Of a DNA stretch of 64,000 nt, positions 1-64,000 are shown piece by piece. The notes under the pieces were generated by a model, which was not told the origin of the DNA, did not search any database, and was given only the letters and a program-made list of their open reading frames with translations. Source of the DNA: Nostoc sp. TCL240-02 (GTDB lineage Bacteria > Cyanobacteriota > Cyanobacteriia > Cyanobacteriales > Nostocaceae); assembly GCF_013343235.1 (NCBI RefSeq), contig NZ_CP040094.1, forward strand, positions 5,637,001 to 5,701,000, given 5' to 3'. A program made the position numbers and the translations under genes. Position 1 is the stretch's first letter; each line of letters opens with the position of its first letter.

Positions 1-1
1 T

Positions 2-3000
2 GATTATCGCACTGACTTCTATTCTCTCGGAGTCACTTTCTATGAACTCTTAACTGGGCAATTGCCATTTCAATCGGATGATTTGATGGAATTAGTGCAT
101 TGTCATATAGCAAAACAACCACCACTTTTAAATGATAAAGGAGAGATTCCCCAAATTCTCTGTGATATCGTCATGAAACTGATGGCAAAGAATGCTGAAG
201 ACCGCTATCAGAGTGCATTAGGGCTAAAGCACGATCTGCAAATTTGTTTGGAGCAATTGCAGTCAAGTGGAAATATTATCCCATTTCAGCTAGGGCACAG
301 GGACGTTTGCGATCGCTTTGCAATTCCCGAAAAACTCTATGGACGGGAAGTAGAAGTGGCCATGCTGCTAGAAACTTTTGAACGGGTACGCCAGGGAACT
401 TCTGAAATGATGCTGGTGGCAGGTTCCTCTGGCATTGGAAAAACAGCAATTGTCAACGAAGTTCACAAACCAATCACCCGTCAGCGCGGATACTTTATCA
501 AGGGCAAATTCGATCAATTTAATCGGAATATTCCCTTTTTTGCTTTGGTGCAAGCGTTTCGGGACTTAATGGCACAACTGCTGACAGAGAGTGATGCTCA
601 AATTGAGCAGTGGAAAACTCAAATCTTATCTACCTTGGGTGAAAGTGGTCAAGTAATTATTGAGGTGATTCCAGAACTCGAACGAATCATTGGGAAACAG
701 CCTTCACTCCCGGAATTATCGGGTAGTGCTGTTCAAAGCCGCTTCAATTTGCTGTTTCAGAAATTCATTCAAGTATTCACAACCCAAGAGCATCCCCTAG
801 TTATTTTCCTTGATGATTTACAGTGGGCAGACTCGGCTTCTTTAAAACTGATGCATTTGTTGATGAGTGAAGCCAGCAACTCTTATTTATTAGTGATTGG
901 AGCATATCGGGATAATGAGGTTTCCTCTGCCCACCCCCTGATGTTGACCATTGAGGAAATGCGTCAAGAGGCGATTACAGTTAGTAATATTGTTCTTTCG
1001 CCCCTTACCGAAACCGACCTAAATCAACTGATTGCAGATACCCTCAAATATTCAACAGAACAAGCAACTGCGATCGCCAATCTGGTGTATCAAAAGACTA
1101 AAGGTAATCCATTTTTTACTAACCAGTTTCTCAAATCGCTGTATGAAGATGGGCTGATTGCCTTTGCCAGCAGAACAGGAGATTGGCAGTGCAATCTGGT
1201 TCAAATCCGGGCGCTGTCTTTTACAGAAGATATTGTCGAGTTTGTGGCGCTGCAACTCAACAAATTACCACAGCAGACTCAGAATGTTCTCAAACTGGCT
1301 GCTTGTGTCGGCAATCAGTTTGATTTAGAAACCCTATCAGTTGTCTATGAAAAATCTCCAGTCCAAACCGCAGCAGATTTGTGGCCAGCCCTCAAGGATG
1401 AATTGATCTTACCCAGTGGGGAAGGGTATACATTTTTTCAGGATGAGTCTGTTGTCATGGATGATTTGACAAATGACAACACACCGATAATTATTACCTA
1501 CAAATTTTTCCACGATCGCATTCAACAAGCCGCTTATTCACTAATTCCAGACGATCAGAAATCAGCAACTCACCTAAAGATTGGTCAATTGCTGTTGAGC
1601 AATACCTCGGAAACTGAGCAAGAATTGCTGATTTTTGAAATTGTTAATCAATTGAATCTTGGCATAGAACTGATCGCATCTCAAACCGATCGCGATCAAC
1701 TGGCACAACTCAACCTGCTGGCAGGAAAAAAAGCCAAATCTTCCACAGCTTACCAGGTAGCAATTGAGTATTTAACTACCGGGATTCGTTTATTGAGATC
1801 CGACTGTTGGCAAAGTCAGTATGAATTAACTCTTGCATTGCACGAATCAGCCGCCGATGCTGCTTATCTTAGTGGCGCGTATGAACAGATGGAGCAATTG
1901 GCTCGAACAGTCATCCAGCAAGCCAAAACTCCACTCGATCTAGTCGGTATTTACGAAACCAAAATCCAGGCGTATACAGCTAAAAATGATGTCCTGGGTG
2001 CGATCGCGATCGCGCGTCAGGGAATGAGTAAATTCGGCGTGATTTTCCCAGAAACACCCACCCCGCAAGACATTCAGCAAGCCCTCCAAGAAACTGCTAC
2101 TCTGATTAACGGTCGTGATATTGCAGAATTGGTTGACTTACCTGTGATGGTAGCCGCAGAGAAGCTAGCTGTCACCCGAATTGTGGCAAACGTTGCTCCA
2201 GCCGTTTACATTGCTGATCCTAATCTGTTTCCACTACTGGTTTTGTCTCAAGTTCAAGCATCCATTGAGTATGGCAATGCTCCATTTTCTGCCTTTTGTT
2301 ATGGCTGTTATGGCATTCTGTTGAGCGGAATTCTTCAGGATATTGAAACAGCCGATCGAGTTGGCAATCTTGCCTTGGCACTAACTGACAAATTTAATAT
2401 TAGTGACATTAAGCCTACAGTTTTTTATGTCGTAGGTGCTTTCATCACCTATTTGAAGTCTTCACTGCAAAAATCTTTGCAGTTAATGCTGGAGGGTTAC
2501 AAGATTGCTCTAGAAACTGGAAATGTATACTACGTAGGTTTCAATACCAAAGACATCTGCCAATATTCCTATTTCCTAGGTCGAGAATTGAACTCGTTAG
2601 AGGAAGACATCCGGGCTTACTGTCATGTTTTGGAAAATTTTAAGCAAGGTACGACTCTAAACTATTGCCGTATCTTTTGGCAAACAGTTTTGAATTTGCT
2701 TGGCAAATCTGAGAATCCCTGCATTATAACAGGCGAAGCACTCAACGAAGCCGAATTTGTGAATCAACTGGTTCAAGCCAATGAGTTGACAGGGCTTCAC
2801 TATTTCTTCCTCCACAAATTGATTCTCTGTTATCTGTTTGAAAACCTTTCTCAAGCAGTGGAAACAGCCGCCAAAGCCAGAGAATATCTAGTTGCGGGAA
2901 CAGGCTATGCCACTGTGCCGATGTTTTATTTTTATGATTCCCTGACGGCTTTAGCAGAGTATCGCACAGCTACGGCTTCTCGCCAAGAAACATTACTTGA

Positions 3001-4960
3001 ACGGGTTACAGAAAACCAGGAAAAGATGCAGACATGGGCGCACCACGCACCGATGAATTATTTGCACAAATTTGAACTGGTGAAAGCTGAAGAATGCCGA
3101 GTCTTGGGACAGATGGCCCAGGCAGTGGATTATTATGATCGCGCGATCGCACAGGCAAAAGCCAATAGATATATTCAGGAAGAAGCTCTCGCCAATGAAC
3201 TGGCTGCCCGATTTTATTTAGAATGGAACAAAGAAGCGATCGCTCAAATTTACCTCGAAAATGCCTATTACACTTACCTTAGCTGGGGAGCGATCGCCAA
3301 AGTTAACCAGTTGGAACGCCAATATTCTCAATTATTGCTTAAGCTGTTTCAGCAGGATGAAACTACTTCTTCAACCCTCACCACTACAATCGGATTTAAC
3401 CAAAGTAGTTCCACTGGGACTGAAGCATTAGATTTAGCAACGGTGATGAAAGCTTCTCATGCACTGGCTGGAGAAATTGAGTTAGAAAAGCTGTTAACAA
3501 CCCTAATGCAGGTTGTAATCGAAAATGCCGGGGCTGATAAATCAGTTCTTCTGATGCTTCAAGAGGATAATTGGGTTGTTGTGGCTCAAAAAACTAGTCA
3601 AGCGATCTTTGAAGAACAGCAATTTCTGCCACACCCTACGCCTACCGATGAAAACTTGGGGATAATAAACCTGCACTCCCTTCCTCTTTCAGCCAGTCAG
3701 GATGTTCCCAAAGCAGTTGTGAATTATGTATCGCGCACCACCGAAACCCTAGTGTTAGATGATGCCCGCAAGGAAACTACCTTCGCCAACGATCCCTACA
3801 TCATTCTATGGCAACCCAAAAGCCTACTCTGTACGCCTATTCACAATCGTGGCCAACTAATTGGCATCCTATACCTAGAAAACAGTTTGACAACTGGAGC
3901 CTTTACCCAAAACCGTCTTGAGGTTTTGCGGTTGCTCACAGCACAAGCTGCCATCTCGCTGCAAAATGCCATGTTGTATAACAATCTAGCTGTAGCAAAA
4001 GCTCAATTAGAAGATTACAGCCATACTTTAGAGCAAAAGGTTGAGCAGAGAACTCTGGAGTTGAATGATAAAAATCAGCATCTCTCGGAAACTTTAGAGG
4101 AACTGCAACACACTCAAAGCCAACTAATTCAAACTGAAAAAATGTCTTCATTGGGACAAATGGTAGCAGGTGTTGCCCATGAAATTAACAACCCGATTAA
4201 CTTTATCTATGGCAACCTCACCTATACCAATGAGTATTGTCAAGATTTGCTGCATCTGGTTGAGCGGTATCAGCACTACTATCCTCAACCATTTCCTGAG
4301 ATTCAACAAGAACTAGAGGCAATAGATTTAAACTTTCTCAAACCAGACTTACAAAAATTGCTGCAATCAATGAAAGTGGGGGCAGATCGCATTCGTCAAA
4401 TTGTCCTTTCTCTCCGCAATTTCTCGCGTTTGGATGAGGCTGAAATGAAAAGTGTCAATCTTCATGAAGGCATTGACAGCACCCTGTTAATTTTACACCA
4501 CCGTCTAGAAGAGAAAGCACACCGCCCCGGAATCGATGTAATTAAAGAATATGAACAGTTGCCAGAAGTTAGTTGCTACGCCAGTCAGATCAATCAAGTA
4601 TTCATGAATATTCTGAACAATGCTATTGATGCCTTAGATTCATCATTCATAAATGAAGATAGGCAAACAAAAATTCCCGCTATCCAAATTCGTACCAAAA
4701 TGACTGATGCTGATACAGTAATTATTCAAATTGCAGATAATGGGTCTGGGATGTCTGACGAGGTGAAACAGCGCCTATTTGACCCATTTTTCACAACAAA
4801 ACCTATAGGCACAGGAACAGGTTTAGGATTATCAATTAGCCACTCGATTGTAGAAAAACATGGCGGACGACTAAGTGTAATATCCGAACCGGGAAAAGGA
4901 GCGGAGTTTTCTCTTTCTATCCCCTTACATAATACGGTGGAGCAGCGATTGCTTAAGTAA
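2..4960 (+). CDS. Multi-sensor Ser/Thr-His multi-kinase (5' truncated by window)
   Basis: The frame is open from base 2, so the start lies outside the window. The first codons read DYRTDFYSLGVTFYELLTG, the end of a Hanks-type Ser/Thr kinase domain. Next comes an AAA/STAND-like ATPase module with P-loop GSSGIGKTA (near base 425) and a Walker B-like FLDDLQWAD, a long helical TPR-like region, a GAF domain (about 3440-3990), a coiled coil, and a dimerisation/phosphoacceptor helix with VAHEINNP. A HATPase domain follows, with NILNNAID, DNGSGM and GTGTGLGLS. This is the large cyanobacterial ATP-binding sensor kinase architecture. The signal sensed cannot be read from sequence. It ends just before a G-rich tandem tract. 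Confidence 0.92.
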   Translation, partial: DYRTDFYSLGVTFYELLTGQLPFQSDDLMELVHCHIAKQPPLLNDKGEIPQILCDIVMKLMAKNAEDRYQSALGLKHDLQICLEQLQSSGNIIPFQLGHRDVCDRFAIPEKLYGREVEVAMLLETFERVRQGTSEMMLVAGSSGIGKTAIVNEVHKPITRQRGYFIKGKFDQFNRNIPFFALVQAFRDLMAQLLTESDAQIEQWKTQILSTLGESGQVIIEVIPELERIIGKQPSLPELSGSAVQSRFNLLFQKFIQVFTTQEHPLVIFLDDLQWADSASLKLMHLLMSEASNSYLLVIGAYRDNEVSSAHPLMLTIEEMRQEAITVSNIVLSPLTETDLNQLIADTLKYSTEQATAIANLVYQKTKGNPFFTNQFLKSLYEDGLIAFASRTGDWQCNLVQIRALSFTEDIVEFVALQLNKLPQQTQNVLKLAACVGNQFDLETLSVVYEKSPVQTAADLWPALKDELILPSGEGYTFFQDESVVMDDLTNDNTPIIITYKFFHDRIQQAAYSLIPDDQKSATHLKIGQLLLSNTSETEQELLIFEIVNQLNLGIELIASQTDRDQLAQLNLLAGKKAKSSTAYQVAIEYLTTGIRLLRSDCWQSQYELTLALHESAADAAYLSGAYEQMEQLARTVIQQAKTPLDLVGIYETKIQAYTAKNDVLGAIAIARQGMSKFGVIFPETPTPQDIQQALQETATLINGRDIAELVDLPVMVAAEKLAVTRIVANVAPAVYIADPNLFPLLVLSQVQASIEYGNAPFSAFCYGCYGILLSGILQDIETADRVGNLALALTDKFNISDIKPTVFYVVGAFITYLKSSLQKSLQLMLEGYKIALETGNVYYVGFNTKDICQYSYFLGRELNSLEEDIRAYCHVLENFKQGTTLNYCRIFWQTVLNLLGKSENPCIITGEALNEAEFVNQLVQANELTGLHYFFLHKLILCYLFENLSQAVETAAKAREYLVAGTGYATVPMFYFYDSLTALAEYRTATASRQETLLERVTENQEKMQTWAHHAPMNYLHKFELVKAEECRVLGQMAQAVDYYDRAIAQAKANRYIQEEALANELAARFYLEWNKEAIAQIYLENAYYTYLSWGAIAKVNQLERQYSQLLLKLFQQDETTSSTLTTTIGFNQSSSTGTEALDLATVMKASHALAGEIELEKLLTTLMQVVIENAGADKSVLLMLQEDNWVVVAQKTSQAIFEEQQFLPHPTPTDENLGIINLHSLPLSASQDVPKAVVNYVSRTTETLVLDDARKETTFANDPYIILWQPKSLLCTPIHNRGQLIGILYLENSLTTGAFTQNRLEVLRLLTAQAAISLQNAMLYNNLAVAKAQLEDYSHTLEQKVEQRTLELNDKNQHLSETLEELQHTQSQLIQTEKMSSLGQMVAGVAHEINNPINFIYGNLTYTNEYCQDLLHLVERYQHYYPQPFPEIQQELEAIDLNFLKPDLQKLLQSMKVGADRIRQIVLSLRNFSRLDEAEMKSVNLHEGIDSTLLILHHRLEEKAHRPGIDVIKEYEQLPEVSCYASQINQVFMNILNNAIDALDSSFINEDRQTKIPAIQIRTKMTDADTVIIQIADNGSGMSDEVKQRLFDPFFTTKPIGTGTGLGLSISHSIVEKHGGRLSVISEPGKGAEFSLSIPLHNTVEQRLLK

Positions 4961-4962
4961 AC

Positions 4963-5041
4963 GGGGCAAGGGGGCAGGGAGCAGGGAGCAGGGAGTAAGG
5001 GAGCAGGGGGGCAGGGGGGCAGGGGGCAGGGGGGCAGGGGG
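4963..5041. repeat. G-rich GCAGGG(G/A) tandem tract
   Basis: Imperfect heptamer-like tandem repeats of GGGGCAG/GGAGCAG type fill the gap between the multi-kinase stop and the next ATG. The reverse-complement form of the same unit lies on the other side of the small downstream gene (5440-5506). The tract's purine richness also places SD-like GGGGGA immediately before the ATG at 5043. Confidence 0.85.
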
Positions 5042-5042
5042 A

Positions 5043-5429
5043 ATGGAAAAAGAGCCAATTAAGAGTCATGAAGATTTGGAAGTATACAAAATGGCCTTTG
5101 ATGTTGCCATGAAAATTTTTGAACTGTCAAAAAAGTTTCTTGTGGAGGAGAAGTATTCATTGACTGATCAAATTCGTCGTTCATCTCGTTCTGTTTGTGC
5201 AAATCTTGCAGAAGCATGGAGAAAGCGTCGTTATGAGGCGGCTTTTGTGGCTAAATTGAACGATTGTGAATCGGAAGCGGCAGAAACGCAAACTTGGCTT
5301 AAATTCGCACTTCAATGCAATTATCTAAACGTTGAAACAGGCAGAGAACTTTATGAAACTTACAACCGAGTTCTGGGCATTCTAGTAAACATAATCAAAA
5401 ATCCATCCTCCTGGCTCATCAAACGCTAA
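5043..5429 (+). CDS. Four-helix bundle protein (23S rRNA IVS-encoded type)
   Basis: This 128-residue all-helical protein matches the four-helix-bundle/23S-rRNA-intervening-sequence family. It opens with HEDLEVYKMAFDVAMKIFEL and continues with YSLTDQIRRSSRSVCANLAE and a C-terminal helix rich in Y, N and I. No enzymatic motif is present. Members occur as stand-alone genes in many cyanobacteria and their role is unknown. The ATG at 5043 follows the G-rich tract directly. The gene sits alone between two inverted low-complexity tracts, so it may have moved as a small cassette, which is inference. No rRNA gene is visible nearby. Confidence 0.85.
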   Translation: MEKEPIKSHEDLEVYKMAFDVAMKIFELSKKFLVEEKYSLTDQIRRSSRSVCANLAEAWRKRRYEAAFVAKLNDCESEAAETQTWLKFALQCNYLNVETGRELYETYNRVLGILVNIIKNPSSWLIKR

Positions 5430-5439
5430 TTATTAATCA

Positions 5440-5506
5440 TCCCCCTGCTCCCTGCTCCCTGCTCCCTGCCCCCTGCCCCCTGCTCCCTGCCCCCTGCCCC
5501 CTGCTC
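5440..5506. repeat. C-rich CCCTGCTC tandem tract
   Basis: Tandem CCCTGCTC/CCCTGCC units, the reverse complement of the tract at 4963-5041. They run up to the 3' end of the antiporter gene on the minus strand. Confidence 0.85.
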
Positions 5507-5509
5507 TCT

Positions 5510-7846
5510 TCAATCCACACGATCCACAGGTAGAAACTCTTGGAGTGCTTCTGCCTGAGCAGCCTTCAATACTGGAAGAGACAGGGGTAGTGAATTTGCG
5601 ATCGCAAATAACTGTTCTATTTGACTCAGACCTATCAGACCACCACATAATAATACTTGGTCGCCAACTTGCAAATCCATGCCGCCATCAGGATAGCGAA
5701 TAAATTTACCATCGCGCCGGATCGCCTGTACCTGTACTCCAAATCGTTTGTTGATATCTAAATCTGCAAGGGTTTTACCTAGCGTTGGCGTATCTGCATT
5801 AACTGTAACCCACTGGCAAGCACTATTTTCTCCGGGAACAGCAGCTTGTCCCTTGGCGAATTCTGCCAAAGCTGCCAGTTCTTCATCTGCTCCCACTACC
5901 AGCAAGCGATCGCCATCTTCCAATTTGGTTTGATTATTGGGATAATCGATTTCATCGCCGTTAGCGCGACGAATTGCCATCAAACTCGCTCCTGTTAAGT
6001 AGCGCATATCTGCCTCTTCTATACTCATGCCAATTAAGGGCGAATCTGCTGGCAAAGGATACCAACGTTGATTTAAATCGCGGGTGGCTTGGCGCAAATC
6101 ACGAGCAACTTCGGTTGCAGAACGTTCTGGGCGCAAATCTAAATAATGATCGTTGCGGATTTGCTGCATTTCTCGTTGGACAACTGTTGGTGACAACAAA
6201 CCTAAGCCAGTTAATAAATAGGTTGCCATTTCTAAGCTGGCTTCAAACTCTGGTTGCACCACTTCTCTAGCACCCAATTGATACAGCACCTCAATATTTT
6301 TATCCTGGGTAGCACGGACAACTAAATCTAATTCTGGACGCAATTCTAAGGCGCGTTTTAAGGAAAGACGGGTACTTATGGGATCGGGGAGTGCGATCGC
6401 CATTCCTTTGGCATGATTTACTCCGGCGGTTTCTAAAACGTGTAAACTCACACAATTGCCATAGACATAAGAGACTCCAGCCTCACGCAACTGCTGAATT
6501 CTACTTTCTGATTGGTCGATTACCACCACAGGTAGGTTGTGTTGCAACAACAACTTCACCAAATTTTTGCCGACTCGCCCATAACCACAGACTACTACAT
6601 GGTCTTTGAATGGCAAATCTTCTGATACATCCAGCGCCTCTTGTTCTTCTAGGTACGGTTTCAACCAAGGCATTGATTCGGCAAAGTTAAATAAAAATGG
6701 GACTAACCGCAAGACAAAGGGAGTCAGCATGAGGGTAACTGCGGTGGTTCCCAAAATTAATAAATATATCTGTCGAGATACTAGCCCTAAAGACTGCCCT
6801 TCACTGGCGAGAACAAAGGAAAATTCCCCAATTTGCGCCAGTCCTAAACCGGCGATTATGGCTGTTTTTAAAGGGTAGCGGAATAGTTTCACTAGGGGCG
6901 TGATAATCAAGAATTTACCTATGAAAACTAGTGCTACCAGTCCCAAAATTAATTCCAGGTTATTCCACAAAAACACTGGATCAATTAACATCCCAATGGC
7001 GGCAAAAAATAAACTGGCAAAGATATCTCGCAGTGGTTCGACATAAGTTAGGGTTTGATCGGCGTATTCCACCTCAGAAATCATCAAACCCGCGACAAAT
7101 GCCCCCATTTCAATGGACAGCCCCAAATGCTCTGTCAACAGAGCAATGCCCAAACATAAAGCTACAACCCCTAATAAAAATAGTTCTCGGCTTTCGGTAC
7201 GAGCTAACAGTTGCAACAAAGGCGGTATCAACCACATCCCCGCAGCCACTGCACCAGCAGCAAATAAAGCAATCCACAGTAGGGCTGTTAGCACGGCGAT
7301 ACCAATGGTTTCTGCTGGTTGGTTTAGGGCTGGTAGAACTGCTAACATCAGTCCCAGTGCCAAGTCTTGGACTACCAAAATCCCCAACATTACTTGTCCG
7401 TGAGGCGTTTCTGTTTCATTGCGTTCCATCAAGCATTTAAGGACAACGGCTGTGGAAGACAAGGACAGAATACATCCCAAAAACATCCCCTTAGCGGGTA
7501 AGGTTCCCCAGGCCCCGCTTAACCCGGATACCACAACTGTTACCAAAATTGTCAAAGCAATCTGGAGTCCACCTCCACCAAGAGCGATCGCTTTTACCTT
7601 CTTGAGTTCCGCAAAGGAAAATTCTACACCCAAGGCGAATAACAAAAAGGCAACACCAAACTGTGCCAGAGTCTCTACTTGAATAACTTCTTTAATTAAT
7701 CCCAGTCCAGTTGGCCCAATGACTATCCCGCCGATGAGATAGCCTAACAGCACGGGTTGCCGTAAAAGTGCCGCCAACAATCCACCACAGGCTGCAACGC
7801 CCAAAACTAAAACTAAATCAACGATTAGCCTAAAATCTTCTTGCAC
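5510..7846 (-). CDS. CPA2 family cation:proton antiporter with TrkA/RCK domains
   Basis: This 778-residue inner-membrane antiporter has an N-terminal Na+/H+ exchanger domain of about 12 hydrophobic segments (residues about 8-390). A cytoplasmic NAD-binding TrkA_N/RCK domain begins near residue 418 with VVVCGYGRVGKNLVKLL. Two TrkA_C-type domains follow, which places it in the KefB/KefC-like CPA2 group. These systems exchange K+ or Na+ for protons under nucleotide gating. The start is GTG at 7844-7846, giving MQEDFRLIVDL. The C-terminus stops next to the C-rich tract. It appears monocistronic, with a 150-bp gap to the upstream SDR gene. Ion specificity is not determinable. Confidence 0.93.
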   Translation of the reverse strand: MQEDFRLIVDLVLVLGVAACGGLLAALLRQPVLLGYLIGGIVIGPTGLGLIKEVIQVETLAQFGVAFLLFALGVEFSFAELKKVKAIALGGGGLQIALTILVTVVVSGLSGAWGTLPAKGMFLGCILSLSSTAVVLKCLMERNETETPHGQVMLGILVVQDLALGLMLAVLPALNQPAETIGIAVLTALLWIALFAAGAVAAGMWLIPPLLQLLARTESRELFLLGVVALCLGIALLTEHLGLSIEMGAFVAGLMISEVEYADQTLTYVEPLRDIFASLFFAAIGMLIDPVFLWNNLELILGLVALVFIGKFLIITPLVKLFRYPLKTAIIAGLGLAQIGEFSFVLASEGQSLGLVSRQIYLLILGTTAVTLMLTPFVLRLVPFLFNFAESMPWLKPYLEEQEALDVSEDLPFKDHVVVCGYGRVGKNLVKLLLQHNLPVVVIDQSESRIQQLREAGVSYVYGNCVSLHVLETAGVNHAKGMAIALPDPISTRLSLKRALELRPELDLVVRATQDKNIEVLYQLGAREVVQPEFEASLEMATYLLTGLGLLSPTVVQREMQQIRNDHYLDLRPERSATEVARDLRQATRDLNQRWYPLPADSPLIGMSIEEADMRYLTGASLMAIRRANGDEIDYPNNQTKLEDGDRLLVVGADEELAALAEFAKGQAAVPGENSACQWVTVNADTPTLGKTLADLDINKRFGVQVQAIRRDGKFIRYPDGGMDLQVGDQVLLCGGLIGLSQIEQLFAIANSLPLSLPVLKAAQAEALQEFLPVDRVD

Positions 7847-7998
7847 CAGTTTTAAAAGAACTATTTATAAAGACCTATTAATTCAGGATACAAAGTTTTA
7901 TGATCTCAAACAGCTTGTTTGGAAATTGGGTATAAAGAATTAGGGATTGGGAATTGGGAATGGGGGTAAGAAATTTTTTAACTGCTGTCTAATGCCCA

Positions 7999-8976
7999 TT
8001 AAATTTTAGGTGAGCTAAGGGCACTCAGTAATAGGAATGACCACGGCATTTTAATATCGGGTATGAGCCATGAGTAGTTTCTCAATATAGGTAATGCAGC
8101 CGGTAGCACAAAACGTAAAGAGCGTAGTGATGCAGGCCGATCGCCATTTTCATCGACAATTCCATATTTATCAGCTAGTTCGGCAACAATCTGCACACGT
8201 CCTGTACGGCGCATTAAATTTGGTTCACAAGCAAGTGCAGCAATTACCCGTCCAGTTAATAAGGGAGTTTCCCAGTTGTAGCGATCGCTAATTAATGAGT
8301 TTTTTTGCTCAGTAGTATCGGTTTGATTCATCTCAGTAGCAAAACGGGAAAAAAGCTCAGTCCCAACAATACCCGGCCAAATGGAAACAGAAGCCACATT
8401 ATGGGGTTTTAACTCAACAGCCATATCAGCCGCTAGGCGATCGCAAGCTGCTTTTCCAACACCATAAGCTGTATTAAAGATATAAGACATACTGCCCCAC
8501 GAGGAAATGGTGCAAATTAGTCCAGAATTACGCTTGGTCATCATTCGCGCAGCAAAAACACTTGCAACGTAGTGGCTACGAAGACCAACGTTGTTGCTTG
8601 CATCCCACAGACTTAGTTCACAATCCCAAAAGGGCTGCCCAAAAGCGTTTTTTAATGCCTCAACTCCTGAGTAAGCATTATTCACCAGTAGGTCAAGTTG
8701 TCCATCCTGCTCATCTTGGATGCGCTCAAACAGTAAACGCACCTGCTCATCGTCACCGTGGTCTACTTGGACAGGAATACACACACCACCGACTTCCTCT
8801 ATAGTTGATTGGGTTTCACCAAGACTTCCTGAAACCGCATCACTGGAGGAGTTGTTGAGGCTGCGTCCCGTGACGTATACAGTTGCCCCAGCCTCAGCCA
8901 AACCAATAGCAATTCCCCTACCAATTCCCCGCGTAGCACCTGTTACTAATGCCACTCTTCCCTCAAGGTGTTTCAC
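7999..8976 (-). CDS. SDR family oxidoreductase (DHRS1-like)
   Basis: This 325-residue short-chain dehydrogenase has a Rossmann fold with nucleotide-binding TGATRGIG near residue 14, the NNAYSG motif, and an active-site ISSWGS followed by YGVGK (YxxxK). The length, with a C-terminal extension beyond the usual 250 residues, resembles the DHRS1-like subgroup. Substrate and cofactor preference are unknown. The start is GTG at 8974-8976, preceded by AGGA about ten bases upstream. It shares orientation with the antiporter but the 150-bp spacer argues against tight coupling. Confidence 0.9.
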   Translation of the reverse strand: MKHLEGRVALVTGATRGIGRGIAIGLAEAGATVYVTGRSLNNSSSDAVSGSLGETQSTIEEVGGVCIPVQVDHGDDEQVRLLFERIQDEQDGQLDLLVNNAYSGVEALKNAFGQPFWDCELSLWDASNNVGLRSHYVASVFAARMMTKRNSGLICTISSWGSMSYIFNTAYGVGKAACDRLAADMAVELKPHNVASVSIWPGIVGTELFSRFATEMNQTDTTEQKNSLISDRYNWETPLLTGRVIAALACEPNLMRRTGRVQIVAELADKYGIVDENGDRPASLRSLRFVLPAALPILRNYSWLIPDIKMPWSFLLLSALSSPKI

Positions 8977-9341
8977 GATCGCTTTTTCCTGTGGTTAATT
9001 AATTTATTCTTGCCCACTATCATCACCGTTTGATTACTTAATTAAGGGACTTCCAAATAAAAAAATATCCCAAAACTGATGTAAAAATCCTCTCTATTTC
9101 TTCTCTCTGTGTTGCGCCAGGTGCTACAACGGAGGGAACCCCCGCAACGCGCTGGCTTCTCTGTGTCTCTGTGATAGCCTACGGCAAGCCGCTTTGTGTC
9201 TACGTTTATTTGAATAATTTATTTCTCGGAAATCCCTAAAGCCGACTAACCCACCTTAAAAAGACAAAAACCTCTCAAAGTCCCCCTTCTTAAGGGGGAT
9301 TTAGGAGGATCTACAACTACGAACAATATCTAACCCTCGAT
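8977..9341. repeat. Gene-free stretch with dispersed repeats
   Basis: No gene is seen. About 9105-9210 holds a mosaic of short repeats of the kind scattered in Nostocales (GGAGGGAACCCCCGCAACG, TCTCTGTGTCTCTGTG, TACGGCAAGCCGC). About 9280-9312 has a small inverted motif, CCCCCTTCTTAAGGGGG, that can form a hairpin beyond the amidase stop. Confidence 0.6.
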
Positions 9342-10283
9342 CTAACCGATTAATTTCTGCCAGCTATCAGGCCCAACAATCCCATCGGCATCTAAACCAT
9401 TTTGCTTTTGAAAGTTCTTGACTACAACTTCTGTTTGCGGCCCGTAAACACCATCATTCTCAACACCTAAACGGTATTGTAAATATCTAACAACTGCACC
9501 ACCAGCATGGTTTGGTCTGATAATTCGTTTTGCCAAAATTAGATTTATGGCATTCCATGTAGCTTCGTCGGCAACTCCAGTTGACTGAACTCCGACAATA
9601 GCCTGAAATTTTTCGACAGCAGATTTAGTGTTAGCCCCAGTCAAGCCATCTTCTACTAACGCCTTACCATTTTTATCAACTATTTTGAGTCGATTTAAGG
9701 CTTTTTGCAGTCGGAGAATAGTTGTATCTACATTCTCTTCTTCATCTGGTACAGGGTTAACAGGAGTAGTTGGAACTTTCCCAGTTAAACCTTTGACGAT
9801 CGCATTAGCCATTGCTTCAGGATTAAAAAGATTTACATCCTTTTGCGAATCGATGAAGCAACCTTCTACAAGAATTGCAGGCATATCTGTATTTTTCAGA
9901 ACATACAAATGGGAACCACTCTTAACGCCGCGATTAAAAAATCCCAACTTGACGATTTCATCTAATACAGGTTTAGCGATTTTTCTCCCTGTGTCGCTAG
10001 TTGCATATACTTCTGTGCCATTAGCCTGTCCATTAAAACAGTTAAAATGAATCGAAACGTAAATATCTACTTTACTGCCATTCGCTGTAGAACATCTTTT
10101 TGAGAGTGATTCAGTTACTGTACGGGCACTACTCGGTCTACATACTACGACTTCATTGCCCAAAGCTCTTAACTTCGCTATCACTCTATTGCCGACATCA
10201 AGAGTTAAATTATCCTCAAATTTAATCCCACTGGCTCCTGTGTCTGGTGGACAGTTGTGTCCGCTATCAATTCCAAATTTCAT
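9342..10283 (-). CDS. N-acetylmuramoyl-L-alanine amidase with two peptidoglycan-binding domains
   Basis: This 313-residue protein starts with an Amidase_3 zinc hydrolase domain (residues 1-175). Visible ligands and catalytic residues are the His in DSGHN, the His in SIHFNCFNG and the Glu in LVEGCFID. It cleaves the lactyl-L-Ala amide in peptidoglycan. Two PG_binding_1 modules follow, around residues 188-248 (GLTGANTKSAVEKFQ) and 258-312 (GVYGPQTEVVVKNFQ). No signal peptide is apparent, so export or an endolysin-like release route is unclear. The start is ATG at 10281-10283, with GAGG about nine bases upstream. Confidence 0.92.
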   Translation of the reverse strand: MKFGIDSGHNCPPDTGASGIKFEDNLTLDVGNRVIAKLRALGNEVVVCRPSSARTVTESLSKRCSTANGSKVDIYVSIHFNCFNGQANGTEVYATSDTGRKIAKPVLDEIVKLGFFNRGVKSGSHLYVLKNTDMPAILVEGCFIDSQKDVNLFNPEAMANAIVKGLTGKVPTTPVNPVPDEEENVDTTILRLQKALNRLKIVDKNGKALVEDGLTGANTKSAVEKFQAIVGVQSTGVADEATWNAINLILAKRIIRPNHAGGAVVRYLQYRLGVENDGVYGPQTEVVVKNFQKQNGLDADGIVGPDSWQKLIG

Positions 10284-11145
10284 AATTTCATCCTCAAATT
10301 ACTTACTTTTTACACTCGTTCAAAACTCTTCCAATTATATAGACAAAGTTTTGTTAATAAATTTGTTGAAGTACTTGTTCGCAATGTCCGCATTGTTTTA
10401 AGCATTAATACGCTAGCAGACAAAATAAGTTTTTCTGCGAACCTGAACAGCAAATTTATATGCTAAAATACCTTAATTAAAAGGTAGATTGTCACCAAAA
10501 ACATAACCATTATAATTTATCAAAATCGAGAATAACAAGTTAACTTTTGCAATAATTTTCAATGCAGCAATTGCCTTCATTATTCAGATAATAGCGCTTT
10601 AGAAAAGTAGAAAGCCATAAAAAACATACCTAATTTAGATATCCAAATCTCTAAACCGACGCACCTCCTGATATGAACGTGGGCTTATAGAGTCGTAAAC
10701 CATTTACAGACTCTACCCTTGGCTTTGCTGTTAATCCTGAGCAGCTTAACACATAATACTTTACAGTATTAAAGAATACGTGATATTTTCTACACACCTG
10801 TGGGAGATTAGATATTATCAAGTTGCATACATTCACAAACCTGTCAGTACAAGAAATTCGTTCGTTGTGTAGAGGCACTAAAGCAATACTGCTCGGGTTT
10901 TGGATTTTTAACTCGAATTGGGTTTGGGGAAAAGGTTAAAGGTTTTTTCTTTCCCCTTCCCCTTTTCCCCAAAACCTGACAAGTATTGGGTACTAAAGGA
11001 ATTAAAATATCCCAAAGGCATTGGTGATGGTAAAGTTCTAGCTACCTCAAGAAATTATTGACCGGAATCTGTGGATAGATATATAACAATCAACCTGAAA
11101 GCACGTTTAAGATTTAAGTAAAGAAATATTTCGTAGCTTACAGGC
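10284..11145. other. Long intergenic region upstream of chlH
   Basis: No convincing gene is seen in these 862 bases. A short minus-strand frame (10651-10878) has a GTG start and no recognisable product, so I do not call it. About 10893-10985 is an inverted-repeat element: GGTTTGGGGAAAAGG at 10921 pairs with CCTTTTCCCCAAAACC at 10961. The rest is AT-rich and probably contains the chlH-like gene's promoter, but I cannot place one. Confidence 0.5.
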
Positions 11146-14100
11146 ATGAAACGCATCGTCTTGGTTGCTGGGTTTGAATCATTCAACGCTGACTTGTACA
11201 GGAAAGCAGCTTTTTTGGCTAACTCTCGCTGTCCTGAGTTGGATATTCGGGTATTTAGCGATCGCAATATTACCAGTCAACGCGCCGAGGTAGAAGCAGC
11301 ACTTGATAACGCTGATGTATTTTTCGGTAGTCTACTATTTGATTATGACCAGGTTGTGTGGCTTGGCGATCGCATTTCCCAAATTCCCATCCGCTTAGTC
11401 TTTGAGTCGGCCTTGGAATTGATGAGTTTAACCAAGTTGGGTGATTTTGCCATTGGCGACAAGCCTAAAGGAATGCCCAAACCAGTTAAATTCATCCTCG
11501 ACAAATTTAGCAACGGACGAGAAGAAGACAAACTTGCTGGTTACATCAGCTTCTTAAAAATTGGCCCCAAACTACTGAAATATGTCCCAGTGCAAAAAGT
11601 CCAAGACTTACGCAACTGGTTAATTATCTATGGTTACTGGAATGCTGGCGGGCCAGAAAACGTCGCTTCATTATTCTGGACACTAGCAGAAAAATACTTA
11701 GATTTAAAAGTCGGCGACATTCCCCCGTTAATCGAAACCCCCAACATCGGATTACTCCACCCCGACTATCAAGGGTTTTTTGAATCACCCCGCGAATATC
11801 TGGAATGGTATAAAACCCATTGTAGAGACGCGATTCATCGCGTCTTCCCAATAGACGCGATGAATCGCGTCTCTACAAAACCAGTTGTCGGAATTCTCCT
11901 CTACCGAAAACACGTCATCACCAAACTACCCTACATTCCCCAACTAATTCGCAGTTTTGAAAAAGCCGGGTTAACTCCTTTACCCATCTTCATCAACGGC
12001 GTAGAAGGACACGTGGCGGTACGAGATTTGATGACAACCGACTATGAAATTCAGCAACGACAACTAGGTAATATTGAGACACCCTCACTTTCTAGTGAAG
12101 CAGTTAAAGTAGATGCGATCGTCTCTACAATTGGCTTTCCTCTGGTGGGTGGCCCGGCTGGTTCAATGGAAGCAGGCCGCCAAATAGAAGTAGCAAAGCG
12201 CATCCTGACTGCCAAGAATGTACCTTATATTGTTGCTGCACCACTATTAATTCAAGATATTCACTCGTGGACGCGCCAAGGTGTTGGCGGATTGCAAAGT
12301 GTGGTGTTGTACGCCTTACCAGAATTAGATGGGGCCATTGATACTATTCCTCTCGGTGGGTTGGTGGGCGAAAATATTTATCTAGTTCCTGAACGGGTGC
12401 AGCGATTAATTGATAGGGTGAAAAGCTGGGTGTCTTTGCGGCAAAAACCTGCTTCGGAACGCAAAATTGCAATTATTTTATATGGGTTCCCGCCAGGTTA
12501 TGGTGCTGTGGGGACTGCTGCATTATTAAATGTGCCGCGTAGTTTGCTGAAGTTTCTTCACGCACTGAAAGAACAAGGTTACACCGTCGGAGATTTACCG
12601 GAAGATGGCGAAGAATTGATTCGCTGGGTGAAAGAGGCAGATGAAGCTAATCCTCTTGTGGGGCAGTCGTCTCGCCCGCCCCTAGATAATGGCGCTCATG
12701 TTGCCCACCCCACAAGTACTGTAAATTTCCGCACTCTAGAAAAATGGCTGGGATATTTACAAACTTCCCGCATTGAAAAACAATGGAAATCTTTGACGGG
12801 AACTGGTATTAAAACTTATGGCGAGGAATTTCAGATTGGTGGTGTGCAATTAGGTAATGTGTGGATAGGTGTACAACCACCTTTGGGGATACAAGGCGAC
12901 CCGATGCGCTTAATGTTTGAACGAGATTTAACGCCTCATCCTCAATATGCTGCTTATTATAAATGGCTACAAAATGAGTTTCAAGCTGATGCTATTGTTC
13001 ATTTTGGAATGCATGGAACGGTGGAATGGTTGCCTGGTTCTCCGTTGGGGAATACGGGTTATTCTTGGTCGGACATTCTGTTAGGAAATTTGCCTAATCT
13101 CTATATATATGCGGCGAATAATCCGTCTGAGTCGATGTTGGCGAAACGTCGCGGTTATGGTGTGTTGATTTCTCATAATGTGCCTCCTTATGGGCGGGCA
13201 GGTTTGTATAAGGAATTGGTGGCGTTGCGGGATTTGATTGCAGAGTATCGGGAAGATCCGCAAAAGAATTATGCGTTGAAGGAAGCGATTTGTAAAAAAA
13301 TTGTGGATTCTGGGTTGGATGCTGATTGTCCGTTTGCAAATGCGAAGAAGTTGGGGATTGCGTTTACGCCGGAGAATGTGCGGATGTTTAGCGGTCATGC
13401 TTTTGATGATTATTTGGTGGAGTTGTATGAATATTTGCAGGTTTTAGAAAATCGGTTGTTTTCTTCGGGGCTGCATACTTTGGGGGAAAGGCCGAGTGAG
13501 GAGGAGTTGGGGGCGTATTTGGAGGCTTATTTTGGGGGGGAGGAGGAGGAGAACGAACCGCGAAGGCGCAAAGGACGCGAAGAAAGAGAGGAGGAGGAAA
13601 GGTTAATAAGGGATTTGTTGATGCAATCTACGGATGAGTTGACGAATTTGTTGAGGGGGTTGAATGGGGAGTATATTCCGCCTGCGCCTGGGGGGGATTT
13701 GTTAAGGGATGGGGCTGGGGTTTTGCCGACTGGGAGGAATATTCATGCTTTAGATCCTTATCGGATGCCTTCACCTGCGGCGTATGAACGGGGACGGGAA
13801 ATTGGTCAAAAAATTATTGCCCAGCATTTGGAGGAGTGTGAGAAATATCCTGAAACGGTTGCGGTGATGCTTTGGGGATTGGATGCGATCAAAACTAAGG
13901 GTGAATCTCTGGGGATTCTTTTGGAGTTGGTGGGGGCTGAACCTGTTAAGGAAGGAACTGGTAGAGTTGTTCGTTATGAGTTGAAGCCGTTGGCTGAGGT
14001 TGGACATCCCCGGATTGATGTGTTGGGTAATTTATCTGGGATTTTCCGGGATAGTTTTGTAAATATTATCGAATTGTTGGATGATTTATTTCAACGGGCG

Positions 14101-14904
14101 GCTGATGCTGATGAACCGGATGATCAGAATTTTGTTAGGAAACATGCTTTGGCTTTAAAAGCCCAAGGGGTAGAAAATGCCTCGGCGAGATTGTTTTCTA
14201 ATCCGGCGGGTGATTTTGGTTCTTTGGTGAATGATAGAGTTGTCGATGGGAATTGGGAATCTGGTGAGGAGTTGGGAAATACTTGGCAAAGTCGCAATGT
14301 ATTCAGCTATGGGAGAGAAGATAAAGGTCAAGCTAGACCGGAAGTTTTGAATACTTTGTTAAAAACTAGCGATCGCATTGTTCAAGAAATTGATTCGGTA
14401 GAATATGGTTTAACTGATATTCAAGAATATTACGCTAATACGGGCGGTTTAAAAAAGGCGGCAGAAAAACAAAGCGGTAAGAAGGTGACAACTAGCTTTG
14501 TAGAAAGTTTCTCGAAGGATACTACACCCCGCAATTTAGATGATTTGCTGCGAATGGAATACCGCACTAAGTTGGTAAATCCCAAATGGGCGCAAGCGAT
14601 GGCAAATCAAGGTTCTGGTGGTGCTTTTGAAATTTCCCAACGAATGACGGCGTTGATTGGTTGGGGTGGTACTGCCGATTTTACCGATGATTGGGTTTAT
14701 GACCAAGCGGCTGATACTTATGCGTTAGACGCAGAGATGGCGGAGAAGTTACGGAAGGCAAATCCTGAAGCTTTTCGCAATATTTTAGGGAGAATGTTAG
14801 AGGCGCATGGGCGGGGTTTCTGGGAAGCTGATGGTGAGAAGTTAGATAAGCTACGTCAGTTATATGAGTTGACAGATGAAGAGTTGGAGGGAGTGACAGT
14901 TTAG
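11146..14904 (+). CDS. Magnesium chelatase subunit H (ChlH/BchH paralogue)
   Basis: This 1252-residue protein is the porphyrin-binding large subunit type that inserts Mg2+ into protoporphyrin IX with ChlI and ChlD. The family also includes CobN cobaltochelatase. An N-terminal DUF3479-type domain (about 1-130) is followed by the CobN/Mg-chelatase body with HFGMHGTVEWLPG, ISHNVPPYGRAGLYKEL and IEVAKRI-type blocks. The start MKRIVLVAGFESFNADLYRK differs from the canonical cyanobacterial ChlH as I remember it, so this is probably the second, shorter paralogue. CobN remains possible. Three stretches look foreign and coincide with dispersed repeats: residues 226-244, 504-524 and about 802-820. ATG at 11146 follows CAGG. 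Confidence 0.88.
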   Translation: MKRIVLVAGFESFNADLYRKAAFLANSRCPELDIRVFSDRNITSQRAEVEAALDNADVFFGSLLFDYDQVVWLGDRISQIPIRLVFESALELMSLTKLGDFAIGDKPKGMPKPVKFILDKFSNGREEDKLAGYISFLKIGPKLLKYVPVQKVQDLRNWLIIYGYWNAGGPENVASLFWTLAEKYLDLKVGDIPPLIETPNIGLLHPDYQGFFESPREYLEWYKTHCRDAIHRVFPIDAMNRVSTKPVVGILLYRKHVITKLPYIPQLIRSFEKAGLTPLPIFINGVEGHVAVRDLMTTDYEIQQRQLGNIETPSLSSEAVKVDAIVSTIGFPLVGGPAGSMEAGRQIEVAKRILTAKNVPYIVAAPLLIQDIHSWTRQGVGGLQSVVLYALPELDGAIDTIPLGGLVGENIYLVPERVQRLIDRVKSWVSLRQKPASERKIAIILYGFPPGYGAVGTAALLNVPRSLLKFLHALKEQGYTVGDLPEDGEELIRWVKEADEANPLVGQSSRPPLDNGAHVAHPTSTVNFRTLEKWLGYLQTSRIEKQWKSLTGTGIKTYGEEFQIGGVQLGNVWIGVQPPLGIQGDPMRLMFERDLTPHPQYAAYYKWLQNEFQADAIVHFGMHGTVEWLPGSPLGNTGYSWSDILLGNLPNLYIYAANNPSESMLAKRRGYGVLISHNVPPYGRAGLYKELVALRDLIAEYREDPQKNYALKEAICKKIVDSGLDADCPFANAKKLGIAFTPENVRMFSGHAFDDYLVELYEYLQVLENRLFSSGLHTLGERPSEEELGAYLEAYFGGEEEENEPRRRKGREEREEEERLIRDLLMQSTDELTNLLRGLNGEYIPPAPGGDLLRDGAGVLPTGRNIHALDPYRMPSPAAYERGREIGQKIIAQHLEECEKYPETVAVMLWGLDAIKTKGESLGILLELVGAEPVKEGTGRVVRYELKPLAEVGHPRIDVLGNLSGIFRDSFVNIIELLDDLFQRAADADEPDDQNFVRKHALALKAQGVENASARLFSNPAGDFGSLVNDRVVDGNWESGEELGNTWQSRNVFSYGREDKGQARPEVLNTLLKTSDRIVQEIDSVEYGLTDIQEYYANTGGLKKAAEKQSGKKVTTSFVESFSKDTTPRNLDDLLRMEYRTKLVNPKWAQAMANQGSGGAFEISQRMTALIGWGGTADFTDDWVYDQAADTYALDAEMAEKLRKANPEAFRNILGRMLEAHGRGFWEADGEKLDKLRQLYELTDEELEGVTV
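11821..11877. repeat. Palindromic dispersed element inserted in frame in chlH-like gene
   Basis: Perfect 25-base inverted arms (11821-11845 and 11853-11877) surround a 7-base loop. The total of 57 bases is exactly 19 codons, starting on a codon boundary. It encodes residues 226-244 in the linker after EYLEWYKTH. A related half element (AGAGACGGCGATTTATCGCG) occurs at about 15978 between genes. Confidence 0.88.
12655..12716. repeat. Second inverted-repeat element inside chlH-like gene
   Basis: CTTGTGGGG at 12655 pairs with CCCCACAAG ending at 12716, and GCCC/GGGC tracts extend the inner part imperfectly. The translated stretch (about residues 504-524) is rich in Pro, Ser and His and differs in character from its surroundings. 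This suggests a dispersed element kept in frame. Confidence 0.65.
13548..13606. repeat. Third repeat-derived insertion inside chlH-like gene (charged linker)
   Basis: CCGCGAAGGCGCAAAGGACG belongs to the same AGAGGCGCAGAGGNCACNGAGG-type repeat seen at 45312-45340, 45570-45598 and 62357-62390. It encodes a Glu/Arg-rich segment of about 18 residues in the chelatase. Confidence 0.6.
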
Positions 14905-14956
14905 AAAGTAGATGCCTTAAAACTTAAAATCAAGACAATAACCATTAATCAAAATT

Positions 14957-15178
14957 ATGGAAAATTCTTTCACTGCTGTATATGAAAAAATAGATGATTG
15001 GTATATCGGTTACGTCCAGGAGTTACCCGGCGCTAATGTCCAAGAGAGAACTCTGGAAGAAGCTAGAGAAAGTCTACGGGAAGCGATAGAGTTGATTCTA
15101 ATATCAAATCGGGAACTTGCAGAGCAACAAATTTCCGGTAAAGATGTCGTCCGTGAACAGATTACTGTCAAATTATAG
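14957..15178 (+). CDS. hicB: HicB-like antitoxin
   Basis: This 73-residue protein has the HicB partial RNase H-like fold: FTAVYEKIDDWYIGYVQELP, then GANVQERTLEEARESLREAI. It should bind and neutralise the HicA mRNA-cleaving toxin. It lacks a clear C-terminal DNA-binding extension. Its TAG stop overlaps the GTG of the following hicA frame (TAGTG at 15176-15180), so the two are translationally coupled. The partner toxin carries a premature stop, so this antitoxin may now be an orphan. Confidence 0.85.
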   Translation: MENSFTAVYEKIDDWYIGYVQELPGANVQERTLEEARESLREAIELILISNRELAEQQISGKDVVREQITVKL

Positions 15179-15363
15179 TGAAAAGACGTGAATTGATTCG
15201 CTATTTAGAAAAGAACGGCTGTTTGTTCCTTCGAGAAGGTGGAAGGCATACGATTTATTACAATCCATAAAACAACAGAACCTCCGCAGTTCCAAGGCAT
15301 ACTGAGATTGTGGAGATTCTAGCTATCAAGATTTGCAAAGATTTGGAGATTTCCCCACCCTAG
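15178..15363 (+). pseudogene. hicA: hicA toxin gene with in-frame nonsense codon
   Basis: Reading from GTG at 15178 gives KRRELIRYLEKNGCLFLREG and GRHTIYYNP, the HicA double-stranded-RNA-binding-like fold with its catalytic His. TAA at 15268-15270 then stops it at 30 residues. The same frame resumes directly with NNRTSAVPRHTEIVEILAIK and runs to TAG at 15361. No bases are gained or lost: a sense codon has become a stop. The truncated product lacks the second half of the fold and should be inactive. A sequencing error is the alternative. Confidence 0.82.
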
Positions 15364-15670
15364 TGTTGTAGATAAAGCGTAAAGCCTTCTCTTGTCCTTC
15401 CGTTCGGGACGTTGCGCGAACAAAAACGCACTCGCGTTTGAGAGGCTTCTTTTTCAGAGATGCTAACGCGTAGCTTGCTTCTCCGTAGGAGTACGCCTTC
15501 GGCATAGCTTCTCTACGAGAGGCTGCGCCAATGCTTAAGGCGGTAACGTCTCGTAAGAGAAAAAGCGTAGCTTTGGGGTTCTTATTTTGGATTTATGTAA
15601 AAGGTATTATCTCAGACAACAAGCAAAAGCGATGTCTACGACGGGCTACGCCTGCGCTTTTACGTTTGAA
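15364..15670. repeat. Dense mosaic of dispersed repeats
   Basis: The stretch is made of short modules such as TTCCGTTCGGGACGTTGCGCG, GCTTCTCCGTAGGAGTACGC, CTTCGGCATAGC, CTCTACGAGAGGCTGCGCC and GATGTCTACGACGGGCTACGC. Related modules recur at 9105-9210, 26371-26610 and 45545-45598. No gene is seen. Confidence 0.75.
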
Positions 15671-15711
15671 GCTGTAAAAATTTAAACCTTTGCAGCTAAT
15701 GTTACTTCATT

Positions 15712-15915
15712 TATAAGAAAGGCTTAAGTTTTTCTTGCAAATGTATAAGCCGTTGCTGCAATTGCTTAATACTTTGCAACAAATGCTCTTCCATATATAA
15801 GAAAGGCTTAAGTCTTTCTTACAAATGTATAAGTCGTTGCTGCAATTGTTTAATACTTTGCAACAAATGCTCTTCCATATATAAGAAAGGCTTAAATCAT
15901 TGCAGCAATTGTTGT
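15712..15915. repeat. 84-bp tandem repeat (2 full units plus partial)
   Basis: TATAAGAAAGGCTTAA begins at 15712, 15796 and 15880, a strict 84-base period. Units one and two differ at only a few positions. The third breaks off after about 35 bases. TTGCTGCAATTG and CTTTGCAACAAATGC recur in each full unit. No coding frame is supported. Confidence 0.85.
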
Positions 15916-16429
15916 AATGAACTTATGAATTTATCAATCAATTTGGGAGATGCTTCAATACGGTTCGGTTAAGGCAAGAGACGGCGATTTATCGCGTCTT
16001 TCCGATCTAGGGGGTGTCATCAAAAAACCTTATGCAAACCGTATTAAAAGCGATCGCCATTTTCAAGTAAACCACGCGGTAGGGGCACAAGGCCTTGCGC
16101 TCCTACTGATGTAATTGTCATTGTGTCTTCTACTGTGCGATCGCTTACTCGCCCAAGTTAGATATTGCCGACAATTGATGCTGCATAACAGCGTCCAACT
16201 AGCTATCATTAGCTAAGTGGTAAAGTGGTATGCCAGATACATCGACGGCAATACCATTTAGTTAGCAGTTTTTGTCAACTGCTTACACTCGTACCTGTAA
16301 AAATTAGTTTGATCCATTTTCTATTCCCTACTCTCTATTTTGATCCGCATTACCTAAAAGTTATCTCACTAGGTACGGGCTGCAAAAAATACAAAAAATT
16401 ACTCAAGAATTAAGATTAAGGATACGGCT
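15916..16429. other. Intergenic region upstream of HAMP-array kinase
   Basis: No gene is seen. A 62-codon frame at 16225-16413 has no recognisable product and no SD. Short dispersed repeats occur at about 15970-16000 (related to the chlH palindrome) and about 16075-16110 (GCGGTAGGGGCACAAGGCC). The kinase's own SD, AAGGA, lies at its right end. Confidence 0.5.
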
Positions 16430-19400
16430 ATGGCAACCGAACAGTTAACTAGAGACAGCGACAATCTCGATTTAAATCAGCTACTAAGGACGCTGAATGC
16501 TGTTAAACAGGGTGACTTCTCGGCTCGGATGCCTATAGATCATACTGGTGTGGCGGGGAAAATAGCTGACACGCTCAATAATATTATTGACCAAAATGAG
16601 CGAATGGCGGCGGAGCTACAGCGAATTGGTAATGTTGTCGGCAAAGAAGGCAAAATTGCTGAACGTGCTTCTCTGGGAGATGTTCGTGGTTCTTGGTCAA
16701 ATTGTGTTACTTCTGTTAATACTCTAATTACAGATTTAGTTCAACCAACAGCTGAAACTACGCGGGTTATTCGGTCGGTCGCTAATGGTGATTTATCTCA
16801 AACGATCGCAACAGAAATTGACGGCAGACCTCTCCAAGGTGAGTTTCTCCAAACTGCTAATATCGTCAACACGATGGTAGAACGGCTTGGTTCTTTTGCA
16901 TCGGAAGTAACAAGAGTTGCTCGTGAGGTGGGAACCGAAGGTAAGTTGGGCGTTCAAGCCGAAGTGCAAGGTGTGGCTGGCACTTGGAAAGATTTGACTG
17001 ATAACGTTAACTTGATGGCGGGCAATCTCACTGGTCAAGTTCGCAACATTGCCGAAGTTGCCACTGCGATCGCAAATGGTGACTTATCCAAAAAAATCAC
17101 TGTGGATGTGAAAGGCGAAATTCTGGAGTTGAAAAACACCGTCAATACAATGGTGGATCAACTTAATTCCTTTGCATCAGAAGTGACAAGAGTTGCCCGT
17201 GAGGTGGGAACTGAAGGTAAATTGGGCGTGCAAGCAGAAGTTAAAGGAGTTGCAGGTACTTGGAAGGATCTGACTGACAACGTTAACTTGATGGCAGGTA
17301 ATTTAACCGCTCAAGTACGTAATATTGCGGAAGTAACAACGGCGGTTGCAAATGGCGATTTATCCAAGAAAATCACTGTGGATGTCAAAGGTGAAATTTT
17401 AGAGTTGAAAAACACCGTCAACATCATGGTGGATCAACTTAATTCCTTTGCATCGGAAGTAACAAGAGTTGCCCGTGAGGTGGGTGCTGAAGGAAAATTA
17501 GGCGGTCAAGCAGAAGTTCGCGGGGTAGCGGGTACGTGGAAAGACCTTACTGATAGTGTGAATTTCATGGCGGGAAGCTTGACGGCACAGGTGCGGAACA
17601 TTGCGGAAGTGACAACGGCGGTGGCAAATGGCGACTTATCTAAGAAAATCACTGTGGATGTGAAAGGTGAAATTCTGGAGTTGAAAAATACCATCAACAC
17701 AATGGTGGATCAACTTAATTCCTTTGCATCAGAAGTGACACGGGTCGCACGGGAAGTAGGAACTGAAGGTAAGTTAGGTGTACAAGCAGAAGTGCGCGGT
17801 GTTGCGGGTACTTGGAAAGATTTAACTGACAACGTTAATTTAATGGCGGGTAATCTCACCGGACAAGTGCGAAATATTGCCGAAGTTGCCACTGCGATCG
17901 CAAATGGCGATCTATCGAAAAAAATCACCGTCGATGTTAGAGGTGAAATTCTCGAACTCAAGAATACCATCAATATCATGGTGGATCAACTCAGTTCCTT
18001 TGCAAGTGAAGTAACGCGGGTTGCGCGTGAAGTGGGCAGTGAAGGTAAACTGGGCGTGCAAGCCGATGTGCGCGGTGTGGCTGGCACTTGGAAAGATTTA
18101 ACTGACAGCGTAAACTTCATGGCGGGGAGTTTAACGGCACAGGTGCGGAATATTGCCGAAGTGACTACGGCGGTTGCAACAGGCGACTTATCTAAGAAAA
18201 TCACCGTCGATGTCAAAGGTGAAATCCTGGAACTCAAAAACACTATTAACACAATGGTGGATCAGCTTAATTCCTTTGCATCGGAAGTTACAAGAGTTGC
18301 CCGTGAGGTAGGAAGCGAGGGTAAACTTGGTGTGCAAGCAGAAGTGCGCGGTGTGGCTGGCACTTGGAAAGATTTGACCGACAGCGTGAACTTCATGGCG
18401 GGAAGCTTGACGGCACAGGTGCGGAATATTGCCGAAGTGACTACGGCGGTTGCAACAGGCGACTTATCAAAGAAAATTACCGTTGATGTCAAAGGTGAGA
18501 TTTTAGAGTTGAAAAATACCATTAATACAATGGTGGATCAACTCAGTTCCTTTGCAAGTGAAGTGACGCGAGTCGCGCGGGAAGTGGGAACTGAAGGTAA
18601 GTTGGGTGTACAAGCAGAAGTAAAAGACGTTGCCGGCACTTGGAAAGATTTAACTGACAGCGTGAACTTCATGGCGGGAAGCTTGACGGCACAGGTGCGG
18701 AACATTGCCGAAGTGACAACTGCGATCGCAAATGGTGATCTATCTAAGAAAATTACTGTTGCCGTCAAAGGCGAAATTCTCGAACTCAAGAATACCATCA
18801 ATATAATGGTGGATCAACTTAATTCCTTTGCAAGTGAAGTGACGCGAGTCGCCCGTGAGGTGGGAAGCGAAGGTAAACTGGGCGTGCAAGCAGATGTGCG
18901 CGGTGTAGCTGGGACTTGGAAAGATTTAACTGACAGCGTGAACTTCATGGCGGGAAGTTTAACGGCACAGGTGCGAAATATTGCTACAGTCACCACGGCG
19001 GTGGCAAACGGTGACTTATCTAAAAAAATCTCCGTTGATGTCAAAGGTGAAATTTTAGAGTTGAAAAATACCATCAATACGATGGTGGATCAACTTAATT
19101 CCTTTGCAAGTGAAGTAACGCGGGTGGCGCGTGAGGTGGGAACCGAAGGGAAGTTGGGCGTACAAGCAGAAGTTAAAGGTGTAGCCGGGACTTGGAAGGA
19201 TCTCACCGAAAGTGTAAACTTCATGGCGGGAAGTTTAACGGCGCAAGTGCGAAACATTGCCGAAGTGACGACAGCAGTAGCTAACGGCGACTTATCCAAG
19301 AAAATCACCGTTGATGTGAAAGGCGAAATCCAAGAACTCAAAAACACCATTAATACAATGGTGGATCAGCTAAATTCTTTTGCATCAGAAGTTACCAGGG

Positions 19401-22400
19401 TTGCGCGTGAAGTGGGAACGGAAGGAAAACTTGGCGTGCAAGCTTACGTTAGAGGCGTGGCTGGGACTTGGAAAGATTTGACGGACAACGTAAATTCGAT
19501 GGCGGGGAACCTCACCGGACAAGTTCGCAACATCGCCGAAGTTACGAAAGCGGTAGCTAATGGCGACTTATCTAAAAAAATTACCGTCGATGCCAAAGGC
19601 GAAATTTTGGACTTGAAGAACACCACCAACACGATGGTGGATCAACTCAGTTCTTTTGCCAGTGAAGTAACGCGGGTAGCGCGGGAAGTGGGAACTGAAG
19701 GAAAGTTGGGTGGACAAGCGCAAGTCCAAGGTGTCGCGGGTACTTGGAAAGATTTAACAGATAACGTTAACTCGATGGCGGGTAACTTAACGGCACAAGT
19801 ACGCGGTATCGCCAGAGTTGTAACGGCAGTTGCTAACGGAGACTTGAAACGGAAACTGATGTTAGATGCTAAGGGAGAAATTGAAACCTTGGCAGAGACA
19901 ATCAACGAGATGATTGATACCCTAGCAACCTTTGCCAATCAGGTAACTACAGTAGCGCGGGAAGTGGGAATCGAAGGGAAGTTAGGCGGACAAGCGAGAG
20001 TCCCTGGCGCGGCTGGAACTTGGAAAGATTTGACGGATAATGTAAATGAACTTGCTGCTACACTAACAACTCAATTAAGAGCGATCGCAGAAGTTGCTAC
20101 AGCTGTAACTAAAGGTGATTTAACTCGTTCAATTGCCGTCGAAGCACTAGGAGAAGTAGCAATACTCAAAGACAACATCAACCAAATGATTGCAAATCTG
20201 CGGGAGACAACGCAGAAAAACACTGAGCAAGATTGGTTGAAAACTAACCTAGCTAAGTTTACCCGAATGTTGCAAGGGCAGCGCGACTTAGAAACCGTAT
20301 CTAAATTAATTCTCTCAGAACTAGCACCCTTAGTAGGAGCGCAACACGGCGTATTCTTTCTGATGGAGTCTGGGGAAAATACACCGTTTTTAAAACTAAT
20401 TAGTAGCTACGCTTACCGCGAACGCAGACATCTAGCTAATCGCTTCCACTTGGGTGAAGGTTTGGTGGGACAATGCGCTTTAGAAAAAGAGCGAATTCTC
20501 TTAACGGATGTACCAAGTGATTATGTGAGAATTGCCTCTGGTTTAGGAGAAGCGTCTCCACTTAATGCCGTGGTGTTACCTGTACTCTTTGAAGGACAGG
20601 TGACAGCAGTCATAGAATTAGCATCCTTCCGCCGCTTTAGCGAAATTCATCTGACATTCTTCGACCAGCTTACCGAAAGTATAGCGATCGTTCTCAACAC
20701 GATCGCAGCTTCGATGCGAACTGAAGAATTACTCAAGCAATCGCAATCTTTGGCTGAAGAACTCCAAACCCAGCAAAATGAACTGCGAGAAACCAACAAA
20801 CGCTTAGAACAACAAGCCCAATCACTCAAAACCTCAGAAGATTTACTCAAAGGACAGCAAGAGGAGTTACAACAGACTAACGCTGAGTTAGAAGAAAAGG
20901 CAGAACTGCTAGCTATGCAAAAGAAAGAAGTCGAGCGCAAAAATCGAGAAATCGAACAAGCAAGAATGTCTTTGGAAGATAAAGCCGAACAACTCGCCCT
21001 TTCTTCAAAATACAAATCAGAATTTCTCGCCAACATGTCCCACGAACTACGGACACCGCTAAACAGCTTATTAATTTTGGCGAAGTTGTTGGCAGATAAC
21101 ATCGACCACAACCTCACTAGCAAGCAAGTTGAATACAGCCAGACAATTTACTCAGCCGGTACTGACTTGTTGGCATTAATCAATGACATTCTGGATCTCG
21201 CTAAAATTGAATCTGGAACTATGTCAATTGACATAACCCAAATGCCCTTGGTAGAGTTGGGCGAACAAATTGAGCGTACCTTCCGCCAAATAGCTGATAA
21301 CAAAGGGCTTGCTTTCGCAATTGAATTTACTCCCGACTTACCCACAACCATCTATACAGATGTCAAACGCTTACAACAAGTGTTAAAAAATCTCCTCTCC
21401 AACGCTTTTAAATTTACGGAGCAAGGGGAAGTCCGCTTGCAGATTGCGGTGGCAAAACAGGGATGGAGCAACGATCAAGTAACTTTAAATCGCGCTCAAA
21501 ATGTCATCGCCTTCTCAGTTAGCGATACAGGGATTGGCATCGCACCCGACAAGCAAAAAGTTATTTTCGAGGCATTCCAACAAGCTGATGGCTCTACCAG
21601 TCGGAGATACGGCGGTACTGGATTAGGCTTATCAATTAGCCGCGAAATCGCCCGTCTCTTTGGCGGCGAAATTAAACTAACAAGTCAACCCGGTCAAGGT
21701 AGCACCTTTACATTCTTTTTCCCACAATTGAATCCTGAGTCTACATCAACACAACTTCTTACTCCCTACTCCTTACTCCCCACTCTCCACTCCTCACTCA
21801 GCACTCAAAACTCAGCACTCCTGAGTGACGATCGCGCTACTATTGGCATGGGCGATCGCGTTTTGTTAATTGTCGAGGATGACGTGAATTTTGCCCGTAT
21901 CCTCATAGATATGGCGCAACAGCATGGATTTAAGGTGATAACAGCCCAAAATGGCAGTACAGGTTTAGCATTAGCGCAGCAATTCTATCCTTCAGCCGTT
22001 TTACTAGATATCCGAATGCCAGAAATGGATGGTTGGACGGTTTTGGATCGTCTGAAACATGACCCAAATACCCGCCACATTCCTGTACACATTATGACGG
22101 TTGAAGAAGGGCAACAGCGCAGTTTGCAACTAGGTGCGATCGCATATCTGCAAAAGCCCTTAAGCAGCGAGACAATATCCGAAGCATTGGTCAAAATTAA
22201 AGGTTTTGTTGAGCGCCAGGTAAAAAATTTACTGGTAGTCGAAGACGATGACACTCAACGGCATAGCATTGTCGAACTAATTGGCAACAACGATGTTTAT
22301 ACTACTGCTGTTGCCACAGGTGCAGAAGCCCTAGAAGCCATCCGCACCCAGCATTTTGATTGCCTTGTCCTCGATTTAGGGCTACCCGACATGACCGGGT

Positions 22401-23026
22401 TTGAACTGATCGATCAGATTAAGCTTCTACCTCACGGCAAAACGTTGCCCATCATTGTCTACACAGGTAGAGACATTAGCAAAGCTCAAGAAACCGAACT
22501 GAGACGGATTGCCGAAACAATTATCATTAAAGATGTGCGATCGCCCGAACGCCTCCTCGATGAAACAGCATTATTTTTACACCGAGTCCAAGCAAATTTA
22601 CCAGCGCCCAAACGACAAATACTTGAACAACTGCATTCTATAGATTACTTACTCGCTGGCAAAAAAGCGCTAATTGTAGACGACGATATGCGTAATATCT
22701 TTGCGCTGACAAGTATGCTGGAGCGTTATCAGATACAAGTACTATATGCTGAAAACGGCAGAGAGGGGATTAACTTGTTAGAAAATACACCAGATATTGA
22801 TGTCGTTTTGATGGATGTAATGATGCCAGAAATGGACGGTTACGAAACAACAAGCTTAATCCGCCAAAACGAGCAATTTAAATCTTTGCCGATTATTGCA
22901 CTGACAGCTAAAGCCATGCAAGGCGATCGCGAGAAGTGTATCGAAGCCGGTGCATCAGACTACATCACCAAACCCGTAGATACTGAACAACTGCTTTCAC
23001 TCTTGCGTGTTTGGCTATATCGTTGA
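16430..23026 (+). CDS. Giant hybrid histidine kinase with a 12-unit HAMP-repeat array, GAF and three receivers
   Basis: This 2198-residue protein has no membrane segment and is probably cytosolic. After a divergent N-terminal HAMP-like unit, twelve contiguous 92-residue repeats span residues 155-1258 (16892-20203). Each contains [27 protein letters not shown] and [15 protein letters not shown] domain (about 1275-1420), a long coiled coil and a HisKA domain with acceptor His1538 in [10 protein letters not shown] follow. The HATPase domain has [15 protein letters not shown] and GGTGLGLSI. Three receiver domains end the protein ([32 protein letters not shown]). HAMP arrays of this type resemble Nik1-class osmosensing kinases. 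AAGGA precedes ATG at 16430. A low-complexity repeat encodes the linker before receiver 1. Confidence 0.95.
16892..20203 (+). repeat. Twelve 276-bp tandem repeats within the kinase gene
   Basis: Exactly twelve units of 276 bases (92 codons) run without a gap. Units 1-10 are very similar, and units 11-12 diverge towards the GAF domain. Synonymous positions vary, so the array is old enough to drift, yet several neighbours (units 5, 6 and 8) are closer to one another, which suggests unequal exchange or conversion. Confidence 0.92.
21752..21822. repeat. Low-complexity ACTCCTTACTCCC/CACTCAGCACTC tract inside kinase gene
   Basis: A pyrimidine-rich repeat typical of intergenic Nostoc DNA (TTACTCCCTACTCCTTACTC, then CTCAGCACTC) is translated as a Ser/Thr/Leu-rich linker between the HATPase domain and the first receiver. 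Confidence 0.7.
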
Positions 23027-23074
23027 GCTAAATTAAAGGAAGCAGGGGGCAGGGGGTAGGGAGCCGTTGCAACT

Positions 23075-25236
23075 ATTTCAACCCTACCTAATAGGGATTT
23101 TGATGAATTGCAATGTTTGGCGTGTTCCAGATGTCTGAAGGCGTTCCGTTTCAATCCCTAATAGGGATTTTGATGAATTGCAATAATCATAAACTCTGTA
23201 GTCCCTGTCCAGATTCGCGTTTCAATCCCTAATAGGGATTTTGATGAATTGCAATTTAAATTGTGATTCAGCATAAATTTGATAAGATGCAAGTTTCAAT
23301 CCCTAATAGGGATTTTGATGAATTGCAATTCGAATCTCAAGTTACGCTGCTCAAACCGTAAACATTGTTTCAATCCCTAATAGGGATTTTGATGAATTGC
23401 AATGAACCAGGTGCCTATTATGTAACAAATGCCAAGTGGTTTCAATCCCTAATAGGGATTTTGATGAATTGCAATTCCTTATTGATTTCATGAATGGAAG
23501 AGTCAAATTTGTTTCAATCCCTAATAGGGATTTTGATGAATTGCAATGATAAATGTACTCTTACCACCCTTGGCTCGATTGACAACAGGTTTCAATCCCT
23601 AATAGGGATTTTGATGAATTGCAATGTTTTATCATCTCTGCATGATTTGTATTTCTTATGTTTCAATCCCTAATAGGGATTTTGATGAATTGCAATTTGT
23701 GTTTTGCTGCATCTCCCGTAGTTTCTTTGTAAGTTTCAATCCCTAATAGGGATTTTGATGAATTGCAATAATCTCGTAATATCCCCATGCTGAAAGGGGA
23801 TTTTTGTTTCAATCCCTAATAGGGATTTTGATGAATTGCAATTATTTGCTTTGGTATATTTGTCACCTTTTAAGATGGAGTTTCAATCCCTAATAGGGAT
23901 TTTGATGAATTGCAATATGTCCGCGCCAAATGGTCATTTTGGGGAAGTTTGTTTCAATCCCTAATAGGGATTTTGATGAATTGCAATTTGAGCGATATAT
24001 TTTTCACCATCGAAAGAAAAAGAGTTTCAATCCCTAATAGGGATTTTGATGAATTGCAATTCGTACCCATTTATTGGTTTGGGAATCCTGATGGAGTTTC
24101 AATCCCTAATAGGGATTTTGATGAATTGCAATTAGCTGGCCACCCTCCTCTAAAGACAATTGTTCCATGTTTCAATCCCTAATAGGGATTTTGATGAATT
24201 GCAATTCAATCACTGCTAGCGGTTGAACCTACTGTGTCTCGTTTCAATCCCTAATAGGGATTTTGATGAATTGCAATTTTATCTATGCCGTGGCCGCCCG
24301 TGGATAGCGACGTTTCAATCCCTAATAGGGATTTTGATGAATTGCAATCAGGCTGCCTCTGGGGGTGGTGGGCTACTAACCGCTATATATATTGTTTCAA
24401 TCCCTAATAGGGATTTTGATGAATTGCAATCTTATGCGATTCCAAATCCAAACCCAAACCCAAATCCAGTTTCAATCCCTAATAGGGATTTTGATGAATT
24501 GCAATCCCTTTGCAGTGGGGAGAGGAGGATGAAGATTTTTGTTTCAATCCCTAATAGGGATTTTGATGAATTGCAATCTAGTTTTTCTCCCGGTTTTCCC
24601 CCCTGGATTTTAGTTTCAATCCCTAATAGGGATTTTGATGAATTGCAATTTTTCTTTATATCTTTTGGGTAAAAGGGGGATTAAGTTTCAATCCCTAATA
24701 GGGATTTTGATGAATTGCAATGTGCGATCGCCTTTTAAAATCGATTCCAACAAGTAAATTTTTGTTTCAATCCCTAATAGGGATTTTGATGAATTGCAAT
24801 AATTGTTGGTCAGTCATGGTAAGTTTTGGTTAGGTAGAGTTTCAATCCCTAATAGGGATTTTGATGAATTGCAATTGGAGCGGTCTTCACGAGTATCTCC
24901 AATGTGGTTTTGTTTCAATCCCTAATAGGGATTTTGATGAATTGCAATAGCCCAATTGCAATCCTCCCTTAGAGAATCCTTGTTTCAATCCCTAATAGGG
25001 ATTTTGATGAATTGCAATAATTTGTACTATCAAATAAATTTATGAGATTTTGGGTTTCAATCCCTAATAGGGATTTTGATGAATTGCAATATTGATAGGG
25101 ATTATAATCCCCAGAAAAGCTTTTTTGCGTTTCAATCCCTAATAGGGATTTTGATGAATTGCAATGGGCAGCAGCATCAGCTTGAGTCTGAGCTAAAAGG
25201 TTTCAATCCCTAATAGGGATTTTGATGAATTGCAAT
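23075..25236 (-). CRISPR. CRISPR array, 30 repeats / 29 spacers, 37-nt repeat
   Basis: A 37-base repeat, starting GTTTCAATCCCTAATAGGG and ending GATGAATTGCAAT on the plus strand, occurs 30 times. Starts run from 23148, 23219 and 23293 to 25129 and 25200. Twenty-nine copies are identical by eye. The leftmost (23075-23114) is degenerate in its first part. Spacers are about 34-42 bases. Read on the minus strand the repeat ends in ATTGAAAC, the usual 8-nt crRNA 5' handle. The degenerate copy at the left is then the trailer end and the leader lies right of 25236. No cas gene is present in the window. Confidence 0.97.
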
Positions 25237-25560
25237 AGCGGGAGCCTGAAACCCAATCTGTATTTAGTTTTCAAGGTGCAGTTGCGCGATTCTTGAGCAA
25301 TCATAGCATTAGAGAATTCGTTTGGAAAGAGCGCCAGGAAAATTTAAAGGCTGAAATCGTTTTTTGATAAGTATTTCAGAGATTGCGCGGATGAGGATTA
25401 GGCGACTAATGGGATGAAAGCCTTACTGTACTTGAAATAGAAGCACTTTTTTGTGGTTGTGGAATTTGTACACCTACCCTTCCGCGCATTTGAGATGCAG
25501 AAACCTAGTACAGTGCGGCGTAAATAAACAGACCATATCCTATTATTTCGTACATCTGTT
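25237..25560 (-). promoter_or_regulatory. Probable CRISPR leader / gene-free region
   Basis: These 324 bases between the last perfect repeat and the phosphatase gene hold no open frame of note. By array polarity (ATTGAAAC handle on minus, degenerate repeat at far end) this is where the leader and promoter should be. No promoter element can be assigned with confidence. Confidence 0.5.
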
Positions 25561-26040
25561 TTAGCAAGTAGGCACAGCTAATCTGGCGTGTTTGCTAACG
25601 TAGTCCACAAATAATTGCTTTAGTCGGGGACTCACACCAGCATGTTCAAAGAATCCAAAACCCAGATTCTTAGCTCTTGCTAAGGTTTCTTCTGGTGTTA
25701 ATCCTTCCTGGATAGCGATACTTAAGAGTGCAATTCCAGTCGAGCGCATCCCGGCTGCACAATGCACAACTGCTGGTTTAGGAATTTCTTCGAGTGTTGT
25801 GAGGATTTTGGTAATGGCCTCTTCATTCAGGTTTTTTAAATCTACCTTGAGTGGAACATTCTTATAATGCAGCCCCAATGCTTCAGCTACTTTTTGCTCA
25901 TCCTTGGAAAATCCTAGCTCATCAGGCGATCGCAAATTTAGAACGGACTTAAAACCTTCTTGGATAGCTTGCTCAAGCTGTTTTGGGATAATTTGTCCTG
26001 TTGTCGTTAAGTTTTCGTTAATCTGTATGGCGTTGATCAC
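25561..26040 (-). CDS. DUF442-type protein tyrosine phosphatase
   Basis: This is a small cysteine phosphatase of the beta-lactamase-hydrolase-like/DUF442 family. It has TTTGQI near the N-terminus, SVLNLRSPDELG, and the P-loop signature VHCAAGMRSTG (HCxxGxR). I chose the GTG at 26038-26040 because AGGAG lies five bases upstream. The longer frame would begin at TTG 26097 with no SD and would add 19 basic residues. The protein is about 159 residues. Members often accompany sulphide/persulphide metabolism genes, but none is adjacent here, so the substrate is unknown. Confidence 0.85.
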   Translation of the reverse strand: MINAIQINENLTTTGQIIPKQLEQAIQEGFKSVLNLRSPDELGFSKDEQKVAEALGLHYKNVPLKVDLKNLNEEAITKILTTLEEIPKPAVVHCAAGMRSTGIALLSIAIQEGLTPEETLARAKNLGFGFFEHAGVSPRLKQLFVDYVSKHARLAVPTC

Positions 26041-26301
26041 ATTTACTCCTTTTGACTTTCTAATGGCTTTCAGCTTGGTAAATAGTCGAATCAGCAAGCT
26101 TTGAGAAGTTATTCAAATAAGCACTGCAAAATTAGCTAAATATCAAAAGATATTGCTTGATTACTTCAAAATATGTCTTTTGAAGTTGGTTATTTTATTG
26201 CTTTATCCATAATATACGGTTTGTCGATAGATTTAGTGTTAATTAGAGCTTATTATGATTTTCACCGATAAAATTATCAGAGCTTATATATCAGCAGTCT
26301 G

Positions 26302-26515
26302 TACCGATTCTCTATTACTAATAGAGGTGTGACAGCAGGTATTAATTTTGGGCTGGCGATTCGGGGAAGCGATGTCTACGAAGGACTACGGATGCGATTC
26401 ACACAGAAAATTAGACGACAAATTGTCTAGCGAGTTGTGACTCAATTGGAAACTGCTAATATCAGTAAAGCAGTTGAAGATTTGGCTAGTTGATCTGTTG
26501 CGATGTCTACGGCGG
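26302..26515 (+). pseudogene. Possible DJ-1/PfpI-family gene remnant with repeat insertion
   Basis: One frame reads SITNRGVTAGINFGLAI, close to the RGVTAGIDFGL block that DJ-1/PfpI proteins carry before their C-terminal helix. It then runs into a dispersed repeat (GCGATGTCTACGAAGGACTA) and stops. A further short frame ending QLETANISKAVEDLAS follows. No start or upstream domain remains. The family call rests on this one block. Confidence 0.4.
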
Positions 26516-26612
26516 GTGGCTCCTGAGCGCAGGTGTTCGCATAGCGTGTCGCAGACAAGCCTCTCGTTCGCGTTAGCGTCTCTAAAAGAGAAGATAAGGG
26601 CAACGCCTACGC
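26516..26612. repeat. Dispersed repeat cluster upstream of acetyltransferase
   Basis: Modules GATGTCTACGGCGGG, GCATAGCGTGTCGCAGAC and CCTCTCGTTCGCGTTAGCG match the mosaic type seen at 15364-15670. The long frame on the minus strand here is not a gene. Confidence 0.65.
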
Positions 26613-26619
26613 AACTAAA

Positions 26620-27177
26620 ATGTCCATAACATGCCAAAAAGTCAAAAAGACATGTAACCTGAATGTCAGTCATGAACCTATGAGCGCTAACGAAATATCT
26701 CTTCGACCTGCTCAAGAAACTGATGCGTGGGTGATGAGTGCAATTCATATTGCTGCTATCAAAGCTCTGCCTGCAACTTTCTACACCGAAAAAGAACTTT
26801 TAGCTTGGCGTAATTATCACGACAAACCGGATGGTTCAAATATCTTGAAGAGCATGAAAGTAGAAACTTGCAAAGTTGCGATTAGGGGAGATGTTGTTAT
26901 AGGTTTTGCTAGCTTCATTGTTGATGAACTCATCGGGCTGTATGTCCATCCTAAATATCAAGGCAAAGGGATTGGACGTGCTTTAGTTCAACATTTTTGT
27001 GACGAAGCAACCGATCAAGGTATAGATAAGGTAATTACAACTGCTAGTCTTTATGCTGAAGGATTTTATTTACGACTGGGATTTACTGCGATCCAAAAAG
27101 CACCTCATTATTTAAGAAAGGGGATAGTTGTCCCAGTTACTAAAATGAGTAAAACATTAGCTACCGCACCGAAATAA
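26620..27177 (+). CDS. GNAT family N-acetyltransferase
   Basis: The protein has a GNAT fold: ISLRPAQETDAWVMSAIH, then VVIGFASFIVDELIGLYVHP (beta strand 4), and the acetyl-CoA pyrophosphate loop YQGKGIGRALVQHF. The C-terminus carries GFYLRLGF. The annotated start is ATG 26620 (185 residues), but the domain begins only after residue 24. ATG 26680 (MSANEISLRPA) would give 165 residues and is at least as plausible; neither has a clear SD. It could acetylate a small molecule or a protein N-terminus. A TetR-type regulator follows 120 bases downstream in the same direction. Confidence 0.88.
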   Translation: MSITCQKVKKTCNLNVSHEPMSANEISLRPAQETDAWVMSAIHIAAIKALPATFYTEKELLAWRNYHDKPDGSNILKSMKVETCKVAIRGDVVIGFASFIVDELIGLYVHPKYQGKGIGRALVQHFCDEATDQGIDKVITTASLYAEGFYLRLGFTAIQKAPHYLRKGIVVPVTKMSKTLATAPK

Positions 27178-27269
27178 ATTTGAGCCGATACCAGATTTCC
27201 AATAACTTTAAAAGTACTGGTATCAAGATTATTTTTCTTTAATTTGCAACAACTTTGGAGACATAACTT

Positions 27270-27302
27270 ATGATGAAAATAAGTACTTGCCAGTATAAAT
27301 GA
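27270..27302 (+). CDS. Possible 10-codon leader peptide upstream of tetR-type gene
   Basis: TTGGAG is followed by ATGATG at 27270, and a frame reading MMKISTCQYK stops with TGA at 27300-27302. That stop overlaps the regulator's start (ATG at 27299, ATGA). The SD lies in front of this mini-frame rather than in front of the regulator, so translational coupling is plausible. Nothing proves it is expressed. Confidence 0.4.
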   Translation: MMKISTCQYK

Positions 27303-27928
27303 ATAAAAGCATCCGTTCATCAACCCTCACCCGTATACGTTTGATAGAAGCCGCCTCGCAAGTATTTGCCAGTTTAGGTGTTCAAGGAGCGACTACCCGT
27401 GAAATAGCTCGTGTTGCTGGTGTGAATGAGGTGACTTTATTTCGTCACTTTGCTAGCAAAGAACAACTTTTGGGAGCAGTCATCAAAAATGCCTTGGCAC
27501 TCCAGACCGAAGCCCTTGCATATCCCGAAGCGTGGACACAGGATCTAAAAATTGATTTAAGACAGTATGCCCATCTTTATAATACTATGCTAGAAGCACA
27601 GGAGGACTTAATTCGTACATTTATTGGAGAAGCTAAACGTCATCCTGAAGCAGCTAAACAAGTGATTCAAGAAGCCGCCAAGCCTTTAGGAGAAAAACTG
27701 GTCGATTATCTGCAATCTAGTCAGAAATTAGGCACTGTCAGAGTAGACCTCGATCCATTTCCAGCAGTCGATATGTTTACAGGAATGCTGTTAGCTGGAA
27801 TGCTATGTCGCAGTGCAAAATTCAACCAAGGCAGCTATAGCTGTGAGGACTATATCGAAACCTGTGTAGATATTTTTGTGCGTGGTATCAGTACCTCTAA
27901 CATTTCTCAATGCGGCTGTAAGTTCTGA
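27299..27928 (+). CDS. TetR/AcrR family transcriptional regulator
   Basis: This 209-residue repressor-type protein has an N-terminal helix-turn-helix (residues about 10-57). It reads LIEAASQVFASLGVQGATTR, then VNEVTLFRHFASKEQLL, the classic TetR DNA-binding block. The C-terminal all-helical ligand domain (70-200) is specific to the unknown inducer and ends in a Cys-containing tail. It lies downstream of a GNAT acetyltransferase in the same direction, so self-regulation or control of that gene is possible. The ATG at 27299 overlaps the stop of a 10-codon leader frame. Confidence 0.9.
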   Translation: MNKSIRSSTLTRIRLIEAASQVFASLGVQGATTREIARVAGVNEVTLFRHFASKEQLLGAVIKNALALQTEALAYPEAWTQDLKIDLRQYAHLYNTMLEAQEDLIRTFIGEAKRHPEAAKQVIQEAAKPLGEKLVDYLQSSQKLGTVRVDLDPFPAVDMFTGMLLAGMLCRSAKFNQGSYSCEDYIETCVDIFVRGISTSNISQCGCKF

Positions 27929-28060
27929 GCTAAATTAGATAGTTTATGCCAATAGTATTGATTAGAAATAGTTGAAATTAGCGTTTGGGGATAATTATTT
28001 TTCACAATTTAAAATCTGTTTCCAACTCAATTATTTTATTTAAGTTGAGCTTCACAACAG

Positions 28061-28120
28061 TTATTCATAATTAGTAGTTTCAGTAGAGCCACCATTAACT
28101 AAAAGTGCTTGTTGTTTTGC
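28061..28120 (-). pseudogene. Detached 3' end of chaC beyond IS630
   Basis: If the IS630 element (28121-29155) and one TA duplicate are removed, the chaC frame continues from its Val-Leu end into this stretch. It reads AKQQALLVNGGSTETTNYE before TAA at 28061-28063. The insertion thus cut off 19 codons of the original gene. Confidence 0.6.
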
Positions 28121-29155
28121 TATAGCGGTTATCAGTCTACTTCAGTACAGTAGGAGAGAGCAATTCTACTGATAATTGGTGGTGATGAAAGCCTACTCTC
28201 TCGACTTGCGTCAAAAAATAGTTGATGCTTATGCCTGCGGTGACATTTCCCAACGAAAACTGGCTAAAAACTTTGGTGTCACCTTAAGTTTTGTGCAAAA
28301 TTTACTCAAACGCCATCGAGAATTGGGGATGATAGGCCCCAAGGTGCGGACTGAGCAGACAGCAACAAAGTTGAATGCTGAACAGTTAGAAATCCTGCGC
28401 CAACTCGTCATAGCACAGCCCGATGCGACGTTAAGCGAATTGCGGGAACGACTTTACGAGAAAACAGAGGTCTTAATTGGGGTAGCTACGGTGAATCGGA
28501 TGGTTCGCTGGAAACTTCACCTCAACCTCAAAAAAAAAGTCTCCACCTCACAAAAAAAGGTAGTGATGAAGTCCAACTAGCCCGATTTGAGTACTGGAAA
28601 CTCTTGAGGGGGATACCCGTCGAAGAGCTGATTTTCTTAGATGAATCGGGAGTTAATCTGTCCTTCATCCGCAAATGTGCCCGCGCCTTGCCTGGCCCTT
28701 CGGGCCTATGCTCAAAAGCCCAACCGCAAAGGGAAAAATGTCTCGGTAATTGGTGCAATTAGCTTGAAAGGACTGCTCACCCAATGGAGTGGCTTAGGTT
28801 CTATCGATGCTTTGACTTTTGATGCCTTCATCGCCCAAAAGCTCGTACCCAAACTTTGGCCTGGTGCAGTGGTGATCATGGATAACTGCTCAATCCATAA
28901 AAGTGATGAACTTGAAGCTTTGCTCATCGCTGCTGGCGCTCATCTCATTTATCTCCCCCCCTATTCTCCCGATTTTTCACCGATTGAGAATTGTTGGTCC
29001 AAGATTAAGAACATTCTCCGTCGCATCGGTGCAAGGACATACCCTGATTTACTCCAGGCATTAGATACGGCATTCGCAGAAGTGACAATAGAGAATTTGC
29101 TGGGTTGGTTTACTCACTGCTGCTACTGTACCTCACAAGACTGATAACCGCTATA
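28121..29155. mobile_element. IS630 family insertion sequence, copy 1
   Basis: This is a 1035-bp element with terminal inverted repeats TATAGCGGTTATCAGTCT and AGACTGATAACCGCTATA, and TA at both ends as expected for IS630-family TA targeting. The inner ends share CAGTAGNAG-type sequence. It is inserted in the 3' end of a chaC gene. A second copy lies inverted at 36695-37725. Confidence 0.92.
28185..29144 (+). pseudogene. IS630 transposase, split by one slippery site and one indel
   Basis: The N-terminal HTH part (28185-28580) reads MKAYSLDLRQKIVDAYACGD. Continuation to the DDE part requires a -1 shift at A AAA AAG (28553-28559), leading to FEYWKLLRGIPVEELIFLDE. An extra C at about 28696-28698, compared with copy 2, shifts the frame again. 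The remainder (to 29144) holds VIMDNCSIHKSDELEAL and LPPYSPDFSPIENCWSK, the catalytic D and E blocks. ATG 28185 is the likely start; upstream TTG/GTG codons lack an SD. As sequenced, no full-length protein is made. Confidence 0.85.
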
Positions 29156-29807
29156 GCACTTGTTTGCGTAACAAGAGCAATTTTCTATCTTTAATACCTT
29201 CTGCGATTAATCCATCGACAGTTTTCATGAGATAATCAGCACAGGAACCCAATTTTCCAGATGCAGTGGCAATGCTATTAACAGTAGTTGTTAATGGTAG
29301 TTTATGAGCATACCTGGGATGCTGGCGATTAGCAACAAAGGCGATCGCTTTAAATTCTTGCTTACCATCTAACACCCTTACCCAACGGGCAACGTAAACA
29401 CCAGCTAACATTTCCCGTCGCCAAATCAGCAATAATTCGGTTGGTACATCAGAGGCAGCAATGCGATAAATGATACCACGACAACTACCGCCGCGATCGA
29501 GTCCTAAGAGTAATCCAGGATTCTCTGGAGTACCGCGACCGAGGATCATCCATGTACAGAAGCGCCGATGCCAACCATAAATGATCCCAGGACGGCGCTC
29601 GACGTATGTGATTAGGGGATTCCAAATTAGGGAACCGTAGGCAAATATCCAGATATCAGAATTTGGTAGTTGATATTGTAGTATTTCATGGAGCGATCGC
29701 TGTAACTCATCTTCGCTCAGGGTAGTTAAATTGATTCCAGAGTGTGATGCTTCTAACAGTCTAGTCTGTGCGTTTCCAGCTTCGAGGTCGCTACGACTGA
29801 GTGACAT
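29151..29807 (-). CDS. ChaC-type gamma-glutamylcyclotransferase, C-terminus altered by IS630
   Basis: This 218-residue protein has the ChaC start FAYGSLIWNP (substrate-binding YGSL loop), RRFCTWMILGRGTPENPGL, and RREMLAGVYVARWV with the region of the catalytic Glu. ChaC enzymes release 5-oxoproline from glutathione. The TAG stop at 29151-29153 comes from the terminal inverted repeat of the adjacent IS630. The frame originally continued 19 codons into 28061-28120. The core domain is complete, so activity may be retained. ATG at 29805-29807. Confidence 0.88.
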   Translation of the reverse strand: MSLSRSDLEAGNAQTRLLEASHSGINLTTLSEDELQRSLHEILQYQLPNSDIWIFAYGSLIWNPLITYVERRPGIIYGWHRRFCTWMILGRGTPENPGLLLGLDRGGSCRGIIYRIAASDVPTELLLIWRREMLAGVYVARWVRVLDGKQEFKAIAFVANRQHPRYAHKLPLTTTVNSIATASGKLGSCADYLMKTVDGLIAEGIKDRKLLLLRKQVL

Positions 29808-29969
29808 AATGTAGATTATTTCCTTTTCTGTAGCTATCCAGTAATTTCACTATAACTTTAAGATAAATTAATTATAATATCGCTTCCTTTTCCGTAGGAT
29901 TATAGAGTAAGCCCACTATAGGTAGCAGTATCTTGATGATGCTAATCCACGAAATAAGGAGCAAACTTT

Positions 29970-30752
29970 GTGACATCTGCGACAAATCAGTTATTAAAGT
30001 TATCAATCCAATATTTACCAACAATTGCCACTAAATTAGCAATTACAACTCTAATAGCAATTTTACCGTTACCAGTTAAAGCAGTTACATTAGTCACTAG
30101 TCGTGCTGATTTTGCAAGTAATGACGGAATTGATTGGTCAATTTTGGGTAAAGTGTTTAATCCCTTTGCTCCCGATCCTTCGGCTTTTCTGCCTAACTCC
30201 TTTTCAGCGGTATCCGAAGGCGGTTTAGCTCTAGGTGTAACTGTGCCTCAAGTTAATGATTCTGGTATTACCCCACCTTTTGTTTTTCAAACCTCTTTTA
30301 TACCTAAAGGTATTCCGACTAACTTCACTGATGGCGATTTTCTTCTCTTGACAGGCTTGAATCCACAAAGTGGTTTTCCTGCCATTGGCAACTCAGGCCC
30401 TTTGACCATTAACTTTGATCGTCCCGTTTTCGGTGCTGGTACTCAAATAGCTGTAGATGATATTCTAAAATTCAACGTGTTTGTCTCAGCTTTTGATAGT
30501 GCCAATAACCTATTGGGTACTTTCTCAGCACCAGGAACTTCTTCAGTAACATTGGATAATTCAGCATTGTTCGTTGGGATTAGCAGTGAAACTGCTAACA
30601 TCTCGCGACTGGTTTTCAGCACTTCTGAGTTAAATAGGGCTTTTGCTATCAACAGGGTGAGTATTATTGCAGTTCCTGAACCAAATTATACCTTGGCTAT
30701 ATTAGCTTTCGGTGTTTCATCTGTGATTTTGAAAGTACGCCAACGCAGGTAA
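29970..30752 (+). CDS. PEP-CTERM-like secreted protein
   Basis: This 260-residue protein has an N-terminal signal peptide (hydrophobic stretch LAITTLIAILPLPVKA, cleavage about residue 39) and a beta-rich middle. A C-terminal sorting-like tail has VPEPNYTLAILAFGVSSVIL followed by RQRR, the PEP-CTERM layout of motif, membrane helix and basic end. It would be exported and processed at the membrane. The function of the beta-rich part is unknown. The start is GTG at 29970 with AAGGAG eight bases upstream. Confidence 0.82.
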   Translation: MTSATNQLLKLSIQYLPTIATKLAITTLIAILPLPVKAVTLVTSRADFASNDGIDWSILGKVFNPFAPDPSAFLPNSFSAVSEGGLALGVTVPQVNDSGITPPFVFQTSFIPKGIPTNFTDGDFLLLTGLNPQSGFPAIGNSGPLTINFDRPVFGAGTQIAVDDILKFNVFVSAFDSANNLLGTFSAPGTSSVTLDNSALFVGISSETANISRLVFSTSELNRAFAINRVSIIAVPEPNYTLAILAFGVSSVILKVRQRR

Positions 30753-31073
30753 AAGTTATTCTCTTAAAGAGCTAGTGATCAGAATATAGAACTCGTATTT
30801 GATTTTTGAAAAGCAAAAGTGATTGAGATTTTTCCATACAAAGATTTTTGAGACTTAACGGCAAAAGTCAGAAACTCCAACAGATGGTTCTTTACGGGGT
30901 ACTGTTGCTGTTTTTTCAACGATTGGATATCGGTTTTTGCGTTGGCGAGGTTTGGGTGAATGGGTCGGAGGAGGAATCAACACTAAAACTCCTCCCATCG
31001 CCTGAGCAACTCGTCCAGGGGTCAAATTGTCGAGGGACTTCTGCCGAGGTAAAGGAATGGAAATCAATCCTTA
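30753..31073. other. Intergenic stretch with an unassigned open frame
   Basis: About 30865-31005 reads TPTDGSLRGTVAVFSTIGYR and on to a TGA without any start codon, flanked by stops. I do not recognise it. It may be a gene fragment or a dispersed repeat. Nothing else is seen. Confidence 0.35.
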
Positions 31074-32207
31074 TTACTTAGGGCTTGCAATAATAGCAAA
31101 ACCTAAACGTGACAACTGGATTGGAGGAGTACATTCACTACGATTAACTACACATTTCTGCTGCACTTCTGGCGTATCTACTACCTTTACAGAAACTGTA
31201 TAACGATCAAAATTGAGTATTTTCCTTTCTTGGATCATTGAGAGTATTTGCTCAGTGCCTAGATCAATTGCAGTCTGAGCAGTGAAATCAGCCATATAAA
31301 TGATCTCACTTCTTAATTTCTCTTCAAGTTGGCGAAGAAACTCTGGGCTATATCCTCCACCAGAAAGAGCAGTTATAATTACGTTGGCTGCCTGGTTTTT
31401 TACTGATGCCCAATTCACAAATGGCTGGGAAGAAAAGTAAACTATTGAGTTGGGGTTCTGAGCAATTATATTATCTCTAGTTGTAATATACTCATCACGA
31501 GTGGCATCTTTAAATAAAGGTGGAGTGAGGTCTATACTACCTATTAGACTCCCCAAGGTGGGCATCTCTCCGCTTAGAATTGAAGTAATTGAACTTGCAT
31601 CCAATTTAATATTACCTGTCCAACCTTTACCGCAGTCCAAAACAGGTTTTTGTTCTTTAGTTGACAAGTTGAACGTATATTCATAATTACAAGTAACTGA
31701 TGCAGTATGAGATGCACTGGTTTCTGGTGTAATTGTTTGTAATTCCATCACTATTTCTGGCACTGTAATAGTCGCACATGTTTTTAAACGTCCCGAACCA
31801 ATGCACTTCTTTACATCTCTATTCCTGGTAACAGGAACGTCTGCTTTTACAGCAGGAATTGTTACGCTCCAGGTGTGTTTAGGTTGTACCTTCGCAACAA
31901 GATAAATCGTATTACCTACCACATTATATTCCAGTTTTTCCAGGCTGGTGTTACCCTGATTGCCAATTGTGAACTGATTGACTTTGGAAACAATGCTACG
32001 TGCTTGAGATTGCCATTGACTGGCAATTGAATCCAATAGAGGAATACAATCTACTATTTTTTGGTCAATAGGCTGGAGTAAGTTAATCATTTGAGGTTTG
32101 TCAGCCATTGGGTTTTTCTGACAAGCTTCCAGATTATATGCTTTTGCTTGATGAGATATTCCTAATACGGAAAAAATAGTTAATGCACAAAGTAATGAAA
32201 TTTTCAT
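31074..32207 (-). CDS. Secreted hypothetical protein
   Basis: This 377-residue protein has a typical Sec signal peptide, MKISLLCALTIFSVLGISHQ then AKA, with cleavage after about residue 23. Several Cys pairs (CQKNPMADK, CIGSGRLKTC, CNYEYTF, CGKGW, CVVNRSEC) suggest disulphides in the periplasm or outside the cell. No enzymatic motif is recognised. The start is ATG at 32205-32207 with GAGGAT nine bases upstream, a good SD. It is convergent with the PEP-CTERM gene. Confidence 0.75.
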   Translation of the reverse strand: MKISLLCALTIFSVLGISHQAKAYNLEACQKNPMADKPQMINLLQPIDQKIVDCIPLLDSIASQWQSQARSIVSKVNQFTIGNQGNTSLEKLEYNVVGNTIYLVAKVQPKHTWSVTIPAVKADVPVTRNRDVKKCIGSGRLKTCATITVPEIVMELQTITPETSASHTASVTCNYEYTFNLSTKEQKPVLDCGKGWTGNIKLDASSITSILSGEMPTLGSLIGSIDLTPPLFKDATRDEYITTRDNIIAQNPNSIVYFSSQPFVNWASVKNQAANVIITALSGGGYSPEFLRQLEEKLRSEIIYMADFTAQTAIDLGTEQILSMIQERKILNFDRYTVSVKVVDTPEVQQKCVVNRSECTPPIQLSRLGFAIIASPK

Positions 32208-33266
32208 TGATCTATCCTCAAGAGTTGATTTGCAATAAGCTGGAAAATTATCATGACTAATGTGATGTATTGCACATTGTCAGGAAAGTAACAGGATTTT
32301 GTGAGAGCAGGTTTTGGTTCTCAATGACACTGCTAAATCTCAATCAAACTAGATGTTTTCATTGCGATGGCTATGCCCAATGAAAGCATCGCATCCCGAA
32401 ATAGAGCAGATAGAAAGCGTAGGTCATGCGAAGATTTGCGTTCCATTGCTCAGACATGAACAATACTAGTCAAAGCAAACTAGAAAAACTATTAACAAAG
32501 GGGGAAAAGCGCAAATTGAAGCGAATACCAACAGTAGGGGAGCAACGCGATTTTGTGAGGTGCTGAAACCTGCGACGTATATAGGTTGTTTCAGGATGCG
32601 ATCGCAACTTAAAAACCAGGTTTTGTTGACAATATAGGGATGTAATTGAGAACTTAACCCCAATCTCACTTTTTCGCGTTGCTCCCCAACAGTAGTAGCT
32701 GTTGACACTATTATGACTTATAGGACTTACGCCCAAAATCATTAATATGGCTTGCTTGTGGCAATTAAAGTAAGAAATTAAGTCTTAGAGTTTCTTACTT
32801 TCTGGTTTTTGAAGCATTTTTCCCTCTGCTGCCAAGCAGCGATTAACTAAAGACAAATGGGGGGTATCAAGCTGAAGTAGGTTGTTTGTAGCATAGGAAT
32901 ATGCTCTATTGCAAAACGGTTACTGTGCTTGATTTACAATCGTTTAGAGCTTGGTGCAACTTCAGAATTAAGCTTAACTTGACTTTTTGATTTGCAGATG
33001 TCATTTCAAGTACCTTTTGTCATTCTCATTTTGTAGCGATACCTACCAAAAATTTGTAAAAATGTTAATCTGAAACGTACAAAATACTCGTTTTGGCACG
33101 ATAATTACTATCTCATCTGTACACAAAATTGCAGAAATATTGAAAGAAATGTTTTATTTTAATATGAGAGCAATCAATTTAACTAAATGCTCACTCTAAA
33201 AAATAAGTCAGGATTTTTGTAAAGTTTGTCCGTAGAGAGAAAAACGCTAACTTTACTCTTGGTAAA
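32208..33266. other. Gene-poor region with a ~150-bp inverted-repeat element
   Basis: No gene is supported; overlapping minus-strand frames at 32466-32742 look like chance. GGGGAGCAACGCGATTTTG at 32537 is matched by its inverse (TTTTCGCGTTGCTCCCC) ending at 32687, bounding a MITE-like hairpin of about 150 bases. Short repeats occur near 32360-32440. The right part is AT-rich with nothing identified. Confidence 0.55.
32537..32687. repeat. Small inverted-repeat (MITE-like) element
   Basis: Terminal arms GGGGAGCAACGCGA (from 32537) and TCGCGTTGCTCCCC (to 32687) are perfect over 14 bases and extend imperfectly with TTTTGTGAG/CTCACTTTT. The interior has a HIP1-like GCGATCGC. Confidence 0.6.
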
Positions 33267-33587
33267 ATGATGCTAGAAGAGAAGCTTTCTCAATCATTTA
33301 GTGTAGTCAAGCCTTTAACGCAACAAGAATATCGCCAACGAAAGATTTTGCTCAAAAAGATTAATAATTCTTGGATAAAAGGGGCTTTAAAAAATTCCCT
33401 ATACGCCAAAGCCTTGATTGATCTGGGTCGTGTCAGAGACTATGAAGATTTATCTGAACGTCTCAAGCTACGCAGTGCTATTTGTATTCAACCATTAACC
33501 TCTGAGTACATTGATAGGTATTTGGAAGATGCAGGTGAATCACTTGAAGGTTTGAAAATACTACTTCAACAGGATAGCGAATTATAA
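33267..33587 (+). pseudogene. NACHT NTPase gene remnant with internal deletion
   Basis: The 106-residue frame joins two pieces typical of cyanobacterial NACHT/STAND proteins. Residues 22-54 (RQRKILLKKINNSWIKGALK, ALIDLG) match the segment just before the NACHT domain. Residues 56-106 (RVRDYEDLSERLKL, RSAICIQPLTSEYIDRYLED, LLQQDSEL) match the part after the sensor strand. The P-loop and Walker B regions between them are missing, so it cannot bind ATP. ATG 33267 lacks a strong SD. It lies beside an IS cluster. The family call rests on remembered motif wording. Confidence 0.6.
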
Positions 33588-33736
33588 GAATACCTGTATC
33601 TGACGAAAAATATTTATTTACTTGTATTTTAGTATGTACAATAATATTTATTTCTTTATTCCATTTCTATCACCCATATATTTTTTGATTCGTTTTCTGC
33701 AAAAGATACCATTTGAAAGTTCTGCCAAAGCGATTT

Positions 33737-33898
33737 AAAACCAAGAAATTTGGAATTCTTTAAAATATGCGCTATTTTATTTTAGTTTTTACCTAGTCAT
33801 ATTTATTATTGCTTGGTTAATATTGAGAAATCAAGTATTTTTATTATTGGGTGTTATTTCAGTCTTTGTTGTTGGGCTATTTTGGGAAGGTTTTGCTA
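33737..33898 (+). pseudogene. Membrane-protein gene fragment disrupted by ISKra4
   Basis: An open frame reads IWNSLKYALFYFSFYLVIFI and then VFLLLGVISVFVVGLFWEGF, two hydrophobic helices. It is cut by the ISKra4 element at 33899. It is preceded by a stop and has no start codon. It could be the membrane tail of the decayed NACHT gene just upstream, which is inference. Confidence 0.4.
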
Positions 33899-35064
33899 GG
33901 GAGCATCCCAGTTTTTTGCAAAGAAGACGAAAATCAGTCAGGATAGGTAAGACGAGTGTATTTACTTACCGATGACCCCAGAACAAAAGCAAGCTCTTCA
34001 AAAACATATTCAGGCGATTGCTAAAATATTGTATGAAGATACGTCAAAAGAAAAGCTCACAAATCTTGCAGCAATTGAAGAAGCAGTGCGGAGTCAAATG
34101 CAGAAGCATGTTATGCCAGAAGTAGGGGTTTTTTTATCGAAACGATTACAGGGACAACCGCAGGATACCAACGACGGCTCAAAAGCATTCTTGGAGAGTT
34201 AGCAATAACGAGCAAACAAGCCATTGAATTAGAAGTCGCACCAAGTACTCAACTGAGTCCATATCTAGAAACTTGTTGTTTGAGGGTAAGTGCGAATGTC
34301 AGCTATGAAGATGCGGCATCAGACATCAAGTATTTTACGGGCATAGAGGTTTCTCACAGCAGTCAACAGAGATTAGTGCATCGCCAGAATTTTGAGTTGC
34401 CAACACCAGAACAGACAATTGAAGAATTAAGCGTCGATGGTGGAAACATCCGTGTCCGAACTCCTAAAGGTCAAATATGTGCATGGCTTGGCTATAAAGC
34501 AATTAGCTTACATCATCTCGGAATCTTGGGAACTTCATTTCAGAATAATCAGATTGTGATTGATTGGGTTAATGACCAACCACTGGCTAGCCCACTCACT
34601 TGTATTGGTGATGGACATGACGGCATTTGGAATATAATTGACCAATTAGCACCTGATGCACAACGTCGAGAAATACTTGATTGGTTCCATTTAATAGAAA
34701 ACCTCCACAAAGTTGGGGGTTCACAAAAACGCTTGAAACAAGCACAAAATCTACTATGGAAAGGCCAAGTTGAGGCTACTATTGCCTTATTTACAGATTG
34801 TAAAGGCAAACAAGTACAAAACTTTTGCCGTTATCTTGATAAGCATCGCAATCGCATTATCAACTACGAATATTATCAAGCTGAAGAAATTTGTTCAATT
34901 GGTTCAGGTTCAGTTGAATCTGCCGTTAAACAGGTTGACCGTCGAACAAAAATTTCCGGGGCACAATGGAAACGAGAAAATGTGCCTCAAGTCCTAGCCC
35001 ATCGCTGTGCTTACCTCAATGGATTATTGTCAGTTTGAGCCACTTTAAAAAGTGAGATGCTCCC
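33899..35064. mobile_element. ISKra4 family insertion sequence with 9-bp target duplication
   Basis: This 1166-bp element is bounded by inverted ends GGGAGCATCCCAGTTTTT (33899) and the inverse of GGGAGCATCTCACTTTTT (ending 35064). GTTTTGCTA directly precedes (33890-33898) and directly follows (35065-35073) the ends, a perfect 9-bp target duplication. This indicates a recent, intact insertion. Confidence 0.9.
33972..35038 (+). CDS. ISKra4 transposase, two frames joined by a probable -1 frameshift
   Basis: The first frame (33972-34202) gives MTPEQKQALQKHIQAIAKIL. The second is open before 34280 and ends at 35038 with the DDE region: LSVDGGNIRVRTPKGQICAW, CIGDGHDGIWNIIDQL, and IGSGSVESAVKQVDRRTKIS. 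The frames overlap at T TTT TTA (34130-34136), a classic -1 slippery heptamer. Shifting there gives GVFF then IETITGTTAGYQRRLKSILG and about 355 residues in total, a sensible transposase length. With intact ends and target duplication, programmed frameshifting is more likely than decay, but untested. Confidence 0.82.
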
Positions 35065-35109
35065 GTTTTGCTAGCATTCAGCATTTATCATTACGCATTA
35101 CAGCATTTA

Positions 35110-35232
35110 CGGCTGTTATGAGGTACAGTAGCAGCAACTAGCAAACCAGTTTCTTAAATGTTGAGGATTTATTAAGTCAAGTGCAACTGAAATTAGTTTA
35201 TCAACCATTTCTGTTGTAGTTGGAGCAAAACT
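35110..35232 (-). pseudogene. Remnant of an IS630-type transposase C-terminus
   Basis: On the minus strand the stretch reads VDKLISVALDLINPQHLRNW and then FASCCYCTS. It parallels the FTHCCYCTSQD end of the IS630 copies here, but with many differences. It is therefore an older, divergent element truncated by the IS701 insertion. Confidence 0.6.
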
Positions 35233-35234
35233 AT

Positions 35235-36693
35235 CCCTCTTCTGTCACTCTCCGAGATAAGCAAGTAGTAAATAAGTGAAATCATCCAGAAGCAAAAAAG
35301 GGTTTAAATTGGTTCATGGCACAAATTAAATGATTAAATCCTAGCAATAAATGAGAATTTGGAAAAATATCTAACCAGGGATAAATCAGCCAAAATAGTA
35401 AAAGAGGTTGGACAATTAAACGAAGATTATTAAGAGTATTCTTCCATCCAGAATTATGATTCCATTGTTGATGATGAGAAAAATCTACACAATTAACATA
35501 ACTAGTACCTATCACCTCAGTTTCAATTTGAAGAGATTGATTTAAGGCTAAAAAGGCTGGGGAATTTAGACTAATCATTGTGTAAACACAAAAAATAATT
35601 TCCCACCATCTCTCTATATGTTGAAAATTTGTCAAGCGATAATCTGTCCAGCCGAGTTCCTGTTTACATTGTCGAAACCCATATTCTACCCAGGTTCTTA
35701 ATCCATATAAATCGCCTAAAGTTTTTTTGAGATTTCCTTGAAGATTCGTCATGACAAATGAAGTGGAATTATCCGGCATTGTTTCTGGATCAGTAGTTAT
35801 TTCCCAGTAAGTTATGGCTCTTTTTTTACCATAAATTATTTCTCGGATATATCTGATTTCGGATTTTTTATTACTAAATGTTCTCTCAAATTTGCACCAC
35901 TTGTTAGCTCTAACGCTCTGATTAGCTGGTAGCCAGACTCCGTGATTACTTCTAATTGCTACAACATAAGCTAATTCATATTCATTGAGCTTTTTGATGA
36001 ATTTGCTACTTTCACCATATAAACTATCGGCTAATACTAATTCAATATTAAACCCCTCATTTATTAATTCTGTAATAATTTCTGACGCTAACTCTATTTT
36101 GGTTTTATATTTATCTCCTGATTTGAGCGTCCCTTTCGGTTTAAATACTTTGAAACTTAATGGAAATGTTACATTTTCATAAACTCCATAAGCATTGACT
36201 GATACTATTCCATTATCTATTTTTCCTACACTCCCTAGATATTGTCTTGCAACATAATCTGTCTTTTTACCTTTTTTCCTATCTCCAGTTTCATCTATTA
36301 CTACGGTTATCGCCTGACTATTTAATGCTTTCTTTAATTTATCTAATCTTCGGCTCTTTAATTTATTTGCTGACCAATCTGAATAGGCTATGAAATGATG
36401 TAATGACTGTGCCGAGTTTATACTTACTACTTTGGCTATTTCTGGTAATGATTTTCTTTTTATTGGTGCAATTATCCCTAAATGTAAATATTTGAAGCAT
36501 TCATAATTTCTTACTTCTTTGAACAGGTCTTTATACTCTGCACAATATTCATCTATGATCGCAACTGTTGGCTGGGCATCTCTTGCCAAATGTTTTAGGA
36601 TTTGTAATTCTACATCCATTGCCCTGCTTACCTGAAGAGAGTTTTTTCTTTTAATCCTTTTATTCAGAATACTCGGAAAGTGACAGAAGAGGG
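35235..36693. mobile_element. IS701 family insertion sequence
   Basis: The ends are inverted: CCCTCTTCTGTCACTCTCCG at 35235 and the inverse of CCCTCTTCTGTCACTTTCCG ending at 36693. CTAT flanks both sides (35231-35234 and 36694-36697), compatible with a 4-bp duplication, although the right copy overlaps the IS630 end. Length is 1459 bp. Confidence 0.82.
35282..36619 (-). CDS. IS701 family transposase
   Basis: This 445-residue DDE transposase begins MDVELQILKHLARDAQPTVA. It carries AITVVIDETGDRKKGKKTDY (first Asp), IELVLADSLYGESSKF (second Asp) and YGLRTWVEYGFRQCKQELGW (Glu block). I place the start at ATG 36617-36619. The frame is open further upstream, but that extension (42 codons) runs through the element end into the neighbouring IS630 and has no SD. 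The gene appears intact. Confidence 0.88.
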   Translation of the reverse strand: MDVELQILKHLARDAQPTVAIIDEYCAEYKDLFKEVRNYECFKYLHLGIIAPIKRKSLPEIAKVVSINSAQSLHHFIAYSDWSANKLKSRRLDKLKKALNSQAITVVIDETGDRKKGKKTDYVARQYLGSVGKIDNGIVSVNAYGVYENVTFPLSFKVFKPKGTLKSGDKYKTKIELASEIITELINEGFNIELVLADSLYGESSKFIKKLNEYELAYVVAIRSNHGVWLPANQSVRANKWCKFERTFSNKKSEIRYIREIIYGKKRAITYWEITTDPETMPDNSTSFVMTNLQGNLKKTLGDLYGLRTWVEYGFRQCKQELGWTDYRLTNFQHIERWWEIIFCVYTMISLNSPAFLALNQSLQIETEVIGTSYVNCVDFSHHQQWNHNSGWKNTLNNLRLIVQPLLLFWLIYPWLDIFPNSHLLLGFNHLICAMNQFKPFFASG

Positions 36694-36694
36694 C

Positions 36695-37725
36695 TATAGC
36701 GGTTATCAGTCTTGTGAGGTACAGTAGCAGCAGTGAGTAAACCAACCCAGCAAATTCTCTATTGTCACTTCTGCGAATGCCGTATCTAATGCCTGGAGTA
36801 AATCAGGGTATGTCCTTGCACCGATGCGACGGAGAATGTTCTTAATCTTGGACCAACAATTCTCAATCGGTGAAAAATCGGGAGAATAGGGGGAGATAAA
36901 TGAGATGAGCGCCAGCAGCGATGAGCAAAGCTTCAAGTTCATCACTTTTATGGATTGAGCAGTTATCCATGATCACCACTGCACCAGGCCAAAGTTTGGG
37001 TACGAGCTTTTGGGCGATGAAGGCATCAAAAGTCAAAGCATCGATAGAACCTAAGCCACTCCATTGGGTGAGCAGTCCTTTCAAGCTAATTGCACCAATT
37101 ACCGAGACATTTTTCCCTTTGCGGTTGGGCTTTTGAGCATAGGCCCGAAGGCCAGGCAAGGCGCGGGCACATTTGCGGATGAAGGACAGATTAACTCCCG
37201 ATTCATCTAAGAAAATCAGCTCTTCGACGGGTATCCCCCTCAAGAGTTTCCAGTACTCAAATCGGGCTAGTTGGACTTCATCACTACCTTTTTTTGTGAG
37301 GTGGAGACTTTTTTTTGAGGTTGAGGTGAAGTTTCCAGCGAACCATCCGATTCACCGTAGCTACCCCAATTAAGACCTCTGTTTTCTCGTAAAGTCGTTC
37401 CCGCAATTCGCTTAACGTCGCATCGGGCTGTGCTATGACGAGTTGGCGCAGGATTTCTAACTGTTCAGCATTCAACTTTGTTGCTGTCTGCTCAGTCCGC
37501 ACCTTGGGGCCTATCATCCCCAATTCTCGATGGCGTTTGAGTAAATTTTGCACAAAACTTAAGGTGACACCAAAGTTTTTAGCCAGTTTTCGTTGGGAAA
37601 TGTCACCGCAGGCATAAGCATCAACTATTTTTTGACGCAAGTCGAGAGAGTAGGCTTTCATCACCACCAATTATCAGTAGAATTGCTCTCTCCTACTGTA
37701 CTGAAGTAGACTGATAACCGCTATA
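36695..37725. mobile_element. IS630 family insertion sequence, copy 2 (inverted)
   Basis: This 1031-bp near-identical copy of 28121-29155 lies in opposite orientation, with the same TATAGCGG...CCGCTATA ends. It directly abuts the IS701 element. With copy 1 it brackets about 7.5 kb in inverted orientation. Confidence 0.92.
36706..37661 (-). pseudogene. IS630 transposase copy 2, broken in three frames
   Basis: It shares the protein of copy 1 but has different lesions. An A run has 8 instead of 9 A (about 37310-37317), which ends the first frame early at TAG. A C run has 5 instead of 7 C at the YLPPYSPD block (about 36889-36893), which shifts the last part. On the other hand, the ALPGLRAYAQKPNRKGK junction that is broken in copy 1 is intact here. 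A composite of both copies would be a functional transposase with one -1 slippery site. Confidence 0.85.
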
Positions 37726-38211
37726 CGTAAAAAAGATTTAAGTTGTGACCACCATATATCCCTCTTTCTTTACCGAAAGTAACAAAAAAGGGATTAAACC
37801 TAATTACAGAAAAACAAAAACAACCTTCATTTAGGCGATCGCTGTTTTAAACAAAGCGAAAATCTTGGTTATCTCGTTCCATTGTTGTAATTCAAAATTT
37901 AAATATCCGAACATCAAGGGTTATTAGAAAATTCAGACTCCCTTTTTTCAACCTTAACCATTTAGTCTAAACTCCAATTTCTTTCTTAGTATACTTAGCC
38001 AGATTCAACTAATACGCAGGGAGAAGGGGATACAAAGCTTGTGGAAATTACCTCTTCAATAACTGCTCACAGTGCCACTCTGCCGAAGTGCAGTAATAGT
38101 ATTTCACTTTAAGGTTGATACAAATAAGCAGCAAGAAAGCAGGGAGTATGGAGAAAGAATTAGAGATAAATTATTTGGATCAGGAGTTTTGTGAAATGGT
38201 ATAACAGAGCT
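37726..38211. other. Intergenic region, nothing recognised
   Basis: AT-rich sequence between IS630 copy 2 and the convergent end of the SDR gene. I see no open frame, inverted repeat or RNA signature that I can support. Confidence 0.4.
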
Positions 38212-38961
38212 TTAATGTTCTTGTCCTGTCGGCCGGATAAGAATTTCGTTGACATTAACGCGGGACGGTTGCGTGACGGCATAAACGATCGCAGCAGCAA
38301 CGTCTTCGCTATGCAGAGGTGTAATTGCCTTGCGTCGTTCCTCAATGCGTTGTTTGGCAACTGGATCGGTAATTTGGTTGTCAATTTCCGTATCCACTAA
38401 ACCTGGTTCAATAATGGTGACGCGGATATTGTCCTTATGGACTTCTTGACGTAAAGCTTCTGAGAGGGCATTAACGCCCCATTTGGTAGCATTATAAACA
38501 CCGATACCCGCCCGTGCTGTCCGACCTGCCACTGAGGAGATATTGACTATGTGCCCCGATTTTTGCGCCTTCAACAGAGGTAAAACAGCGTGGGTAGCAT
38601 ATAGCAGTCCTAGTACGTTGATGTCGAACGATCGCCGCCAGTCTGAGCTATTTCCAGCTTCAATGGTTCCGAGTAAGGCAATCCCTGCATTATTCACCAG
38701 GATATCGACCCTTCCCAATTCTGCATTTGCCTTTGCCACCAAGTTATTTACCTGGTTTTCATCAGTCACATCAGTGACAATGGGCAATGCCTTGCCACCA
38801 CTAGCTTCAATACGTTCTGCTAGTGCCTGAATGCGATCGCCACGCCTAGCAGCCAGTACTACTGTTGCTCCTTCCTCTGCTAAAGCGATCGCAGTTGCTT
38901 CTCCAATTCCTGCTGAAGCCCCAGTGATAATTGCTACTTTTTCTTTTAATTTACCTGTCAT
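38212..38961 (-). CDS. SDR family oxidoreductase
   Basis: This 249-residue classical short-chain dehydrogenase has cofactor loop TGASAGIG (residues 14-21), AARRGDR at the end of strand 2 (NADP-type Arg), NNAGIALLG, and catalytic ISSVAG followed by YNATK. It resembles the YdfG/serine-dehydrogenase-like subgroup (VDTEIDNQI). The start is ATG at 38959-38961 with AAGGA upstream. It is separated by only about 36 bases from the upstream MFS gene on the same strand, so the two probably form an exporter-oxidoreductase operon. Confidence 0.92.
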   Translation of the reverse strand: MTGKLKEKVAIITGASAGIGEATAIALAEEGATVVLAARRGDRIQALAERIEASGGKALPIVTDVTDENQVNNLVAKANAELGRVDILVNNAGIALLGTIEAGNSSDWRRSFDINVLGLLYATHAVLPLLKAQKSGHIVNISSVAGRTARAGIGVYNATKWGVNALSEALRQEVHKDNIRVTIIEPGLVDTEIDNQITDPVAKQRIEERRKAITPLHSEDVAAAIVYAVTQPSRVNVNEILIRPTGQEH

Positions 38962-38997
38962 TTATTTAATTCCTTAGTGATTAGTAATTCGTAATTG

Positions 38998-40452
38998 CTA
39001 ATTGAGATTAGTTATTCTCCCCCTGCCCCCTGCCCCCTTCCCCATCCTCAAAACAGATGCGACTGCTGCCCCACAAAGTATTAGGGCTGCAAAGCGAAAA
39101 GTTCCTTGGAACCCCGCAACGATCGCATCAGGAGGGGCAACAGAAACATCTGCACCCGCAGACATGCTAGCGATTAATGCTCCAAATACTGCCCCGATTA
39201 AAGAAACTCCTACTGTGTTCCCTGATGTGCGTGACAAAGATAGCAGCCCAGAAGCAATCCCTAGCCGCTCCCTTGGTACTGCTCCCATAACAGTGCTGTT
39301 GTTGGGTGATTGGAATAAACCCAATCCAATGCCGTAAATAAAATAGCGCGACACATAGCCTAGCTCAGTAATCTGAGCATCAAAGGTGCTAATCCCCAAA
39401 CAGCCACCTATCATTAACCCCAGTCCAATTGGGCTGATTAGTCGAGCGCCAAAGCGGTCTGAAAGTATTCCCCCTAGTGGGGCAATTAACCCACTAAGTA
39501 CAGGTGACACAGCTAGTAGCAGTCCCACTTTTACCGTCGGATAATGCTTGACGCTCTCTAGAAAGAAAGGGACGATGAGTAGCGAGCCGCCGATAACAAT
39601 GAATGCTAGCCAGCCACTTAGCAAACCCATACTCAACTGAAGATTGCGAAACAGGTGTAGTTCTAGTAGCGGCTCTTTTATGACCGCTTCAACTACCAAA
39701 AAAATTATGAAACTTACGGTAGCGATCGCTAATAATACTAGTGCATTAGTACTACTAAAGCCCTGACTTTGCCCTAGCGTCATACCCAGACCAAAACTAC
39801 CCAGAGTCAATAAAGCCAATACAGCTCCAAAAAAGTCAAATTTCTGTTTACCCTGAATGCGTACAGAAGGTGGCACTACCCGAACTATCAGGAAGCTAGC
39901 GATAATCCCCAATGGTACATTGATGAAGAATATACTATGCCAGCCTGATAAGCTTAGGAGCAGTCCGCCTGCGGAAGGGCCAAAAGCAATTCCCAGTGAT
40001 ACAACACTACCGATAACGCCAACAGCGCGACCTCGCTCTGAAGATGGAAAAACTTCTGTAATGATTGCCAAACCAAGCCCAGAGATGAATACAGCACCCA
40101 GTCCTTGAAGTGCGCGAAAGGCAATCAACCACTCAATACTAGGTGCAAAACCACACAACAGCGAACTGAGAGTAAACAGAACAAGTCCCCCCTGATACAA
40201 GGACTTCTTGCCCCACATATCTCCCAAGCGGGTTGCCCCCAAAACTAAACCGGAACTGACCAACTGGTAACTCAATACAGCCCATTGAGTCGTCGGAAAA
40301 CTGGTGCCAAAGGCTTGCACCAATGTGGGTAAAGCAACATTGATGATGCCCACATCAAGGGTAGACATGAACACCCCAAGTCCGACACCGAGTAAAACCC
40401 AATTTTTTTGAGCGTCTGACAAAGCCAGAGGTTGTGTTTCCAATTGTGCCAA
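38998..40452 (-). CDS. MFS transporter, DHA2 (EmrB/QacA) type drug exporter
   Basis: This 484-residue, 14-helix major-facilitator protein contains STLDVGIINVALPTL (motif D1 of the 14-TMS group), LGDMWGKKSLYQGG (motif A) and FGPSAGGLLL (motif C of antiporters). It should expel hydrophobic compounds using the proton gradient. The start is TTG at 40450-40452, chosen because GGAGG lies seven bases upstream. The last residues (MGKGAGGRGRITNLN) are encoded by the CCCCCTGC low-complexity tract (39019-39045), so the gene end has been replaced by repeat sequence. Confidence 0.9.
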   Translation of the reverse strand: MAQLETQPLALSDAQKNWVLLGVGLGVFMSTLDVGIINVALPTLVQAFGTSFPTTQWAVLSYQLVSSGLVLGATRLGDMWGKKSLYQGGLVLFTLSSLLCGFAPSIEWLIAFRALQGLGAVFISGLGLAIITEVFPSSERGRAVGVIGSVVSLGIAFGPSAGGLLLSLSGWHSIFFINVPLGIIASFLIVRVVPPSVRIQGKQKFDFFGAVLALLTLGSFGLGMTLGQSQGFSSTNALVLLAIATVSFIIFLVVEAVIKEPLLELHLFRNLQLSMGLLSGWLAFIVIGGSLLIVPFFLESVKHYPTVKVGLLLAVSPVLSGLIAPLGGILSDRFGARLISPIGLGLMIGGCLGISTFDAQITELGYVSRYFIYGIGLGLFQSPNNSTVMGAVPRERLGIASGLLSLSRTSGNTVGVSLIGAVFGALIASMSAGADVSVAPPDAIVAGFQGTFRFAALILCGAAVASVLRMGKGAGGRGRITNLN

Positions 40453-40803
40453 GATTTAGCCTCCGCCTTTGACTTTACGGTCATGAATAGTTTGCATACG
40501 TATATTCATTATCCTCACTATCTGTTCGCTGCGATCGCTTCGTTGCTCAAAAATACTCTGGATAAATTGCCAAATTCAGGTTTATTTCAGGCATTATCTT
40601 CTCAATCAGCAACACTGGCTTTTCTACTTGTCATATATTTTGGTAAATTACTTAGATACTTTTAACCCCAAGCTCCTTCGGCTATATCAACAATAGTATT
40701 TAGTAAAATACGGTAACTCGATATATTCACTGTATTTTATACTAGTTAGCAAACTATCATAGACACCTCCAAGAAGCAAGTCCTAGAGGTTTTCGTATAA
40801 GCA
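40453..40803. other. Divergent intergenic region
   Basis: This 351-base gap between the divergent MFS gene and the small membrane protein gene must contain both promoters. A short frame here is unsupported. No operator can be assigned. Confidence 0.4.
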
Positions 40804-41253
40804 ATGACTCAAAAAGCTGCCTTATCTCGATTTGCCTTAGCATTTATTGCAGGCTTTGTGTCTGTTTTGCTATTTCACCAAGGTATGTTGGCGTTGCTAC
40901 ATACAGTGAATTTCACGCCTCGCACTCCTTATTCAACTGCACCAACACAACCATTTGGAATCCCGCAAATTTGGTCAAGTGCATTCTGGGGAGGAATTTG
41001 GGGAATGATTTGGGTAGCAATCGCGCCTCGTTTTCAAAATGATAAAAGCTATTGGTTAGCAGCATTGGTATTTGGTGCAATTGTCCCAACGCTAGTGGCT
41101 TGGTTTTTGGTCGCACCACTCAAGGGTCAGCCCATCGCTGGAGGCTGGAAACTTGTGGGAATAGTCACAGGTTTATTAGTTAATGGTGCTTGGGGAGTTG
41201 GAACCGCCGGGTTGCTGAGATTATTCTCTAGAAGGCAATTGTTCAACAACTAG
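40804..41253 (+). CDS. Small four-helix integral membrane protein, unknown function
   Basis: The 149 residues contain four hydrophobic segments at about 8-33, 57-76, 82-105 and 118-141. Small residues and Gly are frequent (FWGGIWGMIWVAI, GIVTGLLVNGAWGVGTAGLL). I recognise no motif linked to a reaction. The ATG at 40804 has only a weak upstream AGAGG. It is divergent from the MFS exporter gene. Confidence 0.7.
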   Translation: MTQKAALSRFALAFIAGFVSVLLFHQGMLALLHTVNFTPRTPYSTAPTQPFGIPQIWSSAFWGGIWGMIWVAIAPRFQNDKSYWLAALVFGAIVPTLVAWFLVAPLKGQPIAGGWKLVGIVTGLLVNGAWGVGTAGLLRLFSRRQLFNN

Positions 41254-41297
41254 ACTTTTTAAAAGTTCTACCAGTTTCTGAAAAAACTCGCCATTTA

Positions 41298-41548
41298 TTC
41301 AGCAAGTCAGTAAAGTTATTCTCCAGACGTTCCCGGCTCAATCTGCGCCCCAAGCTGAAGGACTATTAGTTGACAAAATGGGCGATTTGCGTTTTCGTGG
41401 CGTTCACTTCCTGCTAGCAACCTTACTCCCATAAGATGCAGCCACAGAACTGCGAGAAAAATTGATTCAATACGCCGCCGACACTAAAGACAATACGGGA
41501 GTAATACTTTTGTGCCGTTGTTACGGACTAGATAGGGCATTAGACATT
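41298..41548 (+). pseudogene. Unrecognised gene remnant with an in-frame stop
   Basis: One frame reads IQQVSKVILQTFPAQSAPQA and VDKMGDLRFRGVHFLLATLL, hits TAA, then continues DAATELREKLIQYAADTKDN and TGVILLCRCYG. Protein-like composition continues across the stop, so this looks like a decayed gene. No family is assigned. The rest of 41254-41840 holds nothing else that I can name. Confidence 0.4.
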
Positions 41549-41840
41549 GGGTATGATTATTCTCCTTGTGTCTTAGCTCGACTTTATCTATTTTTGATTC
41601 ACTCGACTTTATCCAAAATTAAAAACTTGGTTCTCCCTATAGAGCAAAAGCCCTAGCTTTTTGGCAAAAAGTTTTTTCATATCACTGATTCACGCTGAAA
41701 TCGAAAAAATCGAAAAAGTAAAACTAGTGTCCTACAAAGGTTTCAGCGTCAGGTTGAGTGTTGTCAAAAAATGGATAAAGTCGAGTTTAGGCAAAGTTGC
41801 ATAGCACCACAAAGTTAACTTAGGGAATAATCATAACCGA

Positions 41841-43397
41841 TCACTCATGTTCTATTGCGATCGCTCTTGGGATATCGCTAACAGTTGCCAGTTGCACTGT
41901 AAATGTGGAACCTTCATACAATTTACTTTTTACAGAAATAGATCCCCCACAGCGCAGCAGCAATTGCTGTACTATTGTTAACCCCAAGCCAGCACCAGCA
42001 TAATCTTCTGTAGACCCTGTACGCACACGATAAAATCGCTCAAAGATTTTGGAAATCTCGCTTTCGGCAATACCAATACCTGTATCGCGGAATTCTAATT
42101 GGATATAATCGCCTTGAAGACGGGCACGCACCCATACTTCACCCCCATTAGGAGTAAACTTAATGCTATTGTGCAGCAGATTAATTACAATCTGCCTCAG
42201 CCCACCACTCACACACCAAATAGATGGCAGCTCAGTGGGTACGGTGTAGGCTAGCATAATCCCTTTTTCTTGGGCTAAAGGTTGGTACGTACTGACTACT
42301 CCAGGTACAACATCTGAGAGCCGCACCGACTCCAAAACCATCCCCTCCAAATTACGTTCTAGTTGCACCAGTTCCAACAAACCTGTAATTAGAGAATTTT
42401 GTTGATCGCACTGGGTATTTAACATCTGTAAATAACGTTGTCGCTGCGTAGGTTTGAGATTAGGAGAATTCAATAACGAAAGTGCTGTTTTGATATGCGT
42501 CAGGGGTATACGCAATTCCTGACAGAGATTTTTCAGATATTCATCTTGGAGTTGTTCTTTGTTGTGCAGTTCTTGATTTATCTGCTGCAACTTGGTAGTG
42601 CGGGCTGTGATGATTTGGCGATTAATTTCATCTTGTCGCAGGAGTTGTTTTGTAAACAGTTGACTCATCGTTCCCGCTTCGGGCATCGTTGGACAAATAA
42701 AATCAGCAGGTACAATTGGCGATGATTCTGGCGCGTAGACACTTGACAGATGGTCGTTAGATATCGCTTTTTTGATACCATCTAATACTTGCTGAATTAC
42801 TCTGCCCTCAACAGTAGTGATAATCAGCAATGGCTGATTTTTATTAGTATTTCCCTTTCCCGATGTCTGATTCTTGCGTTTTTTAAGTGGTCGATGAGCC
42901 AAAATTAAACTACAAAACTGGGGCGATAACACCATCAAAAAGTTTTCCCGTCGCAGTTGGCTATCTGATGCCAGGTGAACGGTGACGTGATGAGTAGATG
43001 AGGGGGACGAGGCAGAGGGGAGGGGGGAAGGGTGCAGAGGAGAGGAATTTTCCCCCTGCTCCCTGCTCCCTGCTCCCTGCTCCCTGCTCCCTGATTCCTG
43101 CCCCCTGCCCCCTGCTTCCCCCGCTCCTTGTTTTTCATTCTCGTCAATCTGGCAAGTATAGATAATACTAGACGCACCCACCGAGGATTGGTAACGCGCT
43201 AATTCTGATTGCCAAATTTTTTCTGGTGGTAGCTTCACCCATAAAGTGGCTGCTATTTGCTGCTCAATTAGTAGGTCAATTTGCGCTCTCACCAGTGATA
43301 GCAGAGTCGCAGGACTGAGGGACAATGGTTTTGGAGGCACTTGCACTCCCATAACCAGTTGATAAACAGACAGATCCTTAGCCAGAGAAACATTCAT
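41841..43397 (-). CDS. Histidine-kinase-like protein with Gln at the phosphoacceptor site
   Basis: This 518-residue protein has an N-terminal region (about 10-215) resembling a DICT-type sensory domain, then a coiled coil (250-285), a HisKA-like helix and a HATPase domain. The HATPase boxes are present: NLLHNSIKFTPNGG, DTGIGI, GAGLGLTIV. In the H-box, however, the sequence is LCQELRIPLT, with Gln293 where His should be. His301 lies eight residues later, outside the usual position. It may be a pseudokinase or phosphatase/scaffold, or act on a partner. Residues about 88-134 are encoded by GCAGGGA-type repeats. ATG 43395-43397. Confidence 0.85.
   Translation of the reverse strand: MNVSLAKDLSVYQLVMGVQVPPKPLSLSPATLLSLVRAQIDLLIEQQIAATLWVKLPPEKIWQSELARYQSSVGASSIIYTCQIDENEKQGAGEAGGRGQESGSREQGAGSREQGENSSPLHPSPLPSASSPSSTHHVTVHLASDSQLRRENFLMVLSPQFCSLILAHRPLKKRKNQTSGKGNTNKNQPLLIITTVEGRVIQQVLDGIKKAISNDHLSSVYAPESSPIVPADFICPTMPEAGTMSQLFTKQLLRQDEINRQIITARTTKLQQINQELHNKEQLQDEYLKNLCQELRIPLTHIKTALSLLNSPNLKPTQRQRYLQMLNTQCDQQNSLITGLLELVQLERNLEGMVLESVRLSDVVPGVVSTYQPLAQEKGIMLAYTVPTELPSIWCVSGGLRQIVINLLHNSIKFTPNGGEVWVRARLQGDYIQLEFRDTGIGIAESEISKIFERFYRVRTGSTEDYAGAGLGLTIVQQLLLRCGGSISVKSKLYEGSTFTVQLATVSDIPRAIAIEHE
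43008..43128. repeat. CCCTGCTC low-complexity repeat inside kinase-like gene
   Basis: The same heptamer-type unit as at 4963-5041 and 5440-5506 is present in frame. It encodes a Gly/Arg/Glu/Ser-rich insert that splits the sensory region. Confidence 0.8.
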
Positions 43398-43504
43398 GAG
43401 TCAAGCACAAAAAGGATGAAGCAAGAAATAATTCTGTCTCGATTTTCACCTTTATGTGTCCATCTTTTACAAAATCCCCACGGAAAGAAATATTAATAAA
43501 AAAC

Positions 43505-43665
43505 TACACCCATAGAGGCGGGGAAGAGGCAGGGGGGCAGGGGGAGACAAGGGGGACAAGGGAGACAAGGGGGAATTATTAAACAAATCTCTCCCTTGTC
43601 TTCCCCCTCTTCCTTGTCTACCTTGTCTCTTATTCATGCCCCATGCCCCATGCCCCATGCCCAAA
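43505..43665. repeat. Mixed low-complexity tandem tracts
   Basis: GGGGGACAAGGGAGACAAGG units are followed by the opposite-strand CCCTTGTCTTCCCCC form and by GCCCCATGCCCCAT units. They fill the gap between murE and the kinase-like gene; GGGAGACAAGGG and CCCTTGTCTTCCC can pair as a hairpin downstream of murE. Confidence 0.75.
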
Positions 43666-43669
43666 TAAA

Positions 43670-45169
43670 TTAAGCTTGGCTATGAAGTCTTTGCTGTAAA
43701 GCGTCGCGTGCGTGTTCTCGGTCATCAAAATGGATTTTTTCGGTGCCGAGAATTTGGTAGTCTTCGTGGCCTTTACCAGCAAGCAGCACTCCATCACCTG
43801 GTTGTGCTTGTAAAATAGCGGTACGAATTGCAGTAGCCCGATCGCAAATTACCATTGGTTTTACTGTTGGGGCAATTCCCGCCAAAACATCTTCTAAAAT
43901 CCGTTCTGGGTTTTCGGTGCGGGGATTATCTGATGTCACCACTGCCACATCAGCTAATTCAGCCGCAATTTTACCCATTATTGGGCGCTTGGTGCGATCG
44001 CGATCGCCTCCGCAACCAAAGACGCAAATCACCTTGCCAGGGATAAACGGACGTGCGGCTTTCAGTAAATTTTCCAAACTATCGGGTGTATGAGCATAAT
44101 CCACAATTACACTAATATCTTGGTCAGAATTAATCTGTACCCGTTCCATCCGTCCGGGAACTCCAGGAAACTCAGGTATCACAGATGCCACTAACTGCAA
44201 ATCTAGTCCTAACTGTAAAACTGCTCCTACGGCTGCGAGAAGATTTTCTAAATTATATTGTCCGACTAATGGCGATCGAAAAGCTACATCACCTTTTGGT
44301 GTATGTAATGTCCCACTGACACCATTCGGCTCGTAACTTAAATCACTCATCCATAAATCAGCGCTGTTGTCGTTGACACTGTAACTCCAAACTCGTTCAG
44401 AATTCAAGGAGGCAATTAACCGCTTTCCGTAGGAGTCATCAGCATTAATTATTGCCCGTCCCTTGAGATAATCAGGGCTAAACAACAACGCTTTAGCGGC
44501 AAAGTAATCTTCCATGTCGCGGTGATAGTCGAGATGGTCTTGAGTAAGATTACTAAATACCGCCACCTCAAATTGACAACCCAGCACTCTACCTTGAGCC
44601 AAAGCGTGAGAACTTACTTCCATTACCCCGAACTCACTACCAGCATTTACAGCCTCTGCTAACTGCTGTTGCAGTTCCACTGCAAAGGGTGTAGTGTGGG
44701 CAGCAGTTTGCTCAAAACCTGCCCAACGAGTGTAGAGAGTTCCCATTAAAGCTGTGGCGAGATTAGCTTTGATCAGGAGAAATTCAATAATATGGGTAGT
44801 TGTAGTTTTGCCATTGGTACCAGTCACGCCTACCAGCTTGAGTTTTTGCCCTGGATAACCATAAAAAGCACTAGCTATCTGGGCACAAGCTTGAGTTATG
44901 TTACTTGCACTGATGACCACAGCCTCATTTGTGGGAGGATTTTTTTGTGCAGCTTCGGGAGAAACGATCGCAGCTACAGCCCCCGATGCGATCGCACTTT
45001 GCCAAAATTCCCCACCATCAACCCGCGTTCCTGGCATCCCAATAAACAAATCTCCCACACCACAAGCATGGGAATTGGTCTTCAAACCCCTAACTTCCAC
45101 ATCCTCCATCGGATGGCTAGGCAATTGCTCAACACTGTCTACCGCCGTTAGTAATTCCCGCAATTTCAT
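43670..45169 (-). CDS. murE: UDP-MurNAc-tripeptide synthetase (meso-DAP adding)
   Basis: This 499-residue Mur ligase adds meso-diaminopimelate to UDP-MurNAc-L-Ala-D-Glu in the cytoplasm during peptidoglycan precursor synthesis. ATP-binding TGTNGKTTT is at residues 116-124. The middle domain has EVSSHAL and NLTQDHLDYH. The C-terminal domain has VDYAHTPDSLENLL, FGCGGDRDRTKRP and the DNPR motif that selects meso-DAP. Length is normal for MurE. ATG at 45167-45169. A glutaredoxin-like gene lies 53 bases upstream in the same direction. Confidence 0.97.
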   Translation of the reverse strand: MKLRELLTAVDSVEQLPSHPMEDVEVRGLKTNSHACGVGDLFIGMPGTRVDGGEFWQSAIASGAVAAIVSPEAAQKNPPTNEAVVISASNITQACAQIASAFYGYPGQKLKLVGVTGTNGKTTTTHIIEFLLIKANLATALMGTLYTRWAGFEQTAAHTTPFAVELQQQLAEAVNAGSEFGVMEVSSHALAQGRVLGCQFEVAVFSNLTQDHLDYHRDMEDYFAAKALLFSPDYLKGRAIINADDSYGKRLIASLNSERVWSYSVNDNSADLWMSDLSYEPNGVSGTLHTPKGDVAFRSPLVGQYNLENLLAAVGAVLQLGLDLQLVASVIPEFPGVPGRMERVQINSDQDISVIVDYAHTPDSLENLLKAARPFIPGKVICVFGCGGDRDRTKRPIMGKIAAELADVAVVTSDNPRTENPERILEDVLAGIAPTVKPMVICDRATAIRTAILQAQPGDGVLLAGKGHEDYQILGTEKIHFDDREHARDALQQRLHSQA

Positions 45170-45222
45170 GTTGTGAACCTCGTCACATTCTTAATCTTGC
45201 GCTTATTCTGCATTATTTTTTT

Positions 45223-45510
45223 CTAATTGGCTAAATACTTACGCAACATTTGCTCCAACTGTTGCACACTAGCACGAGGAGAAGGACGCGGCAATGGTGC
45301 TTCTATAATTTCTTCCTCCGTGCCCTCTGCGCCTCTGTAGTTCGATAAATAAAGTACTGGCACTTCATACTCATACGCAGCAAACCAATCTTCACGAGTC
45401 GTAATATCCCTAACTTCCAACTCGAAACTAAGATTTTGGATTTTTTCTAGCTTTTCTTGCAATCCTTCGCATAAATGACAGCCAGGTTTACTGTATAAGA
45501 TTAATCGCAT
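45223..45510 (-). CDS. Glutaredoxin-like family protein (DUF836)
   Basis: This 95-residue thioredoxin-fold protein has a redox-active CHLC (Cys11, Cys14) right after the first strand, LILYSKPGCHLCEGL, and the cis-Pro block EVPVLYLS. It is probably a small cytosolic thiol oxidoreductase. The loop after cis-Pro (YRGAEGTEEE, about residues 59-68) is encoded by a dispersed repeat (45312-45340), an insertion not expected in the family. ATG at 45508-45510. It is just upstream of murE on the same strand and may be cotranscribed. Confidence 0.85.
   Translation of the reverse strand: MRLILYSKPGCHLCEGLQEKLEKIQNLSFELEVRDITTREDWFAAYEYEVPVLYLSNYRGAEGTEEEIIEAPLPRPSPRASVQQLEQMLRKYLAN
45312..45340. repeat. 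Dispersed repeat fragment inside glutaredoxin-like gene
   Basis: On the minus strand this reads CTACAGAGGCGCAGAGGGCA then CGGAGG, the same family as CCACAGAGGCGCGGAG at 62357 and the chlH insertion at 13548-13606. Confidence 0.7.
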
Positions 45511-45544
45511 TTCGGTTGTCGTAAGAAGTTATAAGTTTAAGATA

Positions 45545-45598
45545 ACGTAGACGTTTCGGCTTGCCGCAGGCTACCGCGAAGGGCGCAAAGGAAGAGAG
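45545..45598. repeat. Dispersed repeat directly upstream of atzG-like gene
   Basis: GTTTCGGCTTGCCGCAGGC then CGCGAAGGGCGCAAAGG run to within a few bases of the ATG at 45599. The purine-rich end, AAAGGAAGAGAG, is positioned as the Shine-Dalgarno sequence, so the repeat appears to supply the ribosome binding site. Confidence 0.65.
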
Positions 45599-45790
45599 AT
45601 GAGAAGAGAAGGGTTTGATGTGGGTGAGTATGTTGATCTTATGGCGTTGTTGTTGGATCTAGAAATAAGAGATGAGTATCGGGATGGGGTGGTGGCAAAT
45701 TTTGAGAGAATTAGTGCGATCGCAAATATTGTAAATTCTTTCCCATTACCAGAGGATATTGAAGTTGACGAGTTTTTGAACCATGAATGA
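45599..45790 (+). CDS. AtzG-like small subunit (DUF4089)
   Basis: This 63-residue helical protein reads FDVGEYVDLMALLLDLEI and NFERISAIANIVNSFPLPED, the DUF4089/AtzG type. AtzG is the small partner that stabilises the amidase AtzE in 1-carboxybiuret hydrolysis. The stop overlaps the start of the next gene by eight bases (45783-45790), typical of a stoichiometric complex. Its RBS lies within a dispersed repeat. Confidence 0.88.
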   Translation: MRREGFDVGEYVDLMALLLDLEIRDEYRDGVVANFERISAIANIVNSFPLPEDIEVDEFLNHE

Positions 45791-47171
45791 TGCTGTATCA
45801 ATAGCTGCTGCTGTGCGTGAAGGCAAAGTTAGCGCAGTGGAAGTTACTAAGGCTGCGTTAGCACGAATCGCAACGCGGAATTATTTATTAAATTGTTTTA
45901 CGACTATAACTGCTGAGACAGCTTTAATAGATGCAGCCTGCATTGACAGGGAAATTGCTCAAGGTAATAATCCTGGTTTGCTTGCTGGTGTGCCTTTTGC
46001 GGTAAAAAATCTCTTTGATATTGCTGGTTTAACGACTCTGGCGGGATCAAAAATCAATGCAGAGAACCCAGCCGCTACCCAAGATGCAACAGCAATAGCG
46101 AAGCTGAAACAAGCGGGTGCTGTGCTGGTTGGCGCTTTGAATATGGATGAGTACGCTTATGGGTTTGTTACAGAAAACTCTCATTACGGCGCTACTTACA
46201 ACCCCCATGATTTACAGCGAGTTGCTGGTGGTTCATCGGGTGGTTCGGCGGCGGCTGTTGCTGCTGGGTTAGTACCGTTGACATTGGGTTCTGATACGAA
46301 TGGTTCAATTCGCGTTCCGGCAGCATTATGTGGTGTTTTTGGTTTTAAGCCGACTTATGGAAGGTTGTCTCGTGCTGGGGTAGCTTTATTTTCTAGCAGT
46401 TTTGACCACATTGGCCCTTTTGCGCGTTCGGTGCAAGATATTGCTACGGTGTTTAACGCGCTTCAGGGAGAAGACGACCGCGATCCAATTTGCACAAAGC
46501 GTCCGCCTGAATTGGTTTTATCACAACTCAAACAAGATATTTCTGATATCAGAATTGCCATTGCTGCTGATTATTTTACCAAAGGTGCAGAAGCGGAAGC
46601 TTTAGCAGCAGTGCAAAAGGTAGCTGATGCAATGAATGTCACTGAATACGTAACCATACCAGAAGCACACCGCGCCCGTGCTGCGGCGTTTGTGATTACA
46701 GCTAGCGAGGGTGCAAATCTGCATTTGGATAAATTGCGATGTCGTCCTCAAGATTTTGATCCAGCAACACGTGATCGCTTTTTGGCTGGGGCGTTAATTC
46801 CCAGTAGCTGGTATCTGCAAGCACAACGGTTTAGGAAATGGTACCGCGATCGCGTTCGACAAGTGTTTCAAAATGTGGATATAATTCTTGCCCCAACTAC
46901 ACCAATTTCTGCACCGCTAATCGGTCAAGAAACTATGATTTTGGATGGGGAAGAAATTCTTGTCCGTCCTCATTTAGGACTATTTACTCAACCATTATCT
47001 TTTATCGGCTTACCCGTTTTATCAGTACCAATTCAGCGTCCAAATGCTTTACCTTTAGGCGTGCAATTGATAGCAGCGCCATATAATGAAGCTTTAATTT
47101 TAAGGGTTGCGGCTGCGTTAGAAGCAAAAGGCATAGTTTCAGCAGCAGTCACTTTAAAAGCTCTCAACTAA
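45783..47171 (+). CDS. AtzE family amidohydrolase
   Basis: This 462-residue amidase-signature enzyme has the Lys of the Ser-cisSer-Lys triad in GVPFAVKNLFD. The serines lie in the Gly/Ser-rich block VAGGSSGGSAAAVAAGLVPL and in GSDTNGSIRVPAALCGVFG. The pairing with an upstream AtzG-like subunit points to 1-carboxybiuret hydrolase or a close amide hydrolase in nitrogen salvage. No other urea or cyanurate pathway gene is adjacent. ATG at 45783 sits inside the end of the small-subunit gene. Confidence 0.92.
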   Translation: MNDAVSIAAAVREGKVSAVEVTKAALARIATRNYLLNCFTTITAETALIDAACIDREIAQGNNPGLLAGVPFAVKNLFDIAGLTTLAGSKINAENPAATQDATAIAKLKQAGAVLVGALNMDEYAYGFVTENSHYGATYNPHDLQRVAGGSSGGSAAAVAAGLVPLTLGSDTNGSIRVPAALCGVFGFKPTYGRLSRAGVALFSSSFDHIGPFARSVQDIATVFNALQGEDDRDPICTKRPPELVLSQLKQDISDIRIAIAADYFTKGAEAEALAAVQKVADAMNVTEYVTIPEAHRARAAAFVITASEGANLHLDKLRCRPQDFDPATRDRFLAGALIPSSWYLQAQRFRKWYRDRVRQVFQNVDIILAPTTPISAPLIGQETMILDGEEILVRPHLGLFTQPLSFIGLPVLSVPIQRPNALPLGVQLIAAPYNEALILRVAAALEAKGIVSAAVTLKALN

Positions 47172-47233
47172 AGCTATTAAGCTATAAAATTAACGTTTGG
47201 GTGAACTGTAAATTAAAGGAAAAAAATACAGCA

Positions 47234-47386
47234 TTGACAGAAATAGAACGCTATGAACTGTTAGTTTTAATATCTATTTACCAAATCGGACAATTAAGAA
47301 AATCAGAAGGTTTAGCTGAAGCAGTGAGACGGCAAATAAAACTCCTTTATCATCATCGGTATAAAGAGAATTTACTTATAACTTAA
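47234..47386 (+). CDS. Possible small protein of unknown function
   Basis: A 51-codon frame from TTG 47234 (AAAGGA upstream) reads LTEIERYELLVLISIYQIGQ and continues helically to LLIT. A GTG at 47201 is an alternative start. Composition is protein-like but there is no recognised family. The remaining part of 47172-47579 shows nothing else. Confidence 0.35.
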   Translation: MTEIERYELLVLISIYQIGQLRKSEGLAEAVRRQIKLLYHHRYKENLLIT

Positions 47387-47579
47387 TCTGTGCTAATTAA
47401 AACTCAATATTGAGATCCTACCCAAGGGTGAGGGACATTATACATCATAAATTTATGTTGCAAATAGTCTGGTTTATAGCTAGCGTAAAGTGGACAATTT
47501 GACAATCTTTAATACTAAAACTACTTGGCGTATAGTCATAATCTGTCCGCACGCAACAAGAACGCAAGACACTTAATAT

Positions 47580-50027
47580 ATGGTTCGAGAGCTAGAAAGA
47601 AAACGCCAGAGTGCAAAGTTTCCCGAAACAGCACCGGCTGCTAATCCCGTATTTTTTAGAACCTATAGCCGCCGAACAAAGGCGGGACTAAGGGAAACAT
47701 GGGATGAGGTATGCGATCGCACTCTCCTCGGCTTAGTCGAGTTGGGAAAGCTCACTCAAGAAGAAGCTGGCATACTGGATAAGATGCAGCGCAACTTGAA
47801 AGCTATGCCCAGTGGACGCTGGCTATGGGTTGGTGGTACAGACTGGATAACCAAACCAAAAAACTTTTCCGGCGCTTATAATTGCACCTCTACCAATCTC
47901 GAAGACTGGAGTGCTTTTGGATTAATGATGGATCTGGCAATGATGGGCTGTGGTACCGGAGCCGTCCTAGAACCACAATTTATTAACCAGTTGCCCCCTA
48001 TCCGTAATCAACTGAATGTCACTGTAAAAGGTGAAATTGGCAGCACTCCTGTACAACAGCGACGTGAATATACTGAAACTCATATAGAAGGCAATAACGT
48101 CACTATTCACGTTGGAGATAGCCGTGAAGGTTGGGTTGAATCATATCAAGCCCTATTAGAACTTTCTACTAATGAACAGTTTTCAGCAGCAGTCGAAGTA
48201 TTAGTTGATATCAGCGATGTCCGAAAAGCCGGAGAAACTCTCAACGGCTTTGGAGGAGTTGCTAATCCTGTGAAATTGCCCGGACTTTATCAGCGTTGTG
48301 CTTCCATCCTGAGTAAAGCTGTAGGACGGCAATTAAATTCAGTTGAATGCTGTCTGTTAATCGATCAAGCCGCCGTAACAATTGTTGCTGGTAATATCCG
48401 GCGCTGTCTGCCTGAAGATGCTTTAGTTCATACTTCCAAAGGTCTTGTTCCCATTTGCGATGTCCAAGTAGGCGATCTAGTACAAACTCCTTTAGGATTT
48501 CGGCGAGTTGTTGATAAATTCGACCAAGGATTTCAGGATGTCTATGAAATTGAAACGAATGCGACTTACCCAAGAGCAACTTTAAACCACAGACAAGCAG
48601 TTCTTGCAGATGCTCAAGGGAGAATTACCTGGAAGTCGATTGCAAGTTTAGTTGAAGGCGATCGCCTACTGCACAATACAAAAGTTCTACCTGGTACAGT
48701 TACCCATCTTCCCCCTGATTTTACTGAATCTCGACCCTCAAACAGTCGCACAGCTAAGTCTTTTGTAATTCCCGAATTAACAGCTGAGGTTGCTTGGCTA
48801 ATTGGGTTAACCCACGGTGACGGCTATATTGCTCTCGGTCGCAATAAGTATGATAAGCCCTATGGCCGGGTTGAATGGGCAATGAACAGCTTAGATACGG
48901 AATTCACGGCTAGAGTTCAAGCCAAAATAGATGCTGCTTTAGCTTTATTTGGATTGACTGCTACTCATGGCATCATCAAGGGCGAAAACACCGCCAAATC
49001 AATCTGCTCATCTATTCGACTAGCTGAGTACTTCCATCGCTATATCAAGCAACCTAATATTCCCCTAGCAATTCCTAGTTTTATTTTGCAGGGTTCAGTA
49101 GATATCAGGGCGGCTTACCTAGCTGGATTGATGGATAGTGATGGTGCTGTCAATAACCGACCCCCTCATTTAGTTACCTCAGTCTATCGGTCATTTATTA
49201 GACAAGTTAGTGCAGTTTTATCCAGTTTGGGTATTGCTGGCAGAATTAGCATTACCCATCCACAACAGCAAACATGGCAGGTTAAGTACAACCTAACAAT
49301 TCCAGCCCTCAAAGGGCGTTATAACGCCCTTATTGCACCTCACTCGCTTAAGGGAGAAGTACGCCAAGGCTTAAAAATGTATGGTTTCACCGTCCCTGGT
49401 GCAATTATGCGGGAAGCTTATACCTATAGCGAGATGCGAGATATGGGATTCCAAGGATCTCGTACTGTTGATGCCAATTATGAGCGCTATATCGTTGAAG
49501 CTGATATCTCGCTAGATATTCCAGTCACTGTGAAAGGACTGGGCAGTTACGATCATGTCCACACTTACGATATTGAAGTCGAAGAAGCCCATTGTTTCTA
49601 TTGTGATGGCTATCTAACACACAATAGTGCTGGCATGAGACAAGGTTCTAGCGAAGATAGTTTGTTTGTCGATGCCAAAGATAACTTATGGCAGCAAGAT
49701 GAAAGTGGCAATTGGCGAATCGATCCAGAGCGTGATGCACTCAGGATGGCAAACCATACCAGAGTTTTTCACCGCAAACCAACCTTAGAAGAATGTCTTG
49801 ATGCTGTTCGCAAACAGTATTATAGCGGCGAGGGAGCGATTCAATGGGCTGGTGAAGCCGTAGCGCGATCGAATATTGATTTGCTGCCAACACAAGCTCT
49901 AAAAGTTGAGTTTTTACAAGCTTATGAACAAGGAACAGCAAAACAGTGGTTAGAAGAGCGTTATTCAAATCTTGATGCTAATGAGCTAGAACATCGTTTG
50001 GCTCGTTATGGGCTAAATCCGTGTGGT
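47580..50027 (+). CDS. nrdJ: Adenosylcobalamin-dependent ribonucleoside-triphosphate reductase, exon 1 with intein
   Basis: This is a class II RNR of the monomeric RTPR type, which reduces ribonucleotides via an AdoCbl-derived thiyl radical. The host part reads FFRTYSRRTKAGLRETWDEV, GSGAYNCTSTN-type SGAYNCTSTNLEDW and MMGCGTGAV. The extein stops at GNIRR (residue 275), resumes at SAGMRQGSSEDS after a 407-residue intein, and runs to GLNPCG at 50027. Translation of the unspliced transcript would end two codons later (AAG TGA). The conserved NPCGE-I-GSNFHCNLSEV block continues only at 50365, so an intron must be removed. Spliced host protein is about 766 residues, normal for RTPR. Confidence 0.93.
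48405..49625 (+). other. Intein with LAGLIDADG homing endonuclease inside nrdJ
   Basis: Codons 276-682 encode a 407-residue intein. It begins with Cys (CLPEDALVHTSKGLVPICDV, block A), has a block B-like LNHRQAVLAD, and ends VHTYDIEVEEAHCFYCDGYL then THN, followed by Ser as the +1 nucleophile. Two dodecapeptide-type motifs, AWLIGLTHGDGYI and AYLAGLMDSDGAV, indicate a DOD homing endonuclease. The inserted site is the conserved NIRR/SAGMRQ junction. All splicing residues look intact. Confidence 0.95.
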
Positions 50028-50364
50028 AAGTGATTTTGCCTCACGTTAAAAACCTCGCAAAAACGGGGAAAGCTGAGATGCTAATCCCGTGGTAATCAAA
50101 GGAATTAAAAAGTCTTTGACACCGTACAGCGTAGAGAGTGAAACTAGATGACATCAGAAATTTTTGTCTAGAATATAATCTCTCCAAGAGTGCGGGGGTG
50201 GATGTGAAAAACACTTGTGTTGAGCGGCTTGCCCTGAGCGTAGCCGAAGGGCGCCGAAACACTTTTATTATCTAAAGTCACATCTGCAAAAGGTACGCGG
50301 AGCTACTGCAAATAATCAAGCAGTAGAACTAGGGGATAAAAAGCCTCTAGGGTAACAAACAAAG
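50028..50364 (+). ncRNA. 337-nt self-splicing intron in nrdJ, probably group I
   Basis: The protein frame is broken exactly between NPCG (ending 50027) and EIIGSNFHCN (from 50365). The upstream exon ends in U and the intron ends in G (50364), as in group I introns. GAGAG at 50134-50138 can pair with CTCTC at 50180-50184 (P7-like), enclosing a CTAGA...TCTAG hairpin (P8-like). It encodes no protein, and its small size fits group I rather than group II. A dispersed repeat (50217-50262) sits in the 3' part, probably in a peripheral loop. Confidence 0.78.
50217..50262. repeat. Dispersed repeat inside the nrdJ intron
   Basis: TGTTGAGCGGCTTGCCCTGA, then GCGTAGCCGAAGGGCGCCG, is a Nostoc-type dispersed repeat. 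The flanks AAAACACTTGT and CGAAACACTTTT suggest insertion in a loop of the intron RNA. Confidence 0.6.
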
Positions 50365-51438
50365 GAAATCATCGGTAGTAACTTCCACTGCAATTTGTCT
50401 GAGGTTCACCTTAATCAAATCGATCCACGTAACTACAAAGAACAAGAAGAGGCTTTCACTGCTGGGGCGTTATCTGTAGCAGCACTTTTAAATCATAAGT
50501 TCCTGGAACCACGCTATCAATACAGCCGTGAATTAGACCCGATTGTGGGAGTTTCTTTTACAGGTTTATTTGATTTCTTTGTCCATGCTTTTGGTGTTGA
50601 TTGGCTGCGCTGGTGGGAAGCAGGAAGACCTGTAACTCCACAAGGGTTAGCTTTCAAGCGTGAGGAAGAGAAATATCTAAGTTCCTGGAGAGATATTGTA
50701 CATCGGGTAGTTTGGGATTATTGCGATCGCCACAATCTCAAACGTCCAAATCGCTGTACCACAGTCCAACCCAGTGGTACTAAAGCTTTGTTAACTAATG
50801 CTAGCTCAGGATGGCATCCCCCCAAAGCCCAAAGATTTATTCGCCGCATCACTTTCGGCAAAAATGATCCAGTAGCCTTAGCTTGTATTGACTATGGTTA
50901 CAATGTCATTCCCTCACAATCAGACAAAGATGAACAAGGCAATTTGCTCAACGATCCCTTTGATTCACGGGTGAGTGAATGGTTAGTAGAAATCCCTGTT
51001 TCTGTATCTTGGGCTGATTTACCAGGGGCTGATGAAATTGATGTTTCTAAGTTTTCAGTCTTAGCCCAATTTGATTTTGTCCTCCAGGTTCAACGTTGGT
51101 ATGTAACTCATAACACATCAGCTACTTTAGAACTGCGTTCTGATGAAATCGAACCTTTGGCACAGCGCATTTATGAAACTATTCAGAACGATCAGGGATA
51201 TATTTCAGCAGCCCTTTTAGCTCGTTTTGATGATCTGCAATCATTCCCACGTTTGCCATTTGAACCGATAGACAAACCAACCTACGAACGCTTAAATCAA
51301 GAGGTAAAAGTACGGCGGAAAACAGATGATTTCTGTGCAGTCTTAAGCCGCTACGATTTAGGTGAAATGTCAGAGGCTGGCCCTAGTGGTTGCGATTCTG
51401 ATAAATGTATGTTTCCCGATCAGCAACCAAGCTCATAA
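50365..51438 (+). CDS. nrdJ: Adenosylcobalamin-dependent ribonucleoside-triphosphate reductase, exon 2
   Basis: The frame resumes EIIGSNFHCNLSEVHLNQID and carries the C-terminal half of the enzyme: ALLNHKFLEPRYQYSRELDP, VSFTGLFDFFVHAFG, TVQPSGTKALLTNASSGWHP and PSGCDSDKCMFPDQQ near the end. CDSDKC may supply the C-terminal Cys pair that re-reduces the active site. It has no start of its own: TTG at 50395 is internal. Expression therefore depends on intron splicing. An intrinsic terminator follows at 51486. Confidence 0.93.
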   Translation, partial: EIIGSNFHCNLSEVHLNQIDPRNYKEQEEAFTAGALSVAALLNHKFLEPRYQYSRELDPIVGVSFTGLFDFFVHAFGVDWLRWWEAGRPVTPQGLAFKREEEKYLSSWRDIVHRVVWDYCDRHNLKRPNRCTTVQPSGTKALLTNASSGWHPPKAQRFIRRITFGKNDPVALACIDYGYNVIPSQSDKDEQGNLLNDPFDSRVSEWLVEIPVSVSWADLPGADEIDVSKFSVLAQFDFVLQVQRWYVTHNTSATLELRSDEIEPLAQRIYETIQNDQGYISAALLARFDDLQSFPRLPFEPIDKPTYERLNQEVKVRRKTDDFCAVLSRYDLGEMSEAGPSGCDSDKCMFPDQQPSS

Positions 51439-51485
51439 GGCGAAATAACATCAATTTAGGGTAGGCAATATTTATCTATTACAAT

Positions 51486-51527
51486 AAAAAGCAGTGGTTT
51501 AATCTAATATTTAACCACTGCTTTTTT
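51486..51527 (+). terminator. Intrinsic terminator after nrdJ
   Basis: GCAGTGGTT at 51491 pairs with AACCACTGC at 51513, flanked by an A run on the left and TTTTTT on the right. This is a strong rho-independent hairpin, and it is A/T-symmetric enough to work in both directions. Confidence 0.85.
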
Positions 51528-51877
51528 GTATCCGTTCAATAAGTTGCGGGAAGCAACAATTATTAGTGATTGTTGAATGAATTTAGGAACCAGACAAATA
51601 CTTTAACCTTAAGCGATACGGGCGCACGATTATATCCTCTTATTTTTCTTTCTTCCCCCTATTTCTTAAGCGGATACTGAAAATCTATCTAAATATATAG
51701 AATAGAATGGCTTATGTGAGTTGGAGTCTGGAAAGACGGAAATAGGTCAACATAGCTAAACATCTTGGCTAAACCATAGCCTGAAACCATTGCTATCGCT
51801 TGGGCATTTTTAATTCACATAAGGCGTATAGATGAAAGTTGAAGGTTCGCTGAACGCAACCATCAAACCCCTCAGCA
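51528..51877. other. Intergenic region between terminator and P450 gene
   Basis: No gene is seen between the nrdJ terminator and the convergent P450 stop. AT-rich sequence without a clear repeat. Confidence 0.4.
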
Positions 51878-53260
51878 TCAAACAGTGGTTGTCTGTAGGA
51901 TGGAAGATTTCACCTGACGTTGACTCGTAACAACCATCTCAATCGGACGATCTGGGCCTGTCACCAAACCACGGCGTTTAGGTCGCACTTCACCATTGCC
52001 AACTAGTTCTAATTCTCGGCTGGAAAGGATTTTGGCGAGTGCTAGCTTCATTTCAAACTGGGCAAATGCTAAACCTATACAGCGCCTTGCACCACCTCCA
52101 AAGGGCAAGTATTCATAAGGAGAAAATTGCCGTTCTAAAAAGCGTTCTGGTTTAAACTGCTTAGGTTCTGGGTATAAATCTTCTCGGTGGTGGGTCAAGT
52201 AAATTGAACCAATAACATTTATACCTTGTTCAAGTTCGTAGCCACCCAAATATATAGGTGTTCTGACTACTCTGGCAAATGTCAGCATTGCTACGGGATA
52301 AATTCGCAAGGTTTCGGAACAAACAGCATTGAGGTAGGGTAATTTAAAAATGGCGCTAGGGTCAGGGTTATCACCCAGGCTATCTAGTTCTTGCAGTAAC
52401 TTTTGGCGTACTGATGGGATTTTGTGAATCCAGTAAAATGCCCATGCGATCGCTGTTGCTGTGGTTTCGTGTCCTGCTATCAACAGAGTCATTAATTCAT
52501 CGTGTAACTCTTCATCGGTCATCGGTTGACCTGCTTCATCCTTAGCTGCCATGAGTAAGCTGAGGATATCTGTACGTGATGGGTCTGGTTGTTCTCGACG
52601 TTCCCGAATTTCTTCATATATAAGTTTGTCAGCTGCCTGCTGTCGGCGCATCTGCCTTCCCCAGAAATTAATCGGGCCAAAATCCCTTTGCAAAGCTGGA
52701 AAATAAAGCAAAGCGACACTCAACACAGAACTTCCTTTTTCTAGCATTTCACCCAAAAAATGCTGTAATTTTTCGGCGCGTGGCCCTTCATCTAGCCCAA
52801 ACACAGCTTGCATAATCACCCGCAGGGTAATAGCTTGGGCAATAGACCGGATATTGAAGGGTTGCCCTATCTGGTATTGGCTAATTACTTTCTCGGTAAT
52901 ATCACTAATTATTTGACTATAGCTTCGCATTCTTTCACCATGAAAGGGTGGCAATAACAACTGCCGTTGGCGCTGGTGTTCTGCACCACTGATGGTAATT
53001 ACAGAACGCTTACCAAGTAAAGATTCAAACACCAGATTTGTATCACCAGGTGCTTCTAAGGCTTTGGTATCGTTTGTTAAAATCTGCTGTAGCACTTCAG
53101 GGTTACTGACAAATATCAATGGCGGAGATTTACTTTCTAATCTGACGGTGAACATGTCCCCATATCTTTCGGCACAAGTTTCCATAAATGACATGGGGCT
53201 GGTAATCCAGCGTAGCATCTGTAAAACTGCTGGACTTTGCGGGCCATTTGGTAATTTCAT
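51878..53260 (-). CDS. Cytochrome P450 (CYP110-like)
   Basis: This 460-residue heme monooxygenase has the I-helix AGHETT (262-267), ExxR as ETLR (316-319) and the heme-binding loop FGGGARRCIG with Cys394 as thiolate ligand. It is soluble, with no membrane anchor. The overall sequence resembles the cyanobacterial CYP110 group, which acts on fatty acids or terpenes. That assignment is by general likeness, and the substrate is unknown. No redox partner gene is adjacent. ATG at 53258-53260. It is divergent from the phosphoketolase-like gene. Confidence 0.93.
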   Translation of the reverse strand: MKLPNGPQSPAVLQMLRWITSPMSFMETCAERYGDMFTVRLESKSPPLIFVSNPEVLQQILTNDTKALEAPGDTNLVFESLLGKRSVITISGAEHQRQRQLLLPPFHGERMRSYSQIISDITEKVISQYQIGQPFNIRSIAQAITLRVIMQAVFGLDEGPRAEKLQHFLGEMLEKGSSVLSVALLYFPALQRDFGPINFWGRQMRRQQAADKLIYEEIRERREQPDPSRTDILSLLMAAKDEAGQPMTDEELHDELMTLLIAGHETTATAIAWAFYWIHKIPSVRQKLLQELDSLGDNPDPSAIFKLPYLNAVCSETLRIYPVAMLTFARVVRTPIYLGGYELEQGINVIGSIYLTHHREDLYPEPKQFKPERFLERQFSPYEYLPFGGGARRCIGLAFAQFEMKLALAKILSSRELELVGNGEVRPKRRGLVTGPDRPIEMVVTSQRQVKSSILQTTTV

Positions 53261-53449
53261 AAAATTCTTTTGTTACTTTATATCTTGTTCTTACTTTAAC
53301 TAACTGAAACTCATAAATTTTTGTTGATTCAAGTTACTTATACTGTGGTTGCGAAAAAGCAATAAACTGTTACAACCTCGAAGATGTAAAATTTTGGTTA
53401 AATTCAACGAGCATCTACAGTTTCACCTCATCGTCAAAAGGTACTCAGC

Positions 53450-55663
53450 ATGACTGCAATCTCCCCAAAGGCATCTTCAGCGCTTCCCGATTTTTCTGAA
53501 GGAATTCAATATTTTGGTGAAACATTACCAGATTTTGAAACTTATGGTGCAACACCTGCTATTGAGTCGGGCAAAGTAGCGATCGCATCTCCCACAGATA
53601 AAGCAGCTGTATACCAAACTTTACTGGCTGCCGATGCCTTACGCTACCTGACTTTGCAAGTTACCGCTAGCAAAGCTTCTGGACATCCCGGCGGATTCGC
53701 CAGCCAAGCAGAAGCTTACGCATCTCTTGTCATGCTGGGATACAAGAACATTATTACTGAAGTGGGACACCACGCCCCCGGATTTTATAGTGCCATGTTC
53801 TTGGATCGTTCGCTAGAGGACATGGGAATTTTTACAGTCCAAGAATTGCGCGATCGCTTCCGAGAAAAGCACGGACTTTTAGGACACCTTTCTGGTTTCA
53901 TTCCCGGTATTCTCGCACCTGCGGGGCCATTGGGACAAGGGCAACACTTTGCAATGGCGGCTGCACTATTGCACAAAGATAAGTTGTTCCCCTTTACAGT
54001 TGGTGATGGTGGATTGGGTGAGCCTTATATTGTCAGTGCGATCGCACATTTCCATACTGCTTATCCTGCTGTCACCAACTTCTTACCGATACTGGTGTGG
54101 AACGGTTACAGCCAAGAACATCACAGCATGGTTTCTCTAAAAACCAACGAACAGATGCAAGCATATTGGCAAGGTAACGGTTTTGATGAAGTAGTGTTAG
54201 TGGATGCCAAAGATTTCGACGATAAAAACCAGCCAGGGGATTACGTTGATAGTACCGCCTTTTCTTTTGATAAACGCTTAGAATTCACTCAAGCAGTACT
54301 TTCGGGTGTAGATAAAGCAGCGCGATCGGCTTTGGGTGGTAAACTTACTGTTTTCATTATTAAACAACTCAAAGGTGCAGGAGTTCACGCGCGGGGGGCA
54401 AAATCTCACAACCTTTATCCCAAAGATACGCTGGATGCACCCCATATAATCAGTGCATTGCAAACCCGTGCTTTGTCTGCGGAAGCTTGGCAATTAGTCA
54501 GAACAAATGCAGAACGCGCAGGCGGTGGTCCAGCAGCGAAAACTGTAGTTACAGAATTTGAATTTCCATTACCAGATTTAGGCGAATTACCTTTAGAAGA
54601 ATATGCTGTTGGTGGTGAAGCCAAAGTTTCCACAACTGCAATGGGACGATTGGTAGGAATAGTTGGAAATAAAGATCGAAATTTCCTCGTCACCAACGCC
54701 GATGGTAACGAAGCATCAGGAATTGCCAACATCAACCAAGCATTAAAGATTATCCACCCCACAACCGACGACTTATATAATCAAGCACCAAATGGACAAG
54801 TTTATGAACCATTGAGTGAAGATGCTTGTGCCGGTTTAGCTGCGGGTTTAGCGTTAATGGGTGCGAGAACTTTGTGGTGTTCTTACGAATCTTTTGCCAT
54901 CAACGGATTACCAATTTGGCAAACTGTAACCCAGTCAATGGCAGAATTGCGCCGTCAAACTCCCTCGACTATTACTTTATTCACAGCAGGCGCATTAGAG
55001 CAAGGGCGCAACGGTTGGACTCACCAACGTCCAGAAATTGAAGCTTACTTTGCTTCGTTGATGCGAAATGGAAATGTTTTCCCATTATTTCCCCCTGATG
55101 CTAATAGTATTCAAGCCTGTTATGACTGGGCATTGAAAACTAAGAATAAGGGAATTGTAATTACTGCAAGTAAATCGCCATTACCAATTCGCACAACTTT
55201 AGAACAAACTCGTCAAGGGTTACGCGATGGTGCAGTTTTATTACATGAAATCGCTGGTGATAAACAAGTTGTATTTGCTGTAATTGGTGATATGACATTG
55301 ATGCCAGTATTTGAAGCTGCGGCTTTCTTGGAAACTGAAGGTATTGGTGTCAAGATAGTTTCTATCATCAATCCTCGGCAATTGTACCGTAGTCATGATA
55401 CTGCATGGGATACCTGTTCTGAACCCGAAGGCGGTTTCTTAGATGATGCAGCATTTGCCAAATTATTTGATGGTGATGCGCTAATTGCGGTGACAGGTGG
55501 TGCTGCGGCGATGCTAGAACCAATTTTGTTACGGAGTACAGCCAAGCGCGACACCTTTGCGTGGAAGCGTGGGGAGACTACCGCGAGTGCTGGCGAGTTG
55601 ATGGCATTTAATGGATTGACTGCTGAAGCGTTGACAAAACGTGCGATCGCGTTAGTGCATTAA
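53450..55663 (+). CDS. Phosphoketolase/transketolase-like ThDP enzyme
   Basis: This 737-residue thiamine-diphosphate enzyme has SKASGHPGGFASQAEAYASL near residue 73 and a ThDP motif GDGGLGEP (185-192) running to WNGYSQEHH. A second pyrimidine-binding half contains CSYESFAINGLP and GWTHQRPEIEAYF. The C-terminal domain ends AVTGGAAAMLEP, as in XFP-family phosphoketolases. Bona fide phosphoketolases are about 790-830 residues, so this is a shorter, divergent member that could cleave xylulose 5-phosphate or another ketose. ATG at 53450. A 50-residue N-terminal extension precedes the ThDP domain. Confidence 0.82.
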   Translation: MTAISPKASSALPDFSEGIQYFGETLPDFETYGATPAIESGKVAIASPTDKAAVYQTLLAADALRYLTLQVTASKASGHPGGFASQAEAYASLVMLGYKNIITEVGHHAPGFYSAMFLDRSLEDMGIFTVQELRDRFREKHGLLGHLSGFIPGILAPAGPLGQGQHFAMAAALLHKDKLFPFTVGDGGLGEPYIVSAIAHFHTAYPAVTNFLPILVWNGYSQEHHSMVSLKTNEQMQAYWQGNGFDEVVLVDAKDFDDKNQPGDYVDSTAFSFDKRLEFTQAVLSGVDKAARSALGGKLTVFIIKQLKGAGVHARGAKSHNLYPKDTLDAPHIISALQTRALSAEAWQLVRTNAERAGGGPAAKTVVTEFEFPLPDLGELPLEEYAVGGEAKVSTTAMGRLVGIVGNKDRNFLVTNADGNEASGIANINQALKIIHPTTDDLYNQAPNGQVYEPLSEDACAGLAAGLALMGARTLWCSYESFAINGLPIWQTVTQSMAELRRQTPSTITLFTAGALEQGRNGWTHQRPEIEAYFASLMRNGNVFPLFPPDANSIQACYDWALKTKNKGIVITASKSPLPIRTTLEQTRQGLRDGAVLLHEIAGDKQVVFAVIGDMTLMPVFEAAAFLETEGIGVKIVSIINPRQLYRSHDTAWDTCSEPEGGFLDDAAFAKLFDGDALIAVTGGAAAMLEPILLRSTAKRDTFAWKRGETTASAGELMAFNGLTAEALTKRAIALVH

Positions 55664-55887
55664 ATAATATTGCATAAATACGGGATGATTTTATTGAATT
55701 TTCCTTTGCGTTTCATCTCTAGATTCAGCAACGCCCATTAAATAAAGCTGGAATTGTTTCTACTTTTATCGCATTTATACGTATAGAAACGCTGAGAATT
55801 GCGTCTGAATGCGTATATTTGCGTTTTTTTATTGAAGAGAACTTGGCAAGCAGGAAAAATGGGAGTAGATTTGCTGAAATTCTTTGA
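55664..55887. other. Intergenic region before tandem repeats
   Basis: No gene is seen. TTTATACGTATAGAAACG-type sequence and a T run near 55830 could contribute to termination, but no convincing hairpin is present. Confidence 0.35.
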
Positions 55888-56112
55888 CAAAAGCTGGTTT
55901 TGGAGTTGCAAAAGCTAGTTTTGAAGTCGCAAAAGCTGGTTTTGAAGTCGCAAAAGTTAGTTTTGAAGTCGCAAAAGCTGGTTTTGGAGTCACAAAAGCT
56001 GGTTTTGAAGTCGCAAAAGCTGGTTTTGGAGTCGCAAAAGCTGGTTTTGGAGTCGCAAAAGCTAGTTTTGGAGTCAGAAACTTAGTTTACAAGTCGCAAA
56101 ACTTGATTTTTG
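55888..56112. repeat. 21-bp tandem repeat array (9 good units + 2 degenerate)
   Basis: CAAAAGCTGGTTTTGGAGTCG-type units start every 21 bases from 55888 (55909, 55930, 55951 and so on to 56056). They vary only at CTGG/CTAG and GGAG/GAAG positions, and two decayed units follow. The period is a multiple of three, so two frames stay open (AKAGFEV or QKLVLKS heptapeptides). The possible start is TTG with no SD, so I treat it as non-coding. Confidence 0.88.
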
Positions 56113-56367
56113 TAGCTAGGGCGAAGGGTGATATTTTATCTACAAGCGTGGGGAATGTGGAGACTTGAGAAAAAGTGCGATCGCATTAGTGCATTAATAT
56201 TCTATGTAGTTTGGATGTAATATTCCTATCTAGTCTAAAACTGGGTAGGAATTTTTACGTTGAAAAAAGTGGGATTATTACTTAAGTTAACTATTACAAT
56301 TAACTGTTTTTGAGTCTAAAATGCTACAGTATTTTTTATGCCTAACTTCATCAAGTAATAACTCTTA
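56113..56367. other. Region between tandem array and IS5
   Basis: No gene is seen. The original promoter of the ABC-3C operon may lie at the right end (AT-rich, about 56270-56365), now separated from the genes by IS5. Confidence 0.35.
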
Positions 56368-57293
56368 GAGCTGATTCGTAAAGAAAATCTAAAGAAAACT
56401 GAATCCGGTTTTGTTCAGGTTATAGGCTAAGTCGAGTGTAATTTATGTTGTAGTCGATGAGCCGTCTACCTGCGATTGAAAATCCACAGCGTAAACCCTA
56501 CCCAAGTGATTTAAGCGATGCCGAATGGTTAATTATCAAGCCCTTTCTACCAAAACCTAAAGGGTTTGGGCATCCTGTAGAAGTAGATTTACGAGAAATT
56601 TTGAATGCTATTTTCTATGTGCAACGTACCGGGTGTCAGTGGGAAATGCTACCCCATGATCTTCCACCTTACACAACAGTATACGGCTACTTTCAGAAAT
56701 GGCAGCGCAAAGGAATATGGCAGAAAATTCACGACCAAGTGCGCCATCAACTGCGACAAGATTTGGGCAGAGACGAACACTCTAGCGTTGCGATCGCCGA
56801 TTCTCAGTCAGTGAAGACAACGGAAAAAAAGGGGAAGTCTACGGTTTCGATGGTGGTAAGAAAGTTAAAGGCCGTAAGCGACATATAGTTGTGGATTCTC
56901 AAGGTTTGTTGATTGGCGTTTTAGTGACTGAAGCTAATGCGTCGGAACGTTTGGGGGCTGTGGTTGTACTCCATGAATCGGCTCAGGAATTGTCTAAATT
57001 GGAAGTTGTTTGGGTAGATCAAGGCTATTCTGGTGAAAACTTTGCTCAAGCTGTCAAGCAAGTTTGCGGAGAACAGGTTCGTGTTGAGGTGATTGAGAGA
57101 ATATCGAAAACATTTGAACGATTACCCAAGCGGTGGATTGTGGAAAGGACATTCGGCTGGCTCAATCGATTTCGGCGTTTGAGCAAGGATTATGAGTTGT
57201 ACACAGAGATCAGTGAAGCCATGATTTACGGCTCATTGATTCGTCTGATGGTAAAACGAATGGCAGCTTAATCTTTTGTTTACGAATCAGCTC
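56368..57293. mobile_element. IS5 family (IS1031-like group) insertion sequence
   Basis: This 926-bp element has inverted ends GAGCTGATTCGTAAA (56368) and TTTACGAATCAGCTC (to 57293). TTA on each side (56365-56367, 57294-57296) is a 3-bp TNA-type target duplication. The right end lies only seven bases before the first possible codon of the ABC-3C operon. Confidence 0.9.
56457..57271 (+). CDS. IS5 family transposase, two frames joined by a probable -1 frameshift
   Basis: Frame one (56457-56888) reads YPSDLSDAEWLIIKPFLPKP and holds the first Asp in VAIADSQSVKTTEK. Frame two carries GEVYGFDGGKKVKGRKRHIV, VVWVDQGYSGENF (second Asp) and RWIVERTFGWLNRFRRLSKD (Glu). The switch is at A AAA AAG (56825-56831) followed by GGG, a textbook -1 slippery site. 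Shifting there yields one complete DDE transposase of about 270 residues. Element ends and target duplication are intact, so it may be active. Confidence 0.85.
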
Positions 57294-57300
57294 TTAGACA

Positions 57301-58014
57301 GTGATGCCTTCAAACTTCGACTTGAGACTCCAACATTTAGAAGACAACATTAAACAAGACCAGGCTTTACTCAAAGACTATGAAGATTCATTGCGGTATG
57401 AAGATGAGCCACGTCGCAAGGCTAAGTACAGACGAGAAATTGACCAATTGCGCGAATCTGCTAATCGTTATCAGAAGGAATATGATGAATTGCGAATGCA
57501 GATAACTGGTGAATCAAATGTACAAATGCAGAATGTAGCTATCGAGTTGCAACAAATGAACACCAGATTAGATAGATTATATGCTGGGCAGAAGGCTATA
57601 TTTGAAAACATTAATCACTTACGTCAAGGACTATTAGCTCGTTATAACGCTGGTGAACAGAACATAATTTTAGCCATAACCGAACAATTAAATCAAGCTC
57701 AAATGGTTATGATTTCTACTGTTTTAGATGCAATAGAAACCGACCAGGTAACAGAGCAAGAAATGCAGCTTATTTTACAAGGAATACAGCAAAATATAAC
57801 TAAACTGCAACAAAATGGGACTGCTTTGTCTGCCAGTCAAGCAGCCTTAGCGGAAGTTATCAATGCCCCTGGATTAGATTTCAAACATAGATTGAAGGTT
57901 GGTATACCTCTTATTCCTTTTATTTTGGACTATGAAGGTGAATTAGAACTAGGAACAGGAATAAACCTTAAAGGTGCTTGGCAAGCCTTGGTGCTGCGAT
58001 TCAGAGGAGAATAG
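57301..58014 (+). CDS. ABC-3C-associated coiled-coil protein (putative effector/sensor)
   Basis: This 237-residue first gene of a four-gene operon has an N-terminal coiled coil (about 5-70) with DEPRRKAKYRREIDQLRESA. A long helical middle follows (QQMNTRLDRLYAGQKAIFEN). The C-terminal segment FKHRLKVGIPLIPFILDYEG then GINLKGAWQALVLRFRG has a short hydrophobic stretch, IPLIPFIL. The N-terminal coil is similar to that of the next protein. No catalytic motif is seen, so it may act through assembly or membrane contact, which is inference. The start is GTG 57301 or ATG 57304, just after IS5, with no good SD. Stop is four bases before the next start. Confidence 0.72.
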   Translation: MMPSNFDLRLQHLEDNIKQDQALLKDYEDSLRYEDEPRRKAKYRREIDQLRESANRYQKEYDELRMQITGESNVQMQNVAIELQQMNTRLDRLYAGQKAIFENINHLRQGLLARYNAGEQNIILAITEQLNQAQMVMISTVLDAIETDQVTEQEMQLILQGIQQNITKLQQNGTALSASQAALAEVINAPGLDFKHRLKVGIPLIPFILDYEGELELGTGINLKGAWQALVLRFRGE

Positions 58015-58017
58015 AAA

Positions 58018-58650
58018 GTGAATATGCACCAGCAAAGAAAAAATGACATAGAAAAACACATAAATGAGGAATTAATACTACAAAAGGAATTAGAAGACGA
58101 TTTACGCCTTGCTCAAGAGTCACAACAGAAAACCAAATTTAAAAAGCAAATTAAGGAAGTAAAAGCAAGAATTTCTGAATATAAAACTGAGCTAGATTCC
58201 TTGTCTAACCATCCACAAAAACAAGAATCTCTCGTTAGTGCAATGACAACTCTGACATTCAGGGAATTAGATATGGTAACGCAGGGAATTCTTTGTATGC
58301 CTATATCGGCTGAAGTTAACTATACTGTTCTTCCTCCAGTACCAAAAATGTTGAAAAATGAACTAACTGGGGTTGCTCAATCCAGACTTATGACAGGGGT
58401 AATTCAAGCTAGGATGGTTGGTAACTTTGTTGAGAATATGGTTAACATAATCCCTGATTTTCCAGAGAGACTAAAAGCAGGGTTTGTAAAGGAATATCAA
58501 AGACTCCAGGCAACCGGATTAAAAGGAAATGCTTTATTGGATGCTTTGCATGAGTTTTCTTGCAATAGTAGTTCAGACTATGATCTACAAGCAGCTGGTT
58601 TAGCTGTGCTGTACTATCTCTTTGAGAAGTGCGAGGTGTTCGAGCGATGA
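58018..58650 (+). CDS. ABC-3C adapter/effector component with coiled coil and C-terminal interaction domain
   Basis: This 210-residue protein has an N-terminal coiled coil (about 8-65: EDDLRLAQESQQKTKFKKQI) paralogous to the upstream protein. The C-terminal domain (about 145-210) contains RLKAGFVKEYQRLQATGLKG, and ends LQAAGLAVLYYLFEKCEVFE. That ending matches the general pattern of ABC-three-component effector C-terminal domains, which dock to the middle component. GTG at 58018 has GGAG eight bases upstream. The TGA stop overlaps the next ATG (ATGA at 58647). Confidence 0.75.
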   Translation: MNMHQQRKNDIEKHINEELILQKELEDDLRLAQESQQKTKFKKQIKEVKARISEYKTELDSLSNHPQKQESLVSAMTTLTFRELDMVTQGILCMPISAEVNYTVLPPVPKMLKNELTGVAQSRLMTGVIQARMVGNFVENMVNIIPDFPERLKAGFVKEYQRLQATGLKGNALLDALHEFSCNSSSDYDLQAAGLAVLYYLFEKCEVFER

Positions 58651-58871
58651 TTCTTCCTACAAAACATATTTCTACCAGTCACTCTCTATTGGGGGTAGGT
58701 GCTACAATACTAGAACAATTGTACCAACCAAGAACAGTTTCATCACTTTGGAGTGCTGTTGCTACTATGCCAGAAGTTGCCACATTTGAACGTTTTGTTT
58801 TAACTCTTGATCTCCTATACGCTATAGGAGCAATTGAGATGAATGCAGGATTACTTCATAGGTGTCACTGA
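58647..58871 (+). CDS. ABC-three component system middle component (MC6-like)
   Basis: This 74-residue protein reads MILPTKHISTSHSLLGVGAT, has SLWSAV in the middle, and continues FERFVLTLDLLYAIGAIEMN. It is a compact winged-helix-like fold characteristic of the MC6 middle components of ABC-3C systems. Such proteins bridge the effector and the ABC ATPase. ATG 58647 overlaps the previous stop, and its TGA overlaps the next ATG (TGATG at 58869-58873). A GTG six codons upstream also lies in frame but is less likely. Confidence 0.85.
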   Translation: MILPTKHISTSHSLLGVGATILEQLYQPRTVSSLWSAVATMPEVATFERFVLTLDLLYAIGAIEMNAGLLHRCH

Positions 58872-60622
58872 TGATTCATGCTGTTCGTTGTAATCGTGCA
58901 TCATTCAAAACGGTAGAGTTTAGACCTGGCTTTAACGTAGTTTTAGCAGATCGCACAGAAGACTCTGGCAGAAGAGATTCTCGTAATGGATTGGGTAAAT
59001 CTACTCTCATTGAAATAATTCACTTTTGTCTTGGAGGCACTATTCCAACTGCCAAAGGGCTTGGTTCTAGAACTCTTCGTGGTTGGGCTTTTAGTTTAGA
59101 GCTTACACTTGCAAATCAAATTATCACTGTTACAAGAAATACTGACGATAGGTCTCAGGTAGTAATTGATGGAAATACTGCTAACTGGCCTATTCAGCCA
59201 AGAGAACAAGAAGATCAAAAAGTTCTCAGTTTGGAAGACTGGAAGACTGTTTTGGGAAATCTAACATTTGGATTAAGCATTGATAATGAAGCTAAGAAAT
59301 ATAAACCTACTTTTAGAGGACTAATTTCTTATTTTATCCGTCGTGGAAGAGACGCATTTTCTACACCATTCGAGCATCATCCAAAGCAACCTGGATGGGA
59401 TAAGCAAGTTAATAATGCTTTTTTATTAGGTCTTGCTTGGGAAGAGGCAAGAAACCTACAACTTTTAAAGGATAAACAAAAATTAATAGCAGATATTAAA
59501 AAACTTAAAAAAGATACAGAAGCTGGAGTTGCAATTGGAATTTTTGGTTCTCTAGGAGAATTGGAAGCTTTAAAAGTGCAGATAGAAGCACAACTACGTG
59601 AAAGAAAAGAAACTCTTAACAATTTTCGGGTAGCCCCCCAATATCATGAATTAGAAGCAACGGTTAACCGTTTAACCTCACAAATTCACGAAGCAACGAA
59701 TAAAAATATTATTGAACAGAAATTACTAGAGTTTTATCAGTCCAGTCTTGACTCAGAGGATGAACCAAGACCGGAAGACGTTGTTCGTATCTATGAAAAT
59801 GCTGGTATTGAATTACCAGGTTTAGTAATTAGAAGACTGGAAGAAGTAGAAACATTTCATAGCCGACTTATACAGAATCGTCGGGATTTTCTAGCAAGTG
59901 AAATTAAACGTCTTAGGAGGGAAATAGGTTCTAGAAAAAGTTTTATTAGGGAAAAAACCGAAGATCGTGCTGAACTTTTGGAAGTCTTAAAGACGCATGG
60001 GGCTTTAGAAGAATACACAATGCTACAAGAAATTTATCTTGACAATGTAGCTCATCTTAATGAGATTAATAAACGCATCGAAGAATTAAAACAATTTGAG
60101 GAGGAAAAAAGTACCTTAAAAATTGAAAAAGAACAGTTACTACAACGCGCACGCCGCGACTATGGAGAACGAAATGAGCAAGCAGAACGTGCTATTAATT
60201 TATTCAGTATTAACTCTCGATTCCTTTACGACGTTCCAGGAACACTTGTTATTGATGTAGGAAGCAATGGTTTTAGTTTTCGAGTAGAAATTAGACGTGA
60301 TGGTAGTGAAGGGATCGATAAGATGAAGATATTCTGTTATGACTTAATGTTGGCGCAACTTTGGTCAGAGCGTGATCCCTCACCACGTATATTAATTCAT
60401 GACAGCACAATTTTTGATGGTGTAGATGAGAGACAGGTATCCCTTGCTCTACAATTAGCTGATAGAGAGTCAAGAAGGCTTGGCTTTCAGTATATCTGTA
60501 CATTGAATTCAGATATGGTTCCAAGTTCAGAGTTCCCACTTGATTTTAATTTTGATTCTTTTGTGAGACTAAGACTTACAGATGAGAATGAGGAGGGAGG
60601 ATTACTAGGCATTAGTTTTTAG
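58871..60622 (+). CDS. DUF2326-type ABC/SMC-like ATPase of ABC-3C system
   Basis: This 583-residue ATPase has Walker A RNGLGKST (about 38-45) followed by LIEIIHFCLGG, a long central coiled coil (about 205-465) as in Rad50/SMC proteins, and a C-terminal half. That half has KMKIFCYDLMLAQLWSERDP and Walker B-like RILIHDSTIFDGVDERQ near residue 505. Such ATPases probably sense or clamp nucleoprotein and trigger the partner effector. ATG 58871 is coupled to the MC6 gene by TGATG. A GTG nine bases upstream is also in frame. It is the last gene of the unit. Confidence 0.9.
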   Translation: MIHAVRCNRASFKTVEFRPGFNVVLADRTEDSGRRDSRNGLGKSTLIEIIHFCLGGTIPTAKGLGSRTLRGWAFSLELTLANQIITVTRNTDDRSQVVIDGNTANWPIQPREQEDQKVLSLEDWKTVLGNLTFGLSIDNEAKKYKPTFRGLISYFIRRGRDAFSTPFEHHPKQPGWDKQVNNAFLLGLAWEEARNLQLLKDKQKLIADIKKLKKDTEAGVAIGIFGSLGELEALKVQIEAQLRERKETLNNFRVAPQYHELEATVNRLTSQIHEATNKNIIEQKLLEFYQSSLDSEDEPRPEDVVRIYENAGIELPGLVIRRLEEVETFHSRLIQNRRDFLASEIKRLRREIGSRKSFIREKTEDRAELLEVLKTHGALEEYTMLQEIYLDNVAHLNEINKRIEELKQFEEEKSTLKIEKEQLLQRARRDYGERNEQAERAINLFSINSRFLYDVPGTLVIDVGSNGFSFRVEIRRDGSEGIDKMKIFCYDLMLAQLWSERDPSPRILIHDSTIFDGVDERQVSLALQLADRESRRLGFQYICTLNSDMVPSSEFPLDFNFDSFVRLRLTDENEEGGLLGISF

Positions 60623-60681
60623 GTAACAATGTAGATTTAAATATTAAGAATGTACTTAAGGTTTTACACAAGGATGGAACC

Positions 60682-61041
60682 ATGACTGACACTCAAAAGA
60701 TGGTTCGCTTAAACTTAGATTTGTCACCTGAACTAAATCAGATATTAGACGAACTAGCAAATAAAATAGGCACAAGTAAAGGTGATGTTCTGCGTCAGGC
60801 TATAATGTTAATGCAAATCATGGTTATAGCTAAAGAGGAAACCAAAAAATTAGGAGTCCCAGAAGCAAATCAATTGATAGTGAATGAAATCATCCTCTCA
60901 TCTGAGCCGCAGCCAAAACCGCATCCACTAGACACATTTATGGAAAGGCTTGGCCCTTGGGAAGATGAACGTACTGCGGAGGAAATAGTGAAAGATATTT
61001 ATGATAGCCGGACTATTTCTAACAATGACATTAGTCTATGA
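60682..61041 (+). CDS. VapB-like ribbon-helix-helix antitoxin
   Basis: This 119-residue protein has an N-terminal ribbon-helix-helix DNA-binding domain (MVRLNLDLSPELNQILDELA, GTSKGDVLRQAI) and a C-terminal toxin-binding tail (GPWEDERTAEEIVKDIYDSR). It should repress its own operon and inhibit the adjacent VapC. AAGGA lies about nine bases before ATG 60682. Its stop overlaps the toxin start by four bases (ATGA). Confidence 0.85.
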   Translation: MTDTQKMVRLNLDLSPELNQILDELANKIGTSKGDVLRQAIMLMQIMVIAKEETKKLGVPEANQLIVNEIILSSEPQPKPHPLDTFMERLGPWEDERTAEEIVKDIYDSRTISNNDISL

Positions 61042-61439
61042 CTTATTTACTTGATACAGATACTTGTATTTATTGGATTAAAGATATTAATTCAGTCAGA
61101 ACTAAAGTTAGAGAAATAGGATGGGAGCAAGTTTATATTTGTAGCATCACAGTTGCTGAGTTATATTTTGGTGCTTATAATTCTCAACGAGTAGTGGAAA
61201 ATTTAGCTCGTGCAGAAGACTTTATTCAAAACTTACCCGTCGTACCTTTAACGGATTCTGCTCTCAAAAAGTATGGTGAATTAAAGGCAGAACTCCGTAG
61301 AATAGGACAAACAATTGCCGAATTTGATTTACTAATTGCTAGTGTTGCACTTGCAGAAAATTACACTTTAGTCACAAACAATACTCGTCACTACGAACGC
61401 ATCAATGAATTAAAATTGGAAAACTGGACTCTGCCTTAA
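61038..61439 (+). CDS. vapC: VapC-type PIN domain ribonuclease toxin
   Basis: This 133-residue PIN nuclease has LLDTDTCIYW (Asp6), TVAELYFG (Glu41), AEFDLLIASVAL (Asp97) and LVTNNTRHYERI, the usual acidic metal-binding set. It would cleave tRNA or rRNA when the antitoxin is lost. The ATG overlaps the antitoxin stop. It directly follows the ABC-3C operon in the same direction, as in a defence-type cluster. Confidence 0.9.
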   Translation: MTYLLDTDTCIYWIKDINSVRTKVREIGWEQVYICSITVAELYFGAYNSQRVVENLARAEDFIQNLPVVPLTDSALKKYGELKAELRRIGQTIAEFDLLIASVALAENYTLVTNNTRHYERINELKLENWTLP

Positions 61440-61467
61440 AAACTTAGCAAAAGTAGGCATATTAACT

Positions 61468-62058
61468 ATGACTTCACCAACCCTAGATAAAATCATCAGC
61501 TTTCAAGAACAGAGATTTCTTTTACCTGGACATTACACTTGGGAAGAATTTGAGGAACTTGAAGCCTTAACAGCAGATGCACCAGGTTTGCGGATATCTT
61601 ATCTTGATGGGTGTGTGGAATTTATGACTCTTGGTGAACAACATGAGATGCTAAAAAAAGTAATCGCTATATTGCTGGAAGCTTACTTTTTTGACAAAGG
61701 TATAAATTTTATCCCTGTAGGTAGTGCTACTCGTCGCGCGAAAGAAAAGGGAGCTTCCTTTGAACCTGATGAATCTTATTATATAGGGCAGAAAAAAGAA
61801 AATCCTGATTTAGCAATTGAAGTAAATATTACTAATGTCAGTATAGATAAATTAGAAAAGTACAAGCGGTTTCAAATTACTGAAGTCTGGTTTTGGGAAA
61901 ATAATCAGTTATCTGTATATCACCTCAATAATGATAACTATGAGCTAATTACTGAAAGTCAATTACTACCAGAACTAGATATAAGTTTGTTAAGAAATTG
62001 CGTTTTAATGCCTTCAATAATTGAAGCAAGGACAGAGTTTATCAAAGAAATTCGATAG
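61468..62058 (+). CDS. Uma2 family (DUF820) putative endonuclease
   Basis: This 196-residue PD-(D/E)XK-like protein is typical of the very numerous cyanobacterial Uma2 family. It has YTWEEFEELEALTADAPGLR, then FEPDESYYIG, PDLAIEVNI (D...ExN in place of ExK) and VWFWENNQLSVY. Its biological role is unknown and activity is only predicted. ATG at 61468. Confidence 0.88.
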   Translation: MTSPTLDKIISFQEQRFLLPGHYTWEEFEELEALTADAPGLRISYLDGCVEFMTLGEQHEMLKKVIAILLEAYFFDKGINFIPVGSATRRAKEKGASFEPDESYYIGQKKENPDLAIEVNITNVSIDKLEKYKRFQITEVWFWENNQLSVYHLNNDNYELITESQLLPELDISLLRNCVLMPSIIEARTEFIKEIR

Positions 62059-62088
62059 TAAGATTTTAATTATTTGTGTCCAAATAGC

Positions 62089-62340
62089 ATGACAGATAGA
62101 ACAGATTTATCAAAAATAATTGCTAGTACAGGCGATAATCCACTAATTTTATCACCTGAAAGTTTGCCGTCACAAGAAGACGTAGAACTTGAGCGAAAAC
62201 TGAGAGAACTTAAATTTAAACAAGAACTAAGAAAAGATTGGATTTTATTTATTGTCAGGGATGTAGTAATTTTTCCTGCGGCTATCCTTTTTATTTTTGC
62301 TGCCAGTGGTTATTCCCTATTTCTTCATATTCATGGGTAA
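62089..62340 (+). CDS. Small single-helix membrane protein, unknown
   Basis: From ATG 62089 it has 83 residues: a charged N-terminal half (EDVELERKLRELKFKQELRK) and a C-terminal hydrophobic helix (FIVRDVVIFPAAILFIFAAS). It starts 30 bases after the Uma2 gene in the same direction. An upstream TTG (62074) would add five residues. The function is unknown. A tail-anchored or single-pass membrane protein is predicted. Confidence 0.65.
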   Translation: MTDRTDLSKIIASTGDNPLILSPESLPSQEDVELERKLRELKFKQELRKDWILFIVRDVVIFPAAILFIFAASGYSLFLHIHG

Positions 62341-62356
62341 CTTACTTTAATCAACC

Positions 62357-62390
62357 ACAGAGGCGCGGAGTACACAGAAAAAAGAGAATT
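62357..62390. repeat. Dispersed repeat CCACAGAGGCGCGGAG
   Basis: A copy of the AGAGGCGCAGAG-type repeat family is present in a gap between convergent genes, the usual intergenic setting. It is the reference for the in-gene copies at 13548 and 45312. Confidence 0.65.
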
Positions 62391-62400
62391 TGTTTACCTT

Positions 62401-62430
62401 AAACAAGGGGATTCTACCCCTTGTTTTAAT
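62401..62430. terminator. Bidirectional intrinsic terminator
   Basis: AAACAAGGGG pairs perfectly with CCCCTTGTTT around ATTCTA, with T/A runs on both sides. It lies between the convergent small membrane protein gene and the PhoD-like gene. Confidence 0.85.
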
Positions 62431-62452
62431 ATTTCGCCATGCTTTTGATGAT

Positions 62453-64000
62453 TTATTTTTCTGGCGGCAAATCTACACTGTAAATAGTCTTCCCAGCCAA
62501 GTTACGCAATGTTACAGTCATCACCTTTGTATAAGCATCAATTTTGACTCCTCCAAAGAATTGCAAACCTTCACTTGGGGGACGATTTGCTTTTGTACCT
62601 GGAGGAAGACTTTGAAATATCAATTGGGGACCAAAGGTATTTTCTAGTTGATTTGGCCCAAATGTGCCAGAGTTCAGAGGCCCGGCAACAAACTCCCAAA
62701 AAGGCTTAAAGTCTGTAAACTGTGCTTTGCTGGGGTCATAATAGTGAGCTGCTGCATAATGTACATCAGCAGTTAACCAAACAACATTCTGGATATTCTT
62801 ATTTTTGATAAATCTGAGTAAATCTGCAAGTTCCAGTTCTCTTCCCAAAGCCGGGCCATCTCCATTAGCCCAAGCTTCAAAGTTGGTGCTACCATCTCTA
62901 ACAATCAATCCCAGAGGCATATCACTAGCAATCACTTTCCATGTTGCTTTTGATGACAGCAATTGCCTTTTTAACCATTGTATTTGTGTTTTACCCGCAA
63001 ATTCTGTATCTTTACTTGGTACTGGTTGATTATTAGGGCTATTCGGCCCCCGATAGGTGCGCTCATCCAGCATGAAAATGTCTAACAATGGGCCATGCTT
63101 AAAGGAGCGATAAATTTTCGCTTTGTCTGGCTCATTGGTTGTATACCCAATAGGCAGATATTCCAAAAATGCTTGCCTTGCTCTTTTGGCTAGCAAGTTA
63201 ACATCCTTAACTGTATAACGGTCATCGTTGAGGATAATTTGTCCAGGATACCAATTGTTTCTTGTTTCGTGGTCGTCCCACTGTGCCAATATTGGCACTT
63301 CAGCGTTGAAACACTTGATGTTTTCATCCAACAAATTGTAAATATAGTTGCCACGAAATTCTGTAAGAGTTTCTGCTACTTTTGATTTTTCTGGTGTAGT
63401 GATGTTTTTCCAGATTGTGCCGTCGTCTAGCTTTACTTCTGATTGAATGGGGCCATCGGCATAAATATTATCGCCAGAGTGAATGAAAAAGTCGGGGTTA
63501 AGTTGACGCATGGTTTCGTAAATTTTCATCCCGCCAAAATCAGGATTAATTCCCCATCCCTGACCGGCGGTGTCGCCACCCCAAACAAAGAATATATCTC
63601 GTCCAAATTTGGGGGGAGTTCGGAAAGAGCCTTTAACAGGAGCGCTGTAAGTGCCTTTATAATCTAAGTCTTGGAAGATTACCCGATAAAATAATTGTTG
63701 GTCTGGTGGCAGATTTCTCAGATAAAGTCGTGCTGTAAAGTCGCTATTTTGTAAAGCATTGGGCCCGACAACTCGCTGCACATTTTTAAAAGATTCGCTG
63801 GTAGAATATTCTACGATCATTTTGGCGGGGCGATCGCTACGACTCCAAATTACAATACTATCGTTAGAAATATCTCCGCTAGCTACGCCATAAGGTATAG
63901 CAGGACGCATTTTATCTGAGGTAATAATTGCTGGTGCTTCAGCAAAGACTTGTGATTTTGATACAAAATTGGTGGATATAATTCCACCTGCCGTAATCGC
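62453..64000 (-). CDS. PhoD-like alkaline phosphatase (5' truncated by window)
   Basis: The minus-strand frame is open to base 64000. Before the internal Met at 63908-63910 it reads ITAGGIISTNFVSKSQVFAE, the end of a probable export signal, so the true start lies outside. PhoD-type domains follow: IPYGVASGDISNDSIVIWSR (N-terminal beta domain), then metallophosphatase motifs FIHSGDNIYADG, AQWDDHETRNN, MLDERTYRG and LTADVHYAAAHYY. It should be an exported, Ca/Fe-dependent phosphodiesterase/phosphatase for phosphate scavenging. It ends at a shared bidirectional terminator. Confidence 0.92.
   Translation of the reverse strand, partial: AITAGGIISTNFVSKSQVFAEAPAIITSDKMRPAIPYGVASGDISNDSIVIWSRSDRPAKMIVEYSTSESFKNVQRVVGPNALQNSDFTARLYLRNLPPDQQLFYRVIFQDLDYKGTYSAPVKGSFRTPPKFGRDIFFVWGGDTAGQGWGINPDFGGMKIYETMRQLNPDFFIHSGDNIYADGPIQSEVKLDDGTIWKNITTPEKSKVAETLTEFRGNYIYNLLDENIKCFNAEVPILAQWDDHETRNNWYPGQIILNDDRYTVKDVNLLAKRARQAFLEYLPIGYTTNEPDKAKIYRSFKHGPLLDIFMLDERTYRGPNSPNNQPVPSKDTEFAGKTQIQWLKRQLLSSKATWKVIASDMPLGLIVRDGSTNFEAWANGDGPALGRELELADLLRFIKNKNIQNVVWLTADVHYAAAHYYDPSKAQFTDFKPFWEFVAGPLNSGTFGPNQLENTFGPQLIFQSLPPGTKANRPPSEGLQFFGGVKIDAYTKVMTVTLRNLAGKTIYSVDLPPEK

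Follow-up and report, generated by a model that had tools for sequence, protein, structure and literature searches.

Where is the effector of a four-gene operon of Nostoc sp. TCL240-02 that has the ATPase and the middle component of an ABC-three-component (ABC-3C) conflict system? The operon lies in a stretch of 64,000 nucleotides, referred to here as the window. A sequence-only reading of this DNA had seen no nuclease, protease or toxin motif in the first two gene products, and our profile searches agreed, as no such family was above cut-off in ORF1 or ORF2. Likewise, neither Cap4 nor another nuclease domain was found in the two proteins.

Operon organization

Based on the ORF calls, the operon consists of ORF1 (G1), ORF2 (G2), MC6 and the ATPase gene, all on the forward strand (Table 1). 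There is a gap of 3 bases between G1 and G2, an ATGA overlap between G2 and MC6 and a TGATG overlap between MC6 and the ATPase gene, which confirmed the tight junctions described in the sequence-only reading. As the same gene order recurs in other genomes, the operon is not a product of chance. The 236-residue form of G1, starting with the ATG at 57304, is the version in the protein database.

The small MC6-like protein matched PF20293 with 69.3 bits (cut-off 27.2; E = 2.9e-19), and the predicted SMC-like ABC ATPase matched PF10088 (DUF2326) with 143.1 bits (cut-off 28.7; E = 6e-42) and AAA_23 (1.9e-6). Residues 1-583 of the ATPase gave 682.8 bits with the PADLOC profile PDC-M68B. The motifs GLGKST and HDS, which we take to be the Walker A and the Walker-B-like motif of a DUF2326 ATPase, were intact. 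PDC-M68A and PDC-M68B were matched in neighbouring genes, the combination that defines PDC-M68 in PADLOC. The proposed ABC-3C membership is therefore supported by MC6, the DUF2326 ATPase and the PDC-M68 profiles, and the latter, belonging to a PADLOC candidate, also support the proposal of a candidate defence system. No solved-structure relative of the ATPase was found (best E = 0.079), and the name PDC-M68 was absent from a full-text literature search.

Table 1. Features of the operon and its upstream region (positions in the window).
Feature	Position	Strand	Details
Ancestral upstream region of the operon	56220..56367	+	Split off by the insertion sequence (IS)
IS4/5-type IS, recent	56368..57293	+	926 bp; separates G1 from the ancestral upstream region
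ORF1 = G1, tag-bearing constant component	57301-58014 from GTG; 57304..58014 from ATG	+	237 / 236 aa
Tag 1 in G1, residues 5-69 (237-aa numbering)	57313..57507	+	Predicted two-helix hairpin common to G2
C-terminal signature of the G1 family (KHRLKVGIPLIPFILDYEGELEL)	57883..57951	+	Alignment of 43 rows
ORF2 = G2, tag 1 fused to CTD10-like ABC-3C domain	58018-58650	+	210 aa; PDC-M68A
Tag 1 in G2, residues 3-63	58024..58206	+	Stands where the nearest relatives outside cyanobacteria have HNH
CTD10-like part of G2, residues 68-209	58219..58644	+	PDC-M68A, 121.1 bits
MC6 middle component	58647-58871	+	74 aa; PF20293
SMC-like ABC ATPase with DUF2326	58871-60622	+	583 aa; PDC-M68B
Walker A GLGKST of the ATPase	58988..59005	+	K43 kept in 44/45 ATPases
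Walker-B-like HDS of the ATPase	60398..60406	+	Each residue in 44/45

The IS upstream of the operon, like the caspase variant and the wider G1 family described below, goes beyond the sequence-only reading. Its ends were placed by eye from the inverted repeats and are flanked by TTA at 56365-56367 and 57294-57296. The transposase lies in two frames (56457-56888 and 56891-57271; DUF4096, DDE_Tnp_1), and the genome has 11 near-identical copies of the IS, including this one. By eye, the region split off is similar to the DNA that immediately precedes G1 in Nostoc sp. JL34 (L003). The native promoter of the operon may have been cut off by the IS. A G1 truncated by the IS was ruled out, since 10 bases remain between the insertion and the ATG and the alignment of G1 with its relatives runs over the full length.

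A tag common to G1 and G2

The first two proteins had been described as a paralogous coiled-coil pair. This holds for a helical hairpin at the N terminus, some 65 residues long and here called the tag (tag 1), and fails for the C-terminal halves, which are different domains, so that by sequence comparison G1 and G2 are not full paralogues. BLASTP aligned the two hairpins with 20% identity (E = 0.001), and the AF2 models of the two proteins have the predicted hairpins at matching positions. Coiled coils resemble one another by composition; the local score of G1 with G2 was 92, and 2000 heptad-preserving shuffles reached 68 at most. In the host genome, the tag-1 profile at E <= 1 was matched by G1 and G2 only. 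A G1 profile search of 388 genomes of the host's order, with up to seven candidates scored per genome, gave 19 N-terminal matches (G1 itself excluded), and 16 of these were the gene directly 3' of a G1. The gap between G1 and its partner was 3 bases in 12/21 loci, FGE, TIR and GUN4 loci among them. Cognate pairing within tag 1 has no support from sequence, since the own partner ranked first in just two of the 21 loci, including the caspase locus of Rhizonema. None of the Pfam EAD or Death-like families was matched by tag 1; the NB-ARC partner of a distant relative gave EAD9 at E = 0.024, below the cut-off.

The tag stands in place of an HNH nuclease

As judged by profile matches and alignment, G2 (AF2 pLDDT 87.7) carries a probable CTD10-type domain, with the tag standing where its nearest relatives have HNH. 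Against CTD10 itself G2 reached 14.7 bits, below the cut-off of 28.1, which was passed by the relatives L123 (29.2 bits) and L095 (35 bits), and P0184 bears a precomputed PF20275. The longer PDC-M68A profile has 253 positions, of which G2 covers only 108-251. In the nearest non-cyanobacterial relatives, the position of G2 is taken by an HNH nuclease fused to CTD10. HNH_2 was matched by all six long-form G2 relatives scanned (three above and three below the cut-off), and the alignment of G2 relatives places the tag at the HNH position. A crude HNH pattern, which misses some true cases such as P0198, was present in 0/73 tag-type matches versus 29/47 long-form matches, one of the 47 (P0195) being a cut cyanobacterial protein. 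The G2 alignment matched one HNH endonuclease chain among solved structures (E = 8.8e-4) over profile positions 3-67, a section containing rows of both the tag type and the HNH type, and the fold search with G2 gave no match at E <= 0.001. Profile searches found no effector domain fused to the CTD of G2, the tag hairpin being there instead of HNH. HNH should be seen as the state of the nearest relatives and not of ABC-3C/MC6 at large, because in the three more distant plasmid relatives scanned (33-37% ATPase identity) the N-terminal 170 residues of the CTD10 protein had no Pfam match at E <= 0.01.

G1 was located directly upstream of G2 in 10/11 tag-type cyanobacterial loci and in 0/32 loci of the HNH side. 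A lack of the first two genes at homologous loci, which would have counted against the sequence-only reading, applies to gene 1 on the HNH side but not in the cyanobacterial branch. Five loci had been dropped before the tag-type count, as they were partial or cut by a contig end (L009, L013, L049) or broken copies (L011, L057). The HNH side has 35 rows, including the atypical L052 and L053 and also L023, which is listed by frame beside its HNH reading; three rows with less than 900 bases upstream (L020, L029, L036) were left out of the 32. G569, with a remote ATPase (147 bits) and a different kind of first gene (L147), was left out of the counts. In the ATPase tree, the 11 tag-type rows and three cyanobacterial rows of unknown type formed one branch (100/99), next to a branch of four HNH-type rows and one unknown (94/95, below star level).

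G1 and its partners

G1 is predicted to be all-helical (AF2 pLDDT 80.7) and has 160 relatives at E <= 1e-3, with 120 among the matches listed. Its C-terminal signature has six invariant residues in 43 rows (K195, P203, P206, Y211, E212, E216) and was matched by the short relatives in a profile-profile comparison (96.9%, E = 1.9e-10). The segment IPLIPFIL, which had been suggested as the route of the effector, falls within the stretch of ORF1 that is best conserved; it is not transmembrane (maximum Kyte-Doolittle value in a 19-residue window 0.92), and toxicity is without support. A pore-forming or membrane-anchored G1 was rejected, as there is no transmembrane-grade segment and the hydropathy maximum lies elsewhere in G1. 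Membership of a named EAD or TRADD-N family has no support from Pfam, where G1 had no match. A phage-borne G1 was rejected, none of 79 pattern matches in IMG/VR being a relative. Among solved structures, G1 gave weak matches to helical chains only (best E = 0.01), and its fold search gave none at E <= 0.001. No second G1 tail and no other member of the wider family were found in the host genome. Two metagenomic proteins are fusions of G1, with a receiver domain and with DUF4062, and short relatives adjoin NB-ARC, GUN4 and FGE proteins.

The search of the 388 genomes gave 20 strong G1 places (E <= 1e-40): seven at ABC-3C and one at a broken ABC-3C copy, four at FGE (three scanned), three at GUN4 (two scanned), two at TIR, one at NACHT, one where an AAA_21 ATPase is joined to the C-terminal part of G1 and one without a partner. 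The TIR, FGE, GUN4 and NACHT proteins 3' of G1 carry the tag of G1. G1 is interrupted by an internal stop at two of the FGE loci, and G617 has a same-tagged protein, FGE-like by eye, without G1. The family that G1 represents has no Pfam domain and is found repeatedly next to TIR, FGE, GUN4, NACHT and ABC ATPase proteins.

The eleventh tag-type locus, from Rhizonema (L006), has a caspase (PF00656, 5.6e-22) instead of G1, ending 16 bases upstream of G2. The tail of this caspase scored 95 against the N terminus of the adjacent G2, a score reached in 0/2000 shuffles (maximum 58), and 44 and 24 against the tags of Nostoc sp. TCL240-02. These scores indicate that G1 was exchanged for a caspase plus its own tag, at one locus on a MAG contig in which the tag and the CTD10-type body are in one open frame. 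The caspase is 73-75% identical to five other caspases, four of which adjoin a same-tagged protein; the two scanned were iSTAND.

Discussion

As no fused effector domain was recognised in G2, we regard the operon as an ABC-3C variant with its effector in trans. With a probability of roughly 0.7, it would be a cyanobacterial PDC-M68 variant in which an unplugged effector is brought in through homotypic tags, in the manner of EAD-coupled systems. The SMC-like ATPase and MC6 would sense an invader-related DNA state. The core would hold G2 via the CTD10 domain, in line with the scheme for Lamassu/DdmABC in the available part of PMC12409362, where the effector would stay bound to the core up to activation and then be released. 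Upon activation G2 would be freed or clustered and would gather the same-tagged G1 through contact between the tags. The output would then come from G1, in the simplest case a proximity-activated executioner, in a presumed anti-invader role. In Rhizonema the same core would have been re-plugged by tag exchange, so that it gathers a caspase.

The operon shares with ABC-3C (Krishnan et al. 2020, as cited in the available parts of PMC10586767 and PMC12409362) the DUF2326 ABC ATPase, MC6 and probably a CTD10-type protein, and also the order CTD protein-MC-ATPase with overlapping junctions. It differs from the ABC-3C described there by a CTD10 protein without a recognisable fused effector, by the tag and by the same-tagged fourth gene. 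Both PDC-M68 profiles match, with G2 covering part of M68A and G1 matched by neither. The SMC-like ATPase, small middle protein and CTD-bearing protein resemble Lamassu/DdmABC as presented in that part of PMC12409362; in contrast to Lamassu, LmuB reached 46 bits at best compared to the PDC-M68B score given above, and LmuA did not match G1 or G2 at E <= 1. The EAD-coupled systems of multicellular bacteria, in the portions available of Kaur et al. (2020, PMC7159879; 2021, PMC8195603), have small helical domains duplicated on adjacent genes, likewise occur in cyanobacteria and exchange TIR, FGS, GUN4, caspase and STAND-type partners. Here the same small helical domain is found on the adjacent genes G1 and G2, with an exchangeable repertoire of FGE, TIR, GUN4, NACHT and caspase. 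Tag 1 differs in having no match to a named Pfam EAD, and the term 'ABC ATPase' is absent from the main texts of both papers. In four other genomes (the iSTAND profile was run on two), tagged proteins adjoin a caspase and tag similar to those of Rhizonema, as in iSTAND-MoxR ternary systems, but the Rhizonema tag is on an ABC-3C CTD10-type protein and not on iSTAND. We found no description of the G1-tag-CTD10 arrangement in the literature searched, a search not extending to Krishnan et al. 2020.

A serious, somewhat less than even possibility is that G1 is an adaptor, a scaffold between the ABC-3C core and additional effectors or some other partner elsewhere in the cell. By its neighbours, G1 appears to pair with likely sensors (NACHT, ABC-3C) and, in two genomes, with a TIR protein that is itself a likely effector, which an adaptor fits as well as an executioner. 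The fusions to a receiver domain and DUF4062 and the short relatives beside NB-ARC, GUN4 and FGE point the same way. However, the host genome has neither a third tag-1 protein nor a second member of the wider G1 family, and the slot of G1 in Rhizonema is filled by a caspase, a likely effector. That caspase also makes it unlikely that G1 is neither effector nor adaptor but a regulator keeping G2 or its partner silent. G1 is encoded separately, ahead of its partner, and the two FGE partners beside an internal-stop G1, like the same-tagged G617 protein, persist without it, as a regulator might allow; nevertheless, if partners had G1 as their sole restraint, its degradation while they stay intact would be harmful.

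A housekeeping complex for DNA repair or chromosome maintenance, instead of a conflict system, is very improbable. SMC-like complexes do serve repair, and the ATPase is SMC-like with DUF2326, but its distribution is patchy (10/388 genomes of the order and 3/386 of the phylum, with up to three candidates scored per genome; 3/13 same-genus genomes listed), relatives occur on 46/72,556 plasmid records and in four IMG/VR contigs, and the effector domains are exchanged. Least probable of all is that generic coiled-coil composition explains the likeness of G1 and G2 and that G1 is a passenger, for in spite of the low BLASTP identity and of own partners not outscoring foreign ones, the score exceeds the heptad-preserving shuffles, the hairpins coincide, and tagged genes directly behind G1, often after 3 bases, recur.

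The recruitment of an effector in trans by tags would join SMC-like ABC-3C/Lamassu defence with the EAD-coupled, apoptosis-like systems of filamentous bacteria, which are treated apart in the literature available to us. Tentatively, ABC-3C/Lamassu cores might be plug-in sensors of a Death-domain-like network for sharing effectors in multicellular cyanobacteria, in which the nuclease was lost once and a homotypic tag taken, re-pluggable to a caspase or to G1, the latter being a new class of proximity-activated executioner common to several sensor types. HNH fused, G1 in trans and caspase in trans form a natural domain-swap series on one conserved sensor core, and therefore the passing of the signal to very different effectors is directly testable. 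With a short docking tag, matched by a separate neighbouring protein, in place of the DNA-cutting part of its closest relatives, a single sensing apparatus may work with exchangeable weapons.

A four-gene ABC-3C operon

The operon consists of G1, G2, MC6 and an ATPase, joined by a 3-base gap between G1 and G2, an ATGA junction between G2 and MC6 and a TGATG junction between MC6 and the ATPase. A Pfam scan of the operon proteins gave MC6 (2.9e-19) and DUF2326 (6e-42), both over cut-off, and PADLOC matched residues 68-209 of G2 to its candidate profile PDC-M68A (1.8e-35) and the entire ATPase to PDC-M68B (9.8e-206). For G1 and G2, no catalytic family was found above cut-off in Pfam or NCBIfam, and nothing catalytic in PADLOC, which returned only PDC-M68A and weak SMC-type matches. 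In the ATPase the lysine of the Walker A motif GLGKST is kept in 44 of 45 ATPases, and so is an HDS motif (44/45) at the expected place of Walker B. Residues 291-387 of the ATPase also match the Pfam CTD10 model over cut-off (39.5 bits), so that the ATPase and the CTD protein may have a segment in common; alternatively, the Pfam model may be a mixture. The host genome is a single contig of 7,887,247 bases, and the closest named relatives of the operon proteins come from Nostoc and its kin.

Features of the operon and its surroundings (positions in the window)
Feature	Position	Strand	Basis or remark
G1	57304-58014	+	ORF reading
G2	58018-58650	+	ORF reading; PADLOC PDC-M68A
MC6	58647-58871	+	ORF reading; Pfam MC6
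ATPase	58871-60622	+	ORF reading; Pfam DUF2326; PADLOC PDC-M68B
IS, 926 bp	56368-57293		TTA on either side; transposase read in two frames; ends judged by eye
RHH + PIN pair	60682-61436		toxin-antitoxin-like
Uma2-type gene	61468-62058		PADLOC PDC-S17, 1.1e-76
Heptad repeats	55884-56085		VAKAGFE-like in one frame
Ribonucleotide-reductase-like gene	47580-50033		LAGLIDADG homing-endonuclease segment

A hairpin tag common to G1 and G2

Both G1 and G2 start with a predicted two-helix hairpin (tag 1), placed at residues 5-69 and 3-63, respectively, in separate AF2 models. The local score between the two hairpins was 92, reached by none of 2000 heptad-preserving shuffles (maximum 68). In 388 genomes of the order of the host, with up to seven candidates scored per genome, 19 tag-type matches to the G1 profile were counted (starting at or before profile position 12 and ending at or before 104, G1 pieces excluded), 16 of them in the gene directly behind a G1. 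The remaining three are in G437, G495 and G617, the last resembling a same-tagged FGE protein without G1. The own partner was top-ranked in only 2 of 21 loci, which counts against private pairing, and tag 1 thus behaves as a single common family. In the host genome none of the 38 candidates scored was a third tag-1 carrier, and neither a second G1 tail nor a further member of the wider G1 family was found.

The tag takes the place of an HNH nuclease

We found 154 relatives of G2. Among the best 120, the closer relatives have a length of about 210 aa and the same hairpin at the N terminus; the farther ones have in most cases about 250 aa, and their alignment is confined to roughly the last two thirds. 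All six farther relatives scanned had an HNH_2 match (over cut-off in P0198, P0215 and P0231, under it in P0202, P0209 and P0238), and in the alignment the hairpin of G2 occupies the place of the HNH region.

Around ATPase relatives, 56 loci were each checked for all components. The HNH side came to 35 loci, and G1 was found in none of the 32 whose upstream sequence reached 900 bases or more. The tag side comprised 11 loci, namely eight of the 56, the window, G074 (L090) and G577 (L123), and G1 lay directly upstream of G2 in ten. The midpoint-rooted ATPase tree (49 rows) joined the 11 tag-type and three cyanobacterial unknown-type rows in one branch (100/99). Next to it stand rows from Magnetococcales and UBP8, four of them HNH-type and one unknown (94/95, below star level). 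Within the same phylum, a 2-Mb genome (L095) has a long-form G2 whose HNH match is weak (PF01844 19.5 bits, cut-off 21.4). HNH is not general to all ABC-3C/MC6 systems, since three plasmid CTD10 proteins (ATPases 33-37% identical) show no Pfam match at E<=0.01 in their N-terminal part; another, with an ATPase 45% identical, is annotated as an HNH endonuclease. One Pseudomonas plasmid (NZ_CP102430.1) carries the HNH-type system in two copies (L033, L034).

A caspase with another tag in Rhizonema

In the MAG of Rhizonema sp. PD37 (L006, taken as the same record as G642 of the order set, where a contig of equal length has the same hits), the gene of a caspase (PF00656, 5.6e-22) lies upstream of G2 and stops 16 bases short of it. 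This G2 has a body of the same kind, joined in frame to a different tag at the N terminus. The tail of the caspase scored 95 against its own G2 tag (0/2000 shuffles, maximum 58), compared with 44 against the G2 tag of the window (reached in 30/2000) and 24 against the G1 tag (1223/2000). A profile of the Rhizonema tag, built from the caspase tail and the G2 segment, matched 8 of the 388 genomes, two of these only at E>0.001. In four of the eight genomes (L180-L183) the same-tailed caspase adjoins a protein that has this tag at its start, with iSTAND in both neighbours scanned (4.8e-14, 1.8e-14), and each time a 330-aa AAA gene follows (AAA_5, 1.4e-10, in the one scanned), which we label MoxR-type. 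Identity between the Rhizonema caspase and those of L180-L183 and L179 is 73-75%; in the stretch around L179 no same-tagged neighbour was found.

The G1 family and its partners

G1 is predicted to be all-helical, with the N-terminal hairpin, a long helix and a C-terminal bundle in which P203, P206, Y211, E212 and E216 are invariant. Its family counted 160 proteins at E<=1e-3, and among the best 120 the relatives from named organisms are cyanobacterial, bar one Obscuribacterales MAG. A shorter family, A7 (10 rows), has its tail in common with G1 (profile comparison 96.9%, E 1.9e-10). Short relatives of about 160-175 aa with the same tail (L091-L094, L132-L137) adjoin NB-ARC-TPR, GUN4, FGE and other proteins, and the neighbour often carries another tag, KFEL..QIEEC; those scanned had no Pfam family above cut-off.

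With at most seven candidates scored per genome, G1 matches at E<=1e-3 occurred in 45 of 388 genomes of the order and 13 of 386 of the phylum. The 20 strong places in the order (E<=1e-40) were ABC-3C (seven), broken ABC-3C (one, G625), FGE (four; three scanned, L087 by eye), GUN4 (three, of which two were scanned and L121, from a cut contig, was read by eye), TIR (two), NACHT (one), one without partner, and G602, where the C-terminal part of G1 is fused in frame to an AAA_21 ABC ATPase. G1 thus occurs outside ABC-3C as well and is not bound to it. Only four plasmid records match G1, all cyanobacterial; in the one neighbourhood examined, from Tolypothrix, the order is AAA_21 ATPase, G1, then a TPR protein whose N terminus bears, as judged by eye, the tag of G1, and a vWA protein. 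Metagenomic fusions link G1 to a receiver domain in one protein and to DUF4062 in another. Grouping in the G1 tree (21 rows) follows the partner, and because the ABC-3C-linked G1s stand in two places, partner exchange is likely and may have run in either direction. In decayed operon copies (L124 (= L011), L057) a G1 piece lies near the ATPase gene or its pieces, with G2 and MC6 unrecognisable between them.

Genomic surroundings

The IS splits G1 from the region that in Nostoc sp. JL34 adjoins it upstream. The genome holds 11 near-identical, full-length copies, this one included, and the insertion therefore looks recent. G1 is intact despite it, native expression is uncertain, and promoter-like sites showed no excess in 56100-61100 (12 found, 12.3 expected from shuffles). 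The RHH and PIN genes directly 3' of the ATPase are both behind it in Mojavia (L009) as well, and Atlanticothrix (L012) has a related RHH there with a different gene downstream. Beside the operon lies a Uma2-type putative endonuclease, a PADLOC single-gene candidate; apart from PDC-S17, the scan of ten neighbouring proteins matched only a homing endonuclease. The heptad repeats lie between a phosphoketolase-like gene and the IS, and the LAGLIDADG segment is perhaps an intein.

Proposed mechanism and distribution

A review (PMC12409362) reports for DdmABC/Lamassu that activation releases the effector LmuA, which assembles into a tetramer, and that this switches on its nuclease. By analogy, the CTD10-type part of G2 would keep it on the MC6-ATPase core. 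Because G2 itself lacks a recognisable enzyme, freeing or clustering it would bring in the partner with the matching tag, here G1 and in Rhizonema the caspase. In animal systems caspases are known to be switched on by oligomerisation (PMC7159879), and G1 may be activated likewise. Binding, sensing, release and G1 action are what we infer. The caspase/tag exchange is of the kind termed EAD coupling by Kaur et al. 2020 (PMC7159879), from which the present case differs in its ABC-3C core. No published description of this arrangement was found in the titles and abstract starts searched, and priority may lie with the founding ABC-3C paper.

Of the 388 genomes of the order, 10 had PDC-M68B, a remote match and a broken locus among them, as did 3 of 386 of the phylum, with up to three candidates scored per genome; relatives occur in 46 plasmid records and 4 viral contigs. 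This patchy occurrence, together with carriage on plasmids, is consistent with a conflict system.
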